Source: Longimicrobiales bacterium (lineage in GTDB: Bacteria; Gemmatimonadota; Gemmatimonadetes; Longimicrobiales; Gaopeijiaceae). Taken from it: DNA of 64,000 nt. The translations under genes and the position numbers were made by a program. Below, one piece after another: positions 1-64,000 of the stretch. The stretch's first letter is position 1. Each line of letters begins with the position of its first letter. The stretch spans positions 4,012,001 through 4,076,000 of the forward strand of contig OX639991.1 of the NCBI GenBank assembly GCA_951828585.1, read 5' to 3'. Below the pieces are notes generated by a model. The model was not told the DNA's origin. It worked only from the letters and a program-made list of their open reading frames with translations, and did not search any database.

Positions 1-860
1 AGCGCCAGCGGCAGCAGCACCCGGTCGAGCGCCATCACGCCGAAGGAGAAGGGCGCCCCGAAGATGGTCAGGAAGAACCTGAGCAGCATGTACACCGCGA
101 CCTTGGTGGCGGTGGACGCCATGAAGGCCGTGACCGAGGAGGGCGCGAAGGCGTAGGCGTTCGGGAGCCACAGGTGGAGCGGGAAGAGCGCCAGCTTGAG
201 GCAGAACCCCACGCCAAGGAACCCGTACGCGACCTTGACGGTGCGCGAATCCCACACTTCCGGAAGCAGCACCGCCAGATCCGCCATGTTCAGCGAACCT
301 GTCATCACGTAGAGGAGACCGATGCCGATGACGATGAAGGTCGCCCCCACCGAACCCATGATCAGGTAGCGGAATGCCGCCGTCAGGGCGCGGCGGCGCG
401 TCCCCATCGCGATGAGCGCGTACGCCGACAGCGAAGAGATCTCCAGGAAGACGAAGACGTTGAAGACGTCGCCGGTGATCGCGATCCCCAGCAACCCGCA
501 GAGGCAGAGCAGGTAGGCCGCGTAGAAGAGCGGGATGCGGCGGCGTTCCACCTCGTCCTCGACGCTGGTGATCATGTACGGCGCCACAGCAGACGCGATC
601 GTGGCCACAATGACCAGCACCCAGGCGTTGACGATGTCGACCCGGTACTCGATCCCGATCGGCGGTGCCCAGTCGCCGATGGCGTAGGAGATCACGCCGG
701 CGCTCATGACGTCGCCAAGAAGGGAAAGGGCGATCGCCAGCGCCGTCCAGCTGGCCAGCACCGCCACAATGGCCGCCGCCCGCGCGTTCCGGAGGAAAGC
801 GCAGAGGGGGGCCGCCAGCAGCGGCACCACCACCTGGAGGACGGGGAGATGGACGGACAT
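1..860 (-). CDS. mrpD: Mrp/Mbh-type antiporter subunit D (MrpD/MnhD), 3' part beyond window
   Basis: I translated this frame directly; it is open from an ATG at 860 to the window edge, so the C-terminus is missing. The roughly 286 residues seen are almost all membrane segments and show the proton-channel antiporter layout shared with NuoN/NuoM: YMITSVEDE, ITGDVFNVFVFLEISSLSAY and FPLHLWLPNAYAFAPSSV, the last with the usual charged and proline residues of the channel half. The family exchanges Na+ for H+ in the inner membrane as part of a multi-subunit Mrp complex, or pumps ions in Mbh-type complexes. The start is 13 bases after the stop of mrpC, with a GAGGG before it. Family assignment is firm; which complex it serves depends on genes outside the window. 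Confidence 0.9.
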   Translation of the reverse strand, partial: MSVHLPVLQVVVPLLAAPLCAFLRNARAAAIVAVLASWTALAIALSLLGDVMSAGVISYAIGDWAPPIGIEYRVDIVNAWVLVIVATIASAVAPYMITSVEDEVERRRIPLFYAAYLLCLCGLLGIAITGDVFNVFVFLEISSLSAYALIAMGTRRRALTAAFRYLIMGSVGATFIVIGIGLLYVMTGSLNMADLAVLLPEVWDSRTVKVAYGFLGVGFCLKLALFPLHLWLPNAYAFAPSSVTAFMASTATKVAVYMLLRFFLTIFGAPFSFGVMALDRVLLPLA

Positions 861-873
861 CAGCGGCGGGCCC

Positions 874-1275
874 TCACTCCCCCGCCTCCGTCTCCGCCTC
901 GATGCGGTTGATCTCGTCCTCTTCGATCGTCCCGTACGCCTCCTTGATGCGGACGGCCAGGGCGAGCCCCACCGAGGTGGTGGCGATGCCCACCACGATC
1001 GCGGTGAGGATCAGGACGTGGGGCAGCGGGTTGGAGTACATCACCTGCTCCGCCGCCTCCCCACCGCCATGGCCTCCGTCGACCAGAATCGGCGGCGTCC
1101 CCCCGGTGATCTTTCCCATGCTGATGTACAACATGAAGACAGCGGTCTGAAATACATTCAGCCCAACGATTTTCTTGATCAGATTACCGCGGGAAATGAG
1201 GATGTAGAACCCCACCATCATCAGGAAGATGACAACCCAGTAGTTGTATTGGGAGACGAAGAAGTCGAGCCTCAC
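874..1275 (-). CDS. mrpC: Mrp antiporter subunit C (NuoK-like)
   Basis: A 133-residue protein with three predicted membrane helices and the NuoK/MrpC core: FYILISRGNLIKKIVGLNVF near residue 25, then NPLPHVLILTAIVVGIATTS, the segment with the family-typical HVLILTAIVV. Subunit C lies beside subunit D in the Mrp membrane arm and corresponds to NuoK of complex I. The hydrophilic tail ends in an acidic stretch. The ATG overlaps the stop of mrpB by four bases, so translation is probably coupled. Length and motif both match the family. Confidence 0.93.
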   Translation of the reverse strand: MRLDFFVSQYNYWVVIFLMMVGFYILISRGNLIKKIVGLNVFQTAVFMLYISMGKITGGTPPILVDGGHGGGEAAEQVMYSNPLPHVLILTAIVVGIATTSVGLALAVRIKEAYGTIEEDEINRIEAETEAGE

Positions 1276-1706
1276 GAGCCCCTCCTTCCCCGCCCGGCGA
1301 AGAGGTAGAAGACCGTGACCATCACCCCGAAGACCGTCACCAGAACGCCCAGCTCCACGAGCAGGATGCCGTAGTGCTGGCCGTGCTCGGGGTGCGTGGG
1401 GTCGGAGGCGAGCGCGTTGTAGCCCAGGTAGTTATGGCCCAGAAGCATCGTCACCACGCCCACGCCCGCGAAGATCAGCACCCCCAGCGCCGCGCACATG
1501 CGGGTGAACCGGAGCGGCAGCACCTTCTGCACCGCTTCCAGCCCGTAGACCAGCGCCAGCAGGGCGAAGGCGGCGGCCAGGATCACACCGGCCTGAAAGC
1601 CCCCGCCCGGGCTGTAGTCGCCGTGGAAGTGGACGTAGAGCGCGAACATGATGATGAAGGGGGCCAGGAATTTCGCGCCCACGCGGATGATGACCTCCTC
1701 TCTCAT
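1272..1706 (-). CDS. mrpB: Mrp antiporter subunit B (MnhB domain)
   Basis: A 144-residue, four-helix membrane protein. The N-terminus has the MnhB signature: FLAPFIIMFALYVHFHGDY followed by SPGGGFQAGVILAAAF, where the GGGFQAG loop is diagnostic. MrpB is a small structural subunit of Na+/H+ antiporters and is homologous to MbhF of archaeal membrane-bound hydrogenase. It overlaps both neighbours by four bases, placing it inside one translationally coupled operon. The length is normal for stand-alone MrpB. Confidence 0.93.
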   Translation of the reverse strand: MREEVIIRVGAKFLAPFIIMFALYVHFHGDYSPGGGFQAGVILAAAFALLALVYGLEAVQKVLPLRFTRMCAALGVLIFAGVGVVTMLLGHNYLGYNALASDPTHPEHGQHYGILLVELGVLVTVFGVMVTVFYLFAGRGRRGS

Positions 1707-2296
1707 CCGGCGTCTCCCTTCCCTGCCCCGCCACCGGTGTCACGCCCCTCGCCAGGGGACGCACGCGACCTCGCCCGCCTGGCCCCCGACAGCAGCAGCA
1801 TCACCCCCACGGCCGCCGCGAAGACCACCGTCGTCTCGCCCATGGTGTCGTAGCCCCGGTACGAGGCCAGCACCGAGGTCACCACGTTGGGGATGCCGAT
1901 CTCGTCGTAGCTCTCCTCCAGGTAGTGGTCCGCCACGTGATGGTGCACCGGGTTGCCGGGGTGGCCGAAGCCGGGCATGTCCATGGTCCCGTAGACAAGC
2001 ACCCCGCCGGTCACCACGACCACGACGAGGGGGAGCAGCGGGGTGTGGCCGGGGCGGTTCTCGTGGTGTCCGGCCAAGGCCAGGGCGCCCAGGAAGAGCA
2101 CGGTCGAGATCCCGGCGCCCACCGCCGCCTCCGTAAAGGCCACGTCCACCGCGTCCATGACCGTGAAGAGACCCGCCGAGAGCAGCGAGTAGATCCCGGC
2201 CAGCATGACCACCGCGAAGAGATTGCGGATCTTGAGAAGCGCGAACCCCGTCGCGCCCAGCAGGGTAAACAGGACGATGTCGACCACGATACTCAC
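1703..2296 (-). CDS. MrpA C-terminal-like subunit (DUF4040/MbhD plus MbhE fusion)
   Basis: A 197-residue membrane protein matching the C-terminal part of MrpA without its large channel domain. Residues 1-75 resemble MbhD/DUF4040 (LLGATGFALLKIRNLFAVVM, then VDVAFTEAAVGAGISTVLFL). Residues 90-180 resemble MbhE (DEIGIPNVVTSVLASYRGYD, then GETTVVFAAAVGVMLLL). In classical Mrp operons these are fused to the big MrpA antiporter subunit; in the Mbh layout they are separate. The tail is Gly/Arg-rich and looks disordered. It sits between mrpG and mrpB with four-base overlaps. No MrpA channel domain is encoded upstream in the window. Confidence 0.88.
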   Translation of the reverse strand: MSIVVDIVLFTLLGATGFALLKIRNLFAVVMLAGIYSLLSAGLFTVMDAVDVAFTEAAVGAGISTVLFLGALALAGHHENRPGHTPLLPLVVVVVTGGVLVYGTMDMPGFGHPGNPVHHHVADHYLEESYDEIGIPNVVTSVLASYRGYDTMGETTVVFAAAVGVMLLLSGARRARSRASPGEGRDTGGGAGKGDAG

Positions 2297-2652
2297 GACA
2301 TGCCACCTCCCTCCGCTTCAGTGCCGCGTTCGCCCTCGTCCCCGCCCGCCAGCGTGTACGGCTCGGCCCCGCCCGAGAGCGCCGCCTTCGCCAGTGCGTG
2401 CGTGGCGATCGGGCTCGTGAACCACAGGAAGGCCAGCACGAGAAGCAGCCGCAGCGTGACCAGGTTGACGCCGCTGTGCACGCACAGCCCCACGAGGATC
2501 AAGCCCGCTCCCATGGTGTCGGCCATCCCCGCCGCGTGCATGCGGGTGAACACGTCCGGAAGGCGCACCATTCCCAGCGCTCCCGTGACCAGAAAGAAGG
2601 CACCGGAGAGGAGCAGCGCCCAGACCAGCACCGAGAGCACCTGTGCCATCAT
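2293..2652 (-). CDS. mrpG: Mrp antiporter subunit G
   Basis: A 119-residue protein from ATG 2652 (an adjacent ATG at 2649 is also possible). The MnhG signature is clear: GALGMVRLPDVFTRMHAAGM in the first third, then helices with LVTLRLLLVLAFLWFTSP. MrpG is a three-helix accessory subunit. The C-terminal 30 residues are hydrophilic. The frame is open further upstream, but the extension is the antisense-type arginine-rich shadow of mrpF, so I trimmed it. The start overlaps the mrpF stop. Confidence 0.92.
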   Translation of the reverse strand: MMAQVLSVLVWALLLSGAFFLVTGALGMVRLPDVFTRMHAAGMADTMGAGLILVGLCVHSGVNLVTLRLLLVLAFLWFTSPIATHALAKAALSGGAEPYTLAGGDEGERGTEAEGGGMS

Positions 2653-2942
2653 CGCCGGGACGCGTTCCGGCGCCGGGGGCCGCCGCTCGTCCCCAGATCC
2701 CCGTACTCGATGTACTTCAGCACCGCGATCGTGCCGATGAAGTTGATCAGCGCGTAGGCGAGCGCGAGGTCGAGGAAGTCGGGGCGTCCGTTCAGGAAGC
2801 CGAGCACCGCGATCAGCACCACCGTCATGGTACCGATGTTGTTGAGCGCCAGCACCCGGTCGTACGCGGTAGGCCCGAGCAGCGCCCGGCACATGGCCAG
2901 GCACATTGCGACCAACAGCGCGGCGGCGGTCACGGCGAACAC
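2649..2942 (-). CDS. mrpF: Mrp antiporter subunit F
   Basis: A 97-residue three-helix protein starting with GTG at 2942. It carries the MrpF pattern LLGPTAYDRVLALNNIGTMT near residue 21, then DFLDLALAYALINFIGTIAV. MrpF contributes to ion transport in Mrp complexes; the Asp in the AYDRVLALN segment is the family's conserved acidic residue. It follows mrpE by three bases and overlaps mrpG. The C-terminal RRRN tail is short and basic. Confidence 0.92.
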   Translation of the reverse strand: MFAVTAAALLVAMCLAMCRALLGPTAYDRVLALNNIGTMTVVLIAVLGFLNGRPDFLDLALAYALINFIGTIAVLKYIEYGDLGTSGGPRRRNASRR

Positions 2943-2945
2943 GGT

Positions 2946-3425
2946 CTACGCCCCCTCCCCTTCCAGCACCACCACGCGCCGGTTCATCTCATTCTCCTCC
3001 GAGCCGTCGATCTCCTCCTGAACGATGGCGTGGACCTCGAAATCGTCGCCCACGATCCCGGTCGTGACCGTGCCCGGGGTAAGCGTGATCGAGTTGGCGT
3101 AGATGAAGCGCCCCAGGTCGGTTAGCTGGGAGGCCCGGAAATGCACGATCGAGGGATCGACGCGTAGCCGTGGGGTCAGGATGATCCGGGCTACCCGCAC
3201 GTTGGACTTGAAGATCTCCCACACCAGCCAGGGGAGGTACAGCGCCCCCCGCCACACGAGTTGCACCGGAACCGATTCGCGATCCACAATGCCCATGCGC
3301 GCGCCCACGAAGACCGCGATGGTGCACGTCAACACCCCGAAAAACAGGAAGAGCGGCTCGTAGTGGTCAGAGAGAGGGAGCCAAAGGGCGAACAGAATCC
3401 CCCACAGCCAGAGGACGCGGTTCAA
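2946..3425 (-). CDS. mrpE: Mrp antiporter subunit E
   Basis: A 159-residue protein starting with TTG at 3425, preceded by GGGGGAGAA. The N-terminal hydrophobic segments are followed by the MnhE hallmark: LPWLVWEIFKSNVRVARIIL, then VTTGIVGDDFEVHAIVQEEI. In the family the C-terminal soluble domain sits on the cytoplasmic face. It is the first gene of the operon seen here; its upstream neighbour, lptE-like at 3546, is on the same strand but 120 bases away. Confidence 0.92.
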   Translation of the reverse strand: MNRVLWLWGILFALWLPLSDHYEPLFLFFGVLTCTIAVFVGARMGIVDRESVPVQLVWRGALYLPWLVWEIFKSNVRVARIILTPRLRVDPSIVHFRASQLTDLGRFIYANSITLTPGTVTTGIVGDDFEVHAIVQEEIDGSEENEMNRRVVVLEGEGA

Positions 3426-3545
3426 GTGATCGATTCTCCCCCTTGCGCGGTTGGACCGTATTCGCGGTCCGCGCCAGAATCCCCGCTGACTTCGACCGGC
3501 CCAACGCGGGAAATTGCCACGGACTGCGATCTGCCGCGGGCGAAT
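3426..3545. other. Intergenic stretch between lptE-like gene and mrp operon
   Basis: A 120-base gap that should hold the mrp promoter on the minus strand. I see no clear sigma-70 boxes, no U-tract hairpin and no copy of the interspersed repeat. Confidence 0.4.
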
Positions 3546-4112
3546 CTACCAGTTGGACTGCGCCCCGTCCACTATCTCCTGTACCAGCAGCTTGATGGCC
3601 TCGGTGCGGCCCACGTCCTCGGTCTCGCTGGCGTCGAGGTACTGTCCCACCACGCGCAGCCGGGAGTCGTCCCAGAGGATGGTGTACTCCTCGCGGTCCA
3701 GGATCTCCACCCCGACCTGCAGCACCACCTCTCGCTGCAAGACCTGAACGCTCTCTTCCTGCTGTCCGCGGCGGTACAGCGGCGCCGTGAGCTGATAGTT
3801 CAGAATCGTTCCGCTCAGCACCACGTCGGCCGTCTCCTCACCCGCCGGGTTCAGTCCCAGCGCTCGCGGAAGCTGCCGCAGGAGGGCATCGTGAATCTCC
3901 TGGGTCAGCTCGAAGCGGCCGGTCTCGTTCTCGAATGGGAGGACCGCGATGGTGCGGATGTGGTCGGGGAGGCCGGCGCCGGCAACGAAGGAGTAGTTGC
4001 AGCCCCCGATGCCGAGCGCGGCGGCGGCCACGAATCCGGCCACGGCGATCCCGGCCCGGCGCCGGTTTCCCCCAGCCCGTAGGCCGGCCATTCCAGTGCG
4101 GCGGGTCGTCAT
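3546..4112 (-). CDS. lptE: LptE-like LPS-assembly lipoprotein
   Basis: A 188-residue protein from ATG 4112. An arginine-rich N-terminus and hydrophobic run lead to the lipobox GIGGC, so it should be a lipoprotein. The mature part opens with CNYSFVAGAGLPDHIRTIAV, followed by LPFENETGRFELTQEIHDAL, which is the LptE pattern (Y-F-PxHI-T-V-F-N-T--ELT). LptE plugs the LptD barrel that inserts LPS in the outer membrane. It begins one base after the stop of the upstream lipoprotein gene, so the two are likely cotranslated. No lptD is in the window. Confidence 0.82.
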   Translation of the reverse strand: MTTRRTGMAGLRAGGNRRRAGIAVAGFVAAAALGIGGCNYSFVAGAGLPDHIRTIAVLPFENETGRFELTQEIHDALLRQLPRALGLNPAGEETADVVLSGTILNYQLTAPLYRRGQQEESVQVLQREVVLQVGVEILDREEYTILWDDSRLRVVGQYLDASETEDVGRTEAIKLLVQEIVDGAQSNW

Positions 4113-4113
4113 G

Positions 4114-4839
4114 CTACAGCCTCCCGGGGTCCCAGATGTGCGGCGGAAAAGGGTCCACATGCTCGAATGATTCCAGTCGCAGCTCGAGTTCACGGTAGTC
4201 ACGAAGGTTACGATAGGTCGCCTCGGCGGGGTAGGCCGACTCCTCTCCGGACGCGGCAACCACCACGCGTTCCACTTCGGCTCCCTCCTGCAGCACGGCG
4301 GCCTCCACCACCCTGAGATCACGCATCCGGAAGCGGAGAACGTTCCCCCCGGGCAGCCCGAACCGCAGCTCCATCGCGGCGTCCGCGCGGCGGCCTTCCA
4401 ACGCCTCCACCCCAGCGCCCGGCCGGAAGACTCCCAGCGCTGCCCACAGGAGCGCCGGAGGGGGGACCAGTTCCAGGGGCAGCCCGGCGGGGACGCGCAG
4501 GTCGTCGCCGACCAGAACCGCGATCGCGGCGGTCTCGCCGTTGTCCAGGAAGAGGTCCAGACGCGCCTTGTCGGGAGGCTCCACGCGCGCCACGCCGAAT
4601 CCGTCCCAGCGAAAGTCGGGTTCGCGGGCGCGCCAGGCGAAGGTCAGCTGGACGGGTCGGTCGATCCGGCTCGCTTCGCCGGCGATCCGCACCTGCGCGT
4701 CCAGGTCGGAACGGGGCAGCGCCGGGGCGGATTGCAGGGCGGAGCCGGCGCACCCCATCGCGGCGAGCAGGCCTGGCAGCACACCTGCCGCCGCAAGTCG
4801 CAACCGCGGAGCCGCCGCGAAAAGGAACCCGCGCTCCAC
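4114..4839 (-). CDS. Lipoprotein resembling DUF4292/LolB-like proteins
   Basis: About 241 residues from GTG 4839 (GTG 4848 is an alternative). The signal peptide ends in LLAAMGCAGS, a plausible lipobox. The mature part alternates beta-strand-like segments: RIAGEASRIDRPVQLTFAWR, VEPPDKARLDLFLDNGETAA, then LRFRMRDLRVVEAAVLQEGA. This resembles the half-barrel proteins of the LolB/LppX/DUF4292 type that bind lipids at the outer membrane; that link is inference from pattern only. The gene is directly upstream of, and almost touching, the lptE-like gene, suggesting an outer-membrane biogenesis role. It is divergent from lpxH. The frame stays open through lpxH as an antisense artefact, so the long version is rejected. 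Confidence 0.6.
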   Translation of the reverse strand: MERGFLFAAAPRLRLAAAGVLPGLLAAMGCAGSALQSAPALPRSDLDAQVRIAGEASRIDRPVQLTFAWRAREPDFRWDGFGVARVEPPDKARLDLFLDNGETAAIAVLVGDDLRVPAGLPLELVPPPALLWAALGVFRPGAGVEALEGRRADAAMELRFGLPGGNVLRFRMRDLRVVEAAVLQEGAEVERVVVAASGEESAYPAEATYRNLRDYRELELRLESFEHVDPFPPHIWDPGRL

Positions 4840-4895
4840 GAGTTCCACCCCGCCTACCGCCCTGCCCCGGGTTTCCGCTCGGTGCTCGTGCGGGT

Positions 4896-4912
4896 TTATC
4901 CACGGCCTGCTA
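4896..4912. repeat. Lone sequence resembling the end of the TAGCAG interspersed repeat
   Basis: TTATCCACGGCCTGCTA in the divergent lipoprotein/lpxH promoter region differs at two positions from TTGTCCACGGGCTGCTA, the right end of the repeat copy at 38575. Nothing else of the element is recognisable around it. It may be a solo terminal remnant or chance. Confidence 0.35.
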
Positions 4913-4923
4913 GCTTCGGCGTC

Positions 4924-5664
4924 ATGCCCGACGGACCCGTCTTTCTCATCTCCGATGTTCACCTCGGCGCCGTTCCCCGCGAAACCGAGGAAGCATTCCG
5001 GCGCTGGCTTCTGCACGTGAAGGAATCGGGAAGCCGCCTGATCATCAACGGGGATCTCTTCGACTTCTGGTTCGAATACCGCAGTGTGGTCTTCTCCAAA
5101 CACGTCCGGGTCCTCGCCCTTCTGGCGGACCTGGTCGAATCGGGCTTGCCGGTTCTGGTCATGGGGGGCAACCACGACTGGTGGGGGGGCGACCTTTTGC
5201 GGCGCGAAATCGGCGTCGAATTCCACCAGGAGCCGGTGCGGATGCAGCTCAAGGGCAGATCCGTCCTCCTCGCCCACGGCGACGGGCTCGGCGCGGGAGA
5301 TCTGGGGTATCGCATCCTGCGGCTGGTCCTCCGTGGCCGGCCCACGCGCTGGGTGTTCCGCTGGATCCACCCGGATCTCGGCGCGCGTCTCGCCGATTGG
5401 GTCTCGGGTACCGGGCACCAGCTCCACGCGGGGGCCGCGCCCGCCAACGAAGGAAGGACGGCGTTCCTGTCCGGATGGGCCACCGCCAGGCTGAAACAGG
5501 ACCCCTCCCTCGACATTGTCGCCCTCGGGCACGGCCACCAGCCCATGGTGACCGAGGTCGCCCCGGGGCGTTACTACGTCAACTCGGGCGATTGGGTCCT
5601 CCACCGGTCCTATGTGACGATCGACGACTCCGGCAAACCGATGCTGCACGAGTGGGACGGGTAG
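4924..5664 (+). CDS. lpxH: UDP-2,3-diacylglucosamine diphosphatase-like metallophosphoesterase (LpxH type)
   Basis: A 246-residue protein from ATG 4924. The calcineurin-type metal motifs are intact: FLISDVHLG at residues 6-14, INGDLFDFWFEY near 41-52, MGGNHDWW near 80, LAHGDGLG near 115, and the final GHGHQP near 200. The pattern DLFDFW and the size fit LpxH, which hydrolyses UDP-2,3-diacylglucosamine to lipid X in the Raetz pathway at the membrane. A generic metallophosphoesterase is the alternative. The upstream frame is open but its residues are unlike the family, so the ATG was chosen. It is divergent from the lipoprotein/lptE pair. Confidence 0.85.
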   Translation: MPDGPVFLISDVHLGAVPRETEEAFRRWLLHVKESGSRLIINGDLFDFWFEYRSVVFSKHVRVLALLADLVESGLPVLVMGGNHDWWGGDLLRREIGVEFHQEPVRMQLKGRSVLLAHGDGLGAGDLGYRILRLVLRGRPTRWVFRWIHPDLGARLADWVSGTGHQLHAGAAPANEGRTAFLSGWATARLKQDPSLDIVALGHGHQPMVTEVAPGRYYVNSGDWVLHRSYVTIDDSGKPMLHEWDG

Positions 5665-5685
5665 CAACACGCGGCCGAACCCCGT

Positions 5686-6300
5686 TCACCCCACCGGGAC
5701 CCGAATCGTCACCGAGATGGTCCCGCCCGGGTCTCCCTCGACCGTAAGGGGTTCGGGAAAGTCCTGGAGATGGGCCGATACGAAGGCGTCCACCCCGGAC
5801 ATGAGCAGAAAGAAGATCGCCACCGCCGCCCAGTCCTCCCGCTGTTCCCTCCGCGAGTCGACGAGTCCGCGCAGGCGGGCGACTTCGTCGTCCTGCTCCA
5901 ACTCGGACTCGATGTCCTCCGGCTCGGTGATCCCCTCGCTCATCAGGCGGGCCGTGATTCTATCCTCCCAGACCGCAACCTGCTCTCTGGCGACACCCAG
6001 CTTGCGCCAGGTCTTGAACACCATCCATCCGGCGGCCGCCTCGATCCCGAAGTAGAAGGCTCCGCGGGTCAGCGACCCCGACGCCGCATGCCCCCAACCG
6101 GGAATGAGCGCGCCGCGCAGAAACGCCCCTGCGGGACTGGGGCCCACGCGCAGGGAATCCGGCAGGACCAGGGAATCCTGCGCTGCCGCATCGCCGGCGA
6201 CCTCCTGGGCCGACCCCGGGCCTCCCCACGTCAGGGCCAATCCGATCAGGGGCACCACCGCCCTCCAACGCGCCGGTGCCAGCACCCCCACCCCCTTCAC
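5686..6300 (-). CDS. DUF5683-like membrane protein
   Basis: About 204 residues from GTG 6300, which overlaps the lipid-kinase stop as GTGA. An N-terminal signal-like helix ends near PGSAQ. Then comes GAFLRGALIPGWGHAASGSL, followed by FYFGIEAAAGWMVFKTWRKL. The SxxLPGxGQ-like motif before a pair of helices is typical of DUF5683-type proteins of the Bacteroidota and relatives, of unknown function. An acidic helix (ITEPEDIESELEQDDEVARL) and one last membrane segment follow. It is convergent with lpxH. The domain name is inferred from pattern. Confidence 0.6.
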   Translation of the reverse strand: MKGVGVLAPARWRAVVPLIGLALTWGGPGSAQEVAGDAAAQDSLVLPDSLRVGPSPAGAFLRGALIPGWGHAASGSLTRGAFYFGIEAAAGWMVFKTWRKLGVAREQVAVWEDRITARLMSEGITEPEDIESELEQDDEVARLRGLVDSRREQREDWAAVAIFFLLMSGVDAFVSAHLQDFPEPLTVEGDPGGTISVTIRVPVG

Positions 6301-7232
6301 GCCGCCCTCCCCGGCACGAGCACCGGGAACGCACCCGGAACCACCTCTACCCGCAGCTCCCGGGCCGGTTCCGGAGACAGCTCCCCGTCGATCTCGAACC
6401 ACATCGACTCCCCGCCCGGACGCCGCAGCACGGCACGGCTCAGGCGGCGCATGGTCACGACGGGCGACCCCCCGTGTGTCCCCCGGATGACCCGGGGCAC
6501 CAGCCGCAGAATCGGCAGCACACCGGGCGCCCCGACGTGACACAGGTCCAGCTTGCCGTCCGATGCCTTCGCCTCCGGATTGATCATGAAGCCCCCGCCG
6601 ATCGATGGTCCCACCGTGATCACCGTTAGAGTCGTCGCGCCCGCAATGCGTTGCCCGTCGCCGGATTCCGTATCGATGTCGACCTCCGGGGGCCGGAAGG
6701 TGACAAGCGCATTGAGGAAGGATGCCAGGTATTGGAGCAGCCCGGGGAGCCGGGAGAAGCGGCTGCGGCAGCGGAGCACCTCCACGTCAATCCCCACGCC
6801 CATGAGGTTCACGAAAGTCCTTTCACCCCCCTCCCACGCCACGCGTCCGATGTCGAAGTGCTGGACCATGCCGTCGTCGAGCAGGCCCACCACAGCCGAC
6901 ACGCTGCGGTCCGGGCCCACCATGCGATAGAAGTCGTTGCCGGTCCCCACCGGGAAGACGGCGACCGCGGGCAGCGGGTCCGCTCCGCATCCGATCAACC
7001 CGTCCGCGACCTCGTGAACGGTGCCGTCCCCACCGACGACGACGATCCGGCCGGCGCTATCGGACACCGCTTCCGCAGCCAGGCGCGAGGCGTGCCCCGG
7101 GCCCTCGGTGTAGCGGGCGTCGTATTGTTGGGAACGGGTGTCGAGGGCTCGCAGGAGATCCCGGGCGGCGTTGCGTCCGCGGCCGCCCGCGGCGGCGGGG
7201 TTGACGATGACGCGGAGCGGTTCGCTGGGCAT
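6297..7232 (-). CDS. Diacylglycerol kinase-type lipid kinase (YegS/DgkB family)
   Basis: A 311-residue protein from ATG 7232. The catalytic DAGK domain shows VIVNPAAAGGRGRNAARDLL at the N-terminus, the nucleotide loop VVVGGDGTVHEVADGLIG near residue 63, and VFPVGTGNDFYRM near 90. The C-terminal beta domain has ASDGKLDLCHVGAPGVLPIL. Such enzymes phosphorylate diacylglycerol or related lipids at the membrane; the exact lipid cannot be read from sequence. It overlaps the DUF5683-like gene by four bases, so the two may act together in the envelope. Confidence 0.88.
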   Translation of the reverse strand: MPSEPLRVIVNPAAAGGRGRNAARDLLRALDTRSQQYDARYTEGPGHASRLAAEAVSDSAGRIVVVGGDGTVHEVADGLIGCGADPLPAVAVFPVGTGNDFYRMVGPDRSVSAVVGLLDDGMVQHFDIGRVAWEGGERTFVNLMGVGIDVEVLRCRSRFSRLPGLLQYLASFLNALVTFRPPEVDIDTESGDGQRIAGATTLTVITVGPSIGGGFMINPEAKASDGKLDLCHVGAPGVLPILRLVPRVIRGTHGGSPVVTMRRLSRAVLRRPGGESMWFEIDGELSPEPARELRVEVVPGAFPVLVPGRAA

Positions 7233-7363
7233 GGTGGAAGATAAGGAATCCTGGTCCCCGTGAAAGGAACCTCCGGGACCCTGGCCGCGTAGTGAGTGTT
7301 TTCTCGAAGCGACCGAGGCGCGGGATTCACTACTGGACCGGTGAGAGGCAGGTGCGATTGGCC

Positions 7364-8503
7364 ATGTGGACTCAAGACTTTCTTCGCGGACCCGTGTCAT
7401 CGTTGTTGGCGATGATCGTGGTATTGGTATGGACTGCAGGGTGTGAACGGGCCATGGGACCCGAGCCGATCGGGGTGTGCGAGCGAACGCCGGAGGTTCG
7501 GGATGCAATCCTCCAGGAGGTCTATGGTGTAACCCGGTGCGAGGACATCACGGCAGAGGACCTGGCCCGCATCAGTACTCTTGGCGTGTTTGATCTCACT
7601 GAGCTTCGTGAGGGGGATTTCGCCGGAATGACCTGGTTGACGCACCTGATTATCGTCGACAGTCGGTTCACGTCGCTGCCGGAGGGTGTGTTTGCGGGGC
7701 TCACCATCCTCCGCGAATTGAACTTGTCCGAAAACCAATTGGCGTCGCTGCCGGAGGGGGTATTCTCCGGGCTCGCCAACCTGGAATGGTTGCGGCTGAC
7801 AGCCAATCGGTTGACGTCGCTGCCGGAGGGTATGTTTGCGGATCTCACCAACCTCCGCGAATTGCACTTGTCCGGAAATGAACTGGCGTCGCTGGCCGAG
7901 GGGGTATTCTCGGGGCTCACAAACCTGGAACAGGCGAGCCTGCGCCGGAATCGCCTGGCCTCGCTGCCGGAAGGGGTGTTCTCGGGGCTTTCGAACCTGA
8001 TGTACCTGGATTTGACGGACAACCGGTTGGCGTCTCTGCCGGACGGGGTGTTCTCGGGGGGGCTGACGAGCCTGATGTCCCTGAGTTTGGACGAAAACCG
8101 GTTGGCGTCCCTGCCGGAGGGGGTGTTCGCGGGGCTGTCGAGCCTGCTATACCTGAATCTGGGCGCCAATCCGGGGGCACCCTTCGAACTCCCGCTCCGG
8201 TTCGAGCGGACCGACGCTGCCGACACCGCGGGTTCCCCCGCTTCGGTGCGGTTGGTCCTCGCCCGGGGAGCACCATTCAACATGGCGGTCCCGTTGGCGA
8301 TACAGGGTGGCACGGCGTCGTCGGCTTCGGCCCTGTTGTCGACGGGGAGCATCGTAGGCCGGGTGTTTACGGTGACACAGGCGTCGCCCGGACAGTCAAC
8401 ACGGGTCCAGGCGAGTGGGATCCCCACCATTCCGGAGGAGATACGGGGCATAGTGCTCCTGGCTCCGGAGGACATTGTTCTGTTCTCGAGTGGCGGGGAC
8501 TGA
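7364..8503 (+). CDS. Leucine-rich repeat lipoprotein
   Basis: About 379 residues from ATG 7364. The N-terminal helix ends in VWTAGC, a lipobox, so it should be surface- or periplasm-anchored. After a short linker (ERTPEVRDAILQEVYGVTRC) there are seven leucine-rich repeats of 24 residues built on LxSLPEGVFSGLTNLxxLxL, covering roughly residues 100-270. The last 100 residues form a separate beta-rich domain (GRVFTVTQASPG near the end). The asparagine ladder (NQLASL, NRLTSL, NELASL) is intact. LRRs of this form usually bind proteins; the partner is unknown. A longer start at 7292 is open but lacks a signal. It stands alone between the lipid kinase and selC. Confidence 0.85.
   Translation: MWTQDFLRGPVSSLLAMIVVLVWTAGCERAMGPEPIGVCERTPEVRDAILQEVYGVTRCEDITAEDLARISTLGVFDLTELREGDFAGMTWLTHLIIVDSRFTSLPEGVFAGLTILRELNLSENQLASLPEGVFSGLANLEWLRLTANRLTSLPEGMFADLTNLRELHLSGNELASLAEGVFSGLTNLEQASLRRNRLASLPEGVFSGLSNLMYLDLTDNRLASLPDGVFSGGLTSLMSLSLDENRLASLPEGVFAGLSSLLYLNLGANPGAPFELPLRFERTDAADTAGSPASVRLVLARGAPFNMAVPLAIQGGTASSASALLSTGSIVGRVFTVTQASPGQSTRVQASGIPTIPEEIRGIVLLAPEDIVLFSSGGD
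7671..8177 (+). repeat. Seven-unit 72-base tandem array inside the LRR gene
   Basis: The block CGTCGCTGCC or a close variant recurs at 7671, 7743, 7815, 7887, 7959, 8031 and 8106. The spacing is 72 bases five times and then 75, the extra codon giving a doubled glycine. Units are similar enough at the DNA level for unequal recombination to add or remove whole repeats without breaking the frame. Confidence 0.85.
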
Positions 8504-8520
8504 CGGCCCACGTCCACGGA

Positions 8521-8617
8521 TGGCGGGGGCGTGTGGGAATCGAACCCACCCACCCGGGTCTTAGCCGGGCGCACTGGTTTTGAAGACCAGACGGAACACC
8601 AGTCCCGATCCGCCCCC
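8521..8617 (-). tRNA. selC: tRNA-Sec (anticodon UCA)
   Basis: Read on the minus strand, this 97-base RNA has every mark of bacterial selenocysteine tRNA. It begins GGGGGCGG and ends in the complementary CGCCCCC, then G and an encoded CCA. The anticodon arm is CTGGT-CTTCAAA-ACCAG, giving anticodon TCA, which reads UGA. There is a long variable arm pairing CCCGG with CCGGG, an extended D stem (CGGGA/TTCCG) and a TTCGATT T-loop with a GTGGG/CCCAC stem. The eighth acceptor pair expected of bacterial tRNA-Sec looks like a G-A mismatch here. It lies between the LRR gene and the acyltransferase, far from selB at 39481. It shows that UGA is decoded as selenocysteine in this organism. Confidence 0.95.
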
Positions 8618-8678
8618 GCAATCACCCCTGGCACCTGCCAGCGTCACCGAGGGACCGTCACCCGACGACCCCCACCCA

Positions 8679-10172
8679 TCACCCCCTCTCGGCACCCTCC
8701 GGCACCGACAGGTTGCCATCATCCCGCGAAGACGGCAACTCCCCTTCCTCCCAACGCTTCTCCAGACGCCGGAAGTTACCGGCCAGGTCCGCGCGCATCC
8801 GGGCGAAGTCCCTCCGCAGGTCGGGTCGGGCCTGCAGCTTGAAGAACAGAACGGTGTCCTCTCGCACTTCCCGGGCCAGCTCGACCCACAGCAGGGCCGC
8901 GTACCCGCACAGAGGAGCCAGCACCGCGGCCACCACCGCAGCCGGGGTCCCGCCAAACACGTACCCCAGCATCGCCCACAACACCCACGCCGCCACCACC
9001 CCCCCCAGGAGCGCCACAAGCTTGTACGTGGCCGTCACCTCGACATCGGGACGGGTACGCACCACGACCAGGCCGGCAAGCCACAATACGGGGGTCCACA
9101 ACAGGGTCCCCGCCACGGCCAGGGGAAGTCCAAGCAACAGCAGGGTTCCCCGCACCAGGATGTACCGCGCGACGGGCACGAGGCCGAAACGGGGCGGAAC
9201 CCCCCCCTCCCCCGCTCCCACCCGCGCATTCATGGCGGCATATCGTGCCACCTTGCGCTTCAGCTCCCGGTGCTCCTCGGGCGCCTCGCGCCGAATCCAC
9301 TCGAGCCCCGCGGCGAAGCGCCGCACGCGCGGGAAGCGCGCACCCATCTCCTCCCTGGCCCGCCACGGCACCCAGCGCGACTCGCGCACGTACAGCTGCT
9401 CCGCCACCTCCACCAGCTCGCGGTCCTCGTGGTGGACGAAGTTGAGGGTCTGTGCACGGATTCCCGCCTCGATACGCTCGGTGAGCTCCCGCGCGGCCGC
9501 CACCGGATCCTCCCGGTAGGCGTGCTCGAGGTCGGCGCATCCGAAGGCACGGCCGAAGCGCACGGCCACCCCCGTTCGGGCCCGCTCCTTGCGCGAGTAC
9601 GTGATCCCCACCGGCACGATCGAGAGCCCCAGCCCCCACCCCACCCCATCCTCCGCCTGTAGCGCGATGCGGGCGGCCCCGGTGCGAAACTCGGCCAGCT
9701 GCGCCTCCGAATGACTCTTTCCCTCAGGATAGATCTGAATCGCGCCGCCCCCGTGCAGCACGGCTACCGCATCCCGGAACATGTCCTCGTTGCGGTGCAT
9801 GGCCGCGGGGTCGTCCTGCCTGCGGTACACGGGAATCCCCCCGATCGCCCGCAGCACCGGACCCAGTAGGAGCCGGTCGAAGAGAGGCGCCCGCCCCAGC
9901 GGACGGGGCATGCGCTCGCTGCAACGGAAGATGAGGACCGGATCAAGAAGGCTGTTCGGGTGGTTGGCGGCGACCAGCAGCGGCCCCCGGGGCAAGGGTG
10001 GGCCGTGACGATCCACGCGGTAGAAGATCCCCGCGGCGGTACCCACGACACGGGCGATCAGCTTCGCGATCCGTCTCGGCGAGTCAGCCCCAGGAAGACC
10101 CCTCCCGGCATTCGAGCGGCGAGGCGTCCGCACTGGATCGCTTCGCCCCACCTGCTTGCGATGTAAAGGCAA
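8679..10172 (-). CDS. PlsC-like 1-acylglycerol-3-phosphate acyltransferase with C-terminal membrane region
   Basis: Up to 497 residues. The PlsC motifs are complete: AANHPNSLLDP (the H-x4-D-like box, here NHPNSLLD) near residue 69, then GGIPVYRRQD, IQIYPEGKSH near 149 (EGxS box) and IVPVGITYS. The family acylates lysophosphatidate or related glycerolipids at the inner membrane. The C-terminal third has several hydrophobic segments (ILVRGTLLLLGLPLAVAGTL, LVALLGGVVAAWVLWAMLGY), then a charged tail. The start is uncertain: TTG 10172 or the in-frame GTGs at 10151 and 10133 all lie inside a diverged copy of the interspersed repeat, so the first 25-30 codons appear to derive from that repeat. Function is clear; start is not. 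Confidence 0.82.
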   Translation of the reverse strand: MPLHRKQVGRSDPVRTPRRSNAGRGLPGADSPRRIAKLIARVVGTAAGIFYRVDRHGPPLPRGPLLVAANHPNSLLDPVLIFRCSERMPRPLGRAPLFDRLLLGPVLRAIGGIPVYRRQDDPAAMHRNEDMFRDAVAVLHGGGAIQIYPEGKSHSEAQLAEFRTGAARIALQAEDGVGWGLGLSIVPVGITYSRKERARTGVAVRFGRAFGCADLEHAYREDPVAAARELTERIEAGIRAQTLNFVHHEDRELVEVAEQLYVRESRWVPWRAREEMGARFPRVRRFAAGLEWIRREAPEEHRELKRKVARYAAMNARVGAGEGGVPPRFGLVPVARYILVRGTLLLLGLPLAVAGTLLWTPVLWLAGLVVVRTRPDVEVTATYKLVALLGGVVAAWVLWAMLGYVFGGTPAAVVAAVLAPLCGYAALLWVELAREVREDTVLFFKLQARPDLRRDFARMRADLAGNFRRLEKRWEEGELPSSRDDGNLSVPEGAERG

Positions 10173-10240
10173 GATTACATTATGTCATGTTTAGTATACA
10201 TTTCGCCACTCCAAGGCCTCGCTCTGCGTTGTTCCTCCTT
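10084..10240 (-). repeat. Diverged, truncated copy (C) of the TAGCAG interspersed repeat
   Basis: On the minus strand this stretch carries, in order, the blocks AACGCAGAGCGAGGCCTTGG, ATGTATACT, GACATAATGTAAT, AGGTGGGGCGAAGCG and CCGCTCGAATGCCGGGAGG, all of which recur in the same order at 38670-38808 and 52790-52918. The left 90 bases of the element are missing or unrecognisable and the right end is degraded to GGGGCTGA. It spans the 5' end of the acyltransferase gene. Confidence 0.82.
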
Positions 10241-10311
10241 CGATTTTCGGATCCAGAACGATTATCTTCCGCGTTCTCCCCACCACAACCTCGCCAACTC
10301 CACAGTATAGC

Positions 10312-11325
10312 GTGATCCGTCATTCAGCGACCTCCGCCGCTCGTGCGGCCACCGCTCCGGACGCTCCGCCCGGCCCGAGCCCGCGCAATCCGGGCATGCC
10401 CCTGGATCTTGACGCCGTGCGCGGTGCCCGAGTCAACCGCTCCGCCGCCGACCACCGCGCCGCCACCCTCACCACGCGACGCTCGGTCAAGAAGGAGTGG
10501 CAGGCCGGGTGGCTGCTGCGCGCTGTCACCATGATCGACCTGACCACCCTGGCCGGAGACGACACGGACGGACGGGTGCGGCGCCTCTGCGGCAAGGCCC
10601 GGCGCCCCGTGCGGAGCGACCTCCTCGCCGCCCTCGGCGTGCCCGCCTCCGAGGTGAAGGCCGCGGCCGTGTGCGTCTACCACGCCCTGGTTCCCACCGC
10701 GTGCGAAGCGCTACGCGGAAGCGGGATCCCGGTGGCCGCCGTGTCGACCGGTTTCCCGGCGGGGCTGTCGCCCTTCGCGACGCGGCTGACCGAGATTCGC
10801 GAGTCGGTGGCCGCGGGGGCGGAGGAGGTGGACGTGGTGATCACCCGGGGGTCGGTGCTGCGGGGCGGCTGGGAGCGGCTGTACGACGAGGTGGCCGGCT
10901 TTCGCGACGCCTGCGGCGATGCCCACATGAAGGTCATTCTCGGGGTCGGTGAGCTTGGCACGCTGGCCAACGTCAAGCGGGCCGCGATCGTCGCCATGAT
11001 GGCCGGGGCCGATTTCGTGAAGACCTCGACGGGCAAGGAGACGGTCAACGCCACCCTGCCCACGGGCATCATCCTGGCGCGTGCCATCCGCGACTACTTC
11101 CGCGCCACCGGGATCCGCGTGGGCCTCAAGGCCGCGGGGGGCCTCAAGACGGCCCGCGACGCGCTCTCCTGGCTCGTCCTCGTCAAGGAGGAGCTGGGCG
11201 ACGCCTGGATGCACCCGCACCTCTTCCGGATCGGCGCCAGTTCGCTCCTGGCCGATATCGAGCGGCAGCTGGAGCACCACGTCACCGGCCGCTATTCGGC
11301 CTTTCACCGCCATCCGATGGGTTGA
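10312..11325 (+). CDS. deoC: Deoxyribose-phosphate aldolase (DERA), animal-type
   Basis: A 337-residue protein from GTG 10312, or 309 from ATG 10396, where similarity to known DERA begins. It matches the long form best known from animals rather than the short E. coli enzyme: RRSVKKEWQAGWLLRAVTMI, IDLTTLAGDDT, then FVKTSTGKETVNATLPTGII with the Schiff-base lysine of KTSTGKE, and finally LFRIGASSLLADIERQLEHH and GRYSAFHRHPMG. The enzyme splits 2-deoxyribose-5-phosphate to acetaldehyde and glyceraldehyde-3-phosphate in the cytosol. The gene is followed after four bases by an aldehyde dehydrogenase, a fitting partner to oxidise the acetaldehyde. Family assignment is very firm. Confidence 0.95.
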   Translation: MIRHSATSAARAATAPDAPPGPSPRNPGMPLDLDAVRGARVNRSAADHRAATLTTRRSVKKEWQAGWLLRAVTMIDLTTLAGDDTDGRVRRLCGKARRPVRSDLLAALGVPASEVKAAAVCVYHALVPTACEALRGSGIPVAAVSTGFPAGLSPFATRLTEIRESVAAGAEEVDVVITRGSVLRGGWERLYDEVAGFRDACGDAHMKVILGVGELGTLANVKRAAIVAMMAGADFVKTSTGKETVNATLPTGIILARAIRDYFRATGIRVGLKAAGGLKTARDALSWLVLVKEELGDAWMHPHLFRIGASSLLADIERQLEHHVTGRYSAFHRHPMG

Positions 11326-11329
11326 ACAC

Positions 11330-13747
11330 ATGACTCTCGCCCGCGAAGCCCCCGGCTCCCTCGTCCGCAAGGCCTTCGTCAACCCCGACTACGGGCCCGC
11401 TCCCGAGAGCGACGACTTCGCCAACGAGTGGCTGCGGGACGGGCAGCGCGGCTTCGGCCACTTCATCGGCGGACGCTGGACCGGCGGCGAGGGCGAAGTC
11501 CAAGAGACCCGCTGTCCCGCGGACGGCAGGCTGCTTGCCACATTCCGCTACGGGACCGCGGAGGATATCGACCGCGCGGTGGCATCGGCCCGCGAGGCCC
11601 TCCCCGGGTGGCAGGAACTCGGGGGCCACGGCCGCGCCCGCCACCTCTACCGCCTGGCGCGGCAGCTTCAGAAGCGGTCCCGGCTCTTCTCGGTGGTGGA
11701 ATCGCTGGACAACGGCAAGCCCGTCCGCGAATCGCGCGACCTGGACATCCCGCTGGCCGCGCGCCACTTCTACCATCACGCCGGCTGGGCGCAGTTGCTA
11801 CCCGATGAGTTCCCGGGGTACGAACCCGTCGGCGTGGTCGGCCAGATCATCCCGTGGAATTTTCCGCTCCTTATGCTGGCGTGGAAGGTGGCGCCGGCTC
11901 TGGCGGCCGGGAACACGGTGGTGCTCAAGCCGGCCGAATACACGCCGCTGACCGCGCTCCTCTTCGCCGAGGTGGCCGACGAGACGGGGCTTCCCCCCGG
12001 CGTGCTCAACGTCGTGACGGGGGACGGCGCCACCGGTGCGGGGCTGGTGCGCCACCCCGACATCGCCAAGGTAGCCTTCACCGGCTCCACCGGGGTGGGC
12101 CGCGAGATCCGGCGGGTGACCGCCGGCACGGGCAAGCAACTTTCGCTGGAACTGGGCGGAAAATCGCCCTTCGTCGTCTTCGAGAGCGCCGACCTGGACG
12201 CGGCCGTCGAGGGGGTGGTGGACGGGGTCTGGTTCAACCAGGGACAGGTCTGCTGCGCGGGGTCGCGGCTGCTGGTACAGGAGAGCGTGGAGGAGGAGAT
12301 GCACGACCGTCTCCGCGAGCGGATGGAACGTATCCGCGTCGGGCATCCCCTGGACAAGGCGATCGACATGGGGGCGCTGGTGGACCGCGTGCAGATGGAC
12401 CGCGTGCAAGGCTACCTCGAGGCGGGCGAGGCCGACGGCGCGGCCATCTGGCAGCCGTCGGGACCGGTCCCGGAGGACGGCTTGTTCATGCCACCCACCC
12501 TTTGCACTGGGGCACCGGTTTCAAGCAGCATCGTCACGGAGGAGATCTTCGGGCCCGTGCTGGTGAGCCTGACCTTCCGCACGCCGGCAGAGGCCGTCGC
12601 GCTTGCCAACGACACCCGCTACGGGCTGGCCGCGAGCATATGGACCGAGGACCTGAGTCTGGCCCTCGAGGTGGCGCCGGCAATCAAGGCCGGGACGGTG
12701 TGGGTGAACTGCACCAACCTCTTTGACGCCGCGTCGGGATTCGGGGGATATCGTGAATCGGGCTTTGGCCGCGAGGGGGGGCGGGAGGGGATGTGGGAGT
12801 ACCTGAAGCCGGTGGCGGGGGACCGGGGGGATGAGGGAGCTACGAAGGGCCCGACCCGGGATCCGGCCTCCGACGCGGTGCCCCCCCCACCCCGCAACCG
12901 TATCGACCGCACGCGCAAGCACTGGATCGGCGGTGCGCAGAAGCGCCCCGACGGCGGCTACTCGCTGACCGTCACCGACCCCGCGGGCACACCCGTCGCC
13001 GAGGTGCCGCGCGGCAACCGCAAGGATGTCCGCAACGCCGTGGAGGCGGCGGCCAGGGCGCGCGCGGCGTGGGCAGGCAGCAACGGACACCTGCGCGCCC
13101 AGATCCTGTACTTCCTGGCCGAGAACCTCGCCGTGCGGGGCCGGGAGTTCGCCGACGAACTGATCCGCAGCGCCGGGGTGGACCGGGCGGCTGCCGGGGC
13201 CGAGGTGAGGGCCGCGGTCCAGACCCTCTTCACCTTCGCCGCCTGGGCCGACAAGCACGACGGCCGGGTCCACTCCACGCCCTTCCGCAACGTCACCTTC
13301 GCCATGAACGAGGCGGTCGGCACGGTGGCCATCCGCTGCGCGGACCGGGCGCCGCTGGCGGGGGTGGCCGGCCCCATCGCCGCCGCACTGTCACAGGGGA
13401 ACGTCGCGGTCGTGGTGCTTCCCGAACGCTACCCCATCCCCGCCCTCGACCTCGTACAGGTCATGGAGACCTCCGACATCCCCCCCGGCGCCGTCAACAT
13501 CCTCTCCGGCATCCACCGGGAGGTAGTCCCTACCCTCGCCGCCCACGACGACGTCGATCAGGTCTGGGACTTCGTCGCCGACGACCTGTCCGGCGATACG
13601 GAGCGCCGCTCGGCCGGCAATCTCAAGCGGGTGTGGGTGGACCGGGAAGGCGCGGTCGACTGGCTCGCCCCGTCGGGACGGGACGGCGAGCTGCTGATGC
13701 GAAAAGGGACCCGCGTGAAGAACATCTGGGTGCCCTACGGGGTGTAG
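11330..13747 (+). CDS. Two-domain aldehyde dehydrogenase (ALDH16-like)
   Basis: An 805-residue protein from ATG 11330. Residues 40-500 form a complete ALDH domain: IPWNFPLLMLAWKVAPALAA near 174, FTGSTGVG near 250, catalytic glutamate in LELGGK (E274) and catalytic cysteine C308 in FNQGQVCCAGSR. After a Pro/charged linker (about 505-535) comes a second ALDH-like domain opening with RKHWIGGAQKRPDGGYSLTV. That domain has no Glu/Cys pair and ends KGTRVKNIWVPYGV. This one-active, one-degenerate architecture is that of ALDH16. It should oxidise an aldehyde with NAD(P)+; with deoC immediately upstream, acetaldehyde from deoxyribose breakdown is the natural candidate, which is inference. The two genes form an operon. 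Confidence 0.92.
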   Translation: MTLAREAPGSLVRKAFVNPDYGPAPESDDFANEWLRDGQRGFGHFIGGRWTGGEGEVQETRCPADGRLLATFRYGTAEDIDRAVASAREALPGWQELGGHGRARHLYRLARQLQKRSRLFSVVESLDNGKPVRESRDLDIPLAARHFYHHAGWAQLLPDEFPGYEPVGVVGQIIPWNFPLLMLAWKVAPALAAGNTVVLKPAEYTPLTALLFAEVADETGLPPGVLNVVTGDGATGAGLVRHPDIAKVAFTGSTGVGREIRRVTAGTGKQLSLELGGKSPFVVFESADLDAAVEGVVDGVWFNQGQVCCAGSRLLVQESVEEEMHDRLRERMERIRVGHPLDKAIDMGALVDRVQMDRVQGYLEAGEADGAAIWQPSGPVPEDGLFMPPTLCTGAPVSSSIVTEEIFGPVLVSLTFRTPAEAVALANDTRYGLAASIWTEDLSLALEVAPAIKAGTVWVNCTNLFDAASGFGGYRESGFGREGGREGMWEYLKPVAGDRGDEGATKGPTRDPASDAVPPPPRNRIDRTRKHWIGGAQKRPDGGYSLTVTDPAGTPVAEVPRGNRKDVRNAVEAAARARAAWAGSNGHLRAQILYFLAENLAVRGREFADELIRSAGVDRAAAGAEVRAAVQTLFTFAAWADKHDGRVHSTPFRNVTFAMNEAVGTVAIRCADRAPLAGVAGPIAAALSQGNVAVVVLPERYPIPALDLVQVMETSDIPPGAVNILSGIHREVVPTLAAHDDVDQVWDFVADDLSGDTERRSAGNLKRVWVDREGAVDWLAPSGRDGELLMRKGTRVKNIWVPYGV

Positions 13748-13757
13748 GGACCGGCTC

Positions 13758-14126
13758 CTACCGCCTCAGCAACGACCGCTGCACGGGGTTCTCGATGGTC
13801 AGATAGGCGGTATCTCCCGGCTTGAGGGACACGGAGTTGGTCGTGTACCGGCCACCGGCCAGCAGGTCGATCCGAATGCGCAGATTGCCGTCGGCGGGCC
13901 ACGGCACGGTGAAACGCTGCCGGGCGTGCCCGCCTACGATCCCGAGCCGCCGTTGCACGCGGCCCAGCGTCTCGAGCGTCGCCTGGTTGAAGTTCCGGTT
14001 TTGGACGTCGATGCCGATGCTTGTGGCGCCTGAGCCCTCCTCGAACGGATTGGCCTTCGTGGCCGGACCCCCCATGCACCCGGCGACGGCAGCCGCCCCG
14101 GCCAGCAGAAAGTTCCGTCGCTCCAT
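13758..14126 (-). CDS. Small Tat-type lipoprotein of unknown function
   Basis: A 122-residue protein from ATG 14126. The N-terminus MERRNFLLAGAAAVAGC combines a twin-arginine RRxFL motif with a lipobox, so it is probably exported folded and then lipidated. The mature part (IGIDVQNRNFNQATLETLGR, VSLKPGDTAYLTIENPVQRS) reads as a single small beta-sandwich; the ending 'LKPGDTAYLTIE' is common in exported immunoglobulin-like domains. I do not recognise the family. It is downstream of the sortilin-like gene's stop but on the same strand, and is convergent with the ALDH gene. Confidence 0.7.
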   Translation of the reverse strand: MERRNFLLAGAAAVAGCMGGPATKANPFEEGSGATSIGIDVQNRNFNQATLETLGRVQRRLGIVGGHARQRFTVPWPADGNLRIRIDLLAGGRYTTNSVSLKPGDTAYLTIENPVQRSLLRR

Positions 14127-14158
14127 CGTTATCTCCTTCCCCGCGGCTTACGTGTCCT

Positions 14159-17100
14159 TCAGCTCACCAGCCGCGTTTCCCGTATCGGCTCCAGTCCCTC
14201 GCGAACCAGGAGTTCGTTGAGTCTCCCCAGGTCGCGGATGATGACGATCTCCATCTCCTTCAACTGTGTGTCCAGCAGCTCCGCAAGGCGCCGGAACACC
14301 GAGTATGACTGGTCGGTGGGCCGGCTTTCGGACCCTTCCACCAGTCCCAGCAGCGCCGCCAGCTTGTTGTTGAGCTTGATGGGGTAGTTGAGCGGGTCCT
14401 GGTTGCTCTGGTTCTTCACCTGGTAGATCTCGGCCTCGACGATGCTCAGGTTGTCCTTCACCACGACCGCCTGGGTCTCGACCTCGTCGTGATCGGTCTC
14501 CTCCATCCGCGCGTCGACCTGCCCCTTGATGTCGCGTGACTTGATGACGGCCTCGTTCGCCTCCGTGACCCGGTCCCGGATCCGGATGGCCAGCTCGAAG
14601 CGTTCGCGCAGGTCGGCGACCGTCACCCCTTGCAGGTTCGGGTTGAGCCGAATGTCGAAGTCCCGCGTCAGCGGCGCGCCGTCGTCCACCGTCATCCGCA
14701 CGGTGTAGGTGCCGGGGACCGCCGTGGGACCCGTGGGGCGCGCGGCCCACATGATCCGTCCCTCGAAATCGGTCCACGCCGGGTAGCGCAGGTCCCAGCG
14801 GAAGCTGTGGGATCCCTGCTCCACCGCAGGGCTGCCACCCCCACCGCCGCCGAAGAAACGCGCGAAGGGACTCCCGTCCTCCTCTTCCTCCTCGTCTTCG
14901 GCCGTCCCCTCGTAGCCGCGGACCACCTCGCCGCCGCCGTCCAGGATCTCGATCGTGACCCGCTCGGCCGCCTCGGACAGGTAGTACCGGAACTGCGCGC
15001 CCTGGTCGATGCCGCGGTTGGGATCGACGGGATCGAAGAGCCACACCGGGGCGGCGGCGACCTCCGCGTTCACTTGTCTGAGCGGCCCGATGTCCTCGAG
15101 CACCCAGAACGACCGTCCGTGCGTCCCGATCACCAGGTCGTTCTCCTCCACCACCAGGTCCGACACCTGCACGACCGGCAGGTTCAGCGAAAGCGGCTGC
15201 CAGCGCGCGCCGTCGTCGAAGGAGACGTACACGGTGCGCTCGGAGGCGGCGTAGAGGAGCCCGGGGCGCGTGGGGTCCTCGCGCGTGGCCCGGATGAAGT
15301 CGTCGTCCGGGAGCCCACCGACGATCTTCGTCCAGCTTGCGCCGTAGTCCTCGGTCTTCCAGATGTAGGGGCCGCGGTCGTCGTCCACGAGGTAGCGGAT
15401 CCCCGACACGTACGCCTTGCCCGGCGTGTTGGGCGACGCCTCGATCGTGTTGATGCGCACGAAATCGGGAGCGTCCGGCGGCGTGACCGGCGTCCAGTCG
15501 AGGCCGCCGTCACGGGTGATGTGGACCAGGCCGTCGTCCGAGCCCGCCCAGATCACCTCGGCGTCGTGGTAGGAGGGGGCGATGGCGAAGACGGTCGCGA
15601 ATGTCTCCACCCCCGTCTGGTCCTTCGTGATGGGGCCGCCCGAGGGGCCCATTGTTTCGGTCGCGGCGCGGGTCAGATCGGGGCTGAGCTGCTCCCAGCT
15701 CTGGCCTTCGTTGGTGGTCTTCCACACCTTTTGCGTGCCGGTGTATAGGACGTTCGGATCATGGTGGGAGAAGACGATGGGGAAGGTCCACTGCACCCGT
15801 TCCACCAGGTCCTCGGCCGACTGCCCCATGGGATTCTCGGGCCACACGTTGACCGCGCGCGTCGCTCCCGTCGCCATGTCGAAACGGGACAGCGCGCCCC
15901 CGTAGCACCCCGCGTAGAAGACGTTCAGGTTGACCGGATTCGGGGCGATGTAGCCACTCTCGCAACCGCCGACCGCGTAGTACCAGGTCCGGTCGCCGGG
16001 CCCGCGCGCGGCCATCTGGTTCCAACCCCGCACCGGGATGCAGGCGGTCGAGTTGTCCTGCTGGCCGCCACAGATGTGGTACGGGGTGTGCTCGGTGGTG
16101 ATGACCCGGTAGAACTGGGCCGTCGAGTAGTCCTGGTCGGTCCAGCTCCGGCCGCCGTTGAAGGTGACGTTGGCGCCGCCGTCGTTGGCGTTGACCATGC
16201 GGTCCGAATCGTCCGGCGCGATCCAGAGGTCGTGGTTGTCGCCGTGGGGGACCTGGATCCCGCGCGGGAAGGTCTCGCCCCCGTCGCGCGACCGGTACAG
16301 GCCCGTGTTGAGGGCGTACATCACGTCCTCGTCGTTGGGGTCCGCGTACACACGCGTGTAGTAGAAGGCGCGCTGGCGCAGCTTGCGTTCGTCGTTGACC
16401 CGTTCCCAGGTCGCGCCCGCGTCGTCGGAGCGCCACACGCCGCCGTCCGGCTCATGCTCGATCAGAGCCCACACCCGGTTCGGATTGGCCGGCGACACGG
16501 CCACCCCGATCTTCCCGACCGGCCCCTCCGCCAGCCCGATGTTGCCGGTGATCTCGGTCCAGCTCTCGCCCCCGTCCGCGGACTTCCAGAGCCCACTGTC
16601 CTCCCCGCCCGACGACATCCCCCAGGAGCGCCTCCACGCCTCCCAGATCGACGCATAGATAACGTCGGGATTCGTCACGTCGACGCTGATGTCCGTCGCG
16701 CCGGCCTTGTCGCTCTTGTAGAGGACCTTGCGCCAGGTGGCGCCGCCGTCGGTGGTCTTGAAGACGCCGCGCTCGGGGTTGTCGGCGGAGTGTTTGCCGA
16801 AGGCGGCGGCCCACGCGATGTCGCAGTTCTCCGGGTGAATGCGGATGCGCGCGATGTTCTGGGTCTCCTTCAAACCGATGTGCTCCCACGTCTCCCCGCC
16901 GTCTGTGGACTTGTAGGCGCCGTCGCCCTGCTGGATGTTGCCGCGCAGCTGGGTCTCGCCCGTCCCCATGTACACGATGTCCGGGTTGGTCTCGCAGACC
17001 TGCACGGCCCCGATCGAGGCGCTGTTGATCTGACCGTCGGTCACGGGACGCCAGTTCTGTCCGCCGTCGTCGGTCTTCCAGAGGCCGCCCCCGGTCGTGC

Positions 17101-17311
17101 CCATGTAGTACTCGAAGGGCCTCGTCGCCGAACCCGCCGCGGCAATCGAGCGGCCGCCCCGCGGGGGGCCGACATTCCGCCAGTTCAGAGAACTCCACAG
17201 CTCTTCCGGGAAGGTCTCCTGGGCCCGGGCCGGAGCCGGCGCCGGCAGGACGGTCGCGACGACGGTGAAGAACACGGCGGAAAAGAAAACGAAAAGATGC
17301 GCGATACGCAT
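14159..17311 (-). CDS. Exported VPS10/sortilin-type beta-propeller protein
   Basis: A 1050-residue protein from ATG 17311. A signal peptide (FFTVVATVLPAPAPARAQ) is followed by SLNWRNVGPPRGGRSIAAAG. A long array of BNR/Asp-box repeats runs to about residue 730: GGLWKTDDGGQNWRPVTDGQ, STDGGETWEHIG, FKTTDGGATWRKV, WKTTNEGQSWEQLSPDLT. The last 250 residues hold a beta domain and helices (LRERFELAIRIRDRVTEANE, QDPLNYPIKLNNKLAALLGL). Proteins of this form are often called glycosyl hydrolases, but the sortilin-like propeller does not by itself prove an enzyme. Gemmatimonadota and Bacteroidota typically encode several. It is likely periplasmic or on the surface. No sorting domain is seen at the C-terminus. 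Confidence 0.88.
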   Translation of the reverse strand: MRIAHLFVFFSAVFFTVVATVLPAPAPARAQETFPEELWSSLNWRNVGPPRGGRSIAAAGSATRPFEYYMGTTGGGLWKTDDGGQNWRPVTDGQINSASIGAVQVCETNPDIVYMGTGETQLRGNIQQGDGAYKSTDGGETWEHIGLKETQNIARIRIHPENCDIAWAAAFGKHSADNPERGVFKTTDGGATWRKVLYKSDKAGATDISVDVTNPDVIYASIWEAWRRSWGMSSGGEDSGLWKSADGGESWTEITGNIGLAEGPVGKIGVAVSPANPNRVWALIEHEPDGGVWRSDDAGATWERVNDERKLRQRAFYYTRVYADPNDEDVMYALNTGLYRSRDGGETFPRGIQVPHGDNHDLWIAPDDSDRMVNANDGGANVTFNGGRSWTDQDYSTAQFYRVITTEHTPYHICGGQQDNSTACIPVRGWNQMAARGPGDRTWYYAVGGCESGYIAPNPVNLNVFYAGCYGGALSRFDMATGATRAVNVWPENPMGQSAEDLVERVQWTFPIVFSHHDPNVLYTGTQKVWKTTNEGQSWEQLSPDLTRAATETMGPSGGPITKDQTGVETFATVFAIAPSYHDAEVIWAGSDDGLVHITRDGGLDWTPVTPPDAPDFVRINTIEASPNTPGKAYVSGIRYLVDDDRGPYIWKTEDYGASWTKIVGGLPDDDFIRATREDPTRPGLLYAASERTVYVSFDDGARWQPLSLNLPVVQVSDLVVEENDLVIGTHGRSFWVLEDIGPLRQVNAEVAAAPVWLFDPVDPNRGIDQGAQFRYYLSEAAERVTIEILDGGGEVVRGYEGTAEDEEEEEDGSPFARFFGGGGGGSPAVEQGSHSFRWDLRYPAWTDFEGRIMWAARPTGPTAVPGTYTVRMTVDDGAPLTRDFDIRLNPNLQGVTVADLRERFELAIRIRDRVTEANEAVIKSRDIKGQVDARMEETDHDEVETQAVVVKDNLSIVEAEIYQVKNQSNQDPLNYPIKLNNKLAALLGLVEGSESRPTDQSYSVFRRLAELLDTQLKEMEIVIIRDLGRLNELLVREGLEPIRETRLVS

Positions 17312-17419
17312 GGGAGGAGGTTACTCCTTTGGGATGAACGGATGAGGGAAACGGGGATGGGTGAGCGGTCCGAAAAGCGATTGCCGCCCGGTTGCCGCGA
17401 GGTGGCTGGACACGAACCG

Positions 17420-17893
17420 CTAGCGGCCCAGGAAACCTATCGTGAAGCTCCGCCCACCGTTGTTGTCGGGTCGTTCCCCACCCTCTCCAAACTCTCCCCC
17501 GAAAGCCGCAAGGGCCAGGAACCCGATGCCCCCCAGGATCCCCACACCTAGCAGGGCGCTCCTGCCCCTGGAGAACTCACGAATCTCGATCGCGACCACC
17601 TCGTCCCGGGGCACCCGGTACACGTTCTCCTGTACCAGCTCCTGCAAGGCGCCGAAGTGCTGCCGGGTCCGCACCTCGAGGACGATGGTGTCTCCCGCAG
17701 AGAGCACGGTGCCTTCCACCGACACCGTCGGCGGCGGTACGTTCGGCGTCGAAACCGCCGATTGAAGCGGGACATGCACCCTCGCCACGGAACCGGGCGC
17801 GGGCGACTCGACCGGCAGGTAGGTGTGGCAACCGGACAGCAACAGAGCCCCGGCCACCACAACGGCACGACGGAACCCTCGCAGAACGAACAT
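17420..17893 (-). CDS. Small lipoprotein, unknown function
   Basis: A 157-residue protein from ATG 17893. The signal ends in LLLSGCHTYLPVE, a good lipobox. A beta-rich middle (VSVEGTVLSAGDTIVLEVRT, then EVVAIEIREFSRGRSALLGV) precedes a hydrophobic glycine-rich segment (GILGGIGFLALAAFGGEFGE) near the C-terminus. I do not recognise a family. The start overlaps the stop of the next gene upstream by one base (TGATG), so the two lipoproteins are coupled. Confidence 0.68.
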   Translation of the reverse strand: MFVLRGFRRAVVVAGALLLSGCHTYLPVESPAPGSVARVHVPLQSAVSTPNVPPPTVSVEGTVLSAGDTIVLEVRTRQHFGALQELVQENVYRVPRDEVVAIEIREFSRGRSALLGVGILGGIGFLALAAFGGEFGEGGERPDNNGGRSFTIGFLGR

Positions 17894-18327
17894 CAGAAGG
17901 CCACATCCACGTTTTCGGTGAGCACTTGGTTGAAGACATAGACATATCGCCAGGGTTGGTCCGGAAAGATTCCTCCGAATCGGGATACCAGGGTGCGGCT
18001 GTCCACATCGACCGTCACGGTGACGGCCAGTGTATCGCCGGCCAGGGTCTCCACCTGAACGAACCACTGCTGTTCGGCGGCGATGCTCATCGCGGTGTCG
18101 ATCGGGAGGGTGTGCAGCACGGTGTCGGAAGAGAACACCTGCACGTGGGTGACACCCATCTCATCGATGCCGGCGACGAAATCCCTGGAATAGATCGCTC
18201 TCGCCTGCAGGCCCGCATCGCCCTCCATCTGGAAGAGGATTCGCGATGGCGTGCCGTCTTCCAGGATCTCGCAGGCCGTGGCCGCCAACGCGGCGGTGGC
18301 CAGCAGTGCACCGGCAATGGGTCTCAT
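17893..18327 (-). CDS. Small exported protein, unknown function
   Basis: A 144-residue protein from ATG 18327. The N-terminus LLATAALAATACEILEDGTP suggests a lipoprotein signal with the lipobox LAATAC. The mature protein is beta-rich and acidic (IYSRDFVAGIDEMGVTHVQV, VTVTVDVDSRTLVSRFGGIF). No known family is recognised. It is translationally coupled to the downstream lipoprotein and follows the SusD-like gene by 95 bases on the same strand. Confidence 0.65.
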   Translation of the reverse strand: MRPIAGALLATAALAATACEILEDGTPSRILFQMEGDAGLQARAIYSRDFVAGIDEMGVTHVQVFSSDTVLHTLPIDTAMSIAAEQQWFVQVETLAGDTLAVTVTVDVDSRTLVSRFGGIFPDQPWRYVYVFNQVLTENVDVAF

Positions 18328-18422
18328 GACTTCAGAATCTCCTGCCGTGAATCCACGCGGGAAGGGGCGGGCGCACCGACGCAGCCGCCGGCGCGCCCAC
18401 CCGAAGTTTCCCGCGCAGCCCA

Positions 18423-19769
18423 CTAGCACACCGAATAGGCGTTCTCGATGTGCTCGTTGGCCCGTCTCTCGATGATCGAGATGGGCAGCATGACGCCAGA
18501 ACACTTCACGGCGTCGGACGAGCCCTCCCACTTCGGTGCACCGATGTCCCACCGGTACATGTCCGCGAGGCGGAGGCCCTGAAGCATGACCGTCACACGG
18601 CGCATGTGCTGGAGCATTTCCATGCTGTCCATCTGGCCGCTGAACAGAGTCAGCCCGTCCATGGCCCGGATATGGTTGATGTGCTCCGCAAACATCGCAT
18701 CATTGCCGCCAGCCAGTGCGTTCTCCGCCAGGATGATGTGCATCATCCGCGTGGACGCCAGCGTCAGAGGCGGATAGATGCCACCCTTGTCCAGGTAGCT
18801 CCCGCCCTTCCACTGGTTCAGCCACTTGATCACCGAAGGATCGTCCACGTCGTCGATCGGATCCCTGAGGGCGATGCCGTTGACGTCGTTGGCCTCGTCG
18901 ACCGTCGCGAGCGTCAGATCGATCTGGTTCTCCTTGCGGTCGTTGATCCAGCCGGCCATCGAGTTCGAGGCGCTGGCGGCAGAGTACTCGAGGTTGTACA
19001 ACCAGTCCACGTCGCTGCCGCCGGCGGCGGCGATCACCGCCATGGCGTCCGCACCGGCCTCGGCCGAGTTGACCAGCCCGTTCCCCGAAGGAGACGGGTT
19101 GATCGCGTCCCAGACCGCGCGCGAGTGCCGCGCGCGGGCGCGCACCGCCATGGCGTTCATGGCCATGCCGGACTCGCCCACCTCGTTGAACCCGGAGATG
19201 GCCGCGCTCAGTCTGCCGATCGCGTCGTCCAGCACCTTGTACATGTTCTCCGAACCGACGGGCGGAGCCGCCTCGGTCTTGTCGGAGAAGGCGAAGTCCT
19301 CCTGGATCTCGCCGATCACCATGTACATGATGCCCGAGTAGAGGTTCGCACGGGCAAGGTTGAACTTCATCGCCGTCGAGGGGTTGTTCCCGACGTGCTC
19401 GGTCAGCGTGTTGATCGCCAGGTCGGTCATCCAGCGGGCCTGCCCCATGGAGGGGAACGGGCCGTCGATAAACTCGTTCAGCGGATCGTCGATGAAGCCT
19501 TTGTCCAGCGACAGCCAGGCGTCCCGCGAGCCGATCCAGCGCAGCTCGTCCGAAGCCACCAGGTAGGGCTGCCAGGACTGTGAAACGGAGGAAGACATGA
19601 GGGTCAGCGCTCCGTTCACCACGGCGGCTGCCGCGGCTTCCTGCTTGATATCGTCCTCGACCAGGTCGTTGGGGTTTTGCACGTCCAGCAGGCCGCCCAG
19701 ATCGCACGCCGCGAAGGCCAGCACGGCCATCAGCGCCGACGCCCGGGTCATGATAGTACGTCCATTCAT
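18423..19769 (-). CDS. SusD/RagB-like outer-membrane lipoprotein
   Basis: A 448-residue protein from ATG 19769. The signal ends LAFAACDLGGLLDVQNPNDL; a lipoprotein cysteine followed by LDVxNPN is the classic SusD N-terminus. The rest is helix-rich TPR-like sequence with the SusD pattern near ARANLYSGIMYMVIGEIQED and, near the end, INHIRAMDGLTLFSGQMDSM and RRVTVMLQGLRLADMYRWDI. SusD-like proteins cap a SusC-type TonB receptor and capture substrate at the cell surface. The gene follows the SusC-like gene by 16 bases, so the pair is one operon. The substrate is not deducible. Confidence 0.88.
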   Translation of the reverse strand: MNGRTIMTRASALMAVLAFAACDLGGLLDVQNPNDLVEDDIKQEAAAAAVVNGALTLMSSSVSQSWQPYLVASDELRWIGSRDAWLSLDKGFIDDPLNEFIDGPFPSMGQARWMTDLAINTLTEHVGNNPSTAMKFNLARANLYSGIMYMVIGEIQEDFAFSDKTEAAPPVGSENMYKVLDDAIGRLSAAISGFNEVGESGMAMNAMAVRARARHSRAVWDAINPSPSGNGLVNSAEAGADAMAVIAAAGGSDVDWLYNLEYSAASASNSMAGWINDRKENQIDLTLATVDEANDVNGIALRDPIDDVDDPSVIKWLNQWKGGSYLDKGGIYPPLTLASTRMMHIILAENALAGGNDAMFAEHINHIRAMDGLTLFSGQMDSMEMLQHMRRVTVMLQGLRLADMYRWDIGAPKWEGSSDAVKCSGVMLPISIIERRANEHIENAYSVC

Positions 19770-19785
19770 GATCTTTTCTCCTCTC

Positions 19786-22700
19786 CTAGAACGTGACGCG
19801 GGTGGAAAGCGTGATGCGCCGCGGCACCGGAATGCCCCAGCCTTCCGTCGAATCCAGGAAGTTGCAGCTCAAGCCTCCGTTGCACCGGCCCAGCACGTTG
19901 CCCTCCGGATCCATGCCCGGGTAGTCCCCGAACATGAAGAGCCGCAGGTTGCGAACGCCCAGGTTCATGGTCGCCGTCGACACTCCCCAGCCCTGTACGA
20001 AAGAGGTCGGGATGCGGTAGACGAGCGCCAGTTCGCGCCACTGGAGCCAGTCGGCGTCGTAGATGCCGTTCATGCCGCTCATCGGCGACAGGCCCTCGAT
20101 CTCCTCCGCCCAGGAAACCGCCGCGTCCAGCCGCTGCTCGGCCGACGACGCGGGGTTGACCATGATGGAGTACAGCTCCGCCGAGCGGGGCGTGTTGCGC
20201 CCGATGAAGCCGTTGGCCCGGCGGAACATGCCGGACAGGTCCTGCACCTGGTGGCCGATCTTGTACTCGAAGAGCGAGTTGAGCTCGAAGTTGCCGGCGA
20301 AGGCGATGTTGAAGCCGAACGAGCCGGCGAAGTCGGGGGTCGGCTTGCCCAGGTAGCTGTCGAGCAGGCCGCTGCCGCAGTTGTGCGACGCGAGCTTGCC
20401 GTTGGGGGTTCCGAAGTCGCTGTTGCCGATCGCGAGCGGCTTGAAGCTGCTGGGGTCGCGCGGCTGGCTGAAGTACTCGAGCGCCTGCTGGCGGGACGGT
20501 GCCACGCACTCGCCGCCAACGGGGCTGAGGATATTGAGCGGGATCTCCGCGAGATCGCTGCCGGCGAGCTTGGCGCCAAAGAACGCGGCGGGCGCGTATC
20601 CGACCTGCAGGAAATTGCGGTAGCGGGGGTACGTTCCGCCCGTCTTCAGCGGCGGCGCGCCGCCCATGTCGGTGATCTCCTGATTCTCGTACGCAGTGTT
20701 GGCGAAGATGTTGACCGACAGGCCCTCCTGCTGGAGCACGGAGCCCCGCAGGTTCAACTCGACGCCGTTGGCCTGCATCTCGCCGATGTTGTCGAGCTGC
20801 GTCTGCGTGAAGCCGCCCGTGACCGGGAACTGGCGCGCCACCATGACGTCGGTGCCCTTGCGGGTCCAGTAGGTGGCCTCCATCGACCAGCTGTCGTTCA
20901 TGAAGCCCAGCTCGGTGCCGACCTCGATCTCGGTCGATACTTCGGGCCGGAGCGACTCGTTGCCCAGGTTCGCGGGCCGTACGCCGGGGCCCGATTCCGA
21001 GCCCTGCGACGAGAAGGTCGTGAACTTGTCGAAGGCGCCGGGCTGCAGTCCGGACTGGCCGATGGCGCTCCGCAGGCGGAAGGTCGAAAGCATCTCGGAC
21101 GCCATGTCCATGGCCCGCATGGGCTGCACGGAGAGCGAGACCTTCGGGTAGAACGCGGTGCTGAACTCGGCGCCGAAGGCCGAGTTGGCGTCCCAGCGGC
21201 CGCCGACGGTCAGGAAGGCCCAGTCGTCCCAGCCGACCTGGTCCTGCAGGTAGCCGCCGATCTGTGTGACCCGGAGCCAGGACTCGTAGGAACCCTCGGA
21301 GCCGAGCGCCGACAGCGTCTCGAGACCGGGGCCCGGGAAGTCGCGGCCGCCGCCGCCCGCGGACTGCCGCTGGCGGAGAAAGCCCTGCGCACCGAAGAGG
21401 AAGGTGTTCTCGATGCGGTCGGTTCTGAAGATGTAGGACCCCTTCATGTCAGCCGTGATTTCGCGGCTGCGGTCCTCGTTGACGCTCCGGCTGCCGTCGG
21501 GCGTGGAGCCCGAGAACCCGTCCACATTCCATGCGTACGGGCGGAAGGAGACGGCGTCGTCCGAGGTGAAGTCGATGCCGAAGGCGCCCGACAGACGGAA
21601 GTTGTCGACCGGGGTGTACTCGGCATTCAGGGTGCCCGTGAAGTGCTGCGAGTTCACGAAGTTGAGCTGGTACATGTTCTCGCGCAGCGTGGCGAAGGCG
21701 GGCTGGCCGTAATAGTTATCCACGCAATCCGAGCCATCGGCGTCGGTGCAAGTATTGGCCAGCCGCAGCTGCATCATGAGCGCGGACGAGAATACCCCGT
21801 AGATGTTGTTGGAGTTGTCCGGGGTGTGGTGCTCCATGTCCGAGAAGAGCGTGGTCACGCCGAGGCGCAGCTTGTCGCTCGGCATCACCGTGAAGTTCGA
21901 GGTGATCGAGGCGCGGCGGTTCGTGTCGGTCTCCGGCTCGATGCCCGGGACCGGGTCGAAGTTCTTCGCGGCGTCGTAGGGGCCGTCCTCGGTGGTCAGG
22001 CGGCCGGACACGTAGTACTGGAACGACTGGGAGCCGCCCGAAACCGATCCGGAATACGCCTGGCCGATACCCGTGGTGAGCAGATCGGGGACCAGATCGC
22101 GCTCGATGGGGGTGAAGGGTTGCACGGACCCGCCCCATTGGGCCGTCATCCGCGCGATGGCGTCGGCGAGCCTCTGTGCGTCGCCGTCTCCGGTGCAGCC
22201 CGGGGTCGCGCATGCGCGACCGGCGAAGTCCGCCATGGGCAGGATCCTGTTCGTCGGCACCGAAATCCCGGTCAAATCGACCTGGGCGGTGAAGCGCGGC
22301 GCACCGACCTGCCCCTTCTTGGTGAAGATCTGGATGACGCCGTTGGACGCCTCCGTCCCGTAGAGCGTGGCCGCCGCCGCGCCCTTGAGGATTTCGATGC
22401 GCTCGATCGACTCGGGCGGAATGTCGTCGAGGCGCGACGGGTTGCCCTGGCCGTTGAAGTTCTGCACGGCCGAGCGGTCCACCCGGATGCCGTCAACGTA
22501 GACGATGGGCTCATTGAGCTGCGTGAGCGACGCCGAGCCGCGGATGCGGATGCGCGCGCCCTCGCCGGTGTAGCCCGACGACGGAAGCGCGACCACGCCG
22601 GGCTCGCGACCGGCGATCAGCTGGCTGAAATCACTCACCGGCGCATTCTCAAGCGAGGCCGCGTTGATGGTGGCGATGGTGTTGCCCAGCTTCCGCTTTT

Positions 22701-23100
22701 CGGTCACCACCCCCGCGCCCGTAACCACGAGTTCGTCGAGCGCGATGGCGGTCTGTTCGAGCTCGAAGTCGAGCTCGGCCGTGCCACCGGCGGTCACCGT
22801 GACCGTCATCTCCGCTTCGCGATACCCGACCCGCGAGGCGCGGACGGTGTACTCGCCGGCGGGTACCGACAGGATGATATATCCGCCCGAGGCGTTGGTG
22901 AGGACACCGAACGAGGTGTCGTCGATCTTCACCAGGACCGCCTCCAGCGGCCGCGTGGACGCGCCATCGGTCACCCAGCCGCCAAGCGTGCCGGTCGTTT
23001 GGGCCGATGCGCCCGGTGCAAGGGCGAACCCGGCGATCAAGGCCAGGGCCAGCCCTCCCGCCCCATTCCCGGGGCTGGTTCGAAACAAGGTACGTATCAT
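19786..23100 (-). CDS. SusC/RagA-like TonB-dependent outer-membrane receptor
   Basis: A 1104-residue protein from ATG 23100. A signal peptide (LALALIAGFALAPGASAQ) is followed by a CarboxypepD-regulatory-like domain at about 38-115 (LGGWVTDGASTRPLEAVLVK). The plug starts near 125 (TAIALDELVVTGAGV), with ENAPVSDFSQLIAGREPGVV, GEGARIRIRGSASL and PIVYVDGIRVDRS, the RagA-type plug signature. A long beta-barrel ends GIPVPRRITLSTRVTF with an aromatic last residue, as expected for BAM folding. It should import a nutrient with TonB energy and its SusD partner. The preceding intergenic region contains an inverted repeat. An uninterrupted frame on the other strand is a GC artefact. Confidence 0.92.
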   Translation of the reverse strand: MIRTLFRTSPGNGAGGLALALIAGFALAPGASAQTTGTLGGWVTDGASTRPLEAVLVKIDDTSFGVLTNASGGYIILSVPAGEYTVRASRVGYREAEMTVTVTAGGTAELDFELEQTAIALDELVVTGAGVVTEKRKLGNTIATINAASLENAPVSDFSQLIAGREPGVVALPSSGYTGEGARIRIRGSASLTQLNEPIVYVDGIRVDRSAVQNFNGQGNPSRLDDIPPESIERIEILKGAAAATLYGTEASNGVIQIFTKKGQVGAPRFTAQVDLTGISVPTNRILPMADFAGRACATPGCTGDGDAQRLADAIARMTAQWGGSVQPFTPIERDLVPDLLTTGIGQAYSGSVSGGSQSFQYYVSGRLTTEDGPYDAAKNFDPVPGIEPETDTNRRASITSNFTVMPSDKLRLGVTTLFSDMEHHTPDNSNNIYGVFSSALMMQLRLANTCTDADGSDCVDNYYGQPAFATLRENMYQLNFVNSQHFTGTLNAEYTPVDNFRLSGAFGIDFTSDDAVSFRPYAWNVDGFSGSTPDGSRSVNEDRSREITADMKGSYIFRTDRIENTFLFGAQGFLRQRQSAGGGGRDFPGPGLETLSALGSEGSYESWLRVTQIGGYLQDQVGWDDWAFLTVGGRWDANSAFGAEFSTAFYPKVSLSVQPMRAMDMASEMLSTFRLRSAIGQSGLQPGAFDKFTTFSSQGSESGPGVRPANLGNESLRPEVSTEIEVGTELGFMNDSWSMEATYWTRKGTDVMVARQFPVTGGFTQTQLDNIGEMQANGVELNLRGSVLQQEGLSVNIFANTAYENQEITDMGGAPPLKTGGTYPRYRNFLQVGYAPAAFFGAKLAGSDLAEIPLNILSPVGGECVAPSRQQALEYFSQPRDPSSFKPLAIGNSDFGTPNGKLASHNCGSGLLDSYLGKPTPDFAGSFGFNIAFAGNFELNSLFEYKIGHQVQDLSGMFRRANGFIGRNTPRSAELYSIMVNPASSAEQRLDAAVSWAEEIEGLSPMSGMNGIYDADWLQWRELALVYRIPTSFVQGWGVSTATMNLGVRNLRLFMFGDYPGMDPEGNVLGRCNGGLSCNFLDSTEGWGIPVPRRITLSTRVTF

Positions 23101-23353
23101 GGTTCTCCCTCCGTTTGTGAGTCTCTTCTCCTAGACACGTAGACGCCCAATTCTGCTATGTAATCCGGGGATTTCCCGGTCAGGGCCAAAGCCCGATCCC
23201 AACACCTTCCTATTGGTTGCCGCAGACCGCGCCAACCAACCGGGAAATCTACACTACTCTCCGGCCTTCTGCAACTCTCTCTCACACTCACATTTCGAGG
23301 GGCGGATTCTCCCGTCGCGACGGCCGGAATCCCCCTCAACCCCCCTCCCCGGG
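23101..23353. promoter_or_regulatory. Upstream region of susC with nested inverted repeats
   Basis: This 253-base gap between ridA and susC contains a perfect 11-base inverted repeat (GATTTCCCGGT at 23170-23180 and its complement at 23239-23249). Inside it is a 7-base stem (TTGGTTG at 23213 with CAACCAA at 23233). Either could be an operator or a folded leader on the susC transcript. I see no convincing sigma-70 boxes. Confidence 0.4.
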
Positions 23354-23740
23354 TCACGCGACCCGGGCCACGACCTCGATTTCCACGCCCACGCCCTGCG
23401 GCAACCCCCCGGCAGCCACCGTCGCACGCGCGGGGCGATGGTCGCCGAAGTGCGCGGCGTAGACAGCATTCATGTCGGCGAAGAAGGACATGTCGGAGAG
23501 GTACACCGTGGTCTTGACGACAGTCTGCAGGCTTCCCCCGGCGGCCGCCAGCACCGCTGCGAGATTCCTCAGAACCTGTTCGCTCTGCGCCGCCACATCC
23601 CCCTCGATCAGCGATCCAGTCGCAGGGTCGATGGCAATCTGGCCCGAGGCGAAGATCCAGCCATCGGTCACGATGGCCTGCGAGTAGGGGCCGAGGGCTC
23701 CGGGGGCGTCATCCGTGTGAACGGCGGCGATTTGCGCCAT
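23354..23740 (-). CDS. ridA: RidA family enamine/imine deaminase
   Basis: A 128-residue protein, normal for the YjgF/YER057c/UK114 family. It shows GALGPYSQAIVTDGWIFASG at the N-terminus, VLRNLAAVLAAAGGSLQTVV in the middle, and RPARATVAAGGLPQGVGVEI, which includes the catalytic-site arginine of the RidA subgroup and the ending V-E-I-E. RidA hydrolyses reactive 2-aminoacrylate-type enamines released by PLP enzymes, acting in the cytosol as a trimer. It stands alone, 115 bases before the heptose kinase gene on the same strand. Confidence 0.92.
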   Translation of the reverse strand: MAQIAAVHTDDAPGALGPYSQAIVTDGWIFASGQIAIDPATGSLIEGDVAAQSEQVLRNLAAVLAAAGGSLQTVVKTTVYLSDMSFFADMNAVYAAHFGDHRPARATVAAGGLPQGVGVEIEVVARVA

Positions 23741-23855
23741 CTTGCTTTCAATCTCCGGTCTTAGAGGCAGCGTTGTCGGGCGGACAACTCTCGCGTCATC
23801 GGGACACGTAAGTCAAGCAGGGCAAGGACATCCGCGTGTGCGGGACCCGCGCCCC

Positions 23856-24824
23856 TCACGGACCCGCGAGCGCCTCCGAGATCTCATTCGGGGCCACCGT
23901 GGCCACGCCGACCTTCGCCACACCCAGCGCGGCGGCGTGGGCGGCCAGTCCCACCGCTTCGGACAGACCGGCGCCGGCCGACACGCACGCCGCCACCACC
24001 GCGCACACGGTGTCTCCTGCTCCGGACACGTCGAATACATCGCGCGCACGCGCCCGACTCCGCTCGATTCCGCCCGGTGAAGCGAGGACCATCCCCCCGG
24101 CCCCCAGTGTGAGCAGCAGATGCGCGCATCCCACGCGCTCCCGAGCGGCTTCCATCCAGCCGGAATCATGCGGGCGGGCGGGCTCTCCGAACGCGTTCTC
24201 GAGTTCGCTCCGATTGGGCTTGAAGACGGTGGCGCCCCGGTAAGCGAAGAAGTCGCGGCGCTTCGGATCGACGACGACGGGAATACCGTGCGCCGCCGCG
24301 GAGTCCAGCACCGACCGGATTACCGCGGGTGACATGACCCCCTTGTCGTAGTCGGCCACCACCAGCGCGCCGGCACCGCGCAGCCTGGCGGCGACCAGCC
24401 CGGTCACCTTGCCGGTCGCGTCCCCCGACACGGTGTCGCACTCCTCGCGGTCCACTCGAACCACTTGCTGCCCCCGGGCCAGAACCCGCGTCTTGACGGT
24501 GGTGGGCCTTTCTCCGTCCCCAATCAGATGGCAACCCGCACCCATCTCCTCCAGGACCGTTCCGATGCGCCGCCCCGCTCCGTCACGGCCGACGACGCCG
24601 ATCACGTCGCAGCGCGCGCCCAAGGCCCGAAGGTTGGCCGCGACGTTCCCCGCACCCCCCACCGCGTCCCACTCCTCTTCCACGCGCACCACCGGAACCG
24701 GCGCCTCGGGCGAGACGCGGTCCGTCGGACCAGCCACATAGCGGTCCAGCATCAGGTCGCCCAGGACCACGATCCGGTTCCGCGGAAAGCGATCGCACAG
24801 TTCGGCGAAGCGAGCTCGGTCCAT
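23856..24824 (-). CDS. hldE: D-glycero-beta-D-manno-heptose-7-phosphate kinase (HldE kinase domain type)
   Basis: A 322-residue ribokinase-family protein. N-terminal VLGDLMLDRYVAGPTDRVSP and VVRVEEEWDAVGGAGNVAAN match the heptose kinase (RfaE domain I). The C-terminal anion hole VFDVSGAGDTVCAVVAACV contains the GAGD catalytic aspartate. KPNRSELENAFGEPA and TLGAGGMVL are the usual kinase segments. It phosphorylates heptose-7-phosphate for LPS inner-core synthesis. The adenylyltransferase domain of bifunctional HldE is absent; a separate gene must supply it. It follows the BNR-type lipoprotein gene by 50 bases. Confidence 0.87.
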   Translation of the reverse strand: MDRARFAELCDRFPRNRIVVLGDLMLDRYVAGPTDRVSPEAPVPVVRVEEEWDAVGGAGNVAANLRALGARCDVIGVVGRDGAGRRIGTVLEEMGAGCHLIGDGERPTTVKTRVLARGQQVVRVDREECDTVSGDATGKVTGLVAARLRGAGALVVADYDKGVMSPAVIRSVLDSAAAHGIPVVVDPKRRDFFAYRGATVFKPNRSELENAFGEPARPHDSGWMEAARERVGCAHLLLTLGAGGMVLASPGGIERSRARARDVFDVSGAGDTVCAVVAACVSAGAGLSEAVGLAAHAAALGVAKVGVATVAPNEISEALAGP

Positions 24825-24874
24825 CTACCCGCGCGCTCCATGGGTGCCGCCCGCGTGGTCCCGGACTGCGAACT

Positions 24875-26092
24875 TCAAGACGGCGCCTCCCACCCGTCGA
24901 GCGCGAACACCGAGACGCGCACCCTGCCATCTCCCCGTGGATCGGTCCAGGCCAGCAGCAGCTTCCCTTCACCCAAGCGGGCGATCCTGGGGAAGCCCGA
25001 CGCACGGGCGCTCCCGGTGTCCGCCAGCCGGCGCACCTCCCCCATCACCCCGTCCGGCGTCACCCTGCGGCTCAGGATCGAGGCCGCCGTACCCGCGCCC
25101 TCCTCCTCGAGCCAGGCAACCAGCGCGGAGCCGTCGTCGAGGAGAACCACGTCGGCGCGTCCCAGCGGCCGTCCGGAGTCCAGCCGCACGGGGGACCCGA
25201 AGCTCGCGGCCGCGTCCCCGGAGAACGCCACCTTCACCTGCGCCTCTCCGTCCGGGGCGGTGAACCACGCGACCGCCACGAGTTCGTCCAGCGCTGCCGC
25301 GGCGGGTCCGTTGACGGGACAACCCCCGATCACCCAGCCGTCTTCGTGAATGGGGGAGCTTCCGGTCCAGCCGTCATGGAGGCGGCGCGTGACGTGGATG
25401 TCGCGCACCTCCCCCTCGGCCCGGTCGCGGAAGACGACCACGGGGGTGCCGGCCGCGACCACCGCGCTGGTCTGGCAACACTCGCACGCACGGGCGTCAA
25501 GGAGGTTCTCGGGACCCGCGCCGGCCGATCCCGCGGCCGCGCCGAACGGGAGGCTGCGCGCCCGCAGCGACATGGGGCCGTGCGGTTCGACCATCGCGCG
25601 TCCGTCGAGCCACGCGGCCCACGCCACGTCGCCGTCCGCAAACACGGAGACGAACCCGTGCTCGGTGGGGGTATCGTCCTCGTGCGGAGTCCAGGGCGGG
25701 GACCAGGTGGCGCCACCGTCTTCCGACCAGGCGAGGCGCACTCCGTAGTCGTAGGTCGCCGGTCCCCGCCTCCACAGCCAGTGGGCCACCAGCCGGTCTC
25801 CCACCGGCCGAATCGAAGGGAAATCGGCCCAGTTGACAAAGAACCCGTCCCCCTCGGCCACCGTGACCGGATCGGTCCACGACCCGTCGAAACGGGACGC
25901 CGCAAGCCGGTGTCCCCCCGGTACGGGTTCGAGCCAGCTCATCCACACGCCCGTCCCGTCGGGGGCCAGGAACGGCTGCCCGCTCCCCGGGGCCGTCGGC
26001 GCGGCGGGCGAATCCACGGGGGGCGGCGCGGGCGAACACGCCCACAGCGCCGAAAACAGGCCGCAAAGCAGGGCGATCCGGGGTGAACGCAC
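24875..26092 (-). CDS. BNR/sialidase-like propeller lipoprotein with cysteine motifs
   Basis: About 405 residues from GTG 26092, chosen because the signal LLCGLFSALWACSPAPPP with its lipobox then begins the protein; ATG 26143 would add 17 residues. The mature part is a sialidase-type beta-propeller with Asp-box units such as LAWSEDGGATWSPPWTPHED and VKVAFSGDAAASFG. It carries two notable cysteine clusters, DARACECCQTSAVVA and GWVIGGCPVNG, in the middle of the propeller. The classical sialidase catalytic arginine triad is not evident, so an enzymatic role is unproven. It is probably a surface or periplasmic lipoprotein. It is divergent from the metalloprotease gene. Confidence 0.72.
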   Translation of the reverse strand: MRSPRIALLCGLFSALWACSPAPPPVDSPAAPTAPGSGQPFLAPDGTGVWMSWLEPVPGGHRLAASRFDGSWTDPVTVAEGDGFFVNWADFPSIRPVGDRLVAHWLWRRGPATYDYGVRLAWSEDGGATWSPPWTPHEDDTPTEHGFVSVFADGDVAWAAWLDGRAMVEPHGPMSLRARSLPFGAAAGSAGAGPENLLDARACECCQTSAVVAAGTPVVVFRDRAEGEVRDIHVTRRLHDGWTGSSPIHEDGWVIGGCPVNGPAAAALDELVAVAWFTAPDGEAQVKVAFSGDAAASFGSPVRLDSGRPLGRADVVLLDDGSALVAWLEEEGAGTAASILSRRVTPDGVMGEVRRLADTGSARASGFPRIARLGEGKLLLAWTDPRGDGRVRVSVFALDGWEAPS

Positions 26093-26379
26093 GGAGTCTT
26101 CGCGGCGGTCGAGAAGCCTGCAGGCTAACGATGGTGTGGTCATTGGTGTCCTGATCGTGTATTGTCGATGTGGGAGATGCCGATCTGCATGATCCGCGGG
26201 TCCGTCCAGAGAGCGCGGTTACGGTCACGGCCCCGGGGGTGCCGATCGGCGGTAAGGATCTCCCGCGCGAACGTAGTGTATATGAATGGCAGTGGGTCAA
26301 GAGCTCCGCACCGCAACCGGCGCATGCCGCTGATTCGATTCGAGGCTCCCGGACGAAAACACGCGAACAAAGGTTAGCC

Positions 26380-29300
26380 ATGGCGTCACCAACACGCACC
26401 ATCACAAACCGGATTGCCCGCGCCGTTACGGGGGTGGGAACGCTCGCGCTCCTTCTCTCCGTGCCCCTGCCGGTCTCCGCCCAGTACTTCGGGCGCAACA
26501 AGGTCCAGTACGAGGACCGCGAGTTCTGGCAACTGCCGACGCAGAACTGGGTCATCTACTTCTACGCCGAGGAGTCCGAGGCGATCGAAGACATCGCCCG
26601 GATGGCGGAGAGGTGGTACGAACGCTTCTCGCGCACCTTCCAGCACGAGTTCGAGCGCAGGAAGCCCCTCATCATCTACGCGGACCACCCCGACTTCCAG
26701 CAGACCAACACGCTTTCGGGAGCGATCTCCCAGGGAACCGGCGGTGTCACCGAGTCCCTGAAGAACAGGGTGATCATGCCTCTCACCGCCGCCTACCGTG
26801 AAACCGACCGCATTCTCGGGCATGAACTGGTGCACGCCTTCCAGTTCAACATCGCCCAGGGCGCGACCGGCGGCGGCGCCATGCGGCTGTTCCAGCTGCC
26901 ACTGTGGGTGGTCGAGGGCATGGCGGAGTACCTGTCCATGGGCCGCGAGCATCCGCACTCGGCCATGTGGCTCCGGGATCACATCCTCAGGGACGAGAAG
27001 CCGACCCTGAAGGAGATCACCCGCAACCGCAAGTACTTCGCGTACCGGTTCGGGCAGGGGTTCATCTCCTACCTGGGAGGCACCTACGGGGACGATGCGG
27101 TGCAGAACTTCTTCCGCACGGCGCTGAACCGGGGGTGGGAGGGAGCGATCGAGTACGAGTTCGCCATGTCCCAGGACAGCATCTCGGCGCAGTGGTGGGA
27201 CGCGATCGAGGCCGAGTATCGTCCTCTCATGGCCGGCAAGACCGACCCGTACGAGACCGGCGACGTGCTCCTGTGCCTGGAGTGCGGCGCGGGCCGCACC
27301 AACGTGGCCCCTTCGCTGAGCCCGGACGGACGGTACATCGTCTTCCAGTCGGAGAAGGACCTGTTCTCCATGGACCTGTTCCTGGCGGATGTCGGTACAG
27401 GCCAGATCCTGCGTCCGCTGCGTCGCAACGAGACGGCGTACGTCGATGGCATCCGCTTCATCGACAGCAGCGGCTCGTGGTCCCCCGACAGCCGCAAGCT
27501 CGCCATCGTGATCTTCGCCGGAGGGAACAACCAGCTGGCCATCATGGACGTGCAGAGCGGCCGGCTCGAGGACCGGATAGAGATCGAGGGACTGGGGGCG
27601 CTGCAAAACCCGGCGTGGTCCCCGGACGGGAGCCGCATCGCCTTCACCGGTCTGAAGGGGGGAATCGCCGATCTCTACCTCTACGAGCTGGAAACCGGCG
27701 AGGTGCGGCAGCTGACCGACGACAAGCATGCCGACCTGCAGCCCGCCTGGTCGCCCGACGGGCGCGCGCTCGCCTTCGTTTCGGACCGAGGGCCGGACAC
27801 GAACTTCGAGGAACTTACCTTCGGCAACTACGTCCTCTCCTTCATCGACCTGGAAACACTCGCCGTCACGCCGATGACGGTCTTCCCCGGCGCCAAGCAC
27901 ATCAACCCGTCCTTCGACCAGACGGGCGAGGGGGTGTACTTCATCTCGGATCCCGACGGCTTCCCCGACATTTACCACATGCGACTGGCGGACGGCGAAA
28001 TGCGCCGGATCACAAGGGCCGCGACCGGAGTCAGCGGGATCACCGCCGCCTCGCCGGCGTTCTCATATTCGCCAAAGGCCGATCTTCTGGCCTTCTCCGT
28101 GTTTCATGAACGGGGCTACATCGTGAACACGGCCTACCCGAGCGACATGGCCACCCTGGTGGACGTCGTGGCAGACGGGAGCATCCATCCCGGACGCATG
28201 CTTCCTCCCGGGCTCCCCTCGGGCCGGAGCCGCGTGGCGGGTTACCTCGGCGACCAGTTTACAGGGCTCGTCGCCGATGACGTGTACACCGCCGACCAGG
28301 CCGAGCCGTACGATCCCGGGTTGCAACTCGACTTCATCGGCCAGCCATCGGTCGGAGCGGGCACCGATCCCTATGGCGGCTATGGCGTGGGAGGCGGCAC
28401 GTCCGCCTTCTTCAGCGACATGCTCGGCGACCGGTCCCTCGGGATGGTGCTGAGGGTAAACGGGGGCCTCCGGGACATCGGGGCCCAAGTCATGTACATG
28501 AACCAGAAGAGGCGCTGGAACTGGGGCATCGGCGTACAGCATGTACCCTATCTCTACCAGCGCGCCGGCTACGGCCGCAATTCGCTGGTCATCCAGAAGG
28601 ATCGTATTACGATCGATGCCTTGAACGGGCTGGTCGCCTACCCCCTCTCCGGGACCAGGCGGTTCGAATTGACCGCCGGGCTCACGCGATACTCCTACCA
28701 TCGCGAACAGGAAACACTGCACCTCGACCCGTACGGGCGGGTCTACGCCGTGGAGCGCAGGGATGTCCCCCTCAACCAGCCTCCGCTCAACCTGGCTTCA
28801 GCCTCGCTTGCCTTCGTCGGGGACAACTCCTACATGGCGTTTACGAGTCCCGTGCGCGGAGAACGGTTCAGACTCGCCATGGAGACCTCATACGGTACAC
28901 TCAACTTCCAGACCCTGACCGCCGACTACCGCCGCTATTTCAACAACGGCGGTCCGTTGACCTTCGCGGTGAGGGGGCTCCACCTGGGGCGCTACGGAGA
29001 TGTGAGGAATCTGTACCGGCACAACATCAACCGCTTTTACGTGGGTTACGAGTACTTCATGCGCGGCTATTCCTACTATTCGTTCGACCACGAGGTCGAA
29101 TGTTCGGAAGGCTGCCCGGAACTGAATCGGCTTCAGGGCCACCGGGTCGCGGTGATGAATGCGGAACTCCGCCTTCCCATTACCGGGATCGAGGACTTCG
29201 GACTGTTCAACTTCCCGTATCTGCCCAGCGAGCTCTCGCTGTTCGCCGACGCGGGCATGGCCTGGGACAGCGAGTATCCAGGGACCCTGAAGTGGTCACG

Positions 29301-29454
29301 AACCGATCCCGGGCGGATTCCGCTGGTGAGCACCGGGATCTCGGTGCGCGTCAACATTCTCGGGGCCCTGATCCTCGAAGGGTACTACGCCTATCCCTGG
29401 CAGCGTCCGAAACAGGGTTGGATCAGTGGGTTCAGTCTGATGCCGGGCTGGTAG
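26380..29454 (+). CDS. Exported metalloprotease-like / TolB-like propeller / outer-membrane barrel protein
   Basis: A 1024-residue protein from ATG 26380, with AAAGG six bases upstream. A signal peptide ends PLPVSAQ. Residues 45-250 are a gluzincin-type domain with HELVH at 148-152 and a downstream glutamate in WVVEGMAEYLS near 179. Residues 270-620 form a PD40/TolB-type propeller (LSPDGRYIVFQSEKDLFSMD, AWSPDGSRIAFTGL, AWSPDGRALAFVSD). The last 350 residues look like an outer-membrane beta-barrel of the surface-antigen type (LRVNGGLRDIGAQVMYMNQK, LILEGYYAYPWQRP, final W). All three parts in one chain suggest a protease tethered to the outer membrane; that role is inference. It is monocistronic, followed by a strong hairpin. 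Confidence 0.83.
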   Translation: MASPTRTITNRIARAVTGVGTLALLLSVPLPVSAQYFGRNKVQYEDREFWQLPTQNWVIYFYAEESEAIEDIARMAERWYERFSRTFQHEFERRKPLIIYADHPDFQQTNTLSGAISQGTGGVTESLKNRVIMPLTAAYRETDRILGHELVHAFQFNIAQGATGGGAMRLFQLPLWVVEGMAEYLSMGREHPHSAMWLRDHILRDEKPTLKEITRNRKYFAYRFGQGFISYLGGTYGDDAVQNFFRTALNRGWEGAIEYEFAMSQDSISAQWWDAIEAEYRPLMAGKTDPYETGDVLLCLECGAGRTNVAPSLSPDGRYIVFQSEKDLFSMDLFLADVGTGQILRPLRRNETAYVDGIRFIDSSGSWSPDSRKLAIVIFAGGNNQLAIMDVQSGRLEDRIEIEGLGALQNPAWSPDGSRIAFTGLKGGIADLYLYELETGEVRQLTDDKHADLQPAWSPDGRALAFVSDRGPDTNFEELTFGNYVLSFIDLETLAVTPMTVFPGAKHINPSFDQTGEGVYFISDPDGFPDIYHMRLADGEMRRITRAATGVSGITAASPAFSYSPKADLLAFSVFHERGYIVNTAYPSDMATLVDVVADGSIHPGRMLPPGLPSGRSRVAGYLGDQFTGLVADDVYTADQAEPYDPGLQLDFIGQPSVGAGTDPYGGYGVGGGTSAFFSDMLGDRSLGMVLRVNGGLRDIGAQVMYMNQKRRWNWGIGVQHVPYLYQRAGYGRNSLVIQKDRITIDALNGLVAYPLSGTRRFELTAGLTRYSYHREQETLHLDPYGRVYAVERRDVPLNQPPLNLASASLAFVGDNSYMAFTSPVRGERFRLAMETSYGTLNFQTLTADYRRYFNNGGPLTFAVRGLHLGRYGDVRNLYRHNINRFYVGYEYFMRGYSYYSFDHEVECSEGCPELNRLQGHRVAVMNAELRLPITGIEDFGLFNFPYLPSELSLFADAGMAWDSEYPGTLKWSRTDPGRIPLVSTGISVRVNILGALILEGYYAYPWQRPKQGWISGFSLMPGW

Positions 29455-29475
29455 CGGCCCGGTCGAAGCATTCCG

Positions 29476-29523
29476 CCGGGGGGTCGGCCGCCGACCATGG
29501 AGGTCGCGCGGCCGACCCCCCGG
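29476..29523. terminator. Strong inverted repeat between convergent genes
   Basis: A perfect 15-base inverted repeat (CCGGGGGGTCGGCCG at 29476-29490 and its complement at 29509-29523) with an 18-base loop sits between the stops of the protease gene and mlaD. On the plus strand it is followed by TGCCTTT. It is probably a bidirectional terminator. Confidence 0.75.
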
Positions 29524-29531
29524 TGCCTTTG

Positions 29532-30476
29532 CTAGAAGACCTCGATCTTGAGATACCGGCCGGGGTTTGCTTTGATGTCCTCCAGCAGTTCCCTCATGGT
29601 CCGGACCGTCGCTTCCAGTTCTTCGTACAGCGAGTCGTCGGTGGAGAGCCTGCCCAGAGTGCCCTCGCCACGTTCCAGACGGCCCAGAATGGTGTTGAGC
29701 GAAGCAACCGTCTTCGCCATTTCGCCGGAGGTACGGTCGAGGCCGGCGAGCGCGGCGGAGGCGGAGGCGAGCGTAGCCTTCAATTCGTCAGCCTCGGTAA
29801 TGCCCTCCACGTTCGCGGCCGACCGTTGCAGGCTCTGCATGAAGGTGCGGATTTCCCCCGCCTGACCCTCGGTGAGTGCGGACAGATCGCTCACCACGTC
29901 GCGCAGGTGCGCCACCGCCTCCCCCGCCGCCGCCACCGAGGAGTCGTTGAGCAGGGCGCGTATCTGCCCGAGGATGTCCTCGGCGTCAACGGCCATGCCA
30001 CCGGCCGACGCAAGCAGATCCGGGGATGTCTCGCCCGGAAGCATCCCCATCGGCTCGACGAATCCCTCGCCCTGGCCCGGCACGATCGAGACGATCATGC
30101 CCCCCAGAATACCCTCGGAGTACATTTCGGCGCGCGAACCGTTCGGGATCCTCCATTCGCCATCGATCTCGAGGGTGATCAGCACACCCTCTTCGTCGAG
30201 CGCCGATCGCTGTACCCTGCCGATGTTGATTCCCCTGATGCGCACGGGATCGCCGTTGCGCACACCCTGCGCATTGTCCACATGGGTCAGAACGTTGTAG
30301 CGGCCCCGGAATGTCCCCGGGTCGGTCATCAAGAAGAGAAAGGTGAAGAACCCCGCGATCCCGAGGATCACGAAGATACCCACCCGAAACTCCCGCAGCT
30401 TCGCGGTGGGCGGCACGGCACGCAGGATTTCCTCGTCCGATAGGCGCCGCCTGCGGGACTGTTCGCTGTTGTTCAT
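29532..30476 (-). CDS. mlaD: MlaD-like MCE-domain substrate-binding protein
   Basis: A 314-residue protein. A single N-terminal membrane helix (VGIFVILGIAGFFTFLFLMT, about 33-52) is followed by the MCE domain: NVLTHVDNAQGVRNGDPVRI, GINIGRVQRSALDEE and GSRAEMYSEGILGGMIVSIV. A long helical tail (residues 165-300) has coiled-coil character. MCE proteins bridge the periplasm and pass phospholipids between membranes. The gene overlaps mlaF by four bases and is the last of the operon mlaE-mlaF-mlaD. It is longer than E. coli MlaD because of the helical tail. Confidence 0.9.
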   Translation of the reverse strand: MNNSEQSRRRRLSDEEILRAVPPTAKLREFRVGIFVILGIAGFFTFLFLMTDPGTFRGRYNVLTHVDNAQGVRNGDPVRIRGINIGRVQRSALDEEGVLITLEIDGEWRIPNGSRAEMYSEGILGGMIVSIVPGQGEGFVEPMGMLPGETSPDLLASAGGMAVDAEDILGQIRALLNDSSVAAAGEAVAHLRDVVSDLSALTEGQAGEIRTFMQSLQRSAANVEGITEADELKATLASASAALAGLDRTSGEMAKTVASLNTILGRLERGEGTLGRLSTDDSLYEELEATVRTMRELLEDIKANPGRYLKIEVF

Positions 30477-31255
30477 GTCATCTCCACGACTTCAAGGGCG
30501 GCCTCGGCGGCCGCTCGATCGACAAATGCCCTGACCACCGGATCGGTGCAGACCCGGAACTCATCCGGGGTGCCGCAGAACCGGATGCGTCCCCCTTCCA
30601 GCATGGCCACCCGGTCGCACATCCACAGCGCGCCCTCCACGTCGTGGGTCACGAGTATGGAGGTGACCCTGAGCTCGCCCGAGAGGCGCTTGATCAAGCG
30701 CTCCACGGCCGCCGTGTTGACCGGGTCGAGACCCGTAGTGGGTTCGTCCCAGAGGAGGATGCCGGGCTGGCCGACAATCGCGCGGGCGATGCCCACCCGC
30801 TTCTTCATGCCTCCCGACAACTCGGACGGGAGCAGCCGCAGCACGTCGCGCGGCTCAAGGTTCACCAGCTCGAGCGCCTCCCAAACCGCGCGCGCCGCCC
30901 GTTTGGCACCGATGCGCCGAATCCGGCTCTCGGGAAGCCCCATCTCCACGTTGCGGTACACGTTCATCGAGTCGAAGAGGGCTGCATGCTGAAAGACGTA
31001 CCCCACCTGCTTGCGGATGTTCTCCACGTTTTCCCTGCCGCCAAAGAAGACGGACACTCCGTTGACCTCCACGTCTCCCCGGTCGGGGACGATGAGACCG
31101 ATCGTCGTCTTGAGCAGCACGCTCTTGCCGGTGCCCGACGGTCCGAAGAGGGCGAACATCTCGCCTTCGTGAATGTCCAGGTCGACACCCGACAGCACAG
31201 GGTGGCTGAACGCCTTCCAGGTATTGCGGTAGCGGATGACGGGATCGGGGCTCAT
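30473..31255 (-). CDS. mlaF: MlaF-like ABC transporter ATPase
   Basis: A 260-residue ABC ATPase with all motifs: Walker A FGPSGTGKSVLLKTTIGLIV near residue 34, Q-loop GYVFQHAALFDS, signature LSGGMKKRVGIARAI near 145, Walker B GILLWDEPTTGLDPV, and switch histidine VTHDVEGA. The LSGGMKKRV signature is typical of the MlaF/Mkl group. It powers phospholipid transport through MlaE. It lies between mlaE (nine bases upstream) and mlaD (four-base overlap). Confidence 0.93.
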   Translation of the reverse strand: MSPDPVIRYRNTWKAFSHPVLSGVDLDIHEGEMFALFGPSGTGKSVLLKTTIGLIVPDRGDVEVNGVSVFFGGRENVENIRKQVGYVFQHAALFDSMNVYRNVEMGLPESRIRRIGAKRAARAVWEALELVNLEPRDVLRLLPSELSGGMKKRVGIARAIVGQPGILLWDEPTTGLDPVNTAAVERLIKRLSGELRVTSILVTHDVEGALWMCDRVAMLEGGRIRFCGTPDEFRVCTDPVVRAFVDRAAAEAALEVVEMT

Positions 31256-31264
31256 GGGGGACCG

Positions 31265-32056
31265 CTACCCGAGGAAGAGCGACGGGAACATGGCGTCCAC
31301 GATGAACACGGTGAGCGTCTGAAACATCACCGACGCCGTCGTGGTGCTTCCGACCCCCTCGGCGCCGCCCCGCGTCCGCAGCCCCATGTGAATCGCGATG
31401 ATCGGAATCGCGAAGCCGAAGGCGAGCGACTTCAGCAGCGAGTAGAGCAGATCCCACGAGAACCAGAAGAGGCGGGCACCGAAGAGGAAGGTCTCGAAGG
31501 AGAGCCCCAGGGAGAGCTGGGCCGACACCATCCCGGAGAAGAGGCCCACGATGTTGGCGATGCCCACCAGGAGCGGCATGACCAGCACACCGGCCAGGAT
31601 GCGCGGCGCCCCGAGCACGATCAGCGGGTCCCTCCCGAGGGAACGGTAGGCGTCGATCTGCTCGGAGACCATCATGGTGCCGAGTTCGGCGGTGATGCGG
31701 GCCCCCACCCTGCCCACGAGGACGACGGCCGTCAGCACCGGCGCGAGTTCGAGCGCGAGACTCTTGGTGGTGACGCTCCCCAGCACGTACAGGGGCACGG
31801 TCGCGGTGATCTGGTAGCCACCCTGCTGTGACGTCACGATCCCGGAGAGGATGGCGGTGACCATCACGATCGGGATGCTCTGCACCCCCATGACGTAGAG
31901 TTGGTTGACGAAGTCCCTGAAGGGAACCCGCATCTGGAAGGTCGCCCGGACGGTGGCCCAGACCAGCAGGCCCAGCTGCCCGCCGTGCTCCGCCCAGAGT
32001 CCCCACCATCGCCCAACCGCCCTGACGGGACGCTCGTGGAGGGCGGTTCCCGTCAC
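31265..32056 (-). CDS. mlaE: MlaE-like ABC transporter permease
   Basis: About 263 residues from GTG 32056, which forms a GTGA overlap with the upstream outer-membrane protein gene. The MlaE/DUF140 hallmarks are present: FRDFVNQLYVMGVQSIPIVM, LALELAPVLTAVVLVGRVGA, then AELGTMMVSEQIDAYRSLGR and PRILAGVLVMPLLVGIAN. The family forms the inner-membrane channel of the Mla lipid transporter. A longer open frame upstream is the shadow of the preceding gene and was trimmed. The C-terminus ends in a helix (VMFQTLTVFIVDAMFPSLFL). Confidence 0.92.
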   Translation of the reverse strand: MTGTALHERPVRAVGRWWGLWAEHGGQLGLLVWATVRATFQMRVPFRDFVNQLYVMGVQSIPIVMVTAILSGIVTSQQGGYQITATVPLYVLGSVTTKSLALELAPVLTAVVLVGRVGARITAELGTMMVSEQIDAYRSLGRDPLIVLGAPRILAGVLVMPLLVGIANIVGLFSGMVSAQLSLGLSFETFLFGARLFWFSWDLLYSLLKSLAFGFAIPIIAIHMGLRTRGGAEGVGSTTTASVMFQTLTVFIVDAMFPSLFLG

Positions 32057-32622
32057 CTGGTCCTGCGGCCGGATGTTCCGGAGCCGGCGCGACGATCGTT
32101 GGGGCCCAGAAGGATGCCCAGCACAACCGTCTGGCTGTTCAGGATGCCCTCGCCCAACTCGTTGCGGAGCTCGAAAAAGGGCGTGATAAACCCCTTCAGC
32201 GGGTACCTCACTCCCGCGATCAGGGACCAGATCCAGTCGTCCTGGACCGTCGGCAGATCCGTTGCCTCGGGGTTCTCGAATCGAGAGAAGGACAAGCCCA
32301 TACCGAGATGCCCGATTCCGGAATAGAAGCCGACCTGTCCGCCGGCCTCCCAATAGGTGCACTCGCCGCATTCCGGAAAGACACGGTCGTAGGTGCCGCC
32401 GACCACCAATTCCTCGACGAGGAAATCGAGATCGAACTCAACGCGGCCACCGTACCCGGTGCTCCCGTCGATGAGCTCGTTCAGGTAGAGTACATGTCCG
32501 CCGGCGCGCGCCTGGGCCGCAGCTTGCGGAGCCGGGATCACGGAGGCCGCGATGAGCGTCGCGACCAGGGCGGCCGGACGAAAAACCCGGCGCGGGCCGG
32601 CTCCGTCCGCAGTTGTCATCAT
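32053..32622 (-). CDS. Exported outer-membrane-type beta protein
   Basis: A 189-residue protein from ATG 32622 or 32619. A signal peptide (ALVATLIAASVIPAPQAAAQ) is followed by alternating amphipathic strands (YGGRVEFDLDFLVEELVVGG, VGFYSGIGHLGMGLSFSRFE, WSLIAGVRYPLKGFITPFFE), the look of a small eight-stranded barrel. It includes a CxxC (FPECGECTYWE). The end is basic rather than aromatic. I do not recognise a family. It is the first gene of the mla operon by overlap, so a role near Mla is possible but unproven. Confidence 0.65.
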   Translation of the reverse strand: MMTTADGAGPRRVFRPAALVATLIAASVIPAPQAAAQARAGGHVLYLNELIDGSTGYGGRVEFDLDFLVEELVVGGTYDRVFPECGECTYWEAGGQVGFYSGIGHLGMGLSFSRFENPEATDLPTVQDDWIWSLIAGVRYPLKGFITPFFELRNELGEGILNSQTVVLGILLGPNDRRAGSGTSGRRTR

Positions 32623-32807
32623 GAAGTACGATCGAGCCACAACACCCTCCCCAGGTTGATTCGGTGATATCGGCGGCCACAGCTTGTAGGGGGACGGACC
32701 GGGCTTGCGGGGCCCCCGGCCCGGCCGGCACCGGCGAAGCGCATGAAACCACCGGAGGCGAACGTGGTACAATTCATTGGACAGCCCGTTTCATCGTCGT
32801 GAGGCAT

Positions 32808-33368
32808 ATGGAAATCTATCGCAATCGATCCGGTTCCGTCGTTCGGGCCATTCGAAGTGCCGTCGTGGTCGCGGTTTGCGTGTCGGCCACGGGGGCCGCC
32901 GGGGGCCCGGACCCCCTGCACCCCTTCCGTCTTACCGTCACCGACGCGGGTGTGTTCCAATCATCGCTTGAGGCGCGTATCCGCTTTTTCTGGGACGACT
33001 TGCAGCTCGGGGTGATGGAGCACACCTCGAATATGGAATTCGAGCTCGCCGAGACCGAGGAGGTGGACGCCGTCATCGAAGCCTACATCAACGAGATGCT
33101 GGTGTTGGAGGCCGGTGACGCCGTGGTCCAGGGGAAGGTGACCGCACGGGGCATCGAGGACGCGATCAGAATCGACGAGGTGATGTGGTGGTATCGGCTG
33201 CAATACACGCTGCCGCCGGGCACGGAACGCATCGGGATCCGTAACCGGTTGCTCTTCAACATGTTCGAGGACCAGCGCAACCTCGTCAATCTGAAGACGC
33301 GCAGCGGCTCGGAGCGGACGTACTACTTCTCCTGGGACGAGGACAACGTCACGGTTCCGGTCGGCTGA
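32808..33368 (+). CDS. DUF6702-like exported protein
   Basis: A 186-residue protein from ATG 32808. A signal peptide (SAVVVAVCVSATGAAGG) precedes HPFRLTVTDAGVFQSSLEAR and IRFFWDDLQLGVMEHT, which follow the DUF6702 pattern (HPFxxSxTE, then a strand with FxDDLE). The fold is predicted to be an all-beta domain with a helix. The function of the family is unknown. The last 46 bases overlap the convergent beta-propeller gene tail-to-tail. Confidence 0.68.
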   Translation: MEIYRNRSGSVVRAIRSAVVVAVCVSATGAAGGPDPLHPFRLTVTDAGVFQSSLEARIRFFWDDLQLGVMEHTSNMEFELAETEEVDAVIEAYINEMLVLEAGDAVVQGKVTARGIEDAIRIDEVMWWYRLQYTLPPGTERIGIRNRLLFNMFEDQRNLVNLKTRSGSERTYYFSWDEDNVTVPVG

Positions 33369-34540
33369 GCCGGCGGCCCAAGTTCATGCAAGGCGCTGCC
33401 CTCCATCTTCCAGAAGACGATTCCTCCAGCTTGCTGCCCCACCTCCACCTCCGCCACCCGGGAGAAGTCCCCGAGGTCGAAGATATCCACCTTCCCCGGC
33501 TCGGCTCCCACCCCCTCCACGGACACGAAGGCGTAGCGTCCGTCCGGGCTTACCACCACGCCGTGGGTTACCGTCGTGGACGAACGCGCAACCACCAGCG
33601 TCCGGCCCGCCTCCAGGTCGATGAACTGCACCCCGGCACCCTGCTTGAGGGTCGCGACCAGGACGGCGTCGTCGGGGGTGAGCGCGAGGTTGTAGGGACC
33701 GCGCCCGGTCTCGAAGGTGCGTGCCAGCGTCCAGGTCTCGCGGTCGATCTCCAGGATGCGGTCGCCCCGGTTGCACGCCACCAGGAGCGAACGGCCGCTC
33801 CGGGTCGGTACCACCCAGGTGGGCGAGCAGGTCGGGGGGGTGTGGTTGGGGGAGGCGTTCCCCGCACCGGCGTGGCCGTGGCCGCCGTCGGCGCGGGCGG
33901 GGAGCGTCCCCTCCCGGTCCACCGCGACCGAGAAACGGCGCGCGACCGCGAACGAATGCGTGTCGATCTCGACGATCTGGTCGTCCATCATGCACGCCGA
34001 ATAGAGGAAGGTTCCGGCCGCGTCCATGCGGGCGCCGTGCGGCATGGTGCAGGTCTCGATCCGCTCGACCTCGATCATGTCGGGGGCGTACACGACCGAG
34101 ACCGACGACGGCACCATCTCGCCGTGAAGGTTGAAGTTGGCCACGAAGGCGTAGAGTCCGTCGGGGGTCAGGTCGAGGGTGGCGGGGAAGTAGCCGAGGA
34201 GGATGGGATCGCCGACCAGGGTGTCGGGACCGGCGTGGAACTTCCACAGCTTGCCGTCGGGTACGCCGTGCCCCGTAGTCATGAAGAGGAAACGTCCGTC
34301 GGGAGACACGTTGAGGCCGTGGGGCCCCTCCGTCTCCACCGCGATCTCGCCCACCGGGATGGTGCGGTCGAGCACCGCGCCCCCGGGTCCGAAGCGGATT
34401 CGATGGAGCAGATCCTCCGACTCGGCTCCAACGTAGATGTAGTAGTCCGCGCGCGGGGGCTCCTGCCCGGCGACCGGACCGGTAACGCCCAGGGCCGCCA
34501 CGATGGTCCACGCACGGAAGGCATGCGTCCGCAGGGTCAA
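33323..34540 (-). CDS. Exported YVTN/lactonase-like beta-propeller protein
   Basis: A 405-residue protein. A signal peptide (WTIVAALGVTGPVAGQ) is followed by propeller blades typical of YVTN/lactonase-like proteins: GPHGLNVSPDGRFLFMTTGH, ATLDLTPDGLYAFVANFNLH, TRSGRSLLVACNRGDRILEI, GPYNLALTPDDAVLVATLKQ, THGVVVSPDGRYAFVSVEGV. It is likely periplasmic; a catalytic activity cannot be assigned. It runs convergently into the DUF6702-like gene, overlapping its end. The upstream gene on the other strand is the CNNM-type protein at 34690. Confidence 0.82.
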   Translation of the reverse strand: MTLRTHAFRAWTIVAALGVTGPVAGQEPPRADYYIYVGAESEDLLHRIRFGPGGAVLDRTIPVGEIAVETEGPHGLNVSPDGRFLFMTTGHGVPDGKLWKFHAGPDTLVGDPILLGYFPATLDLTPDGLYAFVANFNLHGEMVPSSVSVVYAPDMIEVERIETCTMPHGARMDAAGTFLYSACMMDDQIVEIDTHSFAVARRFSVAVDREGTLPARADGGHGHAGAGNASPNHTPPTCSPTWVVPTRSGRSLLVACNRGDRILEIDRETWTLARTFETGRGPYNLALTPDDAVLVATLKQGAGVQFIDLEAGRTLVVARSSTTVTHGVVVSPDGRYAFVSVEGVGAEPGKVDIFDLGDFSRVAEVEVGQQAGGIVFWKMEGSALHELGPPAQPTGTVTLSSSQEK

Positions 34541-34689
34541 GTTCAGTCCTCCGCAGGCAGGTGCGGCAACGGGCCGTCGCCGGTGAGGAACGGTAGGAAC
34601 AGCTCGTCGGCGAGGGCAAGGGCGGCAACCCTGGACCGGGCACGGCCCAGCCTGGAAGCCCGTGGACAGAATCCCCCGGAAGGTGACCG

Positions 34690-35910
34690 GTGATCCAACT
34701 GCTGCTCGTCGTGGGGGTGGCCCTTTCGGTCTCCTTCATGTGCTCCATCCTCGAAGCCGTGCTGTTGTCGGTCAACCACTCCTTCATTGCGCTGCTGCAG
34801 AGGCGCGGGCACAAGGCCGGTGACATCCTGAACCGGATGAAGCGCCAGATCGACGAGCCGATCGCGGCGATTCTCACCCTCAACACCATCGCGCACACGG
34901 TGGGCTCGGCCTGGGGCGGGGCGATCGTAGGCCGTATCTACGGCGACTTCTGGCTCGGGGTCTTCGCCGCCGTGCTCACCCTCGCCGTGCTGGTGGTGTC
35001 GGAGATCATTCCAAAGACCCTCGGGGCCACTTTCTGCAACCAGCTGTCGCCAGCGGCGGCCTACCTGCTGCGTTCCATGGTGATCGTGATGAAGCCGGTG
35101 CTTGTTCCGCTCGGGGTCGTGAGCCGATGGATCAGGCCTGGCGGTGCATCCCGGGCCGCCATCAGCCGCGCCGAGATCGGGGCCCTGGCGGAGCTGGGGC
35201 ACCGGGAGGGAGCGATCGACGAGGAGGAGTTCCAGGTGATGTCCAAGGTCATGCAGCTCGACGAGATCGCGGTCGGGGAAGTCATGACGCCCCGTATCGA
35301 CATGGTGGCCGTTTCGGTCGGCGCCACGGTGCAGGAGGCCATGGATGTCATGCTGGACCACGGAAAGCTCCGCCTCCCGGTCTACGAGGGGAACCTCGAC
35401 CGCATCGTGGGAATCCTGCTCGCCAGGGACCTGTGGCGCGCGGCGCGCGAAGGGCTCGAAGGGGTGCACGAGGTCGCACGCCCGGTCCGGTTCGCCCCCG
35501 ATTCCAAGCCCGTGGAGGAGCTGATTCGGGAAATGCGCGACCATCGTACCAAGATGACCATCGTGCTGGACGAATTCGGCGGCACCGCCGGCCTGGTCAC
35601 CCTGGAGGACTTGATCGAGGAGATCGTCGGGGAAATCCAGGACGAACACGAAGCCGACGAGCCCCGCGACTTCCAGGAGACCGAGGAGGGGCGCACCCTG
35701 ATCCGTGGCGGCACCGCCGTCAAGGACGTGGAAGACCGGCTGGGCATAGCGCTAGGTGAGGAGTTCGACACCATCGGCGGCTACGTGTTCGGCGCCCTGG
35801 AGGGGCTCGGCAAGGCAGGAGACTCGGTCGAAACGCCGGCCGGGTACTTCCAGGTCCTGAAGGTGCGCCGACGGCGTATCGAGTATGTGCTCTTCGATCG
35901 GCGCCGTTAG
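34690..35910 (+). CDS. CNNM/CorC-family (HlyC/CorC) membrane protein
   Basis: A 406-residue protein starting GTG 34690. Residues 1-135 are a DUF21 membrane domain: VGVALSVSFMCSILEAVLLS, NTIAHTVGSAWGGAIVGRIY, SEIIPKTLGATF. A CBS pair follows at about 195-315 (VGEVMTPRIDMVAVSVGATV, LRLPVYEGNLDRIVGILLAR, TKMTIVLDEFGGTAGLVTLE). A CorC_HlyC domain closes at about 335-400 (FDTIGGYVFGALEGL). These proteins take part in Mg2+/Co2+ homeostasis; older annotations call them hemolysins without basis. It is alone and convergent with lspA. Confidence 0.92.
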   Translation: MIQLLLVVGVALSVSFMCSILEAVLLSVNHSFIALLQRRGHKAGDILNRMKRQIDEPIAAILTLNTIAHTVGSAWGGAIVGRIYGDFWLGVFAAVLTLAVLVVSEIIPKTLGATFCNQLSPAAAYLLRSMVIVMKPVLVPLGVVSRWIRPGGASRAAISRAEIGALAELGHREGAIDEEEFQVMSKVMQLDEIAVGEVMTPRIDMVAVSVGATVQEAMDVMLDHGKLRLPVYEGNLDRIVGILLARDLWRAAREGLEGVHEVARPVRFAPDSKPVEELIREMRDHRTKMTIVLDEFGGTAGLVTLEDLIEEIVGEIQDEHEADEPRDFQETEEGRTLIRGGTAVKDVEDRLGIALGEEFDTIGGYVFGALEGLGKAGDSVETPAGYFQVLKVRRRRIEYVLFDRRR

Positions 35911-35923
35911 CCCCGGTCCGGCG

Positions 35924-36475
35924 TCACCCTTCCGTGGGCTCCGGAGCGGGCATGGCTTCGGAGGTGCCGTCGGGGTTGGCTTCTTCCCTTGCCCGCTTGA
36001 GCGCCCGCTCCTCCTGCCAGAATGACAGCGCGAGCATGACGGCGCCGCACGAAATGGCCATGTCCGCCACGTTGAAGATGAACCAGTGCATGAATCCGAG
36101 GTCGATGGGCCCGATGAAGTCCACCACGCCCTGGTCCCACCGCACCCGGTCGATCAGGTTGCCCAGCGCCCCCGCGATCACCAGCGACAGCGCCCCTAGG
36201 CGCAGGTGGTCGCGCTCGTGCGCCCGTATCAGAAGCGCCACCATGAGGCCGAGCGCAATGAGCGAAACGGGGATGAAGAACCAGCGTGGATCGTCTCCGA
36301 GCGAGATTCCGAAGGCGGCGCCCGTGTTGTACGCCAGCGTAAGGGGCACGTAACCGCCCAGGAAATCGGGTCTGGGCGCATCCAGGAGGGCATTCTCCGC
36401 CCAATGCTTGGTCAGGATGTCGGCTATGAGGATGGTCGGCAGAACGATGCCGAGGAATCCCAGCTTTCGCTTCAC
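35924..36475 (-). CDS. lspA: Prolipoprotein signal peptidase (signal peptidase II)
   Basis: A 183-residue protein from GTG 36475, with GGAG upstream. The four-helix aspartic protease motifs are present: ADILTKHWAEN in helix 1, VPLTLAYNTGAAFGIS, then GNLIDRVRWDQGVVDFI and WFIFNVADMAISCG, containing the two catalytic aspartates (DRV and VAD). LspA cleaves lipoprotein precursors at the inner membrane, fitting the many lipoboxes in this window. The Lys/Glu-rich C-terminal tail is longer than usual. The start lies downstream of the tmRNA. Confidence 0.95.
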   Translation of the reverse strand: MKRKLGFLGIVLPTILIADILTKHWAENALLDAPRPDFLGGYVPLTLAYNTGAAFGISLGDDPRWFFIPVSLIALGLMVALLIRAHERDHLRLGALSLVIAGALGNLIDRVRWDQGVVDFIGPIDLGFMHWFIFNVADMAISCGAVMLALSFWQEERALKRAREEANPDGTSEAMPAPEPTEG

Positions 36476-36525
36476 GATGGTGAGGTCTCCAGTGGTGAGC
36501 CGACGCGGGGCCGGCACCGGTCTTC

Positions 36526-36553
36526 CGTCGGGGCGGGCCGCATGGTCCCGACG
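36526..36553 (-). terminator. Hairpin downstream of tmRNA
   Basis: A 7-base perfect stem (CGTCGGG with CCCGACG) around a 14-base loop starts about 14 bases after the tmRNA 3' end. There is no U-tract, so intrinsic termination would be weak; it may instead protect or process the tmRNA 3' end, or lie in the lspA leader. Confidence 0.4.
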
Positions 36554-36566
36554 ATGACCGAAGGAG

Positions 36567-36919
36567 TGGAGGCGGCGGGAATCGAACCCGCGTCCGCGAA
36601 TGAGTCCTTCCAAGCTTCTACGTGCGTAGATCGCCGTTCGGATTCGCCTTCGGCGCGGGCCGGCGAACCGCCCGCACCGGGCTAGCTACCTGAAGTCTCG
36701 TTCTCCCGTTCGGTAGCCCAAACCGGAGAACCAGCCCGAATCGTCGACGCTTCCACGGCCCGCCTCGGGCGGGCAGACCGGGAAACGGGCTGCTTGTCTA
36801 AGCGGCCAGAGCCAAGTCAGAGTTGGCAGTTGTGTGATTTCCGAGGAGGATTAGCGAGGCCCCCGGACCTCGGCACGCAGCTTCGAGTTTCCCAGACACG
36901 TCGAAGCCGTGTCGCCCCC
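36567..36919 (-). ncRNA. ssrA: tmRNA
   Basis: A 353-base transfer-messenger RNA. The 5' end GGGGGCGACACGGCTTCGAC is the classic tmRNA start, and the 3' end GGTTCGATTCCCGCCGCCTC forms the T arm and acceptor strand; GGGGGCG pairs with CGCCTCC including a G-U at the third pair, as in E. coli. CCA is not encoded. The mRNA-like part ends GAC TTG GCT CTG GCC GCT TAG, giving a tag that I read as ANSDLALAA from GCC at 36827-36825 to the stop at 36798. The canonical ALAA ending is kept. It rescues stalled ribosomes with SmpB and marks products for ClpXP. It follows dus by 11 bases. Confidence 0.95.
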
Positions 36920-36930
36920 AGCAATGTCAA

Positions 36931-38004
36931 TCAGCGGCCCGCCGGCGGACCCCGGAGCGGATCCGGGTTCGCGCGTGAACCTGTAACGATAAAGCCACCC
37001 GCAAGTCCCGAACACCCCCGCTCTCCGGCGCTGGCCAGATATCGGCCCAGGAATTCGCGCACTTCACTCAGGTCGCGGACCTGGAACAGTCGCTGCCGGA
37101 GCCGGCGCCCTCCGGCCAGCCCCCTGGTGTACCAGCCAAGGTGTTTACGGAACTCACGAACCGCCTTGTCTCCGTCACGCTCGAAGGCAACTGCGTTCTC
37201 GGCGTGCCGGATACAGATCTCGAACCGGGTCCGCGTGTCGGGCTCTCCCGGAACGGGCCTTCCGTCCAGGGCGGCGCGGGCCTGGTGGAAGAGCCAGGGC
37301 GCACCGTGGCTTCCCCGCGCGATCATGATGCCGTCGCACCCGGTCCGTTCCCTCATCCGGTGAGCGTCTTCGCCACGGCGCACATCACCGTTGCCGATCA
37401 CCGGCACGTCCAGCGCGTCGACCAGAGCCGCGATCTCGTCCCAGCGCGCCTGCCCGGAATACATGTCGGCGCGGGTGCGGGGGTGCAGCGTCACCATGCG
37501 CGCGCCTGCGTCCCGGCAGGTCCGTCCGATCGCGACGGGGTCGCGGCTGGACTCGTCGAAGCCGGACCGGATCTTGGCGGTGACGGGAAGCGGGGTGGCG
37601 GCGACGACCGCGCGCACGATCCGTCCCACGAGCTCCAGGTCGCGGAGACACCCCGACCCCCCGTTGCGTTTGACGACCTTCTTCACCGGACACCCGAAGT
37701 TGATGTCGACGAAGTCCGGTCCGTACACCTCCGTCACCAGCGACGCCGCCTCCGCCATGGTTTCGGGGTCGGCCCCGAAGATCTGGATTCCGATCGGGCG
37801 CTCCTCGTCGTCGAAGCGCAGGTAGTGGGCGGTCCGTCCACTGCCCCGCACGATCCCCTCGGCGCTCACGAACTCGGTGAGCACGACATCCGCGCCGAAG
37901 CTCCGGCACAGCCTCCGGAACGGAGACTCGGAGACTCCAGCCTGGGGAGCCAGGAAAAGCGGCGTGCGGGCGCGGGCGCGCAATGCGAAGGGAAGGGTCT
38001 TCAT
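36931..38004 (-). CDS. dus: tRNA-dihydrouridine synthase
   Basis: A 357-residue FMN-dependent protein. The Dus motifs are present: LAPQAGVSESPFRRLCRSFG at the N-terminus (usual form APMxGVTDxxFR), GIQIFGADPETMAEAA, DINFGCPVKKVVKRNGGSG with the catalytic cysteine of FGCP, KIRSGFDESSRDPV, TLHPRTRADMYSG, VIGNGDVRRGEDAHRM, and MIARGSHGAPWLFHQAR. It reduces uridines in tRNA D loops. DusB is the likeliest subtype. Its stop is only 11 bases from the tmRNA start on the same strand, so the two may share a transcript. Confidence 0.93.
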   Translation of the reverse strand: MKTLPFALRARARTPLFLAPQAGVSESPFRRLCRSFGADVVLTEFVSAEGIVRGSGRTAHYLRFDDEERPIGIQIFGADPETMAEAASLVTEVYGPDFVDINFGCPVKKVVKRNGGSGCLRDLELVGRIVRAVVAATPLPVTAKIRSGFDESSRDPVAIGRTCRDAGARMVTLHPRTRADMYSGQARWDEIAALVDALDVPVIGNGDVRRGEDAHRMRERTGCDGIMIARGSHGAPWLFHQARAALDGRPVPGEPDTRTRFEICIRHAENAVAFERDGDKAVREFRKHLGWYTRGLAGGRRLRQRLFQVRDLSEVREFLGRYLASAGERGCSGLAGGFIVTGSRANPDPLRGPPAGR

Positions 38005-38124
38005 CCTCCCAAACTAATCGCGCGCGGCAGGGTTCGCTGGCCTTCCATCGCGGCGCCCAATATCTTGCGGCGCCAGTGGTCGCGGTTCTTCTCCTTCAAC
38101 AACCTCCCGCCCGGTCCAATCGCC

Positions 38125-38577
38125 ATGCACCTTCGCGAGTTCTTCACACCGGCAGGAGTCGGCCTCCACCTGGAGGGAGACTCGCGGAACGAGGTCCTGG
38201 ATGCGCTGATCTCGCTCCTGGAACTGGACGATCGTTCACGTGCCGTGCTCTTGCGCACGCTGCGCCGACGGGAGAATCTCGGCTCGACGGGCATCGGCCG
38301 GGGGATCGCGATCCCTCATTGCCGTTCGCTCGTAGTGACGCGTCTGCACATGGCGTATGGCCGGCATCCGGGCGGTGTGGACTTCCGCTCCATCGACAAC
38401 CGTCCCGCGCGCCACTTCTTCCTGATCGTGGCGCCGCCACTGGAGGTCTCCGGCCAGTACCTGCCGGTGCTGGGCAAGGTCGCGCAGTTCGCAAAGGAAC
38501 CGGATGTGCCGGGCAAACTAGCCGCGTTGGAGTCTTCCGGGGAGTTCTTCGAACTGCTTGACTCGAAGGGGGTTTAG
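38125..38577 (+). CDS. PTS EIIA (fructose/PtsN-type) domain protein
   Basis: A 150-residue single-domain protein from ATG 38125. It has the EIIA-Fru/PtsN pattern MHLREFFTPAGVGLHLEGDS, STGIGRGIAIPHCRSLVVTR with the phosphorylatable histidine of IPHC, and YLPVLGKVAQFAKEPDVPGK. It should accept phosphate from HPr. With ptsI, ptsH and hprK at 45-48 kb and no sugar permease in the window, it is probably part of a regulatory, PTSNtr-like chain. Its TAG stop is the first three bases of the repeat element at 38575. The upstream open frame is a shadow of dus. Confidence 0.85.
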   Translation: MHLREFFTPAGVGLHLEGDSRNEVLDALISLLELDDRSRAVLLRTLRRRENLGSTGIGRGIAIPHCRSLVVTRLHMAYGRHPGGVDFRSIDNRPARHFFLIVAPPLEVSGQYLPVLGKVAQFAKEPDVPGKLAALESSGEFFELLDSKGV

Positions 38578-38825
38578 CAGTCCGTGGATCAAGCCGCCCG
38601 AGCCACCGAGAGCGGAGAGGCGCCGGGCTGGCAAGGCGCGACGAGAGATGAATGGCAGGGCTATTCGCCCGAGGAGCAACGCAGAGCGTAGCTTTGGAAC
38701 CGCCGGATGTATACTCTAGTTGACATAATGTAATGTTCTCTTTACGTCGTGACGAGGTGGGGCGAAGCGGCCAGCGCGGATGCATCGCCGCTCGAATGCC
38801 GGGAGGATCTTGTCCACGGGCTGCT
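38575..38825 (+). mobile_element. MITE-like interspersed repeat, copy A (TIRs TAGCAGYCCGTGGAC)
   Basis: A 251-base element bounded by imperfect inverted repeats: left TAGCAGTCCGTGGATCAAG, right CTTGTCCACGGGCTGCT. It shares nearly every block with copy B at 52690-52940: GGCGCCGGGCTGGCAAGGCG, CTATTCGCCCGAGGAGCAAC, TTGACATAATGTAATG, TTTACGTCGTGA and GATGCATCGCCGCTCGAATG. It encodes no transposase and holds only a tiny open frame (from ATG 38733, beginning MFSLRR) that runs past its end. The left TAG is the stop of the EIIA gene. The right end is followed by a partial second right end. It is best described as a non-autonomous, MITE-type element; the parent IS is unknown. Confidence 0.85.
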
Positions 38826-38873
38826 GTAGCAGGGCCGCTCGAACGCCGGGGGGATCTTGTCCGCGGGCTGTTA
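38826..38873 (+). repeat. Tandem partial duplicate of the element's right end
   Basis: GCCGCTCGAACGCCGGGGGG at 38834 and the bases up to GGGCTGTTA repeat the last 39 bases of copy A (38787-38825) with four differences, 47 bases apart. It suggests that two insertions, or a slip during transposition, left a second right end. It lies two bases from the stop of the sorting-domain gene. Confidence 0.8.
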
Positions 38874-38875
38874 GC

Positions 38876-39319
38876 CTACCTGCCGACGAACATCCTCAAC
38901 GGCGACGCCCGGCCGCGACCCTCGATCCGCATCTGAACGAAATAGACGCCGGAAGCCACCGGCTTGTCGTTGCGGTCCCGGCCGTTCCAGAAGGCTTCGT
39001 AGCGACCGGGTCGGCTGTATTCGAGTTGGAGGAGCGGCAGTCTGTCGCCACCGGGGTAACGCAGCGCCACGGGAGCGGCTACGAACTGCTGCAGGATGTT
39101 GTAGACGCGCAAGGACACCGTGACCGTATTCCCCTCTTCAAACAGCGTCTCCTCGAGCACGAACGGAATCCTTGTCTCGGAACTGAAGGGATTCGGGTAG
39201 TTCTGTTCCAGCCGGAAGTCAGGGTCCTTTTCGCCAACGGGCGGAGGACGCTCCTGGGCGGCTATAGCGGTAAAGCCACCGGAACAGAGTAGAAACATGA
39301 CGCAGAGAATGCGCCTCAC
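38876..39319 (-). CDS. Orphan exported FlgD/T9SS-type C-terminal domain protein
   Basis: A 147-residue protein from GTG 39319, with AGGATAA upstream. A signal peptide (LCVMFLLCSGGFTAIAAQ) is followed directly by FRLEQNYPNPFSSETRIPFV, LRVYNILQQFVAAPVAL, then YEAFWNGRDRNDKPVASGVY and FVQMRI. This is the Por secretion (type A) sorting or FlgD Ig-like fold, normally found at the C-terminus of large secreted proteins. Here there is no cargo domain. It may be a small matrix or anchor protein, or what remains of a bigger gene. A sigma-70-type promoter lies about 95 bases upstream. Confidence 0.75.
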   Translation of the reverse strand: MRRILCVMFLLCSGGFTAIAAQERPPPVGEKDPDFRLEQNYPNPFSSETRIPFVLEETLFEEGNTVTVSLRVYNILQQFVAAPVALRYPGGDRLPLLQLEYSRPGRYEAFWNGRDRNDKPVASGVYFVQMRIEGRGRASPLRMFVGR

Positions 39320-39414
39320 GATGTTATCCTGCTTTCAGTTCAGTAGCGTTGGTACGTTGGCCCTCCCAGGGCATGGACCTCAATCGAGCCGTGAACTTGC
39401 TGTCTCGCTCGTAT

Positions 39415-39444
39415 ATCATACCTATTGGGTACGCCACAGGTCAA
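39415..39444 (-). promoter_or_regulatory. Putative sigma-70 promoter for the sorting-domain gene
   Basis: Read on the minus strand, TTGACC and TATGAT are separated by 18 bases, upstream of the gene starting at 39319. It implies a leader of about 90 bases. Confidence 0.55.
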
Positions 39445-39480
39445 GGAAAGATCCGGGGACGCCCAACTGTCGCCGCTGCT

Positions 39481-41362
<1,882 letters not shown>

Positions 41363-41382
<20 letters not shown>

Positions 41383-42133
41383 CGCGTGCGGCCTGATCGG
41401 GTGGGTCGAGGAAACGGAACGAGTCGAGGCGGCGGCCGCCCAGCATGTGAAAGGTGGTGAAGTCGTTCAGCAGCGACAGGTGGGCACCGGATCCGCGAAG
41501 GTCGGGGGGGACCAAACCCTCGAGCAGGCTCTGGAGCTGGGCACGTGCTACGGGACCGATCCTCCGGGAACCCGGCGGCGCCGGACACCCTGGCCCGCGG
41601 ACACCCCCGGCGGCCAGATCGAACCGCCCCATGTCCCCCTCTTCGAGTACTTCACCGCACGCCGTGCACGCGGAGAGTTCGGGACCGAATCCGAGGATTT
41701 GCACCATCCTCCATCCCAGCGCCAGCACTTCGCCGTGTACATTCGCCGGCATGACCGCTTCCAAGCGGTCCAGACCCTCCGAGAGGGCGTCGTAGAGTTC
41801 GGCATGGGGCTCCTGGCCAGCGTGTCGCAGAACGAGTTCGGCGGCGATCGATGCGCCGGCCAGGCGCCGGAAGTCTCCGGCCAATCCGAAGCGTGTCTTC
41901 ACGGGGGTGAATTCCCGCAGCGACTGGAGTTCCCTGGTCTCACGCACGACGATTGCGGCGATCCCCTCTCCGAAGGTCCCCGGTGACCCGCGCCCCTTCG
42001 AGGCGCCCTGCCGCACGCCCCGGGCCATCACCCCCAACAACCCCAACTCCCGCGTGTAGAACCTCAGGACGCGGCTGCTCTCCGAATACGGATGCGCTCG
42101 GAGCAGGACCACCGGTGTGGTTACCGTGGACAT
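41363..42133 (-). CDS. recO: DNA repair protein RecO
   Basis: A 256-residue protein from ATG 42133. The N-terminal OB fold starts MSTVTTPVVLLRAHPYSESS with RVLRFYTRELGLLGVMARGV, the typical RecO opening. The helical middle has REFTPVKTRFGLAGDFRRLA. The zinc region reads FGPELSACTACGEV; the second CxxC pair is represented by GCPAPPGS, so metal binding may be partly lost. RecO loads RecA with RecR on SSB-coated DNA. It is directly upstream of and overlaps selB. The upstream open frame was trimmed. Confidence 0.9.
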
Positions 42134-42221
42134 CGGCGGGGTCCGGTCGCCGAACCGGCCAACCCGGCGAAGTCGGCGGGGTGTGACGGCACCGTCGGCC
42201 GCACGCCATGTGGTGTTGTTG

Positions 42222-43439
42222 TCATGCTTCCAGCTCCTCGAGGAGACGCGCGCGGCGCTGCTCGTAGTCCTCCTCCGGAAGCCGGTCGGCTCCCTGCTCC
42301 TCGTCCAGCCGGGCGATCGCGACGAGCACTTCCTGCCTCGTTCGCCCAGCCGGGCTCCGGCGCGGCGCGGCCTGCGAGCGAGCCGCCACGAGGGCACCCG
42401 CTCCCGCCAGCGCGAGGGTGAGGAGTATCGCGGCGAGCGGTACCGAACCCAGGGGCCCCCTGCTACCTCCTCGAGCGACCGTGACCACCGCCGGCGCCAT
42501 GTCGCGGCCGGCGAAGCGACGGTACCGAACCCCCTCTATCTCCACCTCCGGCACGTTGCGGAGTCCGCTCACCGTGAGTTCCCCGGCCGGCTCCCGGATG
42601 AGCATCTCCATGGAACCGGTGGTCCCCTCCATGGGGACAGTGAACCGCTCCGCGGAGATCGTGTAGCGAAACAGGTAGAGGTAGTCGCGCTCGCCGGGGA
42701 GCAGCGGCGCTGAAACGAGCACACGTCCGCCGGAAAAGCTTGCCATGCCGGCCGACAGGTCGCTCTCACCGACCCGGAAGTCGGCCGCTTCGGGAGGCAG
42801 CGCATGGGACCATGTGGGTCCGTGCTCGCTCGCGACCAGGGTGGCCCTCGCGTCGTTACTAAGCTCGAAATAGTCCGCCACGACCCAGCCCGGGCCGGGA
42901 TCGAGCGGCTCGACGAAGACATTGCGTATCCGCAACTGGGCACGTATGTCCGGCCCCGCAGGAATCGCCGGGTACGCCTGGATTACGTAGGGACCGGCAT
43001 CCGATCGCGCGGTGATCGCTTCGCCCACGTAGTGCACATCCTGGTAGCGGATCGTCGCGAAGAAGACGTCGTCCGTTCCGTCACCGGAGACCTCGGGCAG
43101 CCGTATCTCGAAGGTCCCACCCTCGCCGACGCCGACGCTGTCAATCTCCCCGGAGAACCGGGCCGATACGCGGTGCAGCACCACCGTGCCGCTGTCCGCC
43201 GGGAGATCGCCGACGAGGACCTGGCCGGACACGACGACGACGCCGGGTTCCTGCGCGGCGGTGGCAGGGTTGCGGCCAACCGGAGTCTCCTGGCCGTGCG
43301 CCTGATTGGTTCCTGCCTGTATTCCGGCCAGCGACGCCACGAAGATGACGCCCACGCGGGAGATGGTCGCGACCCGCCCGCGCCCAACCCGCGTGGACCT
43401 CGCGACCGCGCAGTTTCGCGCCAGCGGGCAGGCCGGCAC
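42222..43439 (-). CDS. Exported beta-sandwich protein with C-terminal membrane anchor
   Basis: A 405-residue protein (start at 43439 not certain). A signal-like segment (RVGVIFVASLAGIQAGTNQA) is followed by several beta domains, including VVVVSGQVLVGDLPADSGTV, which resembles carboxypeptidase-regulatory folds. The C-terminus has one membrane helix (PLAAILLTLALAGAGALVAA), then a basic and acidic cytoplasmic tail with VAIARLDEEQGADRLPEEDY. That tail resembles those of CcmH/CcmI-type proteins, but no CxxC is present. It is 14 bases downstream of the bifunctional nuclease gene's stop side on the same strand. Function unknown. Confidence 0.65.
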   Translation of the reverse strand: MPACPLARNCAVARSTRVGRGRVATISRVGVIFVASLAGIQAGTNQAHGQETPVGRNPATAAQEPGVVVVSGQVLVGDLPADSGTVVLHRVSARFSGEIDSVGVGEGGTFEIRLPEVSGDGTDDVFFATIRYQDVHYVGEAITARSDAGPYVIQAYPAIPAGPDIRAQLRIRNVFVEPLDPGPGWVVADYFELSNDARATLVASEHGPTWSHALPPEAADFRVGESDLSAGMASFSGGRVLVSAPLLPGERDYLYLFRYTISAERFTVPMEGTTGSMEMLIREPAGELTVSGLRNVPEVEIEGVRYRRFAGRDMAPAVVTVARGGSRGPLGSVPLAAILLTLALAGAGALVAARSQAAPRRSPAGRTRQEVLVAIARLDEEQGADRLPEEDYEQRRARLLEELEA

Positions 43440-43453
43440 GCGCGGGCACTCCG

Positions 43454-43981
43454 TCAGCGGTCGAACCGGCCGAGGTCTTCGGGACGGAGTCCGCGCAGAT
43501 GTTCCTCCAGCGCCTCGCCGCTCATCGGGTCTTCGTCACGCTCCCCCTCTTCCCCCTCCTCGCCCTCCTGGGCATCGGCGACTTCCACCACGAGCGTACC
43601 CTGCTCGAGGAGCGAGTCGTCGGCGAATATGCGCGCCTTCATGCGCAGCGCGATCGCGATCGAATCGGACGGCCGCGCGTCGACGGAGATGACTTCGCCG
43701 TCCCGGTCGATGACCAGTTCGGCGAAGTAGGTGCTGTTCTCGACCCGGGTGATCAGTACGCGCTTCAGCGTGCCGCCCATCCCACCCACTATCGAGACCA
43801 GAAGATCGTGCGTGAGGGGACGCTGGAAGGCGACGCCACCCAGTTGCATGGCGATCGCGCCCGCCTCGCCAGGGCCGATCCAGATGGGCAGGATCCGCTC
43901 CGTGCCGACCTCCTTCAGGATCACGACGGGGGTGTTCGACGTGCGATCCAACGCGAGGCTCTTGACACTGACCTCGATCAC
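43454..43981 (-). CDS. Bifunctional nuclease family protein
   Basis: A 175-residue protein from GTG 43981. It shows the BFN/DUF151 core: VSVKSLALDRTSNTPVVILK, ILPIWIGPGEAGAIAMQLGG and RPLTHDLLVSIVGGMGGTLK, then STYFAELVIDRDGEVISVDA and RPSDSIAIALRMKARIFADD. The C-terminus is highly acidic. Family members are reported to have nuclease activity, and the domain is widespread and conserved. It lies 28 bases after metK on the same strand. Confidence 0.85.
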   Translation of the reverse strand: MIEVSVKSLALDRTSNTPVVILKEVGTERILPIWIGPGEAGAIAMQLGGVAFQRPLTHDLLVSIVGGMGGTLKRVLITRVENSTYFAELVIDRDGEVISVDARPSDSIAIALRMKARIFADDSLLEQGTLVVEVADAQEGEEGEEGERDEDPMSGEALEEHLRGLRPEDLGRFDR

Positions 43982-44009
43982 CTGTGCACCTCGCTTCCGG
44001 TACCGGTCC

Positions 44010-45200
44010 TCACAGTTGCAGCGCCGTTGCCAGGTCATCCACCCGATCGGTTCGCTCCCAACCGAAGAGACGCACTCGGCGCCCGCTTGCCAACACCGTA
44101 CGCGGAGTGCGCCCGAAGTGTCCATAGGCGGCGGTGGGAAGAAAGACCGGGTCCCTGAGCTCCAACGCACCGATGATGCCCCGGGGCGTGAAATCGAAGA
44201 CGCGCTCCACGGCCCGGGAGAGAGCCTGGTCGGGAACGACCCCGGTACCGAACGAATCCACCCAGATCTGAACGGGGTCCGCCCTTCCGATCGCATAGGC
44301 GAGCCGCACCTCGCAGCGGGAGGCGGCACCGGCGGCCACCAGGTTCTTGGCAGCCCACCGCGCCGCGTAGGCACCGGAGCGGTCCACCTTGGTGGCGTCC
44401 TTGCCGGAGAAGGCGCCGCCGCCGTGCCGGCCCATTCCGCCGTAGGTATCCACAATGATCTTGCGTCCCGTGAGCCCCGCGTCGGCGGCGGGTCCCCCAT
44501 GCACGAAGCTGCCGCTCGGGTTGACGTGGGTGACGGTGGAGTTCGGATCGAAATGGCTCTCCGGGAGCGCCGGGGCGATCACCTTGTCGATCAACGCCTC
44601 GCGAATCTGCTCCTGAGTCAACTTCACGCCGTCGTGCATGTCCGCATGCTGCGTGCTGACCACGACGGTCGCGATGCGGGCCGGCGCAAGTCCGTCGTAT
44701 TCGTACGTCACCTGCGACTTGCCATCGGGCCGCAGCCACGGAATCTCTCCCGACTTCCGGGCTTCCGTGAGACGCTTGGCAAGCGCGTGTGACGCCGCGA
44801 TGGGTGCCGGCATCAACTCCGGGGTGTCGTCGCAGGCGAAGCCGAACATCATGCCCTGGTCCCCCGCCCCGCCCTCGTTCACCCCGGCCGCGATCTCCGC
44901 CGACTGACGGGTGAGCGCCAGCACGCATTCGGTCCCGTCCGACCCGTCGTAGAGGGGGCTCTCGTAGCCGACCTCCCGGATCACCTTCCGGACCAGCTCC
45001 GGCACATCGGGAAGCTCGCCCCTGGTCCCGATCTCGCCGGCCACCAGCACCCTGTCGACCGCCGCCAGCGTCTCGCACGCCACCCTCCCTGCGGGGTCCC
45101 CGGCCAGTATTGCATCGACGACGGCGTCCGAGATCTGGTCCGCGACCTTGTCCGGATGCCCTTCGGTGACGGATTCCGAGGTAAAGAGGCTCAGGCTCAA
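44010..45200 (-). CDS. metK: S-adenosylmethionine synthetase
   Basis: A 396-residue enzyme. I chose TTG 45200 because it is preceded by AGGAG at the right distance and begins directly at [20 protein letters not shown]. All motifs are present: [82 protein letters not shown] and [20 protein letters not shown]. It makes SAM from methionine and ATP. The 110-base leader contains GGCAACC but no riboswitch fold that I can name. Confidence 0.95.
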
Positions 45201-45312
45201 GGTACTGATCTCCTGGAGGGGGAAGGCGACAAGGGGTGGGTGGTGAAGGTCGTGCCCGCGATACGGTTGCCAGCGTGGGAGACTGTCACGCAAGAAAGAT
45301 TTGAATGAATCG
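45201..45312. other. metK leader, 112 bases
   Basis: On the minus strand this carries a small hairpin (GCGTG/CACGC) followed by TGGCAACCG and then pyrimidine-rich sequence up to the AGGAG. SAM-sensing leaders often contain GCAACC, but the rest of SAM-I, SAM-II or SAM-IV is not recognisable. Confidence 0.3.
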
Positions 45313-47085
45313 TCAAGTCCCCGGCGGAAACAGGCGTTCCACCGTGGGCTGCAAAGACGCCGCGAAAGTTCGTTTGGCCTCCGCTCCCGTGGGTGCCTTC
45401 AGAGAGGCCTCGGCAGCGGCACGGATGTCGTCGAGGCGAGAGTTGCGGACCATCCTCTTGATCCCGGGGAGCGAGCGCCAGGCAACGGACAGCACGTCCA
45501 CGCCAAGGCCGAGCAGGAGCAGCACGCCGAGGGGCCGGGTGGCCATCTCGCCGCAGGCACTCACTTCCACCCCGGCGGCGCGACCCGCGCGTGCCACCAT
45601 CGCAATCTGCCGGAGCACGGCCGGGTGGAAGGGATCGAAGAGATGGGCCAGACGCGTGTTCGTGCGGTCGACGGCCAGCGTGTACTGGACCAGGTCGTTG
45701 GTGCCGATGGAAAGGAAGTCGGCGTGGGTAGTCAGTCCGGGGGCGGCCAGGGCGGCGGCGGGCGTCTCGATCATCGCGCCGACCTCCACCGAGCGCTCGA
45801 ACGGCACACCCTCGCCGGCAAGCTGGTCCTTCGCCATTCCGAGCAGTTCCCGCATGATTGCGATCTCGGTTCCCGTGTTCACCAGGGGGGCCATGATGCG
45901 TAGGTCGCCGTGGGCGGCGGCTCTCAACATGGCGCGCAACTGGGTCAGGAAGAGTTCGGGCTCGTCGGGGCATACGCGCACCCCGCGCCTGCCGAGGAAC
46001 GGGTTGTCCTCGGCGGGTGTGCGGAGAAAGACGGGGAACTTGTCTCCGCCGAGGTCGAAGGTCCGGATGAGGACGGGGTGGGAGGGGAAGGCCTCCGCCA
46101 CCTCTCGGTAGGCACGGTACTGTTCCTCCTCTTCGGGGACCGTGCCGCGGCCGACCACGAGGAACTCGGTTCGAAAGAGACCGACCCCCTGGGCTCCGAG
46201 CGCGCGGGCCCGGGCCGCTTCGCCCGGGAGGTCCAGGTTCACGCGCAGGGTGACGCTCCGGCGGTCCAGGGTGACCGCCTCCTCCTCGGCCATGGCCCGG
46301 GTCTCGTGGCTCCAGCCGCGGATCGCGGCCCGGCGCCGCTCGAAACGATCCGTTTCCCGGGCGTCAGGCTCGATCACCACGCGGCCGGACCACCCGTCCA
46401 CGACGATGGCCTGCCCGTCCCCGACCCGGGTGGTGACGTTCCCCAGTCCCGCGGCCGCCGGGATTTCGAGCGAACGGGCAAGGATGGTCCAGTGCGATGT
46501 CCGCGTCCCCCGGTCGGTGGCGAGGGCCACCACCCGCGACGGATCGAGGCGGGCCACGAAGCTGGGCGTGAGATCCTTCGCCACCGCTACGACTCGGTGC
46601 TCCCCATCCCCGATTTCCCATGGGTCGGGAAGGTCCAGCAGACGGCTGAGAATCCGGACCTTGAGGTCGTCCAGGTCGTTCAGCCGGTCCAGTACCATGG
46701 GGTGCGATGTACGGGACCAGCGGTCCTTCAGCTCGAGCATGCGCCAGTCGAAGGCGCGCGCGGCCGTGAGCCGGTTCTCCGAGATGTAGCGCTTGGTCCC
46801 ATCTACGACCTCGGGGTCGTCCAGCATGAGGATCTGCGGATCGAAGATGCGCGCTTCGATGGGACCCAGCCGGGTCGCGGTCTCGCGCTTGATTCCCTCC
46901 AGTTCCCGCCGTGCCCGCGCCCGCGCCCGCCGGAAGCGCTCCAGTTCCCTCTCTCCTCCCTCTGCGGGAACCGCCACGCGCGGCACCTCGGGGACGTCCC
47001 AGTCCACCCTGTGCACGCGCCCTCTCGCAATCCCCTCCGAGGCGGGAAAGCCCTTGAAGACGATCGGAGCCGCCGTTTCATTCAC
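45313..47085 (-). CDS. ptsI: PTS enzyme I (phosphoenolpyruvate-protein phosphotransferase)
   Basis: A 590-residue protein. The N-terminus has [20 protein letters not shown]. The phosphohistidine site is [20 protein letters not shown], with tryptophan after the histidine where most EI have Ser or Thr. The PEP-binding barrel is intact: [72 protein letters not shown] and [12 protein letters not shown]. It phosphorylates HPr from PEP. The start overlaps ptsH by eight bases. No sugar-specific EIIBC genes are nearby, so it probably serves regulation. Confidence 0.94.
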
Positions 47086-47386
47086 CGAAACCGCCCCTCA
47101 CCAGGCGGGCCAGTTCCTTCACGGCCACGGCGGCGTCTTCCCCCTCGGCCGTAATGGTCAGCGCGCTTCCCTTTTCGGCAGCGAGCATCAGCACCCCCAT
47201 GATGCTCTTCCCGTTCACGGCGAGCCGCTCCTTGCGGACCCTGATGGATGACGAGAAGCCGCCCGCCAGCTTCACGAACTCGGCGCATGGCCGGGCGTGC
47301 ATTCCCAGCCGGTTGGGCACCTCCACCTCCAGCGAACAGGTCGTGCGGCCGTCGCGGCCCGGAGCCGTTTGCCCCGATTCACTCAT
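47078..47386 (-). CDS. ptsH: Phosphocarrier protein HPr
   Basis: A 102-residue protein with an N-terminal extension of about 17 residues before the HPr fold. It has VPNRLGMHARPCAEFVKLAG, containing the phosphorylated His of HARP, and VNGKSIMGVLMLAAEKGSAL, containing the serine that HPr kinase modifies. Having both sites, together with hprK upstream, is consistent with dual phosphorylation. It overlaps hprK by eight bases and ptsI by eight. Confidence 0.94.
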   Translation of the reverse strand: MSESGQTAPGRDGRTTCSLEVEVPNRLGMHARPCAEFVKLAGGFSSSIRVRKERLAVNGKSIMGVLMLAAEKGSALTITAEGEDAAVAVKELARLVRGGFGE

Positions 47387-48386
47387 AGTCCTCGATCAGC
47401 GAGTCCCGGGGGTTCATGGCCCCGCGCAGACCGTCGTCGAACCGCCTCGGAACATCGACGCCCGAGTACGCGAGAAGCTGGTTCATCGCGATCACTTCGC
47501 TGATCGCGATCAGGTTCTTGCCCGGGTTCAGCGGAATCGTCAGCCTGGGGACCGGCACGCCCAGGATCCGCGCCATCTCCCTGTCCAGGCCCGTCCGGTC
47601 GTACTCCTGCGTGTCGTCCCAGGTCTGAAGGTCGACGATCACCTCCACGCGCTTGCGCTGGCGGGTGGCGCGCGTCCCGAACATCGACGCGATATCGACG
47701 ATGCCGATTCCGCGGATCTCCATGTGGAAGCCCTGGCGTTCGTGCCCCTTCCCCATCAGCACGTCGTTGCCGCGCCTGGACACGAACACGAGGTCGTCGG
47801 CGACGAGCCGGTGGCCGCGCTGCACGAGTCCCAGAACGCATTCGGACTTGCCGATTCCGCTCGGCCCGGTGAAGAGAAGGCCGATTCCATAGACGTCGGC
47901 CAGCGATCCGTGCACGGTGGTGACCGGCGCCAGCACATCCTCCAGGTACGGTTTCAGCGCGCGGTAGAAGTCCCCCGTTTCGATCCGGGTGCGAAAGACC
48001 GGCACCCCCGCGCGTTCGGCCGTCGCCAGGAAGCAGCCGGGCACCTCCTGGCCGCGGGTGACGAAGACGGCCGGCACGTCATGGGCGAAGACGGTCCCGA
48101 GACGCTCCTCCACCTCCCGGGGTTCAAGTGTCGACAGGTAGCTGATCTCGGTCTTGCCGAAGACCTGTGTGCGTCCTTCGGGGAACCGGTCCGTGTAACC
48201 CGCCAGCGACAGACCCGGACTCGACACGTCCGAATTGTCGATGCGTCCGTCGAGGGAGACCCGAGGGGTCAGGAGCTCCAGCTGCAGGGACACCTCCCTG
48301 GCATTGAAGAGTTCCCCTACCGTGACGAAGGCGGTCACGACCCGGCGGCGGCGACGGAGGAGCGCGCCCTGCCCACCCCGGCTCAA
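47379..48386 (-). CDS. hprK: HPr kinase/phosphorylase
   Basis: A protein of 335 residues if it starts at TTG 48386, which overlaps the hpf stop as TTGA; GTG 48338 would give 319 and fits the family N-terminus (VTAFVTVGELFN) better. The N-terminal domain has RTQVFGKTEISYLSTLEPRE. The kinase core has the P-loop LLFTGPSGIGKSECVLGLVQ, GHRLVADDLV, EIRGIGIVDIASMFGTRATR and the C-terminal signature IPLNPGKNLIAISEVIAMNQ. It phosphorylates and dephosphorylates HPr on serine, linking carbon state to regulation. Confidence 0.92.
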   Translation of the reverse strand: MSRGGQGALLRRRRRVVTAFVTVGELFNAREVSLQLELLTPRVSLDGRIDNSDVSSPGLSLAGYTDRFPEGRTQVFGKTEISYLSTLEPREVEERLGTVFAHDVPAVFVTRGQEVPGCFLATAERAGVPVFRTRIETGDFYRALKPYLEDVLAPVTTVHGSLADVYGIGLLFTGPSGIGKSECVLGLVQRGHRLVADDLVFVSRRGNDVLMGKGHERQGFHMEIRGIGIVDIASMFGTRATRQRKRVEVIVDLQTWDDTQEYDRTGLDREMARILGVPVPRLTIPLNPGKNLIAISEVIAMNQLLAYSGVDVPRRFDDGLRGAMNPRDSLIEDYE

Positions 48387-48703
48387 CCCGGGGAATTGGA
48401 GGACACGTGGCGGAACTCCTTGCGCCGCGAACGATCGCGCCTGAGCCGACGCTTCACGTGTGTGTCCAGATCGTCCAGCGCCGCCCGGAAGTCCGGACCC
48501 TCGCCCTTAGCCACGATCGGCTGGCGCCGGCTCCTGGAAACGATCGCCTCGACCGTGCGCGACCGGCCCTCGAGCCGGAATACGACGCTGATATCCATCA
48601 CCGCGGGATCGAAGCGAGGCCACCGCTGCGAGAGGGTCTCCACGCGGTCGCGCAGTGGCGGATTGACTTCACATCCGTGGGCTGTGATCCGTGTCGGCAT
48701 CAT
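48383..48703 (-). CDS. hpf: Ribosome hibernation-promoting factor (short HPF/RaiA type)
   Basis: A 106-residue protein of the sigma-54 modulation/RaiA family: THITAHGCEV-like start (MMPTRITAHGCEVNPPLRDR), FDPAVMDISVVFRLEGRSRT, and KGEGPDFRAALDDLDTHVKR with the basic KRRLRRDRSRRK end. Short HPFs dimerise 70S ribosomes or hold them inactive in stationary phase. The gene heads the hpf-hprK-ptsH-ptsI cluster; a link of hpf with PTS genes also occurs in Proteobacteria beside rpoN and ptsN. It overlaps hprK by four bases. Confidence 0.87.
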   Translation of the reverse strand: MMPTRITAHGCEVNPPLRDRVETLSQRWPRFDPAVMDISVVFRLEGRSRTVEAIVSRSRRQPIVAKGEGPDFRAALDDLDTHVKRRLRRDRSRRKEFRHVSSNSPG

Positions 48704-48746
48704 GTCGTCTCCATGGTGGAATTCGGTTGAGGTCCAACATGCATTG

Positions 48747-49928
48747 CTAGTTTAGCACGCCACGGCCTCCGGGAAACCCCGGAGACCCCGTCCCGGCGCG
48801 TTGCCCGCGGGTTGCGACCACCGAGTACAGCAGTTCTTCGAAGGCATCGGCCACGCCATCCCAGGTGTAGCGCTCCGCCATGGTCCGCGCGGCCCGCCCC
48901 ATGCGATCCCGGGTCTCGGGTTGCAGAATCCGGCCCAGCGCCGCCGCCAGCGCCTCCACGTCTCCATGCGGAACGAGGAGGCCGGTTTCTCCATGCCGAA
49001 CGGTCTCCCTCAGCCCCGGCGAGTCGGAGGCGGCGGTGGGGGTCCCGCACGCCGAGGCCTCGATGCTGGTGATCCCCCACCCCTCCTTGGGCGACGTCAG
49101 CGCGTGAACCCACGACCTGGACAGCAGTTCCCGCTTCTGCTCGTCCGGCACGAAGCCCGCGAAGTGCACGCTGTCCTCGATGCCGAGTCGGCGGGCGGTC
49201 TCTTCCAGAGCGGGGCGCGCGTCGCCTTTCCCCGCCACGATCATCTTCAGGCCGGCGCCCCCTTCGCGCAGCCGTGCCACCGCGCTCAGCACCAGGTCGA
49301 CCCGCTTGTACCGTTTGAGCCGGCCCAGGTAGACCACGGTGGGATCCGCGTAGCGTGTGGCGGCCGGGCACAGCCCCTCGAGTTCCACCCCGTTGCGGAT
49401 GACGGCGATTCGGGAGGGATCGAGACCGCGCCGCCCCAGGTCCTCCCGGGTGCTTCGCGAAACCGCCACGCACGGAAGTCCCCGGTACACGGCCGGAATG
49501 ATCCGCTCGAAGAGCCAGGTGGCGGTGGCGAGGAGAGGGTTGGCTTCGCGGAAAGCGGTCGCGCCGAAGAGGTGGTGCACCAGGAGAAGGCCGTTCCCGG
49601 CGCCGGCCCACATCGGGGCCAGCATGGGGACCTTGTTCAGGTCCTCGACGGCGACATCGAAGACCTGGTCCGCCAGATGGCGCTGGCAGTACAGCGGGGC
49701 CGCCAGGTTGAAGGTGTAGCGGCCGCCCGTACGATGTACGTCGATCCCGTCGATCCGCGCGGTGGTCGCACACCCTTCCCAGCCGGAGCAGAGGAGCGTT
49801 ACCCGATGGCCCCGGCGCGCGAGCCTTCCGAAGACCTGGTGCAGGTGTTCCTCGGCACCGCCGCCGTTGGGGTTTTCGCGATCCTGCCAGTTGACGACCA
49901 GGATCTTCAATGGTGCCTGGGTGGACAC
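48747..49928 (-). CDS. GT4-type glycosyltransferase
   Basis: A 393-residue GT-B protein. The N-terminal domain has VVNWQDRENPNGGGAEEHLH, the GGG-E donor/acceptor loop. The C-terminal domain has PTVVYLGRLKRYKRVDLVLS and the GT4 EX7E-type region SPKEGWGITSIEASACGTPT, followed by LVPHGDVEALAAALGRIL. It probably adds a sugar to a lipid or surface glycan, in keeping with the LPS genes elsewhere. The substrate cannot be told. It directly follows nusB by two bases. Confidence 0.88.
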   Translation of the reverse strand: MSTQAPLKILVVNWQDRENPNGGGAEEHLHQVFGRLARRGHRVTLLCSGWEGCATTARIDGIDVHRTGGRYTFNLAAPLYCQRHLADQVFDVAVEDLNKVPMLAPMWAGAGNGLLLVHHLFGATAFREANPLLATATWLFERIIPAVYRGLPCVAVSRSTREDLGRRGLDPSRIAVIRNGVELEGLCPAATRYADPTVVYLGRLKRYKRVDLVLSAVARLREGGAGLKMIVAGKGDARPALEETARRLGIEDSVHFAGFVPDEQKRELLSRSWVHALTSPKEGWGITSIEASACGTPTAASDSPGLRETVRHGETGLLVPHGDVEALAAALGRILQPETRDRMGRAARTMAERYTWDGVADAFEELLYSVVATRGQRAGTGSPGFPGGRGVLN

Positions 49929-49930
49929 GA

Positions 49931-50389
49931 TCAGGCCGGGCCGGGTTCGTCGGAGCGGACGGAGCGGTACACCGCATCGAGAACGCCGTTTACGAAGCGC
50001 GGCGAGTCGGCCCCTCCATACCTCTCGGCCAGACGCACCGCCTCCTGGATCGCCACCTTCGCGGGAAGATCGGAGAGGCAGAGTATCTCGGTGGCCCCCA
50101 GGCGTAGGATGCCGCGGTCCATGACCGACAGGCGATCGAGGCGCCAGTTGTCCATGCAGGCGGCGATCGTCGCCTCGACCCGGCCGCGGTCCGCCACGAA
50201 GGCGCTGACCAGCCGTTCCAGGTAGCGCACCCGGGCCGGAGCCACAGTCCGCTCCCCCATCGTGTCCGCCAGCGCCTCCGGTATGGAGCCGCCCTCACCC
50301 TCCGTCTCCCAGCGGTAGTGCACCTGTAGAAACCAGGCCCGCGACCGGCTCCGATCCCTCCGCCTCCGCGCCGCGGGCGGGCGGCTCAA
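49931..50389 (-). CDS. nusB: Transcription antitermination factor NusB
   Basis: About 152 residues from TTG 50389, which overlaps the ribH stop as TTGA. The helical NusB fold shows RRRRDRSRSRAWFLQVHYRW at the start, then LDRLSVMDRGILRLGATEIL and LPAKVAIQEAVRLAERYGGA, and finally FVNGVLDAVYRSVRSDE, the family signature. NusB binds boxA RNA with NusE in rRNA antitermination. Its place at the end of the rib operon is a common arrangement (ribH-nusB). The longer open frame upstream is a shadow of ribH. Confidence 0.92.
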   Translation of the reverse strand: MSRPPAARRRRDRSRSRAWFLQVHYRWETEGEGGSIPEALADTMGERTVAPARVRYLERLVSAFVADRGRVEATIAACMDNWRLDRLSVMDRGILRLGATEILCLSDLPAKVAIQEAVRLAERYGGADSPRFVNGVLDAVYRSVRSDEPGPA

Positions 50390-50874
50390 GAGCCTTCCGG
50401 CCCCTCTGGATGGGAGGCGTAGAGCGACAGCATGTCCAGTGCGGACTGCGCGAACTCTCCACCCCTGTCCATACCGTACGCGTTGGCGCGCAGCATGGCC
50501 TGTTCTCCGTTGTCGGTGGTCAGCACGCCGAACACGACCGGTATGCCGGCGGTAAGGGCCACCTGTCCCAGCCCGTCGCTGGCGTGTCCGGCCACGTAGT
50601 CGAAGTGGGCCGTCTCGCCGCGGATGACGCAGCCGAGGGCGATGACGGCGTCGTACATCTTCGAGTTCGCAATCCTGCGTGCCGCCTGCGGCAGATCCCA
50701 GGCGCCGGGTACGTACACGACGCCGATGTCGTCCAATGCAAGTCCGCGTGCGAGCAGCCGTCGGCGGGCCCCCTCCAGCAACTGTTCGGTGATCATGCTG
50801 TTGAAGCGTGCCACCAGGAGCGCAATCCGCGTTGATCCAGGCCGCAATGATCCAGGTCCGGTCTCCATGTTCAT
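50386..50874 (-). CDS. ribH: 6,7-dimethyl-8-ribityllumazine synthase
   Basis: A 162-residue protein with the lumazine synthase motifs: IALLVARFNSMITEQLLEGA, VYVPGAWDLPQAARRIANSK, ALGCVIRGETAHFDYVAGHA (with the catalytic histidine) and GIPVVFGVLTTDNGEQAMLR. It condenses the ribityl-pyrimidinedione with dihydroxybutanone phosphate. It overlaps ribBX at its start and nusB at its end by four bases each. Confidence 0.95.
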   Translation of the reverse strand: MNMETGPGSLRPGSTRIALLVARFNSMITEQLLEGARRRLLARGLALDDIGVVYVPGAWDLPQAARRIANSKMYDAVIALGCVIRGETAHFDYVAGHASDGLGQVALTAGIPVVFGVLTTDNGEQAMLRANAYGMDRGGEFAQSALDMLSLYASHPEGPEGS

Positions 50875-52067
50875 TCCTCTTCCTCCCTTTCCGCCCGGGC
50901 GACGGCACCGCAGCCCGCCGCCACCACATCCCCGTTGTCGATTCGTACCCCGTTGAAGGGCACTCGGCCCACCACCTGCAGGGCATAGCCGTCAAGCCCG
51001 ACAATACGCCGCCTGCTGTTGGTCAGCAACCTGATCGAGGTCAGTCCCAGGTCGAGGAGGATCTGCGCTCCGACTCCGTAGTCGCGCAACACCTGCCGCG
51101 GAGCCGGGAGATCCTGTTCCGGCACCGGACTCCCCCCGAACCGGCGCAGACGCTCGATCAGCCGGTCCCCGGCCCGGTCGCGATGAATGTAGACGACCAC
51201 CCCGTCCCCCTCCCTCCGGATACGCTGCATGGCTCCCGCGAGCAGATTGCCCTGCCGCTCGTCCAGCGAATCGAAGGTCTCGGCCAGGGGGTTCTCGGCG
51301 TGCATTCGTACCAGCACGTCCTCCTTCCCCTCGACATTGCCGTTGACCAGCGCGATGTGGACGCGATCGTCAATGTCGGTCCGGTAGCCGATGAAGAGAA
51401 ACTCGCCCCAGGCCGTGCGCAGCGTCGTCTCCACGACCCGCCTCACCAGCCGTTCCCGCGCCAGCCGATACGCCACCAACTGCTCGACCGTGATGAACCT
51501 GAGGTCGTGTTGTCTGGCCATGACCTCGAGTTCGTCCCGGCGGGCCATCGTCCCGTCCTCGTTGAGGATTTCGCAGATCACGCCGGTGGGCGCCAGTCCC
51601 GCAAGGCGGGCCAGATCGACGGCGGCTTCGGTCTGGCCGACGCGGCGCAGCACTCCCCCTCGGCGGGCCCGCAGCGGGAAGATGTGCCCGGGCCGCCGGA
51701 GGTGGTCGGGAGTGGAACCCGGGTCGGCCAGCACCTGCACCGTCTTCGCGCGGTCGTGGGCGGAGATCCCCGTCGTGACACCGAAGCGGCGGTGGGCGTC
51801 CACTGAAATGGTGAACGCGGTTCCCTGCGGGTCGGTGCTCCGTTCGGTCATGAGCGGGAGATCCAGGGCGTCGGCGCGCTCCGCGGTCATGGAGACGCAG
51901 ATGAGTCCCCGCCCGAACTTGGTCATGAAGTTCACCAGCTCGGGGGTAATCTTCTCGGCCGCGCAGACCAGGTCGCCCTCGTTCTCGCGGTCCTCGTCGT
52001 CGGCGACGATCACGAGCCTGCCTGCGGCGATGTCGCGAATCGCGGCGTGAACGGAGTCAAGGGGCAT
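50871..52067 (-). CDS. ribB: RibB fused to a degenerate GTP cyclohydrolase II domain (RibBX type)
   Basis: A 398-residue protein. Residues 1-205 are a complete 3,4-dihydroxy-2-butanone-4-phosphate synthase: IVADDEDRENEGDLVCAAEK, RGLICVSMTAERADALDLPL, VDAHRRFGVTTGISAHDRAK and RPGHIFPLRARRGGVLRRVG. Residues 215-398 have the RibA fold (TAWGEFLFIGYRTDIDDRVH) but the zinc-binding cysteines are absent: where RibA reads HSECLTGDVFGSLRCDCG there is VRMHAENPLAETFDSLDERQ. The catalytic YLRQEGRGIG region reads VYIHRDRAGDRL. So it can make DHBP but probably not open GTP. This matches the hybrid form described as ribBX. A separate ribA is expected elsewhere. Confidence 0.9.
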   Translation of the reverse strand: MPLDSVHAAIRDIAAGRLVIVADDEDRENEGDLVCAAEKITPELVNFMTKFGRGLICVSMTAERADALDLPLMTERSTDPQGTAFTISVDAHRRFGVTTGISAHDRAKTVQVLADPGSTPDHLRRPGHIFPLRARRGGVLRRVGQTEAAVDLARLAGLAPTGVICEILNEDGTMARRDELEVMARQHDLRFITVEQLVAYRLARERLVRRVVETTLRTAWGEFLFIGYRTDIDDRVHIALVNGNVEGKEDVLVRMHAENPLAETFDSLDERQGNLLAGAMQRIRREGDGVVVYIHRDRAGDRLIERLRRFGGSPVPEQDLPAPRQVLRDYGVGAQILLDLGLTSIRLLTNSRRRIVGLDGYALQVVGRVPFNGVRIDNGDVVAAGCGAVARAEREEEE

Positions 52068-52686
52068 GGGTGCGGCCGTCTTTCCCGGGAAGCGAGCCTC
52101 CGGTTTCCATGATGCGCCTGATGTATCTGCCGATGAGGTCCGCCTCCACGTTGACCGGATCGCCGGGCTCCAGGGCGAAGAAGCCGGTGTGCTCCCAGGT
52201 ATGGGGGATGATGGCCACCTCGCAGCGCGCGTCCCCGCGAAGGGCGTTCACGGTGAGGCTGACGCCGTTGAGGGCGATGGAACCGTGCGGAATGGTGGTG
52301 GCAAGGACATTTGCGGGCAATGCGAACTCGAGGAACCTCGTTTCACCCTGGATTCGCCCTTCCAGAAGCGTGGCCAGACCGTCCACGTGGCCCTGCACCA
52401 GGTGTCCGTCGAGCCGGCCGCCCACCTTCACCGCGCGTTCCAGGTTGACCGCCGCGCCGGCATCGTACCGGGCCGCCACGGTTCGCTCGAGGGTGGACGC
52501 GCCCACCTGTACGGCAAAGGTGCCGCCGGAGAGGGCGCGAACGGTCAGACAGGCCCCGTCCACAGCAACGGACTGCCCCGCGGCCAGCTCTCCGGCAAAG
52601 GGGGCGGCGATCGCAAGGGTGCGGCCGCTATCCTCCTCGGCAACCGTCACGACCTCGCCCACGCACTCGATGATCCCGGTAAACAA
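52057..52686 (-). CDS. ribE: Riboflavin synthase
   Basis: A 209-residue protein of two similar lumazine-binding halves. It starts at TTG 52686, giving the family-typical LFTGIIECVGEV; that codon is only three bases from the end of the repeat element, so its ribosome-binding site lies within the element. Motifs: AVDGACLTVRALSGGTFAVQ, RLDGHLVQGHVDGLATLLEG, then the second-half SIALNGVSLTVNALRGDARC and IPHTWEHTGFFALEPGDPVN. It dismutates lumazine to riboflavin. The stop overlaps the ribBX start by 11 bases. Confidence 0.92.
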   Translation of the reverse strand: MFTGIIECVGEVVTVAEEDSGRTLAIAAPFAGELAAGQSVAVDGACLTVRALSGGTFAVQVGASTLERTVAARYDAGAAVNLERAVKVGGRLDGHLVQGHVDGLATLLEGRIQGETRFLEFALPANVLATTIPHGSIALNGVSLTVNALRGDARCEVAIIPHTWEHTGFFALEPGDPVNVEADLIGRYIRRIMETGGSLPGKDGRTHAP

Positions 52687-52689
52687 TTC

Positions 52690-52940
52690 TAGCAGTCCGT
52701 GGACAAGGCCGCCCGAGCACCGAGAGCGGTGAGGCGCCGGGCTGGCAAGGCGCGACGAGAGGTGAATAGCAGGGCTATTCGCCCGAGGAGCAACGCAGAG
52801 CGAAGCCTTGGAGCTATCGAATGTACGCTGTGGTTGACAATATGTAATGTTTTCCTTACGTCGTGAACCGGTGAAGCGAAGCGCCCAGCCCGGATGCATC
52901 GCCGCTCGAATGCCGGGGGGATTTTTTCCACGGGCTGCTA
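52690..52940 (+). mobile_element. MITE-like interspersed repeat, copy B, inside the rib operon
   Basis: A 251-base element bounded by TAGCAGTCCGTGGACAAGG on the left and TTTTTTCCACGGGCTGCTA on the right, and matching copy A block by block over its full length. It lies between ribD and ribE in the orientation opposite to the operon. The right-end TAG, read on the minus strand, is the stop codon of ribD, and the left end falls three bases before the ribE start. It has no transposase. Internal features include GGGCTATTCGCCC (hairpin) and TTGACAATATGTAATG. The tiny open frame starting MFSLRRE at 52847 matches the one in copy A. Confidence 0.87.
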
Positions 52941-54089
52941 ACCCCCGCGATCCAGAACGATCAGCGTGTCGTCCCCGAATCTCACCGGGTCGAGCCGCGA
53001 CTGCCACCCCTTCAGGAGGGCCGCGACATCTTCGGGCCGGTCTCCCGGAGCGACCGGAAAGGCCCGTACCCCACCCCACCCCACCACCACCGGCGCCACG
53101 AACAGGTAGAGCCGGTCGACCAGACCATCCGCCAGCAGCGATGCCGCCAGCACGCCCCCCCCCTCGCAGAAAACGCTTCCGACACCCCGCCCGGCCAGCG
53201 CCTCCATAAGGGCCGCCAGCTCAAGCCCCCGCACCCCTGCCGGCACGGCCACCACCTCCCCCCGCCGTCCCAACCGCTCCTCCACCCGCCCCACCGCCTC
53301 AGGCCCAGTTACCACAATCGCCCGCACCCCCCCGTCGCCCCGCAGCGCGCGCAGGTCCCGGGCCACCTCTCCACGCCGGTCCAGCAACACCGGCCTCGGG
53401 GGAACGCGAGGGGTCACCGCTCCCCGCGCGTTCAGCATCGGGTCGTCGGCCTTCCAAGTGCGTGTACCCACCATGATCGCGTCGAACCCCGCGCGCAGAC
53501 GGTGCACCTCCGACCGCGCCTCCCGGCCCGTCAGCCACACCCGCCTGCCCCCGCCCGGCGCGATGCACCCATCCAGACTCACGGCCAGCTTCAGGGCCAC
53601 ATACGGTCTCGTGCTCGCCGCGGCGTGGAAGAACACGGGGTTCTCCGCGGCCCACTCGCTCGCCTCCCCGCAGGGACCCGCGACCCGCACCCCCCGCCTC
53701 CGCAGCCACTCCCCCCCACCCCCCTCCGCCGCACCCGGCTCGGCTGCCCGGTAGACCACGCGCTCGATCCCCGCCGCGTGGATGGCCTCCGTGCAAGGCG
53801 GCGTCTTCCCCCTATGCGCGCACGGCTCCAGGCTGCTGTAGAGGGTGGCGCCGCGGGCGCGTTCCCCCAGCTCTGCCAGCGCGGCCGCCTCGGCGTGCGG
53901 CCCGCCGAACTCCGCGTGGTGCGCCTCGGCCAGCGTCACCCCGCCGCGGGCCACCACCGCGCCCACCATCGGGTTGGGGTGCACCCGTCCCCAGCCCTTC
54001 CGTCCGAGTTCGACGGCACGGGCAAGGAAGGCGCGGTCGCCGGTGGCGAGGCCGTCGCCGCCGGGTGCGCCGCGGAGAGGCGCGCTCAC
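52938..54089 (-). CDS. ribD: Bifunctional pyrimidine deaminase/reductase RibD
   Basis: About 383 residues from GTG 54089, which overlaps the upstream gene's stop as GTGA. The deaminase domain (to 145) has HPNPMVGAVVARGGVTLAEA, FGGPHAEAAALAELGERARG with the zinc HAE, and LYSSLEPCAHRGKTPPCTEA with the PCxxxGxxPPC zinc cysteines. The reductase domain has VALKLAVSLDGCIAPGGGRR, LRAGFDAIMVGTRTWKADDP and FCEGGGVLAASLLADGLVDR. It carries out two early riboflavin steps. The stop TAG belongs to the adjoining repeat element, so the native C-terminus may have been altered. Confidence 0.94.
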   Translation of the reverse strand: MSAPLRGAPGGDGLATGDRAFLARAVELGRKGWGRVHPNPMVGAVVARGGVTLAEAHHAEFGGPHAEAAALAELGERARGATLYSSLEPCAHRGKTPPCTEAIHAAGIERVVYRAAEPGAAEGGGGEWLRRRGVRVAGPCGEASEWAAENPVFFHAAASTRPYVALKLAVSLDGCIAPGGGRRVWLTGREARSEVHRLRAGFDAIMVGTRTWKADDPMLNARGAVTPRVPPRPVLLDRRGEVARDLRALRGDGGVRAIVVTGPEAVGRVEERLGRRGEVVAVPAGVRGLELAALMEALAGRGVGSVFCEGGGVLAASLLADGLVDRLYLFVAPVVVGWGGVRAFPVAPGDRPEDVAALLKGWQSRLDPVRFGDDTLIVLDRGG

Positions 54090-55096
54090 GGGGTGATCCG
54101 CACCGCCAGGGAGGCGAACCAGCTCCGCGCGGCGGGGTCGTAGCGGCCGCTCCGCCCCTCGAACGGATCGCTCACGCCGTCCGCCACCCCGGCCTCGAGC
54201 GAAAGCTGCGAGATCAGGAAGTTGTACCACGCGGACACGAAGTAGACCGTCCGCTCGCTGGCGAGCCGGCCCGTGACCGCGCCCGGATCCTCCACGCCCC
54301 CCGTCGCCGACACGGTGGCCTCTCCCTCGTAGCGGTCCCATCCCGCGCCCGCCATCAGTCCCACCACGAACCAGTTCTTCCCCAGCATGGCCCGAAGCGA
54401 CGTGACCTCGAAATCGGTCTCCATCTCGCCCGGGTTGCCTTCACCGAAGTCACCCGTCTTCGCGGTCTCGTGCCAGCGCCGCGCGACCGAGACGGAGAGG
54501 CCCGGCATGGTGAACGACTCTCGCAGGATCCCCACCCGCGCTCCCAGCCCCACCCCCGACGACGCACCGCCGAAGCCCTCTCCCTCCGGCAGCCAGAGCC
54601 GGGTATACGATGCAACCAGGTCGGCCGAGAGGATCCCGCCAATGCCCGGCGCCATTTGGAAACCGTCCAGAAGGCCCGCCGACACCACCCCCCGCAGACC
54701 GACCACGGTGGGTTCCACCTCTTCCGCGAGATCCTCGACCGAGCGGGCCGAGACCCGTGGCATCCCCATCCCAATTCCCGTCGCTGCAAGGGCGAATCCC
54801 AGTCGCGGGACGCTGCCCAGACGACGTCCGGCCGTGCTGGACGTCCCCGGAACGTCGCTGCCCAGCGCCGAAGCCAGCCCCACCCCCCGCTGCACCGCCA
54901 TCGCCGCCAGCACCAGCTCCCGGCACGTCGATGTCCGGTCCGAGCTGCCGGCCGCGCAGAGCATGGCCAGCTCGATCACCCCCTCGACCCCGGTCCGCCC
55001 GCGCGGCAGCTCCTGCGCGGAGACGGAAACGGACCACGCGCCCGCCAGCGCCGCCAGCACGGCCGCGATTCCCCTGCACCGCCTGTCAGCCTTCAA
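54086..55096 (-). CDS. Exported outer-membrane-type protein, unknown function
   Basis: A 336-residue protein from TTG 55096. A signal peptide (GIAAVLAALAGAWSVSVSAQ) precedes sequence rich in amphipathic strands: GIGGILSADLVASYTRLWLP, GVGLGARVGILRESFTMPGL, LSVSVARRWHETAKTGDFGE, and the end SWFASLAVRITP. It looks like a beta-barrel. I do not recognise the family. It is the gene before ribD and overlaps it by four bases, though a functional link to riboflavin is not evident. It starts four bases after the purM stop. Confidence 0.68.
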   Translation of the reverse strand: MKADRRCRGIAAVLAALAGAWSVSVSAQELPRGRTGVEGVIELAMLCAAGSSDRTSTCRELVLAAMAVQRGVGLASALGSDVPGTSSTAGRRLGSVPRLGFALAATGIGMGMPRVSARSVEDLAEEVEPTVVGLRGVVSAGLLDGFQMAPGIGGILSADLVASYTRLWLPEGEGFGGASSGVGLGARVGILRESFTMPGLSVSVARRWHETAKTGDFGEGNPGEMETDFEVTSLRAMLGKNWFVVGLMAGAGWDRYEGEATVSATGGVEDPGAVTGRLASERTVYFVSAWYNFLISQLSLEAGVADGVSDPFEGRSGRYDPAARSWFASLAVRITP

Positions 55097-55099
55097 GTC

Positions 55100-56128
55100 C
55101 TACTCCCCTCCAGCCAGTTCGATTCCCTCACCGTCCACCACTTCGCCCACCCCCCACGCCTCGTCCCCAAGCGCCTGCAGCACCTCCGCCTCGCGGGACG
55201 GCGACACCGCCAGGATCATCCCCACCCCCATGTTGAAAACGCGGTACATCTCCGGCAGCGCAACGCCGCCCCCTTTCGCAAGTTGGCGGAAGACATTCGG
55301 CACCGTCCACGAACCGCGGTCGATGCGCGCTCCCAGACCGTCGGGCAGGACCCGCGGCAGATTCTCCGCGATCCCCCCGCCGGTGACGTGCGCCATCGCC
55401 CGGACGTGCCCCCGCTCGAGCAGAGGCCACACCGGCGCCAGGTAGGACCGGTGCACCCGCAGCAGCACCTCGCCGGCCGACGCGTCCTCTCCCGGAAACC
55501 CGTCGTCGACGGACAGGCCCATGCGGTCGAAGACGATGGTGCGGGCCAGGGTGAAGCCGTTGGTGTGCAGGCCCGATGAACGGAGCGCGACCAGCCGGTC
55601 GCCGGGACGCACCGCGGATCCGTCCACGAGCCGCGCGCGTTCCACCACACCGACCACGAAGCCGGCCAGGTCGTACTCGCCCGGCGCGTAGAAGTCCGGC
55701 ATCTGCGCGGTCTCGCCTCCGAGCAGCGCGCACGCGTTCTCACGGCACGCCGCCGCCACCCCCCCGACCACCTCCGACACCACGCCCTCGTCCATCTCGC
55801 CGGTCGCCAGGTAGTCCAGGAAGAAGAGCGGACGTGCGCCCTGCACCAGGATGTCGTTCACGCAGTGATTGACGAGGTCGCGCCCCACGGTGTCGTGCCG
55901 TCCGGTCTGAAAAGCCACCTTCAGCTTCGTTCCGACGCCGTCGGCGCTCGACACGAGCACGGGTTCCGCCAGGTCGCGGGGCACGGCGTACAGTCCGCCG
56001 AATGCGCCGAACCCCGACAGCGTGTTCTCGTCGCTGGCGGCGTCGAGGAGCGGACCGAGTGAGCGCTTGGCCCGGTCGGCGGCGTCCAGGTCGACGCCCG
56101 CGTCCCGGTAGGTCAGTGAGTCGTTCAA
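55100..56128 (-). CDS. purM: Phosphoribosylformylglycinamidine cyclo-ligase
   Basis: About 342 residues from TTG 56128, with GGGAGA upstream. It has the PurM features LTYRDAGVDLDAADRAKRSL, VLVSSADGVGTKLKVAFQTG, DLVNHCVNDILVQGARPLFF, LLGGETAQMPDFYAPGEYDL, SSGLHTNGFTLARTIVF and HVTGGGIAENLPRVLPDGLG. It closes the imidazole ring to form AIR in purine synthesis. The frame remains open upstream but that extension overlaps the pfkB-type gene. Confidence 0.95.
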   Translation of the reverse strand: MNDSLTYRDAGVDLDAADRAKRSLGPLLDAASDENTLSGFGAFGGLYAVPRDLAEPVLVSSADGVGTKLKVAFQTGRHDTVGRDLVNHCVNDILVQGARPLFFLDYLATGEMDEGVVSEVVGGVAAACRENACALLGGETAQMPDFYAPGEYDLAGFVVGVVERARLVDGSAVRPGDRLVALRSSGLHTNGFTLARTIVFDRMGLSVDDGFPGEDASAGEVLLRVHRSYLAPVWPLLERGHVRAMAHVTGGGIAENLPRVLPDGLGARIDRGSWTVPNVFRQLAKGGGVALPEMYRVFNMGVGMILAVSPSREAEVLQALGDEAWGVGEVVDGEGIELAGGE

Positions 56129-56141
56129 GGGAGTCTCCCGA

Positions 56142-57083
<942 letters not shown>

Positions 57084-57137
57084 CGGGGGGTGGGAAGGGG
57101 GTGACGGGACGCCAAAAAGGCCCTCTGGTGGCCTCGT

Positions 57138-57173
57138 GACAGATTCCGTGACAGATTCGGGGGGGAATCTGTC
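57138..57173. repeat. GACAGATTC direct and inverted repeat
   Basis: GACAGATTC occurs at 57138 and 57150 in direct orientation and as GAATCTGTC at 57165. The last two form a perfect 9-base stem with a GGGGGG loop. It lies between argS and the pfkB-type gene. There is no U-tract on either side. It may be an operator or a repetitive extragenic motif. Confidence 0.6.
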
Positions 57174-57201
57174 CAGATGCGGTCATTTCACTCATCCCCT
57201 A

Positions 57202-58878
57202 TCACATTGCCTCGGGCGCCCTGATCCCGAGGACCTTGAGCCCGTTACGCAGCACGATTCGCGCCGCCACGGCCAGCGTCAGACGGGCGCTGCGCAACGG
57301 CTCGTCGTACACCAGCGCCGCGAGTTCGGGTTTCCGGGTCGGATGTCCGGTCTGATACCAGGTGTTCACCAGCCCCGCCGTCCTCTCCAGGTAGTCGCAG
57401 AGGATGTGCGGCGCCCGGTCGCGCGCCGCGCGCCGCAGAAAGCCGGGGAACTCGCCCAGCTGGTTGATCAGCTCCCGTTCCGCCGGGGCCGCGAGCAGCG
57501 CGGTGTCCGCGTCGGGCGCCCGCGGCCCGTCCATTCCGTCCCATCCCTTTTCGTGCGCCAGCCGCGACAGCCGGCAGAGGCGCGCGTGCGCATACTTGAC
57601 CTTGTACACCGGGTTCTTGTCCGACTGGTCCAGCGCCAGGTCGAGGTCGAAGGTGAGGTGGGCCTCGGGACGGCGCATGAGGAAGAAGTAGCGGGCCACG
57701 TCCACCCCGACCTCGGCGACCAGGTCCGCGAGCGTCGTGTAGGAGCCGGCCCGCTTGGAGAAGCGCACCTCTTCCCCGCCCCGCTCGACGGTGACCATCT
57801 GGTGCAGCAGGTACTCGGGATACCCGCCTGGGCGGCCCAGCGCCCGCAGCCCCGCCCGCACACGGTCGACGGTTCCATGATGGTCCGACCCCTGCACGTT
57901 GATCACCTCGTGGAAGCCCCGCTCCCACTTGCCCATGTGGTAGGCCACGTCGGGGAGGAAGTAGGTCGCGGAGCCGTCGCTCTTGAGCATGACCCGGTCC
58001 TTCTGGTCCCCGAATTCGGTGGTGCGGAGCCAGAGCGCGCCCTCGTGGCGGTAGGTGAGGCCGGTCGCATCCAGCGCCTCGATGGTCTTCTCGACGCGCT
58101 TGTCGGAATAGAGACTCCTCTCCGAGTAGTACTCGTCGAAGTGCACGTTGAAGCCGGCCAGATCCCGCCTCTGCTCGTCGCGCAGGCTGCTCACCGCGAA
58201 GCGGCGCATGGCCTCCAGCGCGGCCTTGCTCCGCTCGTGCTCGTAGCGGTCGCCTTCCCGCTCCAGGAAATCGCGCGCGATCTCGACCACGTACTCGCCG
58301 TGGTAGCCGCCTTCGGTAACCGGCTCGTCGTGACCGAGAAGCTGCCGGTACCGGGCCCACACGGTCTCAGCCAGGCGGGCGATCTGAAGGCCGGCGTCGT
58401 TGAAGTAGAATTCGCGGTGGACCTCCCAGCCGGACCATTCGAGCAGCCGAGCGATCACGTCGCCGAGCGCGGCCTGGCGGCCGTGCCCGAGGTGGAGCGG
58501 ACCGGTCGGGTTGGCCGAGACGAATTCGACCATGATGCGGCGGCCGCCGCCGTCTTCGTTGCCGCCGTATTCCTCGCGCGCCTCCAGGATCCGGTGCAGC
58601 GTGCCGCCCACCGCGACGGACTCCAGGAAAAAGTTCAGGAATCCGGGTCCGGCGACTTCGATCCTCTCGATCCCCTCGATGCCGCCGAGCCGTGCCTTCA
58701 GATCGAGCGCGATGTCCCGCGGACGACGATTCACGCGCGAGGCGAGCGTGAGCGCGATGTTCGATGCCAAGTCCCCATGGGAGGTGTCCTTCGGCCGGTC
58801 CAGGCGGAAGCGGACGTCATCGACCCCCCACCCGGCCGCGGCCTCACGCAACGCGTCGGAAATCCGTTCGGCATGCAT
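57202..58878 (-). CDS. argS: Arginyl-tRNA synthetase
   Basis: A 558-residue class I synthetase. The N-terminal Add-1 domain has DTSHGDLASNIALTLASRVN. The HIGH box is VEFVSANPTGPLHLGHGRQA near residue 112. VNVQGSDHHGTVDRVRAGLR and EVRFSKRAGSYTTLADLV follow, the latter being the KMSKS-like loop. The anticodon-binding end has FLRRAARDRAPHILCDYLER and SARLTLAVAARIVLRNGLKV. Length is normal. It lies six bases after the zinc-ribbon gene's end side, and the two are on one strand. Confidence 0.96.
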   Translation of the reverse strand: MHAERISDALREAAAGWGVDDVRFRLDRPKDTSHGDLASNIALTLASRVNRRPRDIALDLKARLGGIEGIERIEVAGPGFLNFFLESVAVGGTLHRILEAREEYGGNEDGGGRRIMVEFVSANPTGPLHLGHGRQAALGDVIARLLEWSGWEVHREFYFNDAGLQIARLAETVWARYRQLLGHDEPVTEGGYHGEYVVEIARDFLEREGDRYEHERSKAALEAMRRFAVSSLRDEQRRDLAGFNVHFDEYYSERSLYSDKRVEKTIEALDATGLTYRHEGALWLRTTEFGDQKDRVMLKSDGSATYFLPDVAYHMGKWERGFHEVINVQGSDHHGTVDRVRAGLRALGRPGGYPEYLLHQMVTVERGGEEVRFSKRAGSYTTLADLVAEVGVDVARYFFLMRRPEAHLTFDLDLALDQSDKNPVYKVKYAHARLCRLSRLAHEKGWDGMDGPRAPDADTALLAAPAERELINQLGEFPGFLRRAARDRAPHILCDYLERTAGLVNTWYQTGHPTRKPELAALVYDEPLRSARLTLAVAARIVLRNGLKVLGIRAPEAM

Positions 58879-58883
58879 GCCGG

Positions 58884-59273
58884 TCAGGCGCCCTTCCCCC
58901 CCACTGACTCGTTGCTCGTGCCCGTCTGGGATCCCGACGACACCTTGTCACCGCCGCCACCGCCGCCATTCGCCCCGGCGGACCCTGACGCGCTACCCGC
59001 TGATCCGGACCCGTCTCGCGCGCCGGGCTTGTCCCCCGCCTTCTTTCCCGCCCCCACACCGGCTTCCTCGCGAGCCCTCTTCCGGTAGTCGTCCGACCGG
59101 TAGTCGGTGATGTAGAAACCGTCCCCCTTGAAGAGGAATCCCGCTCCGCCGGAGATCAGACGTTCGGCCGCATTCCCACAGCCGGGACACGAGGCCCCGG
59201 GCTTGTCGCTCATGCTCTGGAAGACTTCGAAGTCGCGGCCGCACTCGCGGCATCTGTAGTCGTAGGTGGGCAT
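58884..59273 (-). CDS. FmdB-type zinc-ribbon protein with low-complexity tail
   Basis: A 129-residue protein from ATG 59273. The N-terminus MPTYDYRCRECGRDFEVFQS with CPGCG near residue 33 is the FmdB/CxxC-CxxC zinc ribbon, followed by ISGGAGFLFKGDGFYITDYR. After residue 75 comes a Lys/Gly/Ser/Ala-rich tail that looks unstructured. The family is a putative regulator of unknown target. The gene precedes argS on the same strand. Confidence 0.85.
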   Translation of the reverse strand: MPTYDYRCRECGRDFEVFQSMSDKPGASCPGCGNAAERLISGGAGFLFKGDGFYITDYRSDDYRKRAREEAGVGAGKKAGDKPGARDGSGSAGSASGSAGANGGGGGGDKVSSGSQTGTSNESVGGKGA

Positions 59274-59512
59274 CTGGCGCCGGTCCGGCATCCGTTTGGG
59301 GGGCGGTCGAGAGCTGTCCAGCAAAGAAAAATAACACGGCCGGGACGTCCCCCCACTTTCGATGCCGGGGTCGGCTCCAGCTACCCCTGCCGGAGCGTCA
59401 ACGGCCGGATCACGCAGTCGAGATCACCGAGTGCATCCGGATGCAGCGAGAATATGAACACGTCGTCGTCCGGCGTAGCGCCTGCAGCCTGACTCGATAC
59501 CCGACCTCGAAG
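59274..59512. other. Intergenic region between mutase and zinc-ribbon genes
   Basis: A stretch of 239 bases with no gene on either strand that I can support. It follows the mutase stop and precedes the zinc-ribbon gene, so it should hold the latter's promoter. No hairpin terminator or repeat copy was noticed. Confidence 0.4.
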
Positions 59513-61069
59513 CTATATCACAACCTGCGGATTGTCGTACGTCCCCCACACGGCACGCAGCGCATCGCTGATCTCGCCCAGGGTAACCCCGTCCTTCACG
59601 GCCGCGATCATGGCCGGAAGCAGGTTGTCGTCGCCCCGGGCGGTCTCCCGGATCGCGCTCAGCCCCCGCTCGACCGGCGCCGGATCGCGCTCCGACCTGA
59701 ACGCCGCGAGCGCCGCGGTCTGGCGCGCCTCGAGTGCCCGGAAGTCCGGCCCCGGAGTCGGTTCGTGCGAGTCTTCGGTCTCATACCGGTTCACCCCAAC
59801 CACCACCCGCGTCCCCGCCTCGACCTCCAGCTGGTGCTGATAGGCGACCCGGTGGATCTCCTCCCGCATGAAGTCGATCGCCCCGGAAGACCCACCCATC
59901 TCCTCGATCCGCGCCATGGTGGCGAGCGCCTCCTCCTCGATGCGGTGGGTCAGGTGCTCCACCAGAAAGCTGCCACCAAGCGGGTCCGCCCAGTTGGCCA
60001 CGCCCGATTCCTCGGCGAGGATCTGCTGGGTCCTGAGCGCGAGGCCCGCGGCTTCGGCGGTGGGCAGCGCAATCGCCTCGTCGTAACTGTTCGTGTGCAG
60101 GGACTGGGTGCCGCCCAGCACGCCCGCCAGCGCCTGCACGGTCACGCGCACCACATTGTTCAGGGGCTGCTGGGCGGTGAGCGTGGAGCCGCCGGTCTGG
60201 GTGTGGAAGCGGAGGCGGCACGAGCGGTCCGAGGCGCCGAAGCGCTCCCTCATGAGACGCGCCCACACCCGCCGGGCCGCGCGGAACTTGGCGACCTCCT
60301 CGAGCAGGTCGTTGTGGGCCGCGAAGAAGAAGGAGATGCGCGGCGCGAAGTCCTCCAGCTCGATGCCGCGGGCCAGCGCGTGACGCACGTACTCGACGCC
60401 GTTGGCAAGGGTGAAGGCGACCTCCTGGGCGGCGGTCGAGCCGGCTTCGCGGATGTGGTAGCCGGAGACGGAGATGGTATTCCAGCGCGGCAGCTCGGCG
60501 GCGCAGAAGGCCATGAGGTCGCTGACCAGGCGGAGCGACGGACGCACCGGGTAGATGTAGGTCCCCCGCGCAATGTACTCCTTGAGGACGTCGTTCTGGA
60601 CGGTGCCGCGAAGCCGGTCGCGCGGCACGCCCGTCTCGTCGGCGACGGCGGTGTAGAGGGCGAGCAGGATCGGCGCGGTCGCGTTGATGGTCATGGAGCA
60701 CGACACCGCCCCCAGGTCGATCCCGTTGAGAAGCGTGCGCATGTCCGCGATGGAGTCGATCGCGACGCCCACGCGGCCCACCTCGCCGGCCGCCATGGCC
60801 GCGTCGGAGTCGAAGCCCATCTGCGTGGGGAGGTCGAAGGCAACGGAGAGGCCGGTCGTGCCCCGGCTTAGGAGGAAATGGTAGCGGGCGTTGGTGGCCT
60901 CGGCGGTGCCGAAGCCGGCGTACTGGCGCATGGTCCAGCGGCGTCCCCGGTACATGGAGCGATAGACACCGCGGGTGAAGGGGTAGTCGCCCGGCGCACC
61001 CAGATCTTCTTCGGCGTAGAAACCCTCCGGCAGCCCGTCGAAAAAGGGATCTCCGTCGCGGCGGCTCAC
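59513..61069 (-). CDS. Methylmalonyl-CoA mutase, large (catalytic) subunit without B12 domain
   Basis: A 518-residue protein. The TIM-barrel signature is complete: [140 protein letters not shown]. It ends after the barrel without the cobalamin-binding DxHxxG domain, so a separate small subunit is needed. It rearranges methylmalonyl-CoA to succinyl-CoA in propionate metabolism; other acyl-CoA mutases are possible. It overlaps the biotin carrier gene by four bases, so it forms an operon with a biotin carboxylase. Confidence 0.92.
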
Positions 61070-61650
61070 CTTTCGTCCACCTCGGAGAACTCCACCAGCA
61101 CCTGCCCCTTCTCGACCGCGTCGCCCGGTGACGCGAGCAAGCGCTTGACCGTCGCGGCCGCGGGAGCTCGCAGTTCGTTCTCCATCTTCATGGCCTCCAC
61201 GATCAGCAACGTGTCGCCCGCGGCGACCACCTGGCCCTCGTCCACCGCCACCTGGACCACCAGGCCGGGCATGGGAGCCTTGAGGGGCGCCAACTTCGCG
61301 CCCGCCCCGGCCTTCGCCGACAGCCGCCGGACCCGGTGCGCACGCGGATCCAGAACCTCGGCCGAAACGGCGCGGCCATCAAGTTCCAGCTCCCACGCGC
61401 CGCCGCGGCCGCCGCGAGCCCACAGCGCGAAGGAGGTCCCGTCGAGGAGGAGCGAGCAGCCGGTTCCGCTCCCGGACGGTCGTCCCCGTCCTGCGGAGTG
61501 CGCGGGGTTGGTGGAGACGAGCGAGGCGTGGACCGCGCGGCCGTCGATGACGACCGTCCCGTCGGGGCGGACTTCGACATCGTGCCGCCCGCCCAGCAGC
61601 GTGACGACGTAGCGGGCGCCGGAGCCGGGGGCCGCGTTCGAATGGGTCAT
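61066..61650 (-). CDS. Biotin carboxyl carrier protein
   Basis: A 194-residue protein from ATG 61650, overlapping the biotin carboxylase stop as ATGA. The N-terminal half is a beta domain ([20 protein letters not shown]). The C-terminal 75 residues are a biotinyl domain: [20 protein letters not shown] and [20 protein letters not shown], with the biotin lysine of EAMKMEN. It carries the carboxyl group between the carboxylase and transferase. With the mutase downstream, a propionyl-CoA carboxylase is likely. No carboxyltransferase gene is in the window. Confidence 0.93.
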
Positions 61651-63161
61651 GGGCCGTTGGGGCGGGGGGGATCGGTGACGGCGACACCGCGTGCCCACTG
61701 GGAGAGGGGGGTGGGGGTGCGGCGGATGCGGGGCGGGGCGCGACCCGGTCTGGTCGTATGCTCCATGAGGGCGGCCGCTGCAACGAGCGCCGTGCGCGTC
61801 GAGGCGGGGATCTCGTCGCGGAAGAGTTCGGGGTGTTCCTCCAGGTAGCGCGTGGAGATGCGCCCCGCCCGAAAGTCGCGCTCGCCCATGATGAGGCTCA
61901 GCAGCGGGGCGCTGGTGGCGACTCCGGCAATCCTCAGCTCCCGGAGGGCCCCCCGCATCCGCCGGATCGCCGTCTCCCGGTCGGCCCCGTGCGCGATCAG
62001 CTTGCCCAGCAGCGGATCGTAGTGCAGACCGACCTCGGTGCCCCGCGCGATCCCGCCGTCCCAACGGACTCCAGGTCCACCGGGGAGCTCCAGTTCGCCG
62101 ACCACGCCGGTCGCCGGCAGAAAACCGTCGAAGGGCGACTCGCTGGTGATCCGGCACTCGATGGCGTGCCCCTCGAGCGGAATGTCCCGCTGCCGCATGG
62201 GGAGCGCCTCGCCCGCCGCGACCCGGAACTGCCACTCGACCAGGTCGATCCCCGTGACCATCTCGGTGACCGGGTGCTCGACCTGCAGGCGCGTATTCAT
62301 CTCCAGGAAGAAGAACTCTCCGTCCTGGTAGAGGAACTCGACGGTGCCCGCGCCCTCGTAGTCCACCGCGCGGGCGGCGCGCACCGCCGCCTCGCCCATG
62401 CGCCGGCGCTCCTCCTCGCCCAGAAGCGCGGAAGGCGACTCCTCGATCAGCTTCTGGTGGCGGCGCTGGATGGAGCACTCGCGCTCGAAGAGGTGCACGA
62501 TGTTGCCGTGCGCGTCCCCGCAGAGCTGCACCTCGATGTGACGGGGTCGCTCCAGGAAGCGCTCCACGTAGACCCTGCCGTCCCCGAACGCGGCCTCGGC
62601 CTCGCGCATCGCCGCCCTGAACGCACCGGCTGCCTCCTCCGGATCCCTCACCACGCGCATCCCCTTCCCCCCTCCCCCCGCCGCCGCCTTCAGCACGACG
62701 GGAAACTCCACCTCCTCCGCCACACGCCGCGCCTCCCGCCCCGAAGCCAGGGGTGTGCTCGTCCCCGGAACGACCGGCACGCCCGCGGCCTCCATGCGCC
62801 GGCGGGCCTCCGTCTTGTCGCCCATGGCGCGGATCGTCTCCGCCGCGGGGCCGACGAAGACGAACCCGGCGTCGGTAACGGCAGCGGCGAAATCCGCGCG
62901 CTCGGCAAGGAAGCCGTACCCCGGATGGATCGCCCGCACGCCCGCGCGGCGGGCCACCTCCAACAGCCTGCCGATGTTCAGGTAGCTGTCCGCCGATCGG
63001 GCCGGCCCGATCGGATACGCCTCGTCGGCGTGGACGACATGCGGCGCTCCTCGGTCCGGTTCCGAGAAGACCGCGACGGTGCGGATGCCGAGTTCACGGG
63101 CGCCGCGAATGACGCGCAGCGCGATTTCGCCCCGGTTGGCGACAAGTACGGATTCGATCAA
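61647..63161 (-). CDS. Biotin carboxylase subunit (AccC/PccA-type)
   Basis: A 504-residue ATP-grasp protein: ESVLVANRGEIALRVIRGAR, HPGYGFLAERADFAAAVTDA, the ATP loop FPVVLKAAAGGGGKGMRVVR, ERFLERPRHIEVQLCGDAHG, then FLEMNTRLQVEHPVTEMVTG and HAIECRITSESPFDGFLPAT. The C-terminus extends about 40 residues beyond a typical AccC. It carboxylates biotin using bicarbonate and ATP. With the carrier and mutase genes it forms a three-gene operon, most simply for propionyl-CoA to succinyl-CoA conversion. Confidence 0.94.
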   Translation of the reverse strand: MIESVLVANRGEIALRVIRGARELGIRTVAVFSEPDRGAPHVVHADEAYPIGPARSADSYLNIGRLLEVARRAGVRAIHPGYGFLAERADFAAAVTDAGFVFVGPAAETIRAMGDKTEARRRMEAAGVPVVPGTSTPLASGREARRVAEEVEFPVVLKAAAGGGGKGMRVVRDPEEAAGAFRAAMREAEAAFGDGRVYVERFLERPRHIEVQLCGDAHGNIVHLFERECSIQRRHQKLIEESPSALLGEEERRRMGEAAVRAARAVDYEGAGTVEFLYQDGEFFFLEMNTRLQVEHPVTEMVTGIDLVEWQFRVAAGEALPMRQRDIPLEGHAIECRITSESPFDGFLPATGVVGELELPGGPGVRWDGGIARGTEVGLHYDPLLGKLIAHGADRETAIRRMRGALRELRIAGVATSAPLLSLIMGERDFRAGRISTRYLEEHPELFRDEIPASTRTALVAAAALMEHTTRPGRAPPRIRRTPTPLSQWARGVAVTDPPRPNGP

Positions 63162-63256
63162 ACGCCTTGGACTCCCGGGGCACCGGTGAACGATCAGCCG
63201 GGTTGGTCTCCGCTCCCCGTACGAAGCGGACGATGCGCCAACCGGCTGTTTGGTTA

Positions 63257-64000
63257 TCAGTTAATGGTACCCGTCACCGTGGTCCGGGCGCCATCTCTGA
63301 AGATCCGCAGCGAGATCTCTTCCTCGGACCTGTAGGAGTCCAGAATGCGGTGCAGTTCGTCGATGTCGTCGACCACCCGCCCATCGACCGCCACCACCAC
63401 ATCGCCCGGGAGCAGTCCCAACGGAGAGTCGTCTTCGACATCCGCGACCAAGACGCCCTCCGCCGTGCCGAAGTAGGCCCCCAGTCCGGCGTTGAGTGCC
63501 ACGAGGTCGAGTCCGTGAGCGCCACGGGAACCGCCCCATCGCATTTCCCACGGCCCGGCAGCCAGCGTGTCCGCAAAGATACGAAGGCTGGCCGGCGGCA
63601 CCCATCCGGGCGCGTCCCACTCGTAGGGCCGCTCCTGGCTCCGGAACCGCTCGGTCAATTCGCGGATGCGTTCAAGGGTCTCCTGCCGCTGCTCCTCGTG
63701 CGACCACCACTCACCCAGCCCGCGCAACTGCTCCTCGAGCTGGTCGGAGAGCGGCCACAACCCGCGATAGACGGGCAGGACTTCCGGGACCACGGCAAAG
63801 TTGATCTCCTCGCCATCCCGCTCAACCACCAGCGTCACGGTTTCTCCCTCCGGCACCTCGCTCACCAGCGCAAGCAGCCGCTCCTCGGGCAGGTACCGAT
63901 CCGGGTTGAAATCCCGCTCGTCCTCGTCTTCCAGCGGCTGGTAGAGGTCGTGCCCATTGACCGAAAGGATGCGATCCCCCTCCATGATCCCCGCCTCCTG
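63257..64000 (-). CDS. PDZ-domain protein, N-terminus beyond window
   Basis: The frame is open to the window edge, so the true start is outside; the first residues visible read QEAGIMEGDRILSVNGHDL, the ligand loop of a PDZ domain. A second PDZ-like unit is at the C-terminus: VLVADVEDDSPLGLLPGDVV, then VAVDGRVVDDIDELHRILDS. Between them is a charged helical stretch (EEQRQETLERIRELTERFRS). Two PDZ domains suggest a periplasmic protease partner or a HtrA/CtpA-type protein; no protease domain is in the visible part. It ends 95 bases upstream of the biotin carboxylase gene. Confidence 0.78.
   Translation of the reverse strand, partial: QEAGIMEGDRILSVNGHDLYQPLEDEDERDFNPDRYLPEERLLALVSEVPEGETVTLVVERDGEEINFAVVPEVLPVYRGLWPLSDQLEEQLRGLGEWWSHEEQRQETLERIRELTERFRSQERPYEWDAPGWVPPASLRIFADTLAAGPWEMRWGGSRGAHGLDLVALNAGLGAYFGTAEGVLVADVEDDSPLGLLPGDVVVAVDGRVVDDIDELHRILDSYRSEEEISLRIFRDGARTTVTGTIN

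Follow-up and report, generated by a model that had tools for sequence, protein, structure and literature searches.

A MITE at the stop codons of upstream genes in a Longimicrobiales genome and the C-TA-G-like sites it occupies

In Streptococcus pneumoniae, the end of a BOX repeat encodes the stop codon of 36 genes, without strong evidence that truncated proteins result (PMC3049150). Mycobacterial interspersed repetitive units (MIRU) insert at gene junctions and hardly disturb coding (PMC12548453). For RUP, IS630-Spn1 is the presumed mover, acting through an IS630-type transposase (PMC2229807), and QMITE2 of Coxiella burnetii, which lies mainly in 3' untranslated and intergenic regions, receives an IS1111-type element at a fixed site (PMC5896051). 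BOX and MIRU are the precedents that we found in the open-access literature on repeats in stop codons.

Here we describe a MITE from a Longimicrobiales bacterium (assembly GCA_951828585.1), two copies of which supply the last base of neighbouring genes in a stretch of 64,000 nucleotides (positions 4,012,001 to 4,076,000 of contig OX639991.1; hereafter the window). The explanation that probably holds is that the element targets C-TA-G, as IS630-type elements do, and that only translation-silent insertions survive, TAG stops making up a large share of these.

Architecture, copies and census

All intact copies share a 247-bp core, GCAG...CTGC, with ends GCAGTCCGTGGA…TCCACGGGCTGC. The repeat has the features of a MITE: it is short, present in many copies, without a transposase gene, bounded by 12-bp inverted ends and flanked by target-site duplications, with empty sites seen in relatives. 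A preliminary description let the terminal inverted repeat begin with TAG; the inverted repeat itself begins GCAG, and the TA on each side is flanking target DNA. Copies A and B of the window (Table 1) are 87% alike. Elsewhere in the window, at 7647-8171, direct repeats of 72 bp code for leucine-rich-repeat-like units.

Several variant forms accompany the full-length element. A short form of 171-174 bp is without model positions ~117-184; these positions (for example window 52808-52875) form a central, AT-richer module with palindromes such as ATGTATACTATACAT and TGTAA-N8-TTACA, and to judge from its letters the module may resemble a binding site. Mini-elements of 43-82 bp, hardly more than two inverted ends, occur in the same genome at 3740169, 3933132, 3190719, 3504923, 388696 and 2131783. 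Two to five units can also follow one another head to tail, joined by CTGC-CC-GCAG or CTGCCCAG; such tandem arrays lie at 67523-67865, 202271-202690, 207149-207893, 3738489-3739344 and 4079352-4079871.

With copy B as query, this genome (a single contig of 4.47 Mb) gives 61 matches at about 60 places, arrays and short form included, and matches are present in all 23 genomes of the genus, this one and 22 others, all from uncultured Gemmatimonadota. Our census consists of these searches, the fetched surroundings of the copies in the own genome and 80 loci from relatives. The latter are best matches by similarity, and some represent one insertion in several species, as at pstC. Genes were called by a codon-score script trained on these sequences rather than taken from curated annotation, and stops were placed relative to the element ends.

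Table 1. Features of the window that bear on the repeat and its neighbouring genes
Feature	Position	Strand	Basis or remark
MITE, third copy, degenerate and partial (model positions 86-246)	10084..10245	-	nhmmer; inverted-repeat pair
EIIA (PTS IIA-like) gene	38125..38577	+	ORF; orthologues in 21/22 related genomes
EIIA stop TAG (target TA + first G of copy A)	38575..38577	+	sequence, ORF
MITE copy A, GCAG...CTGC	38577..38824	+	full-length nhmmer match; terminal inverted repeats with 0 mismatches
Mini-element, 43 bp (extra right end beside copy A)	38829..38871	+	sequence; nhmmer; followed by TA 38872-38873
Sorting-domain gene (T9SS-like C-terminal)	38876..39319	-	ORF and gene call; stop TAG 38878-38876
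Riboflavin synthase (ribE)	52057..52686	-	gene call; start codon at 52686
Left TA of copy B (2-bp target duplication)	52690..52691	+	sequence; TA/TA flanks
MITE copy B, 247-bp core	52692..52938	+	nhmmer; terminal repeats with 0 mismatches
Right TA of copy B (target duplication)	52939..52940	+	with C 52938 forms the minus-strand TAG, the ribD stop
ribD	52938..54089 (gene call; ORF 52938-54341)	-	stop TAG 52940-52938

The preliminary description had assigned the left TAG of copy A to the stop of the EIIA gene and the right-end TAG of copy B, read on the minus strand, to the stop of ribD, and had placed the extra right end at 38873 two bases from the stop of the sorting-domain gene. Sequence and ORFs bear out the first two assignments, and the third agrees with the TA flanking the mini-element and the gene's stop at 38876-38878. 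The G of the ribD stop is the complement of the last base of copy B, and ribE starts 6 bp beyond the copy, which therefore occupies a tight operon junction, ribD-ribE. In relatives this junction is empty of the MITE.

Target site and coincidence with stop codons

The ends are near-intact in 94 copies. The 2-bp flanks on the two sides are identical in 41 of these (TA/TA in 27), and seven more have identical 3-bp flanks, mostly CTA/CTA along the element, which is TAG/TAG on the gene strand. In empty sites rebuilt from 46 copies (one duplicate removed), the duplication is TA in 32; the base ahead of it is C in 42, and the base behind it is G in 30. Across these 46 sites, no further base beyond C-TA-G is strongly conserved. 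The duplication is mostly TA and less often CA or TG, and some insertions outside stop codons have CA or TG as their target.

The non-autonomous MITE inserts at C-TA-G-like sites, duplicating 2 bp (TA, less often CA/TG) and occasionally 3 bp (CTA/TAG). The element begins with G and ends with C; when it enters a TAG stop at its TA, the element's terminal base rebuilds the TAG. The upstream protein stays unchanged because that base restores the third letter of the stop.

Stop codons are occupied far more often than expected. The own genome has 41 insertions flanked by TA on at least one side, and 22 of them lie exactly at the TA of a TAG or TAA stop (p = 1.5e-10), and the 80 loci from relatives give 27 of 57 (p = 5.7e-11), in each case against 12.1% under a null that excludes coding TA and treats all non-coding and stop TA as equally tolerable. 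Away from elements, the available sites were 91 stop-TA, 662 other non-coding TA and 2,467 coding TA. The genome-wide tabulation of terminal TAG against expectation that had been suggested beforehand thus yields a rate that is not near random. When stop offsets from the element are pooled, 49 fall at 0 and 12 at -1, and every other offset from -30 to +20 has at most five. The proposed frame-randomised comparison gives the same picture: 49 of 63 genes that read into an element end stop exactly at its terminal TAG/TAA, where one third would be expected (p = 6e-13). Under a CTA-only null, stops make up 96 of 467 tolerated sites (20.6%) and hold 20 of 32 TA/TA copies (p = 3e-7), and the excess at stops over other non-coding CTA sites is ~4-6-fold per site.

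We attribute this excess mainly to selection; it would arise from selective loss of other insertions rather than from an active choice of stops. In this GC-rich, ~91% coding genome, most TA sites lie within genes, and insertions there would be lost. TAG stops (CTA on the opposite strand) would then form a large share of the remaining sites and be the most harmless of them, because the whole downstream spacer remains joined to the next gene. Loss of genic insertions and the harmlessness of TAG stops would together leave about half of the surviving TA-flanked copies in stop codons. Against selection alone stands the size of the per-site excess that it has to produce, and the computed null represents equal tolerance only. 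The two options raised in the preliminary description, that gene ends are preferred as targets or that harmless insertions are selected, both come close. A C-TA-G target by itself makes TAG stops targets, to which purifying selection and active bias may each add.

A bias of insertion itself toward stops or intercistronic junctions, through a longer motif, a DNA structure or a state of the DNA where translation ends, is unlikely. It would fit the strong over-use of stops relative to TA sites close by (stops hold 58 insertions in 91 available sites, while the TA sites 2-40 nt downstream of stops hold 7 in 81; p = 4e-10) and the 13 of 18 TA/TA copies at non-palindromic sites that lie at stops, as well as the single pstC junction at which several species have either the element or a short relic. 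Such a bias is difficult to reconcile with a target that shows no strong conservation outside C-TA-G and with the use of CA and TG targets away from stops. It also sits poorly with the palindromic CTAG sites, where the share at stops is near availability (7 of 14 copies against 32% of sites, p = 0.12, not significant), as expected if the motif drives insertion.

The same bias would account for the over-representation of tight operon junctions, which hold 31 of 61 stop insertions against 20 of 74 genes ending in TAG or TAA (p = 0.007), a difference that is not significant in the own genome alone (10 of 27, p = 0.34). This result speaks weakly for insertion bias, and it counts against the selection-based explanation that we prefer: stop insertions are if anything commoner in tight junctions, where a spacer could hurt the next gene. 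That something beyond the C-TA-G motif actively directs insertion to stop codons at operon junctions is, in our estimate, distinctly improbable; if it were true, the transposon would in effect recognise gene ends.

The orientation and folding of the element could be taken to mean that a long hairpin behind the stop is kept since it terminates, stabilises or separates neighbouring cistrons. Copy B is predicted to fold end to end as single-stranded DNA (z -6.8), the right end of the MITE is the one next to the gene at 49 of 61 stop insertions, and insertions lie inside the str/S10 region, at tuf-rpsJ and rplC-rplD. The orientation bias follows, however, from the target, which needs C on one side, equivalent to the G of TAG on the gene strand. 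Copy B yielded no terminator-like or sigma-70-like site and the element no match in Rfam, and relatives are without the element at the same junctions, several with decayed relics, which argues that it is not maintained. We consider positive selection of this kind very unlikely. Forty stop-coincident copies have intact ends, and their flank away from the stop reads TA in 20, CA in 8 and TG in 7. This mix is consistent with a TA that is kept on the stop side while the other side drifts, but the near side is TA by definition.

Protein ends and empty sites in relatives

We compared the C-termini of seven genes (EIIA, EF-Tu, EtfB, PstC, L3, RibD and Def) with those of element-free relatives. For five of them, relatives that lack the element already have the TAG. 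Two close relatives with no insertion at this place have an EIIA that ends DSKGV-TAG, and EF-Tu ends IIE-TAG in all 20 relatives read, a TAG that the element splits in the own genome. L3 ends at TAG in two element-free relatives, and a further two have an element at that position; EtfB ends at TAG in two relatives without the element. For PstC, the stop is TAG in 13 relatives in which no element was detected, although a short relic such as GCAGCCC is present in some of these.

RibD and Def differ. The RibD C-terminus, LIVLDRGG, is the same or nearly so in element-free relatives, and close relatives end RGG followed by TGA. The stop of Def is TGA in its closest relatives, and a relative's TGATGCGGG is unchanged on the far side of the element; here the element may have inserted into the TG of TGA, with a later change to TAG. 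In both genes the stop triplet has thus changed while the protein end remained the same or nearly so. These two cases count against our preferred explanation in its simplest form, as the insertions were not simply at the TAG of the closest relatives. In one relative (locus L090 of genome G014), the C-terminus of RibD is extended by 12 residues, and sequence like the middle of the MITE comes next, at the same ribD-ribE junction.

The TGA stops of RibD and Def, together with about a dozen genes that continue into the element for a few codons, in a different frame, could suggest that the element usually shortens or lengthens genes and that its TAG is a new stop. Yet each of the seven proteins has some element-free counterparts, at least, that share its final residue or end no more than a few residues away, five of them at a TAG already there, and in-frame truncation or extension as the usual outcome is highly improbable. 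The earlier idea that an element landing in frame would end a gene cleanly needs correction: the repeat usually enters an existing stop at its TA, the terminal G takes the place of the lost third base, and a new stop is usually not supplied. The comparison proposed at that time for RibD and EIIA accordingly shows both protein ends kept, with a pre-existing TAG for EIIA and a TGA in relatives for RibD.

These observations outline a simple invasion route for gene-dense genomes: the target lies within a common, harmless word containing TA, the TAG stop, and an element that begins with G rebuilds the stop. Copies can thereby sit in conserved operons (tuf-rpsJ, rplC-rplD, pstC, ribD-ribE) without a change of protein. 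With more than 20 species, the genus is a natural data set for telling insertion preference and selection apart. Annotation of such genes should take into account that their final base is part of the repeat.

Candidate movers and comparison with described repeats

A Tc1/mariner/IS630-type (DDE-type) transposase presumably moves the MITE. DDE_3/IS630 genes occur in 7 of 23 genomes, and the IS630-type elements of the genus also begin with G and insert at C-TA-G. We rejected the resident ones as movers: the ends of the definable groups (GTGT..GTGTCCC, GTACAC, GTGTTCC) are unlike the MITE's GCAGYCCGYGGA. The MITE shares the TA duplication in C-TA-G context with IS630/Tc1-mariner-type elements; it is not filed among them because its terminal repeats differ from those of the definable resident groups. 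No resident transposase with GCAG-type ends was found, and the 23 genomes gave no match to an IS30-family transposase.

Two further candidates are better read as insertions within the MITE. A 3.6-kb inverted-end pair at 3018594-3022239 of the own genome looked like an autonomous element but has MITE model positions 138-142 on either side, as an insertion into a MITE would. The insert is ~3.4 kb long, contains a small tyrosine-recombinase-like ORF and has 5 bp of MITE on each side; the left MITE end lies at the stop of the upstream gene. Six copies (3906773, 3972218, 3355332, 2232331, 4006221 and 3507808 of the own genome) hold a ~1.4-kb IS110/IS1111-type insertion at an identical place in the left end (TAGCAGTCCGT^GTGGA), a fixed landing site. 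The IS110-type gene near these copies is thus a passenger rather than the mover. At four loci (L289, L294, L297 and L299), IS630-type elements sit in CTAG at a MITE end or directly beside its terminal repeat; MITE ends are therefore targets for other elements.

TA-ended bacterial MITEs (RUP, Correia elements) are common, and the repeat resembles them and IS630-type elements in its TA termini, target duplication and inverted ends; the resident IS630-type elements share its C-TA-G target and differ in their ends. Like QMITE2, it offers at its end a fixed landing site to IS110/IS1111-type elements; QMITE2 is flanked by 7-11-nt direct repeats of variable sequence (PMC5896051), in contrast to the TA target here. 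MIRU likewise settle at gene junctions with little effect on coding (PMC12548453). They are described as using start codons and as having an internal ORF that is coupled, at -4 nt, to the gene that follows, whereas the MITE uses the TAG of the upstream gene. BOX is similar in being a small interspersed repeat that provides, at its end, the stop codon of the preceding gene, with no clear truncation; unlike the MITE, it is modular (boxA/B/C) and belongs to another phylum, and the available part of the report gives no target-site test or expectation for stop use (PMC3049150). BOX and MIRU are precedents, and the stop-codon MITE is a strong variant of what they do, not a new mechanism.
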